Shown here: positions 1 through 32,478 of the stretch, piece by piece | Position numbering within the stretch: position 1 is the stretch's first letter | How the letters are laid out: every line of letters begins with the position of its first letter | Origin: Bacteroidales bacterium | Lineage (GTDB): Bacteria > Bacteroidota > Bacteroidia > Bacteroidales > VadinHA17 | Assembly: GCA_017882305.1 (NCBI GenBank) | Contig: JADGPU010000032.1 | Location: 1-32,478, forward strand | Direction of reading: 5' to 3' | Length of the DNA: 32,478 nucleotides | The notes under the pieces: generated by a model | The model's database searches: none | What the model was told of the DNA's origin: nothing | What the model saw: only the letters and a program-made list of their open reading frames with translations | Position numbers and translations under genes: made by a program

Positions 1-348
1 ATAGCCCGGGCAAGTGGTGAAAAGATGAATAGATTTTTCGGTTCCGACCTTCCCGTGAATATGGATGTCCTTATTTCAGGAGCTATCCTTGCCGATGTCG
101 GTAAATTGCTTGAATATGAGCTTGATAAAGAAAGCAAAGCTTTTCAGGGGAAATATGGTCAGTATCTGAGGCATCCTTTCTCAGGAGTCGCACTGGCAGA
201 AGAGTGCGGGATACCTCCTGAAGTTTGCCATATAATTGCAGCACATGCACATGAAGGTGATCTGGTGAAAAGAACCACCGAGGCATATATTGTTCATCAT
301 GCCGACTTTATGACTTTCCTGCCTTTTAAAAGCAGGTTAATAGTCTAA
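1..348 (+). CDS. HD-domain phosphohydrolase (5' end cut by window)
   Basis: The frame is open from the first base, so the N-terminus lies outside the window; the first ATG (25) is probably internal. The 115 visible residues carry HD-superfamily features: a D-x-G-K metal-binding segment (ADVGK, about residue 32 counted from base 1), LRHPFSG with His58, two further His at 82 and 84 followed by EGD, and a late HHAD motif (99-102). These are typical metal ligands of HD phosphohydrolases, which hydrolyse phosphoester bonds in nucleotides or related small molecules. The pattern recalls small bacterial and archaeal HD proteins of unknown substrate. The stop TAA overlaps the stop of the convergent GH2 gene by 4 nt. 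Fold assignment is fairly sure; substrate is unknown. Confidence 0.75.
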   Translation: MARASGEKMNRFFGSDLPVNMDVLISGAILADVGKLLEYELDKESKAFQGKYGQYLRHPFSGVALAEECGIPPEVCHIIAAHAHEGDLVKRTTEAYIVHHADFMTFLPFKSRLIV

Positions 349-2810
349 TTGAATAACCAGGAAGCCGGGACAAGAATCTTTTTTTGCCCGGGAGCTTCAA
401 CCAGGAATTCGAGACCTACTCCACCTAAACGCTGAAAATATTCAATTCTTAATTTATGGTATCCTTTGGCAAGCGGATAGCTTTTCCCTTCTTCCCTCAT
501 TCCATGGATCCCATCATTGAGAACAGGATCGGTTCCGTCAATAATCAATTTACTTCCATCATCTGAGTTTATATACAACCCATAAACACCATCAGCAGGG
601 ATATGAATATATCCTTCAAATACAATACTGAATAACGAGTCTTTACCTGCTACCGTATAAAATATGCCTGATACAGTTTTTGTTGTAACAGGCTTAAGTG
701 CTTTAAAATCAGGTAATACACTAAAATTTCCATCATAAATAAGTGCTTTTAGTCCTGGTTTTAATTTGTCTATGTCAATTGGAGCCATTGCAATTTTTTT
801 CTCTATAAAAAATGAAGATATACGACTCTGTGTATCATTCCATTTCGTAAATGCCTTAATTGTACTTGTTTCCGAAATCCTGAAGGGTGCTGTGTACTGA
901 GCAGAATTCTCAGTAGGGTCACTGCCATTAATTGTATAGAAAATTTTACCGCCTTTCCTGTAATTTTTTAGTTCAATAGTAAAACTATCAGTAAATATTC
1001 TATCATGTGATACATTTGATGGAGGAATAATGTTATGATTTGCTCTGAAAACGTTTTCAGCTCCCATTTTATTTACCTTTCTGTCATAGGTCATGAGACC
1101 GTTTGTTTCAGTTTCAACATCAGTGGTTTGAGTATATATAGTTGCACTTAGACCATTTTCTTTAACAAACCTGTGAACCATATCAAAATATGATTCATAT
1201 CTCGAGAGTAACTGAAGCGTGTCAGCCATATTCCTGTATCCCCAGTTCTTTTGCTCCCAGGTATGGCCCTGGAGAGGAAGTCCTAGTCCGCCAAATTCAC
1301 CGAGCACTATTGCTCTTTTCTCTTCAGCCGGTTGAACGGCAGGATCGGGATAATGATGGATATCATTTATATTTCCTGTCCCTCTGTCAGTCCAGCCCGA
1401 AGAACTGTTAACAAGTCGCGTAGAATCATAATCCGCTATCAGCCGTGTAATTCTTCCTGTTTCAAACTGACCCCATCCTTCGTTGAAAGGAACCCACAGG
1501 ATAATTGACGGATGATTATATTTTGTCTCGATCATCCTCTTCAATTCGAACTCATATTGTTCAGTTGCCTCTTTCGACTTGTTTATATCGGGCATATTAC
1601 CCCAAATTGCCTCATCACCGCTAGGCATATCCTGCCAAACAAGAATTCCCAGCTTATCGCACCAGTAATAATAGATCCTGTTTTCAACTTTTACATGTTT
1701 CCGCAACATATTGAAACCCATTTTTTTGATCATCAGGAGATCATAAACCATTGCGTCTTCAGTGGGGGGAGTGTAGATACCATCAGGCCAGAAACCCTGA
1801 TCAAGAGGACCATTCTGATATATAAATTCATTATTCAGGAGCATTCTGGTAAATCCGTCAGCAGTTTTTCCGATCGATATCTTTCTGATGCCTGTATAGG
1901 ATTTCACCTGATCAACTGTCTTATTATTGCTTTTTAATTCGATTGTAATGTCATACAAAAAGGGTTTGTCAGGCGACCAGAGTACAGGATCTTTAATCTG
2001 TAAAGAGGTTTCACCATCGGCCTTTCCGGTTGCTGACGCAACTGTTCTTCCTTCGTTTTTTATTTTGAATAGGAGAGAACCGGCACCTGCATTTTTGACA
2101 TCAGTTTTAAAGATAATTGTCCCGTTATCAGGATTTGTAATTGTTCTGAATGAGGCTATATAGGATTCATTTACAGGTTCGATCCACACAGTCTGCCAGA
2201 TACCTGTCGTTGAAGTATACCAGATACTCCCAGGGGATGAAACCTGTTTCCCACGTGGTTGCGTTCCTTTATCAGTCGGGTCCCAGACACAAACCAGCAA
2301 TTCGTGTGGTTTTTTATTGCCCAGGTATCCTGTGATATCAAAGGTAAACGGGTCGTATCCGCCACGGTGCGTTCCAACCTCTTTTCCGTCAACCCAAACC
2401 ATTGTCTCCCAGTCACATGCTTCAAAGTTTAAAAGTATATGTTTCTTATTCCATACATTAGGTATGGTGAAGGTTTTTTTATACCAGAGATTTTCATTTT
2501 CGGAGATTTTCTTTCTGACTCCTGAAATAGCTGATTCAACCGGATATGGCACAAGTATTGAGCCGTCCCATTTCTCGGGTTTTATTCCTTTCTGAGTAAT
2601 AGCATAATCCCAGAGGCCATTAAGATTCATCCAGGCATTTCTTACCATATCAGGACGAGGATACTGTAACCATGGTTTTAATGGGTCAACATCTGTTGCC
2701 CATTTTGTCAGAATTGGGTTTTCCGCAAGTTTCCAGTTTATATCTTTTTTATGTGTACAGGATACACTTAAAAAAATCATCAAAGCAGCGGCAACACGAA
2801 AAGGTCTCAT
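345..2810 (-). CDS. Glycoside hydrolase family 2 lipoprotein with chitobiase-type C-terminal and PA14 domains
   Basis: 821 residues. A lipoprotein signal peptide (hydrophobic 5-17, lipobox SVSC, Cys18) places it in the envelope, probably on the outer membrane. Order of domains: GH2 sugar-binding jelly roll (about 50-210), Ig-like domain (215-310), TIM barrel (315-590), a chitobiase/hexosaminidase C-terminal-like beta domain (about 605-660, with FYTINGSDPT), and a PA14 domain (about 685-805, with YINSDDGSKLIIDG). Catalytic residues fit GH2: acid/base Glu444 in PFNEGWG and nucleophile Glu505 in LGEFGG. GH2 enzymes of this layout are retaining exo-glycosidases such as beta-galactosidases; the exact sugar cannot be read from sequence. 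No SusC/SusD genes are next to it, so it is not in an obvious polysaccharide utilization locus here. Confidence 0.9.
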   Translation of the reverse strand: MRPFRVAAALMIFLSVSCTHKKDINWKLAENPILTKWATDVDPLKPWLQYPRPDMVRNAWMNLNGLWDYAITQKGIKPEKWDGSILVPYPVESAISGVRKKISENENLWYKKTFTIPNVWNKKHILLNFEACDWETMVWVDGKEVGTHRGGYDPFTFDITGYLGNKKPHELLVCVWDPTDKGTQPRGKQVSSPGSIWYTSTTGIWQTVWIEPVNESYIASFRTITNPDNGTIIFKTDVKNAGAGSLLFKIKNEGRTVASATGKADGETSLQIKDPVLWSPDKPFLYDITIELKSNNKTVDQVKSYTGIRKISIGKTADGFTRMLLNNEFIYQNGPLDQGFWPDGIYTPPTEDAMVYDLLMIKKMGFNMLRKHVKVENRIYYYWCDKLGILVWQDMPSGDEAIWGNMPDINKSKEATEQYEFELKRMIETKYNHPSIILWVPFNEGWGQFETGRITRLIADYDSTRLVNSSSGWTDRGTGNINDIHHYPDPAVQPAEEKRAIVLGEFGGLGLPLQGHTWEQKNWGYRNMADTLQLLSRYESYFDMVHRFVKENGLSATIYTQTTDVETETNGLMTYDRKVNKMGAENVFRANHNIIPPSNVSHDRIFTDSFTIELKNYRKGGKIFYTINGSDPTENSAQYTAPFRISETSTIKAFTKWNDTQSRISSFFIEKKIAMAPIDIDKLKPGLKALIYDGNFSVLPDFKALKPVTTKTVSGIFYTVAGKDSLFSIVFEGYIHIPADGVYGLYINSDDGSKLIIDGTDPVLNDGIHGMREEGKSYPLAKGYHKLRIEYFQRLGGVGLEFLVEAPGQKKILVPASWLFN

Positions 2811-2880
2811 AATTATAATTGAAAAGTTAAAAATTAAAAGTAAACTGTAAACTTTAAACAGATAAAGTAATCATATAATA

Positions 2881-2900
2881 CGGGAATCATTAATTTCCCG
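2881..2900. repeat. Small hairpin CGGGAA/TTCCCG
   Basis: A 6-bp inverted repeat (2881-2886 and 2895-2900) with an 8-nt loop, directly abutting the larger inverted repeat that follows. There is no T-run, so it is not a standard terminator. It lies in the spacer between the GH2 start and the acyl-CoA ligase stop. Confidence 0.4.
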
Positions 2901-2964
2901 CTGATCGCGCTGATTTTCGCAGATTATATCTCTCGATCTGCGTCAATCAGCAATATCTGCGGGA
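2896..2964. repeat. Long imperfect inverted repeat (CGCAGAT/GCTGAT type)
   Basis: Two 29-nt arms (2896-2924 and 2936-2964) pair at 23 of 29 positions around an 11-nt loop. Each arm holds the words CCCGC, GCTGATT and CGCAGAT. It is intergenic, between the divergent ends of the GH2 gene start and the ligase stop. From memory, short repeats built of such words recur in intergenic DNA of environmental Bacteroidetes; copy number in this genome cannot be judged from one window. It could form a cruciform or an RNA hairpin. Confidence 0.7.
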
Positions 2965-2976
2965 GAACATTTTTTA

Positions 2977-3049
2977 ACTACGGAGTTCAAGGAGTCTTTC
3001 ACGGAGTAACACGGAGTGTTAATGCCCTCAACCTCAACCTCAACCTCTA
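2977..3049. repeat. ACGGAGT direct repeats followed by CCTCAA hexamer repeat
   Basis: Three ACGGAGT words (near 2979, 3000 and 3010) with a related AAGGAGT between them, then three exact CCTCAA units (3026-3043) and a fourth, CCTCTA (3044-3049). No open reading frame or terminator is apparent. This is low-complexity intergenic sequence, possibly a decayed member of a dispersed repeat family. Confidence 0.6.
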
Positions 3050-3089
3050 CCACTGCATTCTGTACCCACTACGCTGCACCATCCTCTTC

Positions 3090-5003
3090 CTACCCCAGTT
3101 TCATTTTCTCTACCTCTTCGATATTTCTTTCATTAGTAACAGCTTTTGCATCAGGTGTATATAAATAATCAATAAGCTCCTGATACTTATCCATTACTTT
3201 TCCTCTCACAATTTTCATTGTAGAGTTCATAAGTCCATTATCCTCGGTAAAACTCTCTTCAAGGATACCAATTGAAACAGGAAGCCATCTCTGAGGAAAC
3301 ATACTCCCGAATTTTCCGTTTGTCCGGTATTCATTGACTTCACTTTCGATCAATGTAATAACAGCCCGCTTCCCTTCATCTGAGTCCGCAGTCAGGATTT
3401 TTTCTTCAAGATATAGTTTGAGTGCATGCTGGTTCGGTACTATAAGAGCTACAGTATAAGGTTTCTGATTGTTGTAAAGCATACATTGGTCAATGTATTT
3501 TGATTGTTCTGAGACCGATTCTTCAATACCTTCCGGGCTGAATTTCTCTCCATCATCTGCAATGAGGAGGCTTTTAAATCGTCCCAGCACATAGAGAAAT
3601 CCATCTTCGGACATGTACCCCATATCACCGGTATATAACCATCCGTCTTTTATTGCCTCTCTTGTAGCAGCCTCATTTTTCCAGTAGCCGTACATTACGT
3701 TTCCACCTCGTACGATTATTTCTCCTTTTTGACCTGTGGGAACTTCATTTCCATCGTCATCGCAAATTTTAAGGTCCATATTATTGACAAGAGCTCCTGA
3801 AGAACCGAGCTTATGTCGACTGGTGGAATTAGCTGAGATAACCGGAGAAGCTTCGCTTAATCCGTATCCCTGATACATTGGAATTCCCAGGGCATAAAAG
3901 AATCTCTGAAGTTCAATTTCAAGCAGAGCTGCACCACCAACAAAATAATCAAGTTCCCCACCATAAGCTTCGCGGATTTTGCTGAAGATGAGCTTGTCGT
4001 AAAACCTGAGCAGAGGCTTTTTAAGTCTTTGTAATCCTCTTCCTTTATTCCAGCCTTCCTTGTTATATGAATATGAAATTTTAAGTGCATGATTAAAAAG
4101 AATCTCAATCGCTTTGCCTTTTTCCTTTATGCCTTTCTCAATATTCTTTCTGAAGTTTTTTGCAATGGCAGGCACGCTCATAAGCAGATTTGGTTTAATC
4201 TCTTTCAGACAGGCCGGAAGATTCCTTAAAGTCTCCATTGGAGTTTTTCCTGTTTTAGCGGATGCAATGCTTGCTCCCCTGCCCATAAATGCAAATATTC
4301 CGCAGGTATGACCGAAAGAATGGTCCCATGGAAGGATAAGGAGGGTCTTGTAGAAAGAGGGTATATCCATCAGACTATAGGCCTGATATACATTAGTTAC
4401 ATAATTCCCATGTGTCAGAATAATACCTTTAGGATCTGATGTTGTACCGGATGTATAGCAGATGTTTGCAAAGCTGTCAGGAGTAAGACTCTTAAACAAT
4501 TCCTCGAATTTTGTCAGATTTTCAGGCAATTCGAGCCATTCTCTTCCGAATTTTCTGACTTCATTAAAATGGACCTCATTATTTGCATACTCTTCCTGGG
4601 TATCGAAATGTATTATTTTTTCTATTGCAGGGCATTCTCCTAAAACTTCTTTAAGTTTCTGAGCCTGAAGAGAAGAGACCAGGATCATTCTTGACTCTGA
4701 ATGATTAATCCTGAATTTTATTTCGTCAGGATTTAGTTTTACTGACAGCGGTACATTAACCGCACCTGTATACAGAATCCCCATTTCCCCAATAACCCAG
4801 CTGTTTCGGCCTTCCGAGATAAGACTTATCTTGTCGCCTTTTTTTATTCCGAGTTTTATAAGTCCGGCGGCAAATTCATAAACCTGCTTTCTTGTCTCGT
4901 CATAAGTTGTACCTTCATACTTATCAGTAGGTTTTTCCCACAGATAAACATTATTACTGTACTTTTCAACACTTTCTTCGAAGAACTGTATTAAAGATTT
5001 CAT
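3090..5003 (-). CDS. Long-chain acyl-CoA synthetase (AMP-forming ligase)
   Basis: 637 residues from the ATG at 5003. A longer frame starts at TTG 5030, but MKSLIQFFEESVEKY fits the family's usual beginning, so the ATG is preferred. Motifs of adenylate-forming enzymes are all present (numbers from the ATG): phosphate loop YTSGTTSDPKG (183-193), YQGYGLSEASP (377-387), YTGD (457-460), GRFKS (474-478) and a C-terminal STMKIVRGK that should carry the adenylation lysine. It activates fatty acids to acyl-CoA through an acyl-AMP, at the cytoplasmic membrane face. It appears monocistronic. The chain length used cannot be told from sequence. Family assignment is secure. Confidence 0.93.
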   Translation of the reverse strand: MKSLIQFFEESVEKYSNNVYLWEKPTDKYEGTTYDETRKQVYEFAAGLIKLGIKKGDKISLISEGRNSWVIGEMGILYTGAVNVPLSVKLNPDEIKFRINHSESRMILVSSLQAQKLKEVLGECPAIEKIIHFDTQEEYANNEVHFNEVRKFGREWLELPENLTKFEELFKSLTPDSFANICYTSGTTSDPKGIILTHGNYVTNVYQAYSLMDIPSFYKTLLILPWDHSFGHTCGIFAFMGRGASIASAKTGKTPMETLRNLPACLKEIKPNLLMSVPAIAKNFRKNIEKGIKEKGKAIEILFNHALKISYSYNKEGWNKGRGLQRLKKPLLRFYDKLIFSKIREAYGGELDYFVGGAALLEIELQRFFYALGIPMYQGYGLSEASPVISANSTSRHKLGSSGALVNNMDLKICDDDGNEVPTGQKGEIIVRGGNVMYGYWKNEAATREAIKDGWLYTGDMGYMSEDGFLYVLGRFKSLLIADDGEKFSPEGIEESVSEQSKYIDQCMLYNNQKPYTVALIVPNQHALKLYLEEKILTADSDEGKRAVITLIESEVNEYRTNGKFGSMFPQRWLPVSIGILEESFTEDNGLMNSTMKIVRGKVMDKYQELIDYLYTPDAKAVTNERNIEEVEKMKLG

Positions 5004-5117
5004 TAGCCCTGTGTTTATATTTGTCCCCAAATTTTATAAGCCGAATATACAAAATCCGCAACATTTTGACATGAAGCAGTTATAAATATATCTTTTGATT
5101 TGGTTTTCAATAATTTG

Positions 5118-5125
5118 TAACTTTG
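5118..5125 (+). promoter_or_regulatory. Candidate Bacteroidetes promoter (-7 TAACTTTG)
   Basis: TAACTTTG matches the Bacteroidetes -7 consensus TAnnTTTG, with a TTTTG word 21 bp upstream (5093-5097) that could serve as the -33 element. It points at the broken SPOR gene, so it may be an orphan promoter left after gene decay. Confidence 0.4.
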
Positions 5126-5148
5126 ATTAGGATTTTTTAGATACATAA

Positions 5149-5436
5149 AAGCGCGAACTTGATTCAGCCGGAAAAGCTAAGGAAGTATGGTTAGCCTCGG
5201 AATCCAGTTACAAGTATAATATTATCATTGGCAGTTTTATTACTCCTGAATATACAAAAGGGCTATAGGAGTAATACCGGAAGAAGGGTTATGATCAGAA
5301 AATAATAAATATGGAGGGAGGAAAGTTTGAACTTGTTTCAGTTGAAGCCTATAATAAATTCAGAAAAGCGTTTTCCCGACTTAAACAGTTTCAGGATACA
5401 GTTCACATTGAAGCCTGGATATATATTAAGAAATAG
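5149..5436 (+). pseudogene. Remnant of a SPOR-domain protein gene, two in-frame stops
   Basis: Reading from 5149 in one frame gives a recognisable SPOR domain: YNIIIGSF at the first strand, then YRKKGYDQKII, KFELVSVEAYNKFRKAF and a final IEAWIYIKK before TAG 5434-5436. SPOR domains bind denuded peptidoglycan and often sit at division sites; in Bacteroidetes they also occur at the ends of secreted proteins. The frame is broken by TAG (5266-5268) and TAA (5272-5274), one codon apart, exactly where the domain's first helix should continue. Homology resumes in the same frame, so the damage is by substitution, not frameshift. No credible start or upstream domain is visible. This remnant fills most of the 443-nt gap between the ligase and purA; the rest shows only the promoter-like site. 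Confidence 0.75.
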
Positions 5437-5446
5437 CGCCTGTTTC

Positions 5447-6712
5447 TTAATTTCTGAAAATAGTCTCTTCCCTGTCAGGGCCAACAGAAACCATTGTTAT
5501 TGGGACACCAGTCTGATTTTCTATAAATTCTATATATTTTTTAAGGGCTGCCGGCAATTCATTAAAATTTCTTTTCCCACTTATATCCTCTTTCCATCCC
5601 TCTAGTTCCGTATAGACCGGTTCAATGATAGAATCGATGCTGAATGGTAACTCATAGCATATTTTCCCGTCAGTTTTATATGAGGTGCAAATCTTAATGG
5701 TTTTAAACCCCGACATTACATCTGCTTTGGTCATGAAGAGCTTAGTGATACCGTTTATCATAATAGAGTATTTCATTGCAGGCAAATCGAGCCATCCGCA
5801 TCGTCTGGGTCTCCCCGTTGTTGAACCGAACTCATGACCGATATTTCTTAAATTATCACCCGTTCCATCATGCAATTCGGTAGGAAATGGGCCACATCCG
5901 ACCCTGGTACAATAAGCCTTAAAAATGCCAAAAATATCACCGATAAGTTTTGGTGAAATACCTAAACCTGTGCATGCACCGGCACTGATTGTATTTGATG
6001 AGGTTACGAAAGGATATGAACCAAAATCCACATCGAGCATGGTTCCCTGTGCTCCTTCGGCAAGTATCCTTTTGGCTTTTCCGGCAAGTTCATTAATAAG
6101 GTATTCAGTATTACTTATTGGAAATTTTTTTAACATCTCAATACCTTCAAACCAGCCCTTTTCATATTCTTTCAGATCGAATTTAAAATCGTAGTTTTTC
6201 AGTATCGTCAGATGGTCATTAAGGTGATCATTATACTTATGCCTGAAATCTTCCTTTAGTATATCGCCAACTCTCAGTCCATTCCGGCTTGTTTTATCGG
6301 TATATGCAGGACCAATGCCTTTTAGTGTTGATCCTATTTTGGAATTGCCTTTGCTAAATTCGTAAGCAGCATCGAGTATCCTGTGGCTCGGCAGAATAAG
6401 GTTTGCCTTGTTGGATATTATAAGCCGTTTTGTAAGTTCGCTGACAGGAGGCCCTAACTCTTCGATCTCCTTTTTAAAAACAGCAGGATCTAATACAACT
6501 CCATTTCCTATAATATTCAGTTTGTCAGCATGAAATATACCGGAAGGTATAAGATGAAGAATGTGTTTAATATTATTAAACTCCAGAGAATGCCCGGCAT
6601 TGGGACCACCCTGAAAACGGGCAATAACATCATAAACCGGACTCAGAGCATCAACAATTTTACCCTTTCCTTCGTCTCCCCACTGCAGACCTAACAGTAT
6701 GTCAATGTTCAT
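5447..6712 (-). CDS. purA: Adenylosuccinate synthetase
   Basis: 421 residues, the usual length. It joins IMP and aspartate using GTP to make adenylosuccinate, the first committed step to AMP, in the cytoplasm. The GTP-binding loop GDEGKGK (12-18) contains the catalytic Asp13; NAGH holds His41; the IMP-binding region GAQGTMLDVDFGSYP (220-234) and the GSTTGRPRRCGWLD signature (296-309) are intact. The ATG at 6712 fits the conserved N-terminus (MNIDILLGLQWGDEG). A terminator upstream on the same strand separates it from the beta-barrel gene, so it should have its own promoter. Its stop lies 10 nt from the end of the SPOR remnant on the other strand. Confidence 0.97.
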   Translation of the reverse strand: MNIDILLGLQWGDEGKGKIVDALSPVYDVIARFQGGPNAGHSLEFNNIKHILHLIPSGIFHADKLNIIGNGVVLDPAVFKKEIEELGPPVSELTKRLIISNKANLILPSHRILDAAYEFSKGNSKIGSTLKGIGPAYTDKTSRNGLRVGDILKEDFRHKYNDHLNDHLTILKNYDFKFDLKEYEKGWFEGIEMLKKFPISNTEYLINELAGKAKRILAEGAQGTMLDVDFGSYPFVTSSNTISAGACTGLGISPKLIGDIFGIFKAYCTRVGCGPFPTELHDGTGDNLRNIGHEFGSTTGRPRRCGWLDLPAMKYSIMINGITKLFMTKADVMSGFKTIKICTSYKTDGKICYELPFSIDSIIEPVYTELEGWKEDISGKRNFNELPAALKKYIEFIENQTGVPITMVSVGPDREETIFRN

Positions 6713-6746
6713 GTTAGATAGAAATATTAATTTTAAAAAATGCTTT

Positions 6747-6754
6747 GCAAGTTA
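6747..6754 (-). promoter_or_regulatory. Weak candidate purA promoter (TAACTTGC)
   Basis: On the minus strand TAACTTGC resembles the TAnnTTTG element with mismatches, about 35 nt before the purA ATG, behind a T-rich tract. It is offered because the terminator at 6808-6823 implies a promoter in this gap. Confidence 0.3.
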
Positions 6755-6801
6755 CAAAAAATAATCAGAAAATGCCCGTCGACAGATTATTGTTTCGATA
6801 T

Positions 6802-6824
6802 AAAAAAGGCCCAATATCGGGCCT
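6802..6824 (-). terminator. Rho-independent terminator of the beta-barrel gene
   Basis: On the minus strand the stem AGGCCC/GGGCCT (GGCCC at 6808-6812 and GGGCC at 6819-6823, extended by an A-T pair, 6-nt loop) is followed by TTTTTTAT. It lies about 50 nt after the stop of the gene ending at 6874 and before purA. It is the only clear classical terminator in the window. Confidence 0.8.
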
Positions 6825-6873
6825 ATTATATTCATATATTATTTTTTTATATAACGTACATATAATTAAAGGT

Positions 6874-7794
6874 TTAAAAATTAATTACAAAATCCAGCCA
6901 TGGAATTCCGATTGACATTTCTTTGGCAATATCGGGATTATTCACAAATGCAAGGTCAATAGATGTTTTTTCACCTAAGAACCTGATGCCATAAGAAAAG
7001 ATTCCATAATAACTGTTGCTTGAAGCTCCTGCCGGCACGATCCAGTTTTCACTAACAAGTGCAACTCTCTTTGATAATCTGGTCATTCCACTGATCGTAA
7101 TCACAGGTTTGGAGCTAAAATTACCATTTGCCCAGCCCCAACCAAGCGCTCCGGTAATGTTATTATTTTTATTTCCATATGTACCAAATGCATTTAATGT
7201 GCCGAGGCCTCCAAAATCACCAATGTGTCTTAGAGTATTTGCATATAAAAGAGATCCTCCGGCATAGAAGTTATCCGCCACTTTAAAAGAGACCTTAGGA
7301 TTGATATAATATGCATAAGGCCCCTCTTTTGCCATAAGAGATATAATTTCGAAACCACCTGAGATACTAAAGTTATTGGTAAAGGCATAACTGAAGGAAT
7401 TAACAAAGATCCACGTGTTTTGATAGTATCCGGAATTCTTTTCTAATGGTATGGCAGAGTTGCCCAGAAGATACTTTGTAGGATTCGGATTTGCGAACCA
7501 GATTTCGGATTTCTTCTCATCAATTGAAGAAACAGGGACCATAGTTTTAATATTTTCTTTTTGAAGCCGAACTTCACCTATCGTTCCTGAATGAATAATA
7601 ACCTCTTTATCTGTTACGGATAATAATATCCCGGAAACGATTGATCCATCCTTAAGCGTAATCTGATAGGTTTTGGACAATTCACCGGTAAGAATTTGCT
7701 GAGCGTTAACTTTTTCCGGCATTAAAGACATTACAACCAAGGTAAACATAAAATACCTTATAATTCTGCTGCAATAGGTTATTTTACTTTTCAT
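6874..7794 (-). CDS. Secreted beta-barrel-like protein with N-terminal DGS-type small domain (unknown function)
   Basis: 306 residues. A signal peptide (positive 2-10, hydrophobic 12-25) ends at VNA|QQ (about 31/32). Residues 41-90 look like a small all-beta, Sm-like or regulator-type domain (TLKDGSIVSGILLSV, then EVIIHSGTIGEVRL). From about 95 the chain alternates short amphipathic strands with glycine and aromatic residues and ends in FVINF, as outer-membrane barrels do. I do not recognise a specific family. It is a single transcription unit with its own terminator. Function is unknown; an outer-membrane barrel is an inference from strand pattern and C-terminal Phe. Confidence 0.7.
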   Translation of the reverse strand: MKSKITYCSRIIRYFMFTLVVMSLMPEKVNAQQILTGELSKTYQITLKDGSIVSGILLSVTDKEVIIHSGTIGEVRLQKENIKTMVPVSSIDEKKSEIWFANPNPTKYLLGNSAIPLEKNSGYYQNTWIFVNSFSYAFTNNFSISGGFEIISLMAKEGPYAYYINPKVSFKVADNFYAGGSLLYANTLRHIGDFGGLGTLNAFGTYGNKNNNITGALGWGWANGNFSSKPVITISGMTRLSKRVALVSENWIVPAGASSNSYYGIFSYGIRFLGEKTSIDLAFVNNPDIAKEMSIGIPWLDFVINF

Positions 7795-8031
7795 GATTAT
7801 TGTTTTAAAACGGACTGAATTAATATAGATTACATAATTGCTTATACCTTTTCGCGGGCATAATTGGTTAATTCTGTAATATTTGTAGTCAGAATATTAA
7901 TATATGTATGGTAAAAACATACAGCTACAATACAGACCGTCTAGAGAATTCGTTAGTGTGATTAATATATATAATTTTAAAGGTAAGAAAAGGAAAGAAA
8001 AGTTCAAAATCTTTTTTTTGATTTTTATAAT

Positions 8032-8478
8032 CTATTTCCTGTCCTCTTTAATTGAACCATAAATATAAAGGGAGTGGTATTGGGGTGTGAAGTTATGCAT
8101 TTCACAGGCAGTTTTTATGATCTCAAGAATTCGTGGGTCACAAAATTCGATAACTTTGCCTGTCTCAATATCAATAAGATGATCGTGTTGTCCGCACTGG
8201 TATGCTCTTTCAAACTGGGCAATATTTTTTCCGAACTGATGTTTTATAACCAGATTGCAATCGAGCAGCAACTCAATTGTATTATATAATGTCGCTCTGC
8301 TCACGCGGTAGTTTTTGTTCTTCATAAAAATGTAAAGCGACTCAATATCGAAATGTCCTGATCGTGAATAAATCTCATCAAGAATTGCATACCTCTCCGG
8401 TGTTTTCCGATGCCCCTTCTTTTCGAGATATTCAGTGAAGATCTTCTTTACTGTTAACTTGGTATCATCACTAATCAT
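8032..8478 (-). CDS. Fur-family transcriptional regulator (Fur/PerR type)
   Basis: 148 residues. An N-terminal winged helix (about 10-85) has the recognition segment [14 protein letters not shown] (58-71), the Fur hallmark. The metal-sensing part has GQHDHL (97-101), GKVIEF (107-112) and later His128 and His135. The usual CxxC pairs that bind structural zinc are absent (IDIETG stands where CxxCG normally is), as seen in many Bacteroidetes members. Such regulators repress iron-uptake or peroxide-defence genes when loaded with metal. Whether it is Fur, PerR or Zur cannot be decided. It follows RelA/SpoT by 73 nt but has its own candidate promoter. Confidence 0.9.
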
Positions 8479-8502
8479 ATCTGGTCTAATTTAAAATAAT
8501 AA

Positions 8503-8510
8503 CAAAAGTA
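8503..8510 (-). promoter_or_regulatory. Candidate promoter of the Fur-family gene (TACTTTTG)
   Basis: TACTTTTG on the minus strand matches TAnnTTTG and lies about 25 nt before the ATG. No clear -33 element is seen; a GC-rich palindrome occupies that region instead. Confidence 0.5.
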
Positions 8511-8519
8511 TGCAATTTT

Positions 8520-8533
8520 CCCGGATATCCGGG
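8520..8533. promoter_or_regulatory. Perfect 14-bp palindrome near the Fur-family promoter
   Basis: CCCGGATATCCGGG is perfectly self-complementary and GC-rich in an AT-rich spacer. It sits about 10 bp upstream of the candidate -7 element, where a repressor would block RNA polymerase. It has no T-run on the minus strand, so it does not look like a terminator for RelA/SpoT. It is unlike known Fur or PerR boxes, which are AT-rich. An operator role is only a guess. Confidence 0.35.
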
Positions 8534-8551
8534 GTTGAATTAACAGAAAAT

Positions 8552-10798
8552 TTAATTAGAGAAATCTTCTACTCTCCTGACATTTTCAATACCATTGATA
8601 TTGGATATTTTAAGTATCAGATTGTTCAGGTCTTTTGTATGATGAACAAATAAATCAATTGTCCCTTCAAAAATGCCATTATTAACTGAAATATTAATTC
8701 TTGTCATATTTACCTTAAGTTCGGCCGATATGATATTTGTTATATCATTTACCAGTCCGATCCTGTCGATACCTGTCATGCTTATTCTGGCGATGAAAGA
8801 AACCAGTTTATGGATAGCCCATTTAACAGCTATGATCCGGTTTCCTTCATTCGACATGATCCTAATAGCTACCGGGCATTTAGGTTTATGAATAATAATG
8901 GTTCCTTCCGGGGAATGGTAACCGGTAACTTCATCGCCCGGGATTGGATTACAACATTTTGCTATTTCGTATGATTGTTCTGCATTATCAACATTTTCCC
9001 TTAGAAGGAACGGGACATTTTTATCAATACTTCCCTGTTGGACCTCAGAATCTTTCTTCTCTTTCTTTGATCCGATCAGTTTTAATTCCCAGTATTTAAT
9101 AACATTTTTGGTAGGATTCTTCTTAATTGTCTTCTTAAGATTGTCGAGATTAATCCTGCCCATGCTTATTCCCGAATATAAATCTTCTTTATTCGGAACA
9201 TCATAGGAAAGAATTAGTGATTTGAGGATATCGTTATTTACAGTGGCTCCAATTTCCTTAAGTTTGGAATCAAGAATCTCCATACCCTTTTGAATACTAT
9301 CTTTCGAATCATTCCTCAAAGCGTTTTTAATTGCCTCCTTAGCCTTCGATGTCCTCACAAAGGAGAGCCATTCCATATCGGGTTTCGCTATATCGGAAGT
9401 AATTATTTCGACCTGGTCCCCACTCATCAGAATTGAGTTTATAGGATTTAGTTTATAATTTATTTTTGCACCGATAGCTTTATTCCCGATCTCAGTATGT
9501 ATTTCATAAGCAAAATCCAGGGCTGAGGCTCCTTTTGGAAGGCTTACAAGAAACCCTTTTGGAGTAAAAACCATAATTTCTGACGAGAACAGGTTCATTT
9601 TAAATTCGTCAAGAAACTCAATAGGGTCCTCATGTGGATTCTCAAGCATTATACGGATCTTTTTTATCCATTTATCGAGTTCACTCTCCTGAGCATCGTC
9701 TCCTTTATATTTCCAGTGTGACGCATAACCCCTTTCCGCTATCTCATCCATCCGGTTGCTTCTTATCTGTACTTCAATCCACTGACCTTGGGGACCCATG
9801 ACAGTCACATGTAATGCTTCATATCCATTTGGCTTAGGACGGCTTACCCAATCGCGAAGCCTGTCAGGTTTCGGCATATAAGAATCAGTAATAATGGAAT
9901 AAATATTCCAGCATTGAGTTTTTTCAGGAATTCCGGCTACGGGTTCAAATACGATTCTTATGGCGAGAACATCATAAATCTCTTCAAATGGAACATTTTT
10001 AGCCTGCATCTTCTTCCATATTGAGAAAATGGATTTCGGTCTTCCGCTGATGTCAAACTTCAAACCGGATTCATTGAGTTTTTCAATTATGGGTATAGAG
10101 AACTTATTTATAAGAGAAAGATTCTTTTTTTCACTGTGTTTCAGGTTTGATGAAATTTCTTCATAGATATGGGGTTGCCGGAATTTGAAGCTGAGGTCCT
10201 CAAGTTCACTTTTAATAGCATATAAACCAAGCCTGTGGGCGAGAGGAGCGTAAAGAAAAATAGTCTCGCCTGCCACTTTCATCTTTTTATGTTCAGGCAT
10301 TGAATCGAGTGTTCTCATATTATGCAGACGGTCAGCAATTTTTATGAGAATGACCCTGAGATCGTCGGAAAGAGTAAGCAGCATTTTCCTGAAGTTTTCA
10401 GCTTGCAGCGATGATGAATTCTCCTTATTGTAAGTGCCTGATATTTTTGTCAGTCCATCAATAAGAGACGCTATTTTAGGACCAAAATCTCTTTCAACAT
10501 CTTCGAGTGAATATTCAGTATCTTCTACAACATCATGAAGAAGAGCCACGGCAATTGATTTGGCACCAAGTCCTATCTCACGGTTAACTATTTTTGCAAC
10601 TGATATCGGGTGAATGATATAAGGCTCACCTGATTTTCTGCGCATATTCCAGTGAGCTTCATTTGCTATTTTAAAAGCTTTGTCAATAAGTTCCCGGTCC
10701 CCGGGTTTGTTGCACCTTAGAAGATTATTTATCAGACTATCATATTCAGCCTGAATACGGTTTCTGTCCTCTTCATCAAAAATATCTTTGTACCCCAT
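8552..10798 (-). CDS. Bifunctional (p)ppGpp synthetase/hydrolase, RelA/SpoT family
   Basis: 748 residues from the ATG at 10798. It makes and degrades the alarmone (p)ppGpp in the stringent response. Numbering from this ATG: HD hydrolase domain (about 35-180) with HPIS (His63) and HDVVEDT (His88-Asp89), intact; synthetase domain (about 240-350) with Asp276 in YDVLAIR, RPKPNGYEALH (321-331) and Glu342 in EVQIRS, also intact; TGS domain (395-455); a Cys-Cys zinc-finger-like segment (615-616); C-terminal ACT domain (about 668-745). Both active sites look functional. The frame can be extended to TTG 10828, but a TAnnTTTG promoter element at 10833-10840 would place the transcript start about there, so the ATG is preferred. 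Confidence 0.95.
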   Translation of the reverse strand: MGYKDIFDEEDRNRIQAEYDSLINNLLRCNKPGDRELIDKAFKIANEAHWNMRRKSGEPYIIHPISVAKIVNREIGLGAKSIAVALLHDVVEDTEYSLEDVERDFGPKIASLIDGLTKISGTYNKENSSSLQAENFRKMLLTLSDDLRVILIKIADRLHNMRTLDSMPEHKKMKVAGETIFLYAPLAHRLGLYAIKSELEDLSFKFRQPHIYEEISSNLKHSEKKNLSLINKFSIPIIEKLNESGLKFDISGRPKSIFSIWKKMQAKNVPFEEIYDVLAIRIVFEPVAGIPEKTQCWNIYSIITDSYMPKPDRLRDWVSRPKPNGYEALHVTVMGPQGQWIEVQIRSNRMDEIAERGYASHWKYKGDDAQESELDKWIKKIRIMLENPHEDPIEFLDEFKMNLFSSEIMVFTPKGFLVSLPKGASALDFAYEIHTEIGNKAIGAKINYKLNPINSILMSGDQVEIITSDIAKPDMEWLSFVRTSKAKEAIKNALRNDSKDSIQKGMEILDSKLKEIGATVNNDILKSLILSYDVPNKEDLYSGISMGRINLDNLKKTIKKNPTKNVIKYWELKLIGSKKEKKDSEVQQGSIDKNVPFLLRENVDNAEQSYEIAKCCNPIPGDEVTGYHSPEGTIIIHKPKCPVAIRIMSNEGNRIIAVKWAIHKLVSFIARISMTGIDRIGLVNDITNIISAELKVNMTRINISVNNGIFEGTIDLFVHHTKDLNNLILKISNINGIENVRRVEDFSN

Positions 10799-10832
10799 AA
10801 AATAACTGCGCAGCAAGTTCTTATCCAATGTA

Positions 10833-10840
10833 CAAATATA
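10833..10840 (-). promoter_or_regulatory. Candidate RelA/SpoT promoter (TATATTTG)
   Basis: TATATTTG on the minus strand matches the Bacteroidetes -7 element exactly. It lies 35 nt before the ATG and only 5 nt before the alternative TTG, which argues against the TTG start. Confidence 0.55.
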
Positions 10841-10893
10841 GCTTTTCCGGCTTAAAGTTGCTAGCTATAACTGCAAAAGAAATGATGATTTTA

Positions 10894-12387
10894 TTACCTG
10901 CTCCTTATAATAGTAATAGTTCCTGTCTTTGAAATTATCTTTCCCGACGGGGTAGTTAATTTTAAAAACCATAAGCAGACTCCCTGAGGTTGAGGATTTC
11001 CATTTTGTGAGCCATCCCATTCTGCAAGATAATCTCTGGATTCAAATAAAATATTGCCCTGCCTGTCGCTGATTATAAGATGGTATTCAAGTGGTGTAAA
11101 TGACAGGACAGGTTTGAATTTATCATTATCCAGGTCGTTATTGGGAGTGAAAACGTTAGGAACTGTTATAATCTCAGTCGGAGAAGTGCAAATTTTTGAT
11201 GAGATGCTTTCTCCTGAAACACCATAAGGATTTGATGTTTCGGAGGCACTGATGTAGAAACATACTTCCTTTCCGGATACTTCGTACATGATTTGCTGAT
11301 ATCTCTGCACGAAAACTGTATCGGAAGCAGGGATAACCGCTTTTTCTTCAAATCCATTTCCACTGTTCACAAATAGCTTGTATGATGATATTGTTCCCAA
11401 CCAGCTTTTGTACGGATTCCATGAAAGAATGATATTATTTCCCGACTTTTCTAATGAAAGCACCATATTAGAAGCGATATTTGATATCATCACCGGAAGG
11501 CTGCAACTGTTGACAGCTAAAAGCCTGTAATAGTTAATAATGTTTGTTTCTGCCTGAATATCAGTGTAATAGACTGATCCATTAACTGAAACGGGTTTCG
11601 ATATCTCCTGAAAAGCGCCCAATGGTCCGGATTTCCTCTCAAGGCTGAAATTCTTTATCTCCGATAACGGGTCAATTGTAAATGAAAGGGACACTTTGCC
11701 TTCAGAATTTAAAGTTGCCTGGTCGGCGTTTATCCATTGAGGTGCACGTTGCATCTTTGTTGATAAACAGATTTTATTAGATGTGGAAAATGTTCCTTCT
11801 TCCAGATTTGCACGAACCACAAAACAATATTCTGAATAAATTGAAAAATCATTAAGAATAAAGCTTGTATCTCCGGCATTTACATTTCCTGATTCAGTAT
11901 AAGTGCTTCCATCGACAGACAACAAAACAGAATAACCTGTAACTTTTTCCGGGAAAGATGGATAACTGTTCCACGATACCACAATTTTTTTCGTACACGT
12001 ATCAATAGAAACCTCCTCAAAAATTGAATTAAGTATGTTTGAAAAAATGCTTGTACATCTTGGCAGTCTCATGGCTGCAACAACATACGAGACAGTAAAA
12101 TATTTTGAAGCAGTACTTGAGAGTGTATAACTTGTGGCAGCAGGATCCCAAACAGTATCGATTGGCATTCCATCTCCATCATTATATGAATAGAGAATGT
12201 AGGCGGCAATATCAGGTGACGGACTCAAAATCCACGTCAGTTTAGTATTACCTGTTTCTGACTGCACTGAGACAGATGTAAGTACAGGAGGTAACGGCGG
12301 ATCCGTAATGCAATTAGTCTGGGAGAAAGCGCCTCCTGACCAAAGACTGAATAGAATAATGATAAAATAAAAATACCGGTTTTTCAT
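10894..12387 (-). CDS. Secreted FN3-like protein with type IX secretion (gliding-motility type) C-terminal domain
   Basis: 497 residues. A signal peptide (hydrophobic 6-20) is likely cut at AFS|QTN (22/23). The body holds several fibronectin type III-like units of about 95 residues, with repeated strands such as TKLTWILSPSPDIAAYILYS, KIVVSWNSYPSF and NIILSWNPYKSW. The last 92 residues (from about 405) form the type IX type B sorting domain: VPNVFTPNNDLDND, then YHLIISDRQGNILFES, EWDG and PQGVCLWFLKL. It is exported by Sec, crosses the outer membrane by the type IX system and probably stays at the cell surface as an adhesion or binding protein. Its ATG overlaps the stop of the upstream M16 gene (ATGA, 12384-12387). 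Confidence 0.88.
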   Translation of the reverse strand: MKNRYFYFIIILFSLWSGGAFSQTNCITDPPLPPVLTSVSVQSETGNTKLTWILSPSPDIAAYILYSYNDGDGMPIDTVWDPAATSYTLSSTASKYFTVSYVVAAMRLPRCTSIFSNILNSIFEEVSIDTCTKKIVVSWNSYPSFPEKVTGYSVLLSVDGSTYTESGNVNAGDTSFILNDFSIYSEYCFVVRANLEEGTFSTSNKICLSTKMQRAPQWINADQATLNSEGKVSLSFTIDPLSEIKNFSLERKSGPLGAFQEISKPVSVNGSVYYTDIQAETNIINYYRLLAVNSCSLPVMISNIASNMVLSLEKSGNNIILSWNPYKSWLGTISSYKLFVNSGNGFEEKAVIPASDTVFVQRYQQIMYEVSGKEVCFYISASETSNPYGVSGESISSKICTSPTEIITVPNVFTPNNDLDNDKFKPVLSFTPLEYHLIISDRQGNILFESRDYLAEWDGSQNGNPQPQGVCLWFLKLTTPSGKIISKTGTITIIRSR

Positions 12388-13667
12388 TCAGAGCCGACTG
12401 TTATTTCATAAAGGTCATTAATATTGTAATACGTCCTGGCCAGTTCAATTATTTCGTCAGGATCAATTGTTTTTATTTTTTCAGCCAACCTGTAATAATA
12501 ACTACTGTCCAGACCGAATTCCCATGCAGATCTGAAACTTTCAGCAAGAGCAAAGGGTCCGTCGAACATTCTGACCATCTCACCCGACATATAATTACGT
12601 ACAACTGCCATCTCTTCTTTCTTCACCGCGACATCCTGCAGAATCTTTATCTCCCTGTATATCTCATCAATCGCTTTTTGACAGTTTTTCTGACCGACCT
12701 CTGCTGAGATTATTTTGTAACCTGTAAGATCAAGTGAGGAGATTGATGAGCTTATCCCGTAAGTGTACCCCTTTTCTTCACGAATATTTTTCATCAGTCG
12801 TGAACCAAAGTAACCTCCCAGGATAGAATCAAGAATCTTCAGACCCGGATAATCAGAATGCCTTTTGTTGATGGTTGCTGAGCCTATCCTGATTGCAGTT
12901 TGGACTGTTCCGGGTTTATTAATATGGACTTTTTTTAATTTTTCACTTTTTAGGAGTCTAACGGGATCTTCATCATCATTTTCCCTTGAACCGATATTAC
13001 CAAGATATGAATTGAGAAATTCAGTAGTTTTGTAATGAATTTTACCAGATATTATGACTGCCATATTCTCAGGAGTATAATATTTAGAGTGGAAATCTGA
13101 AAGCAGTGAAGGAGTCATATTTTCAAAATCCTGTTCACGAATCTGGTAACCGTATGGGTGAATCTTTCCAAAGAGAGATTCAAAAAACTGATCTACTGCA
13201 AGGTTCTGAACTTTTTCCCTGTTTACCATATACCATCGAAGCCGTTTTTTCATAAGTGAATTTAATTCAGCTTCAGGAAAAACAGGGCGAAACAATATCT
13301 CACGACTAAGTTCCAGAACCTTTTCAATGTGTTTGTTCAGGAAAAAGAGGATAATTCCGGAACAATCCTTTTCAATGGACAGGTTCAGGAATATACCATA
13401 ATAATCGAGTAACCTGTTTAGTTCTTCAGGACTGTAATTCTGAGAACCCTCAGTAAGCATCATATTGCAGGTCGAAGCTAATAATGGCTTATATTCCTTA
13501 ATCTGGCCTGCTCTGAAAACAAATTCAAGACGCATAATATCCTCTGTGCCGGCTTCGATCAAATAAACCGGTACACCGTTATTCAGACCGAATGATTTTG
13601 CTTCAGGAATAGATACCTTTTCAACCGGGAATACCGGTGGTTGTATTCTTTGCAGGTTATTCATCAT
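12384..13667 (-). CDS. M16 family peptidase homologue lacking the zinc motif (probable inactive partner)
   Basis: 427 residues from the first of two ATGs at 13667, which overlaps the preceding stop as ATGA; the longer frame from TTG 13706 would run 40 nt into that gene. The fold is M16 (insulinase/processing peptidase), with the conserved ends NNGVPVYLIEAG and EEKGYTYGISSSISS plus GGYFGSRLMKNIREEKGY. At the position of the HxxEH zinc motif it reads STCNMMLTEGSQ, so it should not cut peptides. In M16B families such a chain pairs with an active one and helps bind substrate, as in mitochondrial processing peptidase alpha/beta. No signal peptide is visible, so a cytoplasmic location is likely. 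It is flanked by its active partner and a type IX cargo gene, both overlapping by 4 nt. Confidence 0.9.
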   Translation of the reverse strand: MMNNLQRIQPPVFPVEKVSIPEAKSFGLNNGVPVYLIEAGTEDIMRLEFVFRAGQIKEYKPLLASTCNMMLTEGSQNYSPEELNRLLDYYGIFLNLSIEKDCSGIILFFLNKHIEKVLELSREILFRPVFPEAELNSLMKKRLRWYMVNREKVQNLAVDQFFESLFGKIHPYGYQIREQDFENMTPSLLSDFHSKYYTPENMAVIISGKIHYKTTEFLNSYLGNIGSRENDDEDPVRLLKSEKLKKVHINKPGTVQTAIRIGSATINKRHSDYPGLKILDSILGGYFGSRLMKNIREEKGYTYGISSSISSLDLTGYKIISAEVGQKNCQKAIDEIYREIKILQDVAVKKEEMAVVRNYMSGEMVRMFDGPFALAESFRSAWEFGLDSSYYYRLAEKIKTIDPDEIIELARTYYNINDLYEITVGSE

Positions 13668-14911
13668 TTCTCTTCTCGCGTTGATATATAATTCAGGGTA
13701 TTGCAATTAGAAGGAACAAAGTATCTTTTTATTGCTTCGATTACCATATCATAACTGACATTTCTATATGCCTCAACTTCGTTGTTTATTAATCCGGGGT
13801 CTCCAAGAAGTTCAAAAAATGAAAGATTTGCGGCCTTATTAAGAATACTGGTATTGGAAAAGACAGTTGTAGATTCAAATTTGTTCTTCACCTTTTCCAT
13901 TTCATCTTTAATTCCATTTTTGCTTAGCAAACCACTAATTACTTCATTTACAGATTCATCAGCATTTTGTATATCAACTCCTTTCATTAGCTTTCCCTGG
14001 ACAATAATGAGTCCCGGATCTATATCTGAGGTCAGGTAAGCATTTATTTCACTGAACAATTTCTTTTCCCTTACGAGTTTTGTATATAATCTGCCGGATT
14101 CTCCTCCGGCCAGAAGATCTGTAACAAGATCGAGTGTATAAAAATCTTTCCTGTTTCTGGGACCAATATGCCAGGCTTTATATAATGCCGTTGATGGCAC
14201 ATCTCTTTCAATAGTGAGGATTCTGTCCTCTGTCTGTTCTGGTTCGGCAGGAAGGTTTCTTGACTGTACTGCTCTTTTTTCAATAGGGCCAAACCACTTC
14301 TGTGTAAGTTTAAGTGCAAGTTCATATCCAATATTGCCGGTAAGTGAAAGTATTGCATTATTTGGGGCATAATGTGAAAAGAAAAAACCTTTTACCTGTT
14401 CAAGGTTGGTATTTCTAATATGAGCCATATCCATTCCGATTGTCGGCCACCTGTATGGATGTACTTTATAAGCTAATGGTCGCAGTTTTAATAGGGCATC
14501 TCCATAAGGTTGATTAAGATATCGCTGGTTGAATTCCTCAATGACAACATTTCTCTGTGTATCAAGATTCTTCTGGGAAAAATCAAGTTCAAGCATTCTG
14601 TCGGATTCAAGCCAAAAACCTGTTTCAATATTTTCTGAAGGAACTGTAAGATAATAATTTGTAATATCATTATTGGTAAATGCATTATTTTCACCACCTA
14701 CCAGTTGGAGAGGTGTGTCGTAATCAGGAACATTCATTGAACCTCCAAACATAAGATGTTCAAATAGATGTGCCAGTCCGGTCATTGCCGGATCCTCGTC
14801 CCTCGATCCAACATTATAAAGGAGGTTCATAGCTATAAGGGGAGTAGATTTATCTTCGTGTACCAGAACCCTTAATCCATTTTCAAGTGAAAATCTTTTA
14901 TAGTTTATCAT
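13664..14911 (-). CDS. M16 family zinc metallopeptidase (active subunit)
   Basis: 415 residues from the ATG at 14911; a frame from TTG 14926 exists, but MINYKRFSLENGLRVLVHED is the normal family start. The inverted zinc motif HLFEH is intact (His48, Glu51, His52), preceded by GLA and followed by LMFGGS, and the distant Glu ligand lies in NVVIEEFNQR (about 125-126). The C-terminal half has the second M16 repeat (LAGGESGRLYTKLVREKKL). These enzymes degrade or process peptides inside a closing clamshell made with a second chain, which is the next gene, coupled by an ATGA overlap. It has no signal peptide. It is first in a three-gene operon. Confidence 0.93.
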   Translation of the reverse strand: MINYKRFSLENGLRVLVHEDKSTPLIAMNLLYNVGSRDEDPAMTGLAHLFEHLMFGGSMNVPDYDTPLQLVGGENNAFTNNDITNYYLTVPSENIETGFWLESDRMLELDFSQKNLDTQRNVVIEEFNQRYLNQPYGDALLKLRPLAYKVHPYRWPTIGMDMAHIRNTNLEQVKGFFFSHYAPNNAILSLTGNIGYELALKLTQKWFGPIEKRAVQSRNLPAEPEQTEDRILTIERDVPSTALYKAWHIGPRNRKDFYTLDLVTDLLAGGESGRLYTKLVREKKLFSEINAYLTSDIDPGLIIVQGKLMKGVDIQNADESVNEVISGLLSKNGIKDEMEKVKNKFESTTVFSNTSILNKAANLSFFELLGDPGLINNEVEAYRNVSYDMVIEAIKRYFVPSNCNTLNYISTREEK

Positions 14912-14969
14912 ACATCTTAACTTCAATTATCAGAAATGGATGCGAACATACCGTAATAATGGCTGATGA

Positions 14970-14977
14970 CAAACTTA
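14970..14977 (-). promoter_or_regulatory. Candidate promoter of the M16 operon (TAAGTTTG)
   Basis: TAAGTTTG on the minus strand matches TAnnTTTG, about 58 nt before the ATG. It is divergent from the element at 15010-15017. Confidence 0.5.
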
Positions 14978-15009
14978 ATTAAAAAACAGTGAAGGTTTAG
15001 TATTGTTTT

Positions 15010-15017
15010 TATATTTG
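15010..15017 (+). promoter_or_regulatory. Candidate promoter (TATATTTG) upstream of the ClC remnant and glyA
   Basis: TATATTTG matches TAnnTTTG and ends only 7 nt before the remnant's ATG. No other clear plus-strand promoter is seen before glyA, so this may now drive glyA with a leader of about 330 nt that contains the remnant. Confidence 0.4.
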
Positions 15018-15024
15018 CATAATT

Positions 15025-15351
15025 ATGTTCAGAAATCGTTTTTTCAGAAGAATACTTCATCAAAACCTATTTGAAATTGATCAGGTTAAGTTAGTCTACT
15101 TCCTTAGTCTTATTGTAGGATTACTGAGTCCGATCGCTGCCGCTTTACTTAAGTATTCGATTCATTATACACATAAAATTCTTACCGAGAGGATTACATC
15201 AGTGTCGGGTAGCTATATCATAAATTCTTACTTGAGGCTTATTCTTGGAGGGATATTATATTGGATTTATCTCCAAATCAAGGATTTATTCAACATATCG
15301 CGAATTGCTTATTGAATTTTCAGAAGAATAGACGTATTAAAATTATATAGC
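15025..15351 (+). pseudogene. N-terminal remnant of a ClC-type chloride channel/antiporter gene
   Basis: A 96-residue frame (15025-15315) reads like the start of Bacteroidetes ClC proteins: short basic head, then LSLIVGLLSPIAAALLKYSIHYTH as the first helices, a polar stretch and a second hydrophobic helix (LRLILGGILYWIYLQIKD). It ends at TGA 15313-15315 after NISRIAY. In the same frame beyond the stop, IFRRIDVLK continues what would be the ISRILYAISRR-like stretch of the family. A full ClC needs more than 400 residues, but glyA begins 36 nt later. So most of the gene is gone and a stop has arisen in what is left. Family assignment rests on remembered patterns and could be wrong; a short membrane peptide might still be made. 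Confidence 0.6.
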
Positions 15352-16632
15352 ATGAAAAGAGATAATTTGATTTTTGAACTTATCGAAAAGGAGCGTCAGC
15401 GCCAGATAAATGGAATTGAGTTAATTGCTTCCGAAAATTTTGTCAGTCCTCAAGTGCTTGAAGCAATGGGATCGGTAATGACAAATAAATATGCTGAAGG
15501 GTATCCTGGAAACCGTTATTATGGTGGTTGCGAGATAGTTGACCAGACAGAACAGATAGCTATTGACAGGGTGAAACAACTTTTTGATGCTGAATATGCC
15601 AACGTTCAGCCTCACTCCGGAGCCCAGGCAAATATGGCTGTGTTTATGACGGTGCTTAAGCCGGGTGATACTTTTATGGGATTAAATCTGGCTCATGGGG
15701 GACATCTTTCACATGGATCTCCTGTTAATTCATCGGGTATCTTTTACAGGCCGGTTGCCTACAGCGTTAAAGAGGATGACGGATTAGTTGATTATGATAT
15801 GATGGAGAAGATTGCACTGAAAGAAAAGCCAAAGATGATAATTGGGGGGGCATCGGCTTATTCGCGTGAATGGGATTATGAAAGAATGAGAAAAATTGCG
15901 GATATGATCGGTGCTATTCTGGTTGTTGATATGGCACATCCGGCAGGGTTAATTGCAGCTGGTCTTATGAAGAATCCCTTGAAATTCGCACATATTGTTA
16001 CCTCAACAACTCATAAAACACTTCGCGGACCAAGAGGAGGAATTATCCTGATGGGCAAGGATTTTTTAAATCCATGGGGTACAACTACACCAAAAGGTGA
16101 ATTAAAAATGATGTCTTCTCTTTTAAACTCTGCTTTGTTTCCTGGCATACAAGGTGGTCCTCTGGAGCATGTAATTGCCTCAAAAGCAGTCTCTTTTGGT
16201 GAAGCACTCTCTCCCGGGTTCAATGAATACCAGGCTATGGTTAAAAAGAATGCCTTTGTGATGGCAAAAGCATTTATGGATAAAGGTTATAAAGTCATCT
16301 CTGATGGCACTGACAATCATCTGATGTTAATTGATCTCAGGACCAGATTCCCGGAAATATCAGGCAAAAAAGTTGAAAACACTCTTGTACTATCCCATAT
16401 TACAGTAAATAAAAATATGGTGCCCTTTGATAACCGTTCTCCATTCCTGACCTCCGGTTTAAGAGTCGGTACTCCGGCAATAACTACCCGGGGCCTTAAA
16501 GAAGACCATATGGAAATAATAGTTGACCTGATTGATGAGGTTATTTCGAATATTGAAAATGAAGCAGTTATTGCAAGGGTAGGAGAGAAAGTGGTTAAGA
16601 TGATGAAATCATTTCCTCTCTTTTCGATGTGA
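15352..16632 (+). CDS. glyA: Serine hydroxymethyltransferase
   Basis: 426 residues, full length. It is a PLP enzyme that interconverts serine and glycine while loading one-carbon units on tetrahydrofolate, in the cytoplasm. The start [14 protein letters not shown] and [19 protein letters not shown] are typical. [13 protein letters not shown] (48-59), the His-rich [11 protein letters not shown] (112-122), VVDMAHPAG (191-199, Asp193 pairs with the PLP ring) and [13 protein letters not shown] with the PLP lysine Lys222 are intact. The frame is in phase with the ClC remnant upstream but separated by its stop. No ribosome-binding site is evident, as is common in Bacteroidetes. Confidence 0.97.
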
Positions 16633-16686
16633 TAATAACAAAAAAGAACTGAATTATTAAAACTTAACTGATATAGATTTTTATTT

Positions 16687-16694
16687 TAACTTTG
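16687..16694 (+). promoter_or_regulatory. Candidate promoter of the response regulator (TAACTTTG)
   Basis: TAACTTTG is an exact TAnnTTTG match, 27 nt before the ATG at 16722 and after the glyA stop, so the response regulator is probably transcribed on its own. Confidence 0.55.
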
Positions 16695-16721
16695 TACATA
16701 CCTATTTTCAACCTCTAATCG

Positions 16722-17108
16722 ATGAATAACCAGAAACTTATTTTTATTGTTGACGATGATCCTTTTATTAACATGTTGGTTGTTAAACGATTTACATCTG
16801 AAGGTTTCCGTCTTGAAGCCTTCTTATATGGTGAAGATTGCCTCAGGGCACTAAACAAAAAACCTGATCTGATAATACTCGACTACTATTTTGTCAATAA
16901 TGAACATAAAGTAATGAATGGAATGGAAGTTTTCGACAAGATAAAAGAGTTACGACCTGAAACTCCTGTAATAATGTTATCGGGTCAGGAAAAAGGAGAG
17001 ATTGTTCTTGAACTTGCAAGGAAAGGTATTGATGATTATATTATTAAAGACAATAATCTAATCGATAATCTCAATGTTGCTATCGGCGAATTATTTGCCA
17101 GGCAATAG
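16722..17108 (+). CDS. Single-domain response regulator (CheY-like receiver)
   Basis: 128 residues, a receiver domain and nothing else. The acidic pocket Asp11-Asp12-Asp13, the phosphorylation site Asp54 in LIILDYYF, the switch Ser87 in IMLSGQ, and Lys109 in YIIKD are all present, so it should accept phosphate from a histidine kinase. With no output domain it must act by protein contact, as a relay or a motor or enzyme modulator. No kinase gene is nearby. The loop after Asp54 (YYFVNNEHKVMNG) is a few residues longer than in CheY, as is common in Bacteroidetes receivers. The partner is unknown. Confidence 0.93.
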   Translation: MNNQKLIFIVDDDPFINMLVVKRFTSEGFRLEAFLYGEDCLRALNKKPDLIILDYYFVNNEHKVMNGMEVFDKIKELRPETPVIMLSGQEKGEIVLELARKGIDDYIIKDNNLIDNLNVAIGELFARQ

Positions 17109-17120
17109 AAATGAAATGAT

Positions 17121-17152
17121 TTGCAGGGAATAGTCGCGACTATTCCCTACAA
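17121..17152. repeat. Palindromic repeat with a perfect 24-bp core
   Basis: 17125-17148 is a perfect palindrome (AGGGAATAGTCG then its reverse complement). Counting TTG/CAA on the outside, the symmetry extends over 32 bp with one mismatch. It lies between the tail ends of the convergent response regulator and TonB genes, a spot where it could act as a two-way transcription stop, though no T-run follows on either strand. Similar palindromes occur, as I recall, in other Bacteroidetes intergenic regions. Confidence 0.75.
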
Positions 17153-17162
17153 CTACACAATC

Positions 17163-18119
17163 CTATTTCAGAATAAAATTATATGTGATTGTACCCTTCT
17201 GGATTGCAGGTGCATCTTGTTTGACTTCGAACCGGGCCTCAAGAGCAGCTTCTTTTGCAACCTTCAGTAAATATTCATCGAGTGTGGTTGAGCCTTTTGT
17301 ACCCGGGGTTGCCTGAACAACTTTACCTGACCTGTCAACACTTACCTCAACTACTACTCTACCTTCACCCTGGTAATCGTATTTGGGAGGAGGCAGTGCC
17401 TGGAAACCACGCCCCTGAAGACTATAGGAAATACCTCCCTTGCCTCCTGGGCCTCCAGTACCGGTACCCTGTGTTCCAAGTCCGCTTCCGGTACCGCGAA
17501 CCTTAGAATTTATAGATCCGTTAGGGTCACCCTGGTTGCCACTTCCCCCGGCAATGCCTTCACTTGTAGAGTTTGTTCCTGTGTTTTTTGAATTTGCCAG
17601 TGCATTTTTTGTCCTGTTCATGATATCTGATTCACGTTGCTGTTCTGCTGCAATTCTCTTTTTCTCAGCTTCTTCCTCTCTGATCCTGACTCTTTCAGCT
17701 TCCTTTTGCTCTTTAATCTTCTTATCAGCTTCTATCTTCTCAAGTTTTTTCTTTGCAGCTTCGGGGTCCGCTTTCTTAACTGCGGGTGCTTCCTCAGTAT
17801 TCTGAGTCAAAAGAGGTTCTACTTTAGTTTTTGCAACAACTTTTGCAGATGAAGGAGGAGGAGAGGTCACTTCCTTAATTGCAGGCGGGGAATACTTTCC
17901 CTTAAGTGCTGGTGGGGAGGGTTCAATCATACCCATACCGCTCTCCCCGGTTCCGAAATTAACAAGAATACCTTCTTCCGTTTCAGGAGGGGGAGGAGTA
18001 GAAAACCCAACCAGAATAAGGAAACCAAACAACATTATATGTATTAATGTGGTACCCAGAATCCCTTTCCTTCTACCTGATGCAGTTTTCTGTAGTTCAG
18101 TATTTAGTTTTGTTTGCAA
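17163..18119 (-). CDS. Energy transducer TonB
   Basis: 318 residues. It passes proton-motive energy from the inner membrane to TonB-dependent outer-membrane receptors. Order: short basic cytoplasmic head (1-22), one membrane helix (about 20-40), a proline-rich stretch (41-92), a charged helical region rich in K, E and A (about 113-170), a Gly/Ser/Thr linker (180-230), and the TonB C-terminal domain (about 235-318) with GEGRVVVEVSVDRSGKVVQA and a final ITYNFILK. The start is TTG: an in-frame TAA lies directly before it and the next ATG is inside the membrane helix, so TTG is the only credible start, helped by AAGAG 8 nt upstream. No exbB/exbD genes adjoin it. Confidence 0.9.
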   Translation of the reverse strand: MQTKLNTELQKTASGRRKGILGTTLIHIMLFGFLILVGFSTPPPPETEEGILVNFGTGESGMGMIEPSPPALKGKYSPPAIKEVTSPPPSSAKVVAKTKVEPLLTQNTEEAPAVKKADPEAAKKKLEKIEADKKIKEQKEAERVRIREEEAEKKRIAAEQQRESDIMNRTKNALANSKNTGTNSTSEGIAGGSGNQGDPNGSINSKVRGTGSGLGTQGTGTGGPGGKGGISYSLQGRGFQALPPPKYDYQGEGRVVVEVSVDRSGKVVQATPGTKGSTTLDEYLLKVAKEAALEARFEVKQDAPAIQKGTITYNFILK

Positions 18120-18275
18120 TTATTCGCTCTTAATAGTTTATCCTCAACCTTCACAGGTTTTCGCCAGGCTAAGTTATGAATAAACGAAATGATATCCAGT
18201 TCTATTATGTCCGGTTAATAACAATGATAAAAATTTATTAACTAAAATATCGGATAAAAATGAATTTATTCAGGT

Positions 18276-21200
18276 CTATTTATTTATTATTTTTGTCTCA
18301 TCCTCTTTCTTCATATCGGTTTTTGCTTTTTTCCTGAACAAATCAGAAAACCTGTTAAAATCCTGATTGTAGAATATACCGACACCCTGAGTGTATGGAC
18401 TCATTCCGGATCCCATATACGTATCATTATAACGGTTGAATACTTTGAAGCGTAGTTTTTGAGTAAGCTTTAATTCTGCATCAAAATCCCCTGTTAATTG
18501 ATTAGTATTACCCGTTAGCTGATTAGTACTATTGCCAGCTCCCCTGACATCAAAATTGCCATTAAGAACTACTTTGTTGTTCAGAATCTGGGTAGATAAA
18601 GCAAGCTGTGCATCCTGCGGACTTATTGCAGTGGATCCTGGCCTTATATTTAATCCAATATCAACATTTTTGGATAATTGTGATAACATGTTGCTGACCT
18701 GGTTTGAGATCATTTCAAAAGATGTTGCTGCCATTGCCGATGTGGCACTTGTGGTTGTTGAGAGTGAAGAAGCTCCAGTAGAAATAAAATTGTTTATTAA
18801 GAGGAGAGCAGTTACCTGGCGTGTCAATTCTTCTTGTGTTGAAATTGCATTTTGCAGCTTGGTTCTGGTGGCTTCATCAGCATCCGGAAGATAAATATCG
18901 AATTCAATTACAGGATTGAATAGTTTACCTGATAAATTCAGCTGAGGTTCAACACGTATTCGTTCACTATAGTTCGGATCGTCAAGTACAGAGGCAAGTG
19001 ACGCTTTCAGGTTCAAATAGGAAGCTTTTAAATCAATTTCTGCATCCTTAAGATTTCCGTTGAACATTATCTTACCTCCATTTTCCACATGAAAGGGTTT
19101 GTTTATAATAGGACCAAGAGTAAAATTATAAGTCCCATCTTCAATCGTATAGTCACCTAATACTCCAAAATCCCCTTTTTTATTAAGACTTACCTTCAGG
19201 TTATAGCTTGAACCATGACCTTTCATGATATCGCCTGCCTTTGAATCAAAAATAATCTGGATCTCAGCATCCGGTGTCACTTCCAGATTCATGGTAATAT
19301 CCATTCCGATTTGTTTTGAAGAGGCGAGAGGTATCATGTTCCTTTCACTGTGTTCTGCTTTTTTACCCTTACTTGAATCAACAAAAGAGATATATGAATA
19401 TTCAGACACTGAAAGGCCTTTACTTATAGGAACTAAAAGTTCTGAGGTTTTTCCTGTTTTGTTCGATTTACTTGTTTTGGCAGATATATCAAATGAGAGA
19501 GTATTCTGATCGCTTTTTATTTTTGCAATACTTTTTTCAACATAAACGGTGCCATAGAACATTTGATTGTCCTTAGATTGGGTGTTTAATACCAAAAAAC
19601 CCTTTGAATCGATATTGATTGTGAGATCAGCAGCATAATCACGGAAATTTTTATGATTAACTGTTCCAGAAAGAGTTGCAATGTTGCCTTCTATATCCTT
19701 TATCCTGACATCATTGAATTTAATTCCTTGCTTATCGAACCTGATGGTATCATTCAGAGAGTATTTGGTTTGAAGATAATTAATCTTCACAGACGCATTC
19801 TCAACCATCGCTGCACCTGTTAGAAAAATATTGCCTGTTTCTCCTGATAAATTTAACTTACCCGATGCAAAACCGCTAATTTCAGAAGCGAACACCTTAA
19901 GCAACGGATTTAGAAAAACTACCGGTAATTTTTTAGCTTTGGCGGCAAGATTTATTTTTTTGTTGGAAGGATCATAGATTCCTGAAATATCAAACATTTT
20001 TATTCCATTGAGGTTATTGCTGGCCTCTATTTTTACAACCTTTCTGGCATTGTCCAAAACCGAGTTAATTGATATATTCCCAAACTTGCTGCCAAGCACA
20101 GCGAAATTGTCAATGACAATATTCCCGGCAAGTAATAAACTTTTATAAACATTGGATAAAAGGATTTTTCCGTTAAGACTACCCTTAAAATCGAGAGGAA
20201 TCGCACCAGGATCATTATTCCTCTTCCGGTTTATCCAATAGTTCAGAGGAGCAATATCAATTCCCTTAAACTCGAGATATAACGTATCAGAAGGATTTTC
20301 CGAAACAGAACCATCAATGAGGTAGGACCGTTCTTTACTTGTAATAAAAAGCTTATTTATGTTTATTGAATTTGAATCGATCAGAATTGATGAATTGCTT
20401 AATTTCCAGAGATTATTATCTGAATAAATATGGGAGGAATCAATATCAACCCTCAGAATCGCATAGCGATTCCCAATTGTATTTTTAACTACTGTACCCC
20501 GTGCCGTAAAATTTCCCTGGTTGATGATTGTGTCTTTATTATCCCAATTAACTTTAAAAGTGAAATTATCAGGTTTTGTCTTAAGGCCTACTGAAAAATC
20601 CTTAAGTTCAGATTGTCCCATAATGTTAAAAGATGAACTATTGATGCCCAATATTAATTCAGATCCTGAAACACTGGCATCAAACGAAAAATCTTTGAAA
20701 ACATTATTTTTAATTGTAAGTAAATCTGCCTTCCCTCTAATGTTTATAGTGCTATCGGCAAATATCGACCCCTTTATATAACTTTTATCAGATATTAATA
20801 CTCCTGTTCTGAAAAAATTATTGATCTTATCGGTATTCTTAAAATTAAGATTAAAAATGAACTTATTTTTTTTGAGAACGTCCTGTTTACCGCTGATATG
20901 AAACTGTGAAGGCATCAGGGATACAAGTGTAGATTTTACCAGCCTTCCAAGTCCGGCAAAATTATAGTAACCTTTTATATCTGCATCCATAAAATCTGTC
21001 CTCAGACTTAATTCAGGTTCATTGCCTTCTTTGTAGGTCCTTATGGAGAAGTTATAAAGTTCCAGGTTATTGTTATATTTTCTGAATTTTGAATTAAGAA
21101 GTTTTATTTCACCATCAAGGTTGTCTATACTATTTCCTTTAAAATTAGATGTCAGGAGCACAGTGACAGTAGAAGTAGTGTCAAGTTTATCAAAATTCAA

Positions 21201-22736
21201 CTTATGAAGATTTGCATCTGCGATATTAAGAGTAAAATCAAATTCTGGCAGCTTATTATTAAAATTAAGTAATCCCAGAAGGTTCAGCTTAATATTAGGG
21301 TCGACAATGTTTATACTTCCGTCCCAGGTTTTTTCTGTGAAAGATCCATTCAAAGTTATATTACGATATAGATACTTATTTATTTCAATACTGTCAATTT
21401 TACCAGTAAGATTAGCAGCAAATTTTTTCAAAGAATAGGCATATCCATCAACATTAGCCTGCATGCTGAGGTTCCCTAAAAGTTCAGATTTGCCTGTAAG
21501 TTCTCCGATATTTATGTCACTTCCTTTCACCAGTCCTTTTACCATGTATTTTTTGGATTCTCCTGGTCTGAGTGATATATCGGTACGAATATTTCCCTGG
21601 CTGGTTCTGATTTCTCCATAGGTTACAAAATCTGTCATAAATCCGGTAAAGCTACCGTTAAATGAGATGTTCCCAAGCTTCCTGATAGCCTCAGGAATTA
21701 TTAAAAACCCTTTGCCTGGCAGATTTATCTGCTCGAAATCCTTGGCATTAGTCTTAAGACTGTTAACTCCGATATATAAGTAGGTATTTTCTATTTTCGG
21801 GAGGCCTGAAAAATCAAAATCACAATCAAGCGAAGTAAAGTTCCTGTACGTAAGTTTGATATTACGACCTCTTAGTTCTGATATGGTTCCCAGAATCTTT
21901 CCTGATAACCATACTGACTCGTTTATGCTATCAGTAAAGGGCATAAAATATTGAAAATCAGAAGTATTTATTAGTGATTTATCCAGCAGAATATCGAGTT
22001 TTACCTTTTCTGCAAAATTTTTAAATGAGCCTGCTGAATCAGCAATCAGACCGAATCTGGTAATATTAAATATACTGCTGTCACATTTGATAGAAACTGA
22101 ATTAAGGAGAATGTTCTGTTTAGCAATAATGACAGAGCTCTTCATCGTCTTCAAAGTGAAACCGCTTGATTCTTTAAATCCCAGTTTGTAGATGTTAAAA
22201 GTAGTTGTATCATTCAGTGTCTTCAGATCTTCAACGATCCCATTAATCCCTGAAAGATTCAGGTTATTAAAGTCCATCCTGGTTTTCCCCGCGGGAGCAC
22301 TACGGTTAATAAAAGAAAATCTGCCTCCATTGATATCAACCTGATCAATTGAGAATCTGCTTTCGCCTTTTTTTACAGAGTCAGCAGGGTTCTTAATCAT
22401 ATTAAGATACCATGTAAGGTTCATCAGACCTGTGGAGTCGGTTATAAGTGCAATAACAGGTTCGATCAAACTTACATTTCCCAGCCTGAATGATCTATTT
22501 TTAAAATCCATTCTCCTGATGCCGACCTGAATCTGTTTTGAATATAACAGAGTATCATTATTTCTGTCTTTAATGATTATGTCATTGATAGACAGTTTAT
22601 TGAAGAATTTGTACTCAATAGAACCAATAGATATTGTTGATTTGATTTTGTTTGAAAAGTGATTTGTTATTCTTTTTACCAGGAATGTCTGTACTTCAGA
22701 AGTCTGCAATAAGAGATAAAGGACAGTGGGGAGCAT
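18276..22736 (-). CDS. tamB: TamB-family translocation/assembly protein (DUF490)
   Basis: 1486 residues from the ATG at 22736. TamB/AsmA-like proteins are long beta-taco bridges across the periplasm, anchored in the inner membrane, that help build the outer membrane by moving lipid or assisting barrel proteins. The chain is made of hundreds of alternating beta strands (many I-x-I-x patterns) and ends with the conserved TamB domain (about 1020-1450), including DYTIEDGTYNFTLGPI, NPVIEFDIYLPDADE and a C-terminal barrel-like RYNDTYMGSGMSPYTQGVGIFY. The start is doubtful: the ATG falls inside the membrane helix, and the open frame goes on upstream to 22811 encoding a basic head and the rest of the helix, but without ATG, GTG or TTG. 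Confidence 0.9.
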   Translation of the reverse strand: MLPTVLYLLLQTSEVQTFLVKRITNHFSNKIKSTISIGSIEYKFFNKLSINDIIIKDRNNDTLLYSKQIQVGIRRMDFKNRSFRLGNVSLIEPVIALITDSTGLMNLTWYLNMIKNPADSVKKGESRFSIDQVDINGGRFSFINRSAPAGKTRMDFNNLNLSGINGIVEDLKTLNDTTTFNIYKLGFKESSGFTLKTMKSSVIIAKQNILLNSVSIKCDSSIFNITRFGLIADSAGSFKNFAEKVKLDILLDKSLINTSDFQYFMPFTDSINESVWLSGKILGTISELRGRNIKLTYRNFTSLDCDFDFSGLPKIENTYLYIGVNSLKTNAKDFEQINLPGKGFLIIPEAIRKLGNISFNGSFTGFMTDFVTYGEIRTSQGNIRTDISLRPGESKKYMVKGLVKGSDINIGELTGKSELLGNLSMQANVDGYAYSLKKFAANLTGKIDSIEINKYLYRNITLNGSFTEKTWDGSINIVDPNIKLNLLGLLNFNNKLPEFDFTLNIADANLHKLNFDKLDTTSTVTVLLTSNFKGNSIDNLDGEIKLLNSKFRKYNNNLELYNFSIRTYKEGNEPELSLRTDFMDADIKGYYNFAGLGRLVKSTLVSLMPSQFHISGKQDVLKKNKFIFNLNFKNTDKINNFFRTGVLISDKSYIKGSIFADSTINIRGKADLLTIKNNVFKDFSFDASVSGSELILGINSSSFNIMGQSELKDFSVGLKTKPDNFTFKVNWDNKDTIINQGNFTARGTVVKNTIGNRYAILRVDIDSSHIYSDNNLWKLSNSSILIDSNSININKLFITSKERSYLIDGSVSENPSDTLYLEFKGIDIAPLNYWINRKRNNDPGAIPLDFKGSLNGKILLSNVYKSLLLAGNIVIDNFAVLGSKFGNISINSVLDNARKVVKIEASNNLNGIKMFDISGIYDPSNKKINLAAKAKKLPVVFLNPLLKVFASEISGFASGKLNLSGETGNIFLTGAAMVENASVKINYLQTKYSLNDTIRFDKQGIKFNDVRIKDIEGNIATLSGTVNHKNFRDYAADLTINIDSKGFLVLNTQSKDNQMFYGTVYVEKSIAKIKSDQNTLSFDISAKTSKSNKTGKTSELLVPISKGLSVSEYSYISFVDSSKGKKAEHSERNMIPLASSKQIGMDITMNLEVTPDAEIQIIFDSKAGDIMKGHGSSYNLKVSLNKKGDFGVLGDYTIEDGTYNFTLGPIINKPFHVENGGKIMFNGNLKDAEIDLKASYLNLKASLASVLDDPNYSERIRVEPQLNLSGKLFNPVIEFDIYLPDADEATRTKLQNAISTQEELTRQVTALLLINNFISTGASSLSTTTSATSAMAATSFEMISNQVSNMLSQLSKNVDIGLNIRPGSTAISPQDAQLALSTQILNNKVVLNGNFDVRGAGNSTNQLTGNTNQLTGDFDAELKLTQKLRFKVFNRYNDTYMGSGMSPYTQGVGIFYNQDFNRFSDLFRKKAKTDMKKEDETKIINK

Positions 22737-22897
22737 TATTATGACCCCGAAAACTATAACAAAATATTTAAGTGATCTTTTAATTTTTTTGAGATTAAAA
22801 TGAAAAAGGTTTTAAAATATCAATTTCCTGATTCGTTAGAATTTAAAGCCTTAAAGATAGTGAAACTCAGATTAATTGTCAGGTTTTATTAATCCTG

Positions 22898-23143
22898 TCA
22901 AATCGCTTTGTTTTTATTCCTGATAAATTCACCTATAATTGGTTCCGCATCTTTATAGTCAGTTTGCTGGATATAGAGATCAATCGTTGAGGGAGTACCT
23001 ACCAGAATTCCTGCAGCCATACCTGATTTGTAGTCATTTTTGATTAATGGATATATTCCGGTTTCTTCCAATTTATTTTTAAGTGAAATTACGGATATTT
23101 CAGTCCCCGTATAAATCCTGATCATCTTATTTTTTTCATTCAT
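22898..23143 (-). CDS. DUF2007-type small protein
   Basis: 81 residues from the ATG at 23143; a GTG three codons earlier (23152) is also possible, as is the ATG at 23125. The pattern IRIYTGTEISVISLKNKLEE, LIKNDYKSGMAAGI and VDLYIQQTDYKDAEPIIGEF matches the DUF2007 family (putative signal-transducing protein), a small ferredoxin-like fold of unknown role. No membrane segment or signal. It has its own candidate promoter and lies between TamB and the divergent small gene at 23353. Confidence 0.8.
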   Translation of the reverse strand: MNEKNKMIRIYTGTEISVISLKNKLEETGIYPLIKNDYKSGMAAGILVGTPSTIDLYIQQTDYKDAEPIIGEFIRNKNKAI

Positions 23144-23173
23144 TTGTTGCACTTTTTAGTTCATTTCTATTAC

Positions 23174-23181
23174 CAAAGTTA
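23174..23181 (-). promoter_or_regulatory. Candidate promoter of the DUF2007 gene (TAACTTTG)
   Basis: TAACTTTG on the minus strand is an exact TAnnTTTG match, 30 nt before the ATG at 23143. It lies back to back with a plus-strand element at 23195. Confidence 0.55.
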
Positions 23182-23194
23182 CAAGTTCAATTCT

Positions 23195-23202
23195 TATTTT
23201 TG
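23195..23202 (+). promoter_or_regulatory. Candidate plus-strand promoter (TATTTTTG)
   Basis: TATTTTTG matches TAnnTTTG. If used, the transcript would have a leader of about 145 nt before the small gene at 23353. The leader region shows no clear structure. Confidence 0.35.
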
Positions 23203-23352
23203 CATATCTTTAATAAACTTTCGATATTTGCCAGGAGCAGCATTTACTTCCTTTACAATATTTTGATATTATAGTATAACGTTTTAATGCAATCAGAATA
23301 TAACACTTTTAAAATTTAGATTTCTTATCAAAAAACTATTCCGGAACTGGTT

Positions 23353-23637
23353 ATGAAAAAACAAAGATTCAGAATAATAAGTTACAATAAAAATGATACT
23401 TTTTTTTACGAAACAAAAGTAAAAACATGGTTTGGATGGGTTTCTTTCACTGTATTTTATAAAACGGAAATTCTTCATGTTTTTTCCGTTCCGTCAGCAC
23501 ACAAATCTATGGCTTATGAGCATATTTATCAGTACTGCCAAATAAGAGGATATGAAAAGAAAGAGATTGAAATTACTGAAATTAATAAAAGTGAAAGCAG
23601 AAAATGGATATTATTTCAAAGAACTTATTCTGACTAA
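23353..23637 (+). CDS. Small basic protein of unknown function
   Basis: 94 residues, starting at an ATG followed by lysines (MKKQRFRII). It is rich in Lys, Tyr and Phe, with an aromatic core segment YETKVKTWFGWVSFTVFYKT, and it ends in a mixed charged tail. No membrane helix, signal peptide or cysteine cluster. The style recalls small Bacteroidetes proteins with an FFGW-type motif, but I cannot name a family. It lies 60 nt before tsaD on the same strand and may be co-transcribed. Codon use looks like its neighbours, and the minus-strand frame under it is only 61 codons, so it is probably a real gene. Confidence 0.6.
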   Translation: MKKQRFRIISYNKNDTFFYETKVKTWFGWVSFTVFYKTEILHVFSVPSAHKSMAYEHIYQYCQIRGYEKKEIEITEINKSESRKWILFQRTYSD

Positions 23638-23697
23638 GAAGAGTTTAATAAATTGACAATCAAAATATCCTAAAATATTCCGAAAAACGAAGTATTG

Positions 23698-24711
23698 ATG
23701 GCAGTTACAATCTTAGCAATAGAATCGTCTTGCGATGATACCTCAGTTGCAATCATCAGGGATGGTTACGTTCTTTCCAATCTTATTGCCAACCAGGATA
23801 TTCATATGTCGTACGGCGGTGTTGTCCCTGAACTGGCATCCAGAGCTCATCAGGCTAACATTGTGCCAGTTACACATCAGGCTATATTAAAAGCCGGAAT
23901 ACATGCGGAAGAAATTAACGCAGTTGCCTTTACCCGTGGACCAGGACTTCTGGGTTCACTCCTGGTAGGGACTTCATTTGCAAAAGGATTTGCTCTTGCT
24001 CAAAACATTCCTTTAATTGAGGTAAACCATCTTCAGGCACATGTTATGGCGCACTTTATTCTAGAGAAGGATAAGAATAACAGGTTGCCCTCTTTCCCTT
24101 TCCTCTGTCTGCTTGTGTCAGGTGGTCATACGCGGATAATTATTATGAAAAGCCAGCTCGAGATGGAGGTTATCGGAAACACAATTGATGATGCAGCTGG
24201 CGAGGCTTTTGATAAATGTGGAAAAGTAATGGGTTTTACTTATCCTGCAGGTCCACTGATCGATAAGCTAGCCAGTGACGGAAATATGAATGCTTTCAGG
24301 TTTTCAAAACCTCATGTCAAAGGTCTTGATTTTAGTTTTAGCGGATTAAAGACAAGCTTTCTCTATTTTCTGCGCGACAGATTAAATGAGGAACCTGATT
24401 TTATTGAACATAATAAAGCGGATCTGTGCGCCTCTCTTCAGCATACAATAATCAGCGTTCTTATTAGTAAGGTAGTAAATGCCTCCCTGCAAACTGGAAT
24501 CAGGGAGATCGGGATTGCCGGAGGAGTTTCAGCAAATTCAGGTTTAAGGAAAGAGATGAAAAAGGAGGCTGAAAAGAGAAATTGGAACCTGTTTGTTCCC
24601 GAATTCAGATACACCACAGATAATGCTGCAATGATTGGCATTACTGGTTACTATAAATATCTGAAAGGTGAATTTTCAGGTCATGATGTAACTCCAATGG
24701 CCAGATATTAA
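23698..24711 (+). CDS. tsaD: tRNA N6-adenosine threonylcarbamoyltransferase TsaD
   Basis: 337 residues from the ATG at 23698; the TTG just before it (23695) is in frame but less likely. With TsaB and TsaE it transfers the threonylcarbamoyl group to A37 of tRNAs reading ANN codons (t6A). Seen: ILAIESSCDDTSVAI (5-19), GGVVPELASRAHQ (40-52), the metal ligands in NHLQAHVMAH (His111 and His115), the nucleotide loop LVSGGHT (139-145), FSFSGLKTS, GGVSAN and FRYTTDNAAMIG near the end. Length is usual. A T-run directly after the stop may end its transcript. Confidence 0.97.
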   Translation: MAVTILAIESSCDDTSVAIIRDGYVLSNLIANQDIHMSYGGVVPELASRAHQANIVPVTHQAILKAGIHAEEINAVAFTRGPGLLGSLLVGTSFAKGFALAQNIPLIEVNHLQAHVMAHFILEKDKNNRLPSFPFLCLLVSGGHTRIIIMKSQLEMEVIGNTIDDAAGEAFDKCGKVMGFTYPAGPLIDKLASDGNMNAFRFSKPHVKGLDFSFSGLKTSFLYFLRDRLNEEPDFIEHNKADLCASLQHTIISVLISKVVNASLQTGIREIGIAGGVSANSGLRKEMKKEAEKRNWNLFVPEFRYTTDNAAMIGITGYYKYLKGEFSGHDVTPMARY

Positions 24712-24733
24712 TTATTTTATTAATTTTTTTTTG

Positions 24734-24741
24734 TAATTTCG
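24734..24741 (+). promoter_or_regulatory. Weak candidate promoter of the SiaC-like gene (TAATTTCG)
   Basis: TAATTTCG differs from TAnnTTTG by one base and lies 16 nt before the ATG at 24758, after a run of nine T. It could allow separate transcription from tsaD. Confidence 0.35.
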
Positions 24742-24757
24742 TGACAAATTATATGAG

Positions 24758-25132
24758 ATGGAGGAGTTGAGGATTTCGCCAACAAAGAATACACCTGAGA
24801 TAATTTTAAATCCTGAGGGGATAATTCGTATTAAGGGCCGGTCAATACACGAGAATGTAGCTGATTTTTTTGAACCTATAGAAGATTGGATTAGCACTTA
24901 TATCACGGTTCCGGCTGAAATAACCAGTGTGGATTTAAATCTGGAATATTTTAACAGTGCCAGTGCCAAAGTATTTATACATATTTTACAAAAAATTACC
25001 TATGTCACTTTAAAGCATAAAAAATTCATATTCAACTGGTATTACGAAGAGGGTGATGATGATATCCTTGAACGTGGAGAGTACTTTGCTTCAGTACTTG
25101 ATGTACGGTTTAATTTTATCAAACTTAAGTGA
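24758..25132 (+). CDS. SiaC-family regulatory phosphoprotein (DUF1987)
   Basis: 124 residues. The pattern TPEIILNPEGIIRIKGRSIHENVADFFEPI, DLNLEYFNSASAKVFIHIL (59-77) and a final DVRFNFIKL fits the DUF1987/SiaC family. In Pseudomonas aeruginosa SiaC is phosphorylated by the kinase SiaB, dephosphorylated by the phosphatase SiaA, and in the unphosphorylated state activates the diguanylate cyclase SiaD. Here the segment around the expected phospho-site reads YFNSASAK (64-71). No siaA, siaB or siaD homologue is in the window, so the partner is unknown. Its last 8 nt overlap the 3' end of the convergent PLP-enzyme gene. Confidence 0.85.
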   Translation: MEELRISPTKNTPEIILNPEGIIRIKGRSIHENVADFFEPIEDWISTYITVPAEITSVDLNLEYFNSASAKVFIHILQKITYVTLKHKKFIFNWYYEEGDDDILERGEYFASVLDVRFNFIKLK

Positions 25133-26285
25133 TCTTCCTGAAAGCCTGATCGAGATCCCTGATTAATGAATCTGGTTCATCCAGACCAACATAGAATCTT
25201 ATAAGATTGTTTGAATATCCCTCTTTTGTCCTCTGATCATCAAACGACAATGCAGGAAAAACAAGCGATTCATGTCCGCCCCATGAGACACCGATAATGA
25301 ATTGCCTGAGGCTGTTTACAAAAAGTTCTATTTTAGTTTTATCAGTTAACGCCAGCCTTATGGAAAACAGGCCGGTTGGCTTTAACATCTGTTTGATTGC
25401 CAGGTTGTACTGTGGATGTCTCTTTGAGAGAGGATGTAAAACATCAGTTACCATAGGATGATTTTCAAAATATTCCACGACCTTCGTTGTTGTTGCCGAA
25501 ATCCTGTCAATTCTAGCCTGAAGAGTCCGTAATCCTCTGAGCATAAGCCATGCATTGAATGGAGAAATTATTCCGCCAAGCCCCATATACTCATTTTTAA
25601 AAATTCTTAATAAATTCTCAGATGATCCACAGACCATCCCTGCAACTATATCACTGTGTCCCCCCAGGTACTTGCTAGCTGAATGAAGTATTATATCAAT
25701 TCCCATGGCAGCCGGAGACTGTGTAAGGGGAGAGGAGTAACTATTGTCAATTAAAGTTGTAATTCCTGCATCCTTTGCAATTGAAGCAACTGCTTCTATA
25801 TCCTGAAGTTCAAATGTTAATGAATTTGGGCTTTCAAGATAAATAATTCTGGTGTTCTTCTTTAATGCCTTTTTAAAGTTTTCAGATTCTCGTCCATCGA
25901 CAAATGTCGTTTCAACACCGAACCGTGTCAGGAACCGGGTCATCAGCATATTTGTCCAGCTATAGTTATTACGTACACAGACTATATGGTCACCACTATT
26001 GACAAATGAAATTATTGCTGTCGAGATTGCAGCCATCCCGCTGGCAAAGGCGAGAGACTCTTCAGTGTCTTCCAGGGCTGCGATCTTTTTGCATAGGATA
26101 TCAACCGTAGGGTTATTTCCGCGTGAGTAGATGAGGCTGTTTTTTTCATCAGCAATCGCCTTTTTCAATTCCTCGACATCCCTGAAAGCAAAATTACTCG
26201 TCTGAAACAGTGGAGGAGCGATAGCATTAGAATATTTTTCTCTTTCTTCTCCAAGATGGTTAATTATGTATGAGATATCTTTCAT
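25125..26285 (-). CDS. Cys/Met metabolism PLP-dependent enzyme (cystathionine gamma-synthase/lyase family)
   Basis: 386 residues. The family contains cystathionine synthase and lyases and methionine gamma-lyase; all use PLP to cut or make C-S bonds. Motifs: YSRGNNPT (53-60), LAFASGMAAIS (78-88), ESPNS (151-155), LIDNSYSSP (178-186, Asp180 to the PLP nitrogen), and HSASKYLGGHSD (201-212) with the PLP lysine Lys205. The C-terminal SWGGHESLVFP is typical. The exact reaction cannot be told. It follows an amino acid permease by 12 nt in one operon, which fits uptake and breakdown of a sulfur amino acid, although biosynthesis is possible. Confidence 0.9.
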   Translation of the reverse strand: MKDISYIINHLGEEREKYSNAIAPPLFQTSNFAFRDVEELKKAIADEKNSLIYSRGNNPTVDILCKKIAALEDTEESLAFASGMAAISTAIISFVNSGDHIVCVRNNYSWTNMLMTRFLTRFGVETTFVDGRESENFKKALKKNTRIIYLESPNSLTFELQDIEAVASIAKDAGITTLIDNSYSSPLTQSPAAMGIDIILHSASKYLGGHSDIVAGMVCGSSENLLRIFKNEYMGLGGIISPFNAWLMLRGLRTLQARIDRISATTTKVVEYFENHPMVTDVLHPLSKRHPQYNLAIKQMLKPTGLFSIRLALTDKTKIELFVNSLRQFIIGVSWGGHESLVFPALSFDDQRTKEGYSNNLIRFYVGLDEPDSLIRDLDQAFRKIT

Positions 26286-26297
26286 AAGGTTATAATT

Positions 26298-27617
26298 TTA
26301 TTTTGAAGAAGGAAAGTTCTTTTTCCTGAAGAAGAAATAGACAGGCAAGCCGAGCAGCACGCAAGCGATCCCCAATCCCATATGCAAAGGCTTGCTTATC
26401 ATTATATTAAGAACAAACCAGGTACAAATACAAATGAATATTATTGGTGTTATCGGGTAACCAAAGGTCTTATATGGCCTTTCGATGTTTTTAAGCTTCT
26501 TTCTGAAAATAAATATTCCAGCTGCAGCCAGAGTGAAGAAAATCCATTCAACTGAGACAGTATATGTAATAAGATTTTCGAAAGTCCTCCAGAACAAAAG
26601 GAGAACAATTGCCCATATGGACTGAACAATAATTGCATTTATAGGCGTCTTAAAAACAGGATGAACTTTTGCTATGTTTTTAAAAAACAGGCCATCCTCT
26701 GCCATAGCATAATATATTCTAGGAGCAGAGAGGGTGTAAATGCCAATTGTCCCTAGTGTACTTACAGCGATTATTGCGGCTACAAGTTTGCCTCCGAACG
26801 GAAGAATTGTGCTCACTGCCTCCGCAGCAACTTTTTCCGATGAAGTAATTGCACTTATTGGAAGAAGAAGCATGTAGCTTATATTAACGAGCAGATAAAT
26901 TATTGTTACCACAATTGCGCCAGTTATCATGGCAACAGGCACATTCCTGGAAGGATTTTTTGTCTCACCGGCAAGAAACGAAGCATGTTGCCAGCCTCCA
27001 TAAGAGAACAAAACCCCTACAAGCGCCACACCAAAACCAGATAAACTGCTATTTCCCGATGATGATAAACTTAAAGCTTTGAATGAAATATCGCTCTTGC
27101 CATAGATTATTCCGACACAAATAATTATAACAATGCCAAGAATTTTCAATCCTGTAAAGATATTTGAGAACATTTCTCCGAATTTTGCTCTTAAGACATT
27201 AAGTGTAGTAAGGACACTTATCGCTATGATACTCGTTATAATTTTCCAGGAGTCATTCATTGGAATGAAAAAACTTAAATAGTAGGAGAATGCAAGTGAC
27301 AAAACTGCAATTGAACCGGATGTAATTATAAGCAGGTATGCCCATCCATAAAGAAACCCGAGCCAGCCGCCGTAAGCCTCTTTGAGAAAAACATAGATTC
27401 CCCCGGCCTGTGGAAAAATTGAACCAAGCTCTCCGAAGGTGAGAGCGCCTGTCAGGGTGATTACTCCACCGATAGCCCATACTGCGAGGATTAATAAAGG
27501 GTATGGTATCAAACCGGCAATTTGTGAAGGCGTAACAAAAATTCCTGATCCGATACAAGAACCGATGGCAACCATTATCAGCCCGTACAGAGTTAGTTCT
27601 TTCGCTAGTTTTGTCAT
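26298..27617 (-). CDS. APC-superfamily amino acid permease
   Basis: 439 residues with about twelve hydrophobic helices, an inner-membrane transporter. The first helix has IGSCIGSGIFVTPSQIAG (17-34), the unwound G-S-G-I-F substrate site of APC transporters, and PQAGGIYVFLKEAYGGWLGFLYGW (69-92) is the next hallmark, as in LAT/serine-threonine exchanger types. The C-terminus is a short basic tail. It is the first gene of the operon with the PLP enzyme. The substrate is inferred from that neighbour (methionine, cysteine or another neutral amino acid) and is not proven. Confidence 0.93.
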   Translation of the reverse strand: MTKLAKELTLYGLIMVAIGSCIGSGIFVTPSQIAGLIPYPLLILAVWAIGGVITLTGALTFGELGSIFPQAGGIYVFLKEAYGGWLGFLYGWAYLLIITSGSIAVLSLAFSYYLSFFIPMNDSWKIITSIIAISVLTTLNVLRAKFGEMFSNIFTGLKILGIVIIICVGIIYGKSDISFKALSLSSSGNSSLSGFGVALVGVLFSYGGWQHASFLAGETKNPSRNVPVAMITGAIVVTIIYLLVNISYMLLLPISAITSSEKVAAEAVSTILPFGGKLVAAIIAVSTLGTIGIYTLSAPRIYYAMAEDGLFFKNIAKVHPVFKTPINAIIVQSIWAIVLLLFWRTFENLITYTVSVEWIFFTLAAAGIFIFRKKLKNIERPYKTFGYPITPIIFICICTWFVLNIMISKPLHMGLGIACVLLGLPVYFFFRKKNFPSSK

Positions 27618-27732
27618 AGATAAAAATGCAGTAGGAATTACATTTAATTGTCAGTCATTACCTCATCCTGGTTAAGAATTATTGGTCTAAATGTAGTTAA
27701 AAATTGGAAATGGCACGATCTGGCAAATGCAA

Positions 27733-27753
27733 TTAACCGCAAAGCGTGCAAAG
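27733..27753. repeat. Partial copy of the CGCAAAG repeat
   Basis: TTAACCGCAAAGC is identical to the left end of the element at 31848-32000, followed by a second imperfect unit (GTGCAAAGG). No matching right end is nearby, so this is a half or decayed copy. It lies in the 180-nt gap between the permease and the serpin, where nothing else clear is seen. Confidence 0.6.
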
Positions 27754-27797
27754 GTTTGATGGTCATGCCAAGGTGTAGCCCTCGGCAAAGAGGTAGA

Positions 27798-29042
27798 TTA
27801 CTCAGCCAGTGGATCGACGACTCTTCCCATAAAAAGTATAGAATTGGTAGTTGTTTCTCGTATAAAGTAAAGGAATGAATGGTCGATATTCATAATAAAA
27901 GGACTAATTATTGCAGTAGGTTCTAAACCGACTACAGTGGCAGCGGCTGCTTCCGTACCTTCTTCATTCGTTTCAATAAATGCCTGGTGTTTAACAAAAC
28001 TTATCAAAAGACTGATATCCGATATATTTGAAAAATCAGCATTATCTGTAAAAGCTATTCCCATTCCCATATCGGTTAAAATATCCTTAAGTTCCTTTTT
28101 GTACACATATTTAAATCGTGGAAATGTAAGATCGGTCTTTTTTTCATACATCTGACTGAGCCAGCTTTTTAGACTATTGTCATTTAACAATGGTAATATG
28201 TTATTAATTCCATTATTATCGACAGGAAGGATCACATCCATCACGAAATTGCCCTGACCATATGGAAATTCAGCTAAAGTAAATCCTTCCCCATTATAAA
28301 TCTTAAACTCAGAAGTCTGTTTCATCATTGGAACCTGGGCAGTTTCTCCACCCGGTTTATAAAATGGTCCCTGGACAGTATTGTTTTTATCAAACTGAGA
28401 ATTCCACTTTCCTTTAAAATAAATTGCATTAATCAGAAGCATCACAGTACTGCTATCCAGTTTGTCAATCATATTCTTTATCAATCCGTTTGTTTTACTA
28501 TCAATCCAACTGTTAATCTGTGTTGGTACCAGAGGATCTGTAATGTCAAATGACTTTGATTCAGCAGTATAATATTGGGTAAGTATATCTTTGAAGGGTT
28601 TTTTTACGACAAAATTTTTCTCGGTCCATAAAGAATTGGCAATAGAGATTAAAACCCGTTTATCGACATTCAGGAGTGCCTGAGTAAGAGTCTTATATGA
28701 GTTATTGATTATATCCGGTGTTAATCCATTCACTCTTAAAGCATCAAGCATTGCATCGCGGGTGGCTCCGTTAGCGCCGTTAAGTGTCATTGAAAGGGCA
28801 GATGAAATGCTGAGAGGGGAGATGATGACATTCTCTGATTCAACAGAATTTTCTATAACCTTTTTGAAGATATCAAGCGCAAAAGAATTTTCTGATGAAA
28901 TGAGTGAAATCTGATCGGTGGTAAGATCTATAGGAACAGGAGCAGTCGGAAAAGTTTCAGCAGGTTCCTTTTTACATGAGAAAAAAGTCAAAGGAATTGT
29001 GAATAATAATGCAATCGCGGCTTTGAAAATAACTTTACTCAT
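27798..29042 (-). CDS. Serpin-family protease inhibitor, lipoprotein
   Basis: 414 residues from the ATG at 29042; a GTG at 29051 is in frame, but AGGTGAGG (29046-29053) is a Shine-Dalgarno sequence placed correctly for the ATG. A lipoprotein signal (hydrophobic 4-20, FFSC, Cys23) puts it in the envelope. The serpin fold follows from about residue 40, with NVIISPLSISSALSMTLNGA, LLINAIYFKGKW and the C-terminal HSFLYFIRE and ILFMGRV. The reactive loop has an inhibitory-type hinge EEGTEAAAAT (360-369), small residues that let the loop insert. By alignment to alpha-1-antitrypsin the cleaved bond would be near Thr376-Ala377. It probably protects the cell from outside serine or cysteine proteases. 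Confidence 0.93.
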   Translation of the reverse strand: MSKVIFKAAIALLFTIPLTFFSCKKEPAETFPTAPVPIDLTTDQISLISSENSFALDIFKKVIENSVESENVIISPLSISSALSMTLNGANGATRDAMLDALRVNGLTPDIINNSYKTLTQALLNVDKRVLISIANSLWTEKNFVVKKPFKDILTQYYTAESKSFDITDPLVPTQINSWIDSKTNGLIKNMIDKLDSSTVMLLINAIYFKGKWNSQFDKNNTVQGPFYKPGGETAQVPMMKQTSEFKIYNGEGFTLAEFPYGQGNFVMDVILPVDNNGINNILPLLNDNSLKSWLSQMYEKKTDLTFPRFKYVYKKELKDILTDMGMGIAFTDNADFSNISDISLLISFVKHQAFIETNEEGTEAAAATVVGLEPTAIISPFIMNIDHSFLYFIRETTTNSILFMGRVVDPLAE

Positions 29043-29045
29043 AAT

Positions 29046-29053
29046 CCTCACCT
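29046..29053 (-). promoter_or_regulatory. Shine-Dalgarno sequence of the serpin
   Basis: AGGTGAGG lies 3 nt before the ATG at 29042. It is unusual in this window, where nearly all genes lack such a site, and it decides between the ATG and the upstream GTG, which lies within it. Confidence 0.6.
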
Positions 29054-29138
29054 TTTGGGGACTTATAAAACTGAAGCAGATCCAATTTAGTTAAGTCCGG
29101 GTTATCAAGTAAATATGTTCAAAAACCATGCCATTTGA

Positions 29139-29699
29139 CTAAAATTTCTTTTTTCGTTTTTTTGAAGTTTCCTGATATGCCCTGAGATAAATAAATGATA
29201 CTACAAAAAAGACCATACCCAGGAAAAGAAGCATTATAAAAGCGAAAACTGATGGTTTTTCCAGTCCGGGGATAGGGTGTTTCAATCTGAAGGTATATCC
29301 ATAAACAGTATAACTCAGAACCATTATAGAGACTATAAAACTGAAAATTATTGTCGTCCCATCAAAGATTCTGGTGGTTTTGTAAAACTGCGTGTTCTTG
29401 AATGTTCCATAGGAGGTTCGGGCATATACCGTAGCTCTTTTTCGAGACCTGTCCTGCCTGTATTTTCTCCAGTTTTCCATTGCCTGCTGGTATGCCTGAT
29501 CATCAGTTTTGATCTTTTCTTGATTTGCCATTAAAAACTCGTAGGCTTCGGTTATGTTTATAAAATGATCCTTTGCATCAGGGGCGGGATTAATATCGGG
29601 GTGGTAAAGGCGCGCTTTTTTCCTGTACGCTCTTTTTATCTCTTCGATTGTAGAATTTGCCGGCAGACCAAGAATTTCGTAATAATCTGTAAGTGTCAT
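29139..29699 (-). CDS. Membrane-anchored J-domain protein
   Basis: 186 residues. A J domain (1-65) has the essential His-Pro-Asp at 33-35 (LYHPDINP) and normal helices (YYEILGLPANSTIEEIKRAYRKKARL). Then comes a basic, Tyr-rich linker (70-112) and two membrane helices (about 113-133 and 150-172), with a basic tail. J domains stimulate the ATPase of Hsp70 (DnaK); here the chaperone would be recruited to the inner membrane. The class-I DnaJ zinc finger and substrate domains are absent. It starts 4 nt after the recG stop, so the two are in one operon. The client is unknown. Confidence 0.88.
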   Translation of the reverse strand: MTLTDYYEILGLPANSTIEEIKRAYRKKARLYHPDINPAPDAKDHFINITEAYEFLMANQEKIKTDDQAYQQAMENWRKYRQDRSRKRATVYARTSYGTFKNTQFYKTTRIFDGTTIIFSFIVSIMVLSYTVYGYTFRLKHPIPGLEKPSVFAFIMLLFLGMVFFVVSFIYLRAYQETSKKRKKKF

Positions 29700-29703
29700 G
29701 TTT

Positions 29704-31815
29704 TCAGCTTATGTTACTCCACGATTGCTTCTGACTGAAAAGTCTTTTTAATTCGGATCTCAAGACCAGGTTCTGATTACTTTCAAGTAAAGGATCGAGG
29801 TTAATTATCTCTTCAGCAATATGTCTTACATATTCAATTAATTGTCCGTCTTTACCAAGGTCAGCAATCTTCAGGTCAAATGGAATACCACTCTGTAATG
29901 TTCCTTCAATATCGCCCGGACCCCTTAGCTGAAGATCAGTCTCGGCAATCTCAAAACCATCATTGGTACTGATCATTACTTCAATTCTTTTTGCTGCTTC
30001 TCTTGAAAGTTTATTGGAACTCATAAGTATACAATATGACTGATCTGCACCTCTGCCGACACGTCCTCTCAACTGGTGCAATTGTGAAAGACCAAATCGT
30101 TCTGCACTTTCAATAACCATTACGGTTGCATTTGGTATATCAACGCCAACCTCGATGACTGTTGTTGCAATCAGGATGTGAGCCACTCCATCCTTGAACA
30201 GTTTCATAGACATCTCCTTATTCGACGGGGTCATCTTCCCATGAACAATGCTTAGACAGTATTTTGGAGCTGGGAAGACTCTTGAAATAGTATCCCATCC
30301 ATCCTCAAGATCTTTATAATCCATCGTTTCAGATTCTTTGATAAGAGGATATACAATATAAATCTGACGTTTTTCAGCTATCTGGTTCCTGATAAATCCA
30401 AAGACCTTATTTCTTTCTGAATCAGTAAAATGCATTGTTTTTATTGGAACTCTTCCCGGAGGTAGTTCATCGATCACTGAAACATCCAGGTCTCCGTAAA
30501 GTGTCATCGCAAGAGTTCTTGGAATGGGAGTGGCTGTCATAACAAGAATGTGCGGAGGATTGAGGTTTTTTTGCCATAGTCTGGCCCTCTGGGCAACTCC
30601 GAACCGGTGCTGTTCATCGATAATCACCAGTCCAAGATTGGCAAACTGAACATTTTCTTCAAGGAGAGCATGAGTACCGATAAGTAAATTCAGCGATCTG
30701 TCGAGCAGTGATTCAGCAATTAATTTACGGGAGGACTTTTTTGAGGAACCTGTAAGCAGACGTATTTTAATGTCAATTCCCTCAAGTAATTTACAGATAG
30801 TCTGATAATGCTGGTTTGCAAGGATTTCGGTGGGAGCCATGATACATGCCTGATAGCCATTGTCTGTCGCAATAAGCATACTCATAAGGGCAACAAGTGT
30901 TTTCCCGCTACCTACATCTCCCTGAAGCAGCCGGTTCATTTGTTTTCCTGAACCAAGATCTTTCCTTATTTCTTTCATTACTCTTTTCTGAGCATCAGTA
31001 AGAGTAAAAGGTAAGTTGTTATAATAAAAATTATTAAAATTTTCGCCTACACTTGAAAAAATAAATCCCTTAAATTTCAAACTACGGTTTGTTTTAAATC
31101 TCAGGAGGTTAAGCTGGATATAAAAAAGCTCTTCAAATTTCAGGCGGTGTCTAGCCTTTTCAAGCTCATCAGGATTAGCCGGGAAATGGATTTTATGGAG
31201 TGCGTCATGAAGTTCCATAAGTTTAAAACGTGAAACAAGGTAGACAGGTAATGTCTCAGGCAATCTTATTTTAACTTGTTTCAACATATTACCTATCAGC
31301 TTACTGATTGTTTTTGATGAAACAAACTGATTTTTAAGTTTTTCAGTAGTGCTATATTGTGCCTGAAGAGCCGAATTTAGTCTTTCTGCCATCTTATCGG
31401 CAGCTTCAATTTCAGGATGAATAATGTTAATGATCCCGTTAAAAACACCTGGTTTTCCAAACACTATGAATTCAACTCCGGGGCTGAAGCTTCCGGTGAT
31501 CCATTTTCCACCCTTAAACCATACCAGCTTTAAAGTTCCCGTATCATCCTGAAAATCAGCAACCAACCGTTTCCCGACTCCATGACCTTCCGTAGAATAT
31601 CCTTTTATGATACCTTTTATCTGAACAAATGGAAGGTCGGGATCAAGTTCAGCAATCTTATAAAATCTGGTTCTGTCAATATACTTGTATGGGAAATAGT
31701 ATAGCAGATCGCGGAATGTAAAAACACTCAACTCTTTATTAAGTAGTTCAGCTCTTTTTGGGCCAACTCCCGATAAATAGGTAATGTTAGTATCTAAAAA
31801 CTCCTGTTTAATCAT
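29704..31815 (-). CDS. recG: ATP-dependent DNA helicase RecG
   Basis: 703 residues from the ATG at 31815. The frame can be read back to TTG 31857, but those codons run into the CGCAAAG repeat and the ATG gives the normal start. RecG reverses stalled forks and branch-migrates Holliday junctions. Numbering from the ATG: N-terminal part with YLSGVGPKRAELL (13-25), wedge/OB domain (about 60-140), helicase motif I GDVGSGKT (299-306), motif II DEQH (400-403), motif III TATPIPRTLAMT, and the later QLRGRVGRG. All look intact. It is the first gene of an operon with the J-domain gene, and its upstream region is largely the repeat element. Confidence 0.97.
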   Translation of the reverse strand: MIKQEFLDTNITYLSGVGPKRAELLNKELSVFTFRDLLYYFPYKYIDRTRFYKIAELDPDLPFVQIKGIIKGYSTEGHGVGKRLVADFQDDTGTLKLVWFKGGKWITGSFSPGVEFIVFGKPGVFNGIINIIHPEIEAADKMAERLNSALQAQYSTTEKLKNQFVSSKTISKLIGNMLKQVKIRLPETLPVYLVSRFKLMELHDALHKIHFPANPDELEKARHRLKFEELFYIQLNLLRFKTNRSLKFKGFIFSSVGENFNNFYYNNLPFTLTDAQKRVMKEIRKDLGSGKQMNRLLQGDVGSGKTLVALMSMLIATDNGYQACIMAPTEILANQHYQTICKLLEGIDIKIRLLTGSSKKSSRKLIAESLLDRSLNLLIGTHALLEENVQFANLGLVIIDEQHRFGVAQRARLWQKNLNPPHILVMTATPIPRTLAMTLYGDLDVSVIDELPPGRVPIKTMHFTDSERNKVFGFIRNQIAEKRQIYIVYPLIKESETMDYKDLEDGWDTISRVFPAPKYCLSIVHGKMTPSNKEMSMKLFKDGVAHILIATTVIEVGVDIPNATVMVIESAERFGLSQLHQLRGRVGRGADQSYCILMSSNKLSREAAKRIEVMISTNDGFEIAETDLQLRGPGDIEGTLQSGIPFDLKIADLGKDGQLIEYVRHIAEEIINLDPLLESNQNLVLRSELKRLFSQKQSWSNIS

Positions 31816-31847
31816 TTGAAAAAACCCTTTAGGATTTTGATTTTTTT

Positions 31848-32000
31848 TTAACCGCAAAGCACGCTAAGCTTATCTTCACCATATCTCGACTAAATATAAG
31901 ACAGATTCTGTAAGTAAAGAAGATGTAAAGTACGCAAAGACAATTTCATAGTTGATGTCTTTGCGATCTTTGCGAAAAACTTTGCGACCTTTGCGGTTAA
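31848..32000. repeat. CGCAAAG palindromic element, 153 bp
   Basis: Perfect 12-bp inverted ends (TTAACCGCAAAG at 31848-31859, CTTTGCGGTTAA at 31989-32000) bound the element. Inside is a hairpin with near-perfect 16-nt arms (31927-31942 and 31956-31971, 13-nt loop). The right side has four CTTTGCG units starting at 31959, 31968, 31980 and 31989, spaced 9, 12 and 9. There is no transposase frame. It could be a small non-autonomous mobile element or an expanded palindromic repeat. It lies between the divergent recG and methyltransferase genes; a half copy is at 27733. Confidence 0.75.
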
Positions 32001-32024
32001 TGGATTTCATTATCCGAAAATACG

Positions 32025-32032
32025 TATTTTTG
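32025..32032 (+). promoter_or_regulatory. Candidate promoter of the methyltransferase (TATTTTTG)
   Basis: TATTTTTG matches TAnnTTTG, 33 nt before the ATG at 32066 and just outside the repeat element. Confidence 0.5.
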
Positions 32033-32065
32033 AAAACCTGTCCTAATTATAATGTCAGCACTGAA

Positions 32066-32478
32066 ATGATTTTTTCCCGAGCAGTCAAATATCTGAACTA
32101 TATTCTGCTATCACATCACCGGGAGGGGCATGGAATACATAGTCCATTCGTTTTTGATCTTGTGTCAAGAATCTTCAGGAATAAAATTGATCCTGCAATT
32201 TTATTTACCGTTGAACGGGTTAGAAGGAAGATGATCTCAGATAAACGAAGCATATTGGTTAAGGATCTTGGTTCCGGGTCAGGATCATTGAAAACAAATT
32301 TAAGAAGAGTATCCGATATTGCCAGATATTCAGCGGTTCCTGAGAAATATGGCGAATTATTGTCAAGAATGGCTGCTGAATTCGGCAGACCACTGATAAT
32401 TGAATTAGGCACATCTTTGGGGATAAGCACACTGTACATGGCAGCCTCCTGTGCAGATACAACAGTGTGCACAATAGA
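32066..32478 (+). CDS. Class I SAM-dependent methyltransferase (3' end cut by window)
   Basis: 137 codons are visible before the window ends. The ATG at 32066 is chosen because the nearby ATG at 32052 meets a stop after five codons. The N-terminal signature GHGIHSPFVFDLVSRIF (21-37) is typical of a Bacteroidetes methyltransferase family, followed by VKDLGSGSGSLK (65-76) and the SAM-binding motif I LIIELGTSLGISTLYMA (110-126). The family resembles O-methyltransferases; the substrate is unknown. The frames on the opposite strand here are shadows. Confidence 0.85.
   Translation, partial: MIFSRAVKYLNYILLSHHREGHGIHSPFVFDLVSRIFRNKIDPAILFTVERVRRKMISDKRSILVKDLGSGSGSLKTNLRRVSDIARYSAVPEKYGELLSRMAAEFGRPLIIELGTSLGISTLYMAASCADTTVCTI

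Follow-up and report, generated by a model that had tools for sequence, protein, structure and literature searches.

In following up a 153-bp hairpin element beside recG in a Bacteroidales draft genome, we found that it belongs to an interspersed repeat family with conserved boundaries, and that the inverted heptamer arrays forming its arms also enclose GxxExxY genes in other genomes. Its status as a non-autonomous repeat that moves or amplifies is well supported, and we regard it as most probably the counterpart, lacking an ORF, of a hairpin element that carries a nuclease gene. As a hairpin of the MITE or REPIN type it is ordinary; its array arms, and its link to a nuclease family that occurs with such arms across phyla, are unusual. 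The repeat family, its boundaries, its polymorphism, the register shared with gene-bearing elements, the wide association of heptamers with GxxExxY genes, and the nuclease fold with its catalytic residues are established by the data below. The features that the text refers to in the window (the whole 32,478-nt stretch of DNA analyzed) are as follows:

31848..32000, no strand: CGCAAAG hairpin element, 153 bp, that is, the canonical 104-105-bp form plus ~49 extra nt
31848..31868, plus strand: left arm, TTAAC followed by CGCAAAG (31853-31859) and CGCTAAG (31862-31868)
31869..31916, no strand: extra segment, between heptamer positions two and three of the left arm
31927..31971, no strand: inner hairpin, which includes CGCAAAG (31933-31939), the innermost heptamer on the left
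31959..32000, minus strand: right arm, CTTTGCG at 31959, 31968, 31980, and 31989, then GTTAA
32001..32008, no strand: flank TGGATTTC, conserved outside one end type, GAAATCCA/TTAACCGC
32009..32033, plus strand: block ATTATCCGAAAATACGTATTTTTGA, lying before the right-hand gene
27733..27744, plus strand: single end TTAACCGCAAAG, partner end absent
29704..31815, minus strand: recG, the left neighbor, with RecG_wedge, DEAD, and RecG_dom3_C domains

A family of heptamer-armed hairpins and its turnover

The element, which lies 32 nt from the recG start codon, ends in perfect 12-bp inverted repeats (TTAACCGCAAAG at 31848-31859 and CTTTGCGGTTAA at 31989-32000), and its extended 27-nt arms are 81% complementary. 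In the inner hairpin, positions 31927-31942 pair with 31956-31971, and the four CTTTGCG units of the right arm start in a 6/15/27/36 register counted from the element end. The inverted ends, the inner hairpin, and the four CTTTGCG units are present where the sequence-only reading had put them, and no ORF of 100 aa lies inside 31848-32000. With 8 nt added on each side, the element folds better than 200 of 200 dinucleotide shuffles (z = −6.1 as DNA and −5.3 as RNA). The region 31600-32200 has no match up to E = 1 among 4,227 Rfam models.

In the 3.45-Mb draft genome there are 52 exact copies of the end TTAACCGCAAAG and none of a reversed-pattern control, so the family is not a product of chance, and the possibility that copies would be absent elsewhere in the genome is ruled out. 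After perfect partner ends were merged, these occurrences mark 42 places, of which 25 are two-ended (80 to 183 bp, the partner end differing at no more than two positions) and 17 are single-ended. The usual copy measures 104 to 105 bp and consists of four heptamers, a loop of ~20 nt, and four inverted heptamers, with the consensus CRCNRAG. The 153 bp that had been given as the element size thus hold for the window copy but not for the family: alignment of the 25 two-ended copies placed ~49 extra nt in the window copy, and the stretch 31869-31916 is covered by none of the 82 other matches listed (40 of 61 candidates scored), which span positions 1-27 and 63-153 of the window element only. Two end types can be distinguished, GAAATCCA/TTAACCGC and a T-rich type, and conservation falls off beyond both, in agreement with the conserved boundaries looked for. 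Because the 12-bp anchor was itself used for selection, the independent evidence for these boundaries lies in the flank and the second word only. None of the 42 copies lies within a long ORF (at least 150 aa), even though ORFs of that length take up 79% of these loci. What had been read as a half copy at 27733 does have 13 nt (TTAACCGCAAAGC) in common with the 153-bp element, but no partner end with at most two mismatches was found within 1.5 kb inward, and it is a single or decayed end. Between this end and recG lie a gene for a serpin-family protein (27801-29051, minus strand; PF00079, 382 bits) and, adjoining it, one for a DnaJ-domain protein (29139-29699).

Several copies harbor further repeats. 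A second small hairpin, of the TCCACCTCCGCTAAAGCTTCGGTGGA type, sits between arm words two and three at L021, L022, L060, and L096, and is common to ORF-less copies (on contigs C83, C84, and C127 of the window's genome) and the GxxExxY element L096 of genome G031. Another repeat, of the CCCCCTTTAGGGGGG type, occupies the interior of CGCAAAG elements at L134, L136, L141, and the C82:14398 copy (L018), which suggests that unrelated repeats have inserted, one within another, at these spacers.

Left and right arm words of one element resemble each other, with a distance of 0.83 compared to 1.67 after shuffling (n = 50; 0/5,000). Words start 9 nt apart in 80 cases and 10 nt apart in 77, followed by 11 nt (27 cases) and 12 nt (24 cases), so that the commonest spacing, 9 to 10 nt, amounts to about one helical turn. 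Mismatches between the arms of 64 elements comprise 106 G-T and 107 A-C pairs along with 339 others; this symmetry gives no sign of selection for a sense RNA hairpin. An RNA-level hairpin was rejected for want of any G-U excess over A-C, and the likelier selected feature is a site at the DNA level.

Among related genomes, the family comes and goes. At least one exact end is present in 45 of 60 genomes (the window's own included), and the number per genome within the genus is patchy, ranging from 0 to 52. We compared the recG spacer of the window's genome with that of 16 congeners (17 of 30 loci): it is short and array-free in nine congeners (L135, L138, L140, and L144-L149), holds an array or array-derived sequence with other interiors in L134, L136, L139, and L141, and holds other sequence in L137, L142, and L143. 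Several species have thus had an array here, and its interior has been exchanged. The proposal that the element stands in for the usual sequence upstream of recG holds only in part: the spacer beside recG varies among the congeners read, and the block before the right-hand gene (TATCCGAAAATACGTATTTTTG) is intact just beyond the element. The block ATTATCCGAAAATACGTATTTTTGA is recognizable at the window's own locus and the 16 congeneric ones, whether the element is present or not. Elsewhere, the window's genome has a copy at site C171b, where G017 and G020 have no array; the site is taken by other sequence in G006, G031, and G034, and occupied by a different array in G005. The copy at site C3b is common to the window's genome and G034, where it has drifted to the word CACAAAG, and is absent from G031, G017, and G020; the one at site C171a is common to the window's genome and G008 and has decayed in G006. 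Site polymorphism and patchy copy number together agree with an element that is mobile or has been gained and lost repeatedly. The earlier suggestion, a non-autonomous repeat that moves or amplifies, is therefore upheld, by 42 places with conserved boundaries, none in a long ORF, and by polymorphic insertions.

A distant relative, G051, has 147 exact ends. These were left out of the family because the 20 loci read there (L163-L182) mostly show a different repeat of ~150 bp, GGCTACC...GGTAGCC (GGCTACCAGTTTTAAGTTAGCC ... CTGACGGGTAGCC), with a CGCAAAG/CACAAAG array inside.

GxxExxY genes between the same arms

The enzyme gene that was found with matching arms, in genomes other than the window's, encodes a GxxExxY/PDDEXK_3 nuclease. 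In the window's genus, the loci L096 and L082 each have a GxxExxY gene surrounded by CGCAAAG arms; their left arms have the 6/15/27/36 register of the window element's right arm, and the arms of L096 align to copies in the window's genome over 66 bp at 80% and over 42 bp at 88 to 89%. The ORF-less repeat and the gene-bearing element thus have their arms in common, with the GxxExxY gene where the loop would be, and L096 and L082 are candidate autonomous partners. A tblastn comparison of 91 query proteins with the 42 places in the window's genome found no gene remnants in ORF-less copies; two weak matches (E = 0.005 and 0.013) revealed no visible gene on inspection.

More generally, across the window's genome and those of 18 relatives, GxxExxY (PF13366) loci usually have flanking inverted repeats, which at 18 of 25 testable loci exceed 99% of 603 control positions; 6 of 31 PF13366 loci and 1 of 32 PF05635 loci were excluded for lying near contig ends, and the underlying table keeps some wrong gene calls on truncated contigs. 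The S23/IVP (PF05635) loci of the same genomes are likewise usually flanked by inverted repeats, which are built of other words and exceed 99% of the 603 controls at 20 of 31 testable loci. As a partner of CGCAAAG arrays, the S23/IVP gene was rejected, with at least two CRCNRAG words on both sides at 0 of 26 loci and on either side at 2 of 27. Its short-word arrays are often inverted and vary by locus, including GTGAGG, CAATCAC, GGTATAAT, and AACTTTA (among others at L070, L103, L108, L109, L110, L122, L125, and L129), and at L071 (G000:C9) an S23 gene within CCTTAACCTTAGCC word arrays stands beside what appears by sequence to be an IS3-type two-ORF transposase.

The association of heptamers with GxxExxY genes extends well beyond the window's genus. 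We collected the best 80 of 584 GxxExxY loci from species genomes, ranked by similarity to L096, and the sample therefore leans to that part of the family; by their record titles they come mostly from Bacteroidota but also from Planctomycetota, Acidobacteria, Cyanobacteria, Ignavibacteria, Anaerolineae, and others. Among these best 80 of 584, 71 of 80 have at least two CRCNRAG words within 150 nt on at least one side, a measure that has no control of its own, and 35 of 77 have them on both sides, compared to 1 of 1,683 control positions. Words in the expected orientation number 1.83 per flank upstream and 2.29 downstream, compared to 0.084 and 0.096 in the control, an enrichment of more than 20-fold on both sides. 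Words in the opposite orientation are raised to a smaller extent (0.74 and 0.73 per flank compared to 0.092 and 0.083), and the arrays are thus not strictly inverted. The same words emerged unprompted among the four commonest 7-mers beside the gene in these best 80 of 584: CACAGAG at 29 loci (0 in a smaller control with one position per locus, where room allowed), CACAAAG at 27 (2 in the control), and CGCAAAG at 26 (0 in the control), the remaining one being ATTTTTT (26 loci compared to 11). Word counts excluded loci near contig ends (3 of the 80 named loci, 1 of 18 in relatives, and 1 of 27 S23 loci) and, for the latter two sets, used loci with a clean gene call (18 of 31 and 27 of 32, respectively). 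In the relatives, 11 of 18 GxxExxY loci have at least two words on a side, and some others use kindred words, such as CACGGAT at L078; in a small separate set of plasmid records, only 4 of 8 have at least two words on a side.

By family, residues, and fold, the GxxExxY protein is a single-domain PD-(D/E)XK (PDDEXK_3) protein and a predicted nuclease. The L096 protein scores 142.9 bits against TIGR04256 (cutoff, 35) and the L205 protein 136.8 bits against PF13366 (cutoff, 22). In an alignment (A2) of 65 of the 74 usable proteins, D67, E77, and K79 (E77-x-K79) are invariant, and H88, Q91, and the GxxExxY motif are also kept; 6 of the 80 named genes (best 80 of 584) have in-frame stops and were left unaligned. 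An AlphaFold2 model (pLDDT, 96.3) has as its best solved structural match SSO0001 (Z = 9.9 over 101 residues; rmsd, 4.2), which we take to be a Cas4-type nuclease, followed by restriction-enzyme-fold nucleases and Hjc resolvases tied near Z values of 6 to 7. A Foldseek search of the PDB with the model returned nothing at E = 0.001 or better, and a PDB sequence search with the GxxExxY profile returned nothing up to E = 1.

How the arrays may spread

The reading that we place first, at slightly under an even chance, is that the ORF-less CGCAAAG element is a non-autonomous member of a hairpin-element family spread by the GxxExxY nuclease. In this family each arm comprises about four heptamers in a 9/12/9-nt register, with an inverted array across the loop, and in ORF-bearing members the GxxExxY gene occupies that loop. 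We infer that the nuclease recognizes the words and drives their spread: it would bind the heptamers and cut the arrays or nearby DNA, and break repair would then copy the arm-loop-arm unit into new intergenic places or other arrays. The ORF-less copies, having kept the words, could be mobilized in trans, much as a transposase mobilizes MITEs.

That gene and arms can move together is suggested by two loci of G047, L349 and L350, which are 91% identical over 481 bp comprising gene and arms, with no further match between them at E = 1e-12; identity limited to gene plus arms indicates that a discrete unit was copied. Given their arm word, ATTACACAGA, this case bears on GxxExxY units generally and not on CGCAAAG ones. 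The arm word also tracks the protein tree, with 26 changes compared to 39.3 after shuffling (74 labeled rows; 0/500 shuffles as low), and does so within Flavobacterium (2 compared to 4.6; 11 rows; 2/500) and within the window's genus (3 compared to 4.9; 10 rows; 15/500). This tree, from which six proteins with in-frame stops were excluded and in which 17 of 91 rows (fewer than three words) are unlabeled, is poorly resolved, with 45 of 88 inner branches drawn open. Part of the concordance is joint inheritance at one locus, as at the syntenic site of L073, L075, L082, L089, and L096.

A PF13366 match is absent in 4 of the 18 array-bearing relatives searched, which have 49 (G012), 23 (G006), 13 (G024), and 12 (G026) exact ends in drafts that are 81 to 96% complete, and the single GxxExxY gene of the window's genome has arms of other words. 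A resident enzyme is therefore unnecessary for copies to persist, and a resident GxxExxY may not be what amplified them. The notion that arrays are more numerous where a matching GxxExxY gene lives was discarded, as end counts do not correlate with PF13366 matches.

Copies that lack a resident matching gene keep in play a second reading, possible but in our judgment rather unlikely, in which the arrays spread through other machinery and GxxExxY, acting as a homing-type nuclease, inserts into them with the arms as repair homology. Those four array-rich genomes would fit it, as would L073, where a CACAGAG-armed GxxExxY unit is nested between the two ends of a CGCAAAG element, and the site shared by five congeners named above, where the GxxExxY elements differ in words and sequence. 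Among the best 80 of 584 loci, moreover, the gene lies between direct repeats (score of at least 20) at 15 of 78 (2 of the 80 being too near a contig end), compared to 2 of 1,367 control positions. On inspection of the alignments these repeats mostly hold array words, and at L354 the gene lies between direct repeats of other words; such repeats would be expected after break repair or after unequal exchange between arrays. A PD-(D/E)XK homing endonuclease, I-Ssp6803I, is known (PMC3943268), and, as the available text describes it, resembles GxxExxY in being encoded inside the sequence that it would recognize. GxxExxY differs from homing elements in that there is no intron, intein, or conserved host gene and the putative site is a repeated array. 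Against the homing reading, no other array machinery was found, and L349 and L350 were duplicated as gene plus arms into unlike flanks.

MITEs of insertion sequences are small, ORF-less, interspersed, non-autonomous repeats with inverted ends, and the element's shortness, inverted ends, intergenic placement, and patchy copy number would suit descent from a classical insertion sequence with a transposase gene that has been lost or has escaped notice. We consider this improbable. The ends of the element are word arrays, in contrast to MITEs, and no transposase was found between candidate partner ends in the window's genome: when its 17 single ends were followed ~1.5 kb inward (one for only 35 nt), two candidate partners appeared, one of them belonging to the next element and the other at 1.1 kb, and the long ORFs in between are TIM-barrel and phosphoesterase genes. 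Neither was a target-site duplication seen, the empty sites of congeners being too divergent around the junctions to define one.

An equally small likelihood attaches to an immobile, host-kept repeat, serving in many copies as a terminator, regulator site, or nucleoid-protein site. The absence of copies from long ORFs would suit it. The available text of the relevant reports annotates tandem heptanucleotides of Geobacter as putative global regulatory elements or regulator sites (PMC2700814) and considers a possible role in translation control for the TAACTGA heptamers of Beggiatoaceae (PMC4679880). Insertion sites that vary between congeners, end counts that run from 0 to 52 in a single genus, and the flanking of a nuclease gene by such words across phyla argue against it.

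Mobilization of a REP/REPIN by a RAYT (TnpA-REP) enzyme, as invoked in the sequence-only reading, is largely refuted and very improbable: the inverted arrays, hairpin, intergenic placement, and many copies are REPIN-like and the genome has four Y1_Tnp matches, but none of the four loci carries the TTAACCGC end, only one CGCAAAG word occurs in their 11.4 kb, and the two loci viewed whole have other palindromes beside the gene.

Relation to known systems and significance

The element has the REPIN-type layout of an extragenic inverted doublet able to form a hairpin, and shares with REPIN/RAYT systems the intergenic inverted doublets, the hairpin, a high copy number, non-autonomy, and a small enzyme encoded elsewhere (PMC3116915). 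It differs in its arms, which are heptamer arrays where a REPIN has one palindrome of 20 to 40 bp (PMC3733652), and in its associated enzyme, a PD-(D/E)XK nuclease as opposed to a Y1 tyrosine transposase. The GxxExxY element, for its part, recalls the intervening sequence (IVS) of 23S rRNA with its S23p gene, which is likewise a stem-loop of inverted repeats whose loop encloses a small gene for a single-domain protein, is seen as selfish and of unclear origin, and in several Coxiella strains has three tandem GACAGAT heptamers just before S23p (PMC4990558). Unlike GxxExxY elements, the IVS lies inside rRNA and is excised by RNase III, and S23p is a four-helix bundle (PMC4990558). That the window element is itself such an IVS was rejected, given the lack of an Rfam match, recG on its left, and no 100-aa ORF inside it. 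Similar in sequence organization are the heptanucleotide families of Geobacter metallireducens and Beggiatoaceae, with many 7-nt arrays, some of them inverted (PMC2700814, PMC4679880), which in Beggiatoaceae are mostly intergenic, as in the CGCAAAG family (PMC4679880). Their words differ and they are described as regulatory, and the available text of these reports mentions no link to a nuclease gene (PMC2700814, PMC4679880). In the accessible open-licence literature, we found no published explanation of CRCNRAG arrays or GxxExxY genes and no published link between heptamer arrays and GxxExxY, PF13366, PDDEXK_3, or TIGR04256.

More tentatively, and with a probability that we put well below even, inverted arrays of CACAGAG, CGCAAAG, CGCAGAG, CACGAAG, and kindred words could constitute a self-spreading class whose heptamers are read by GxxExxY, with the S23/IVS elements as a parallel class in which the words change freely. 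On one hand, the tie between arrays and GxxExxY provides a candidate enzyme for the repeats; on the other hand, it provides a candidate substrate for the enzyme. If spread by the GxxExxY nuclease is borne out, it would offer small DNA elements a route to spread without a transposase, and word-array elements would represent a transposase-free kind of bacterial mobile DNA.
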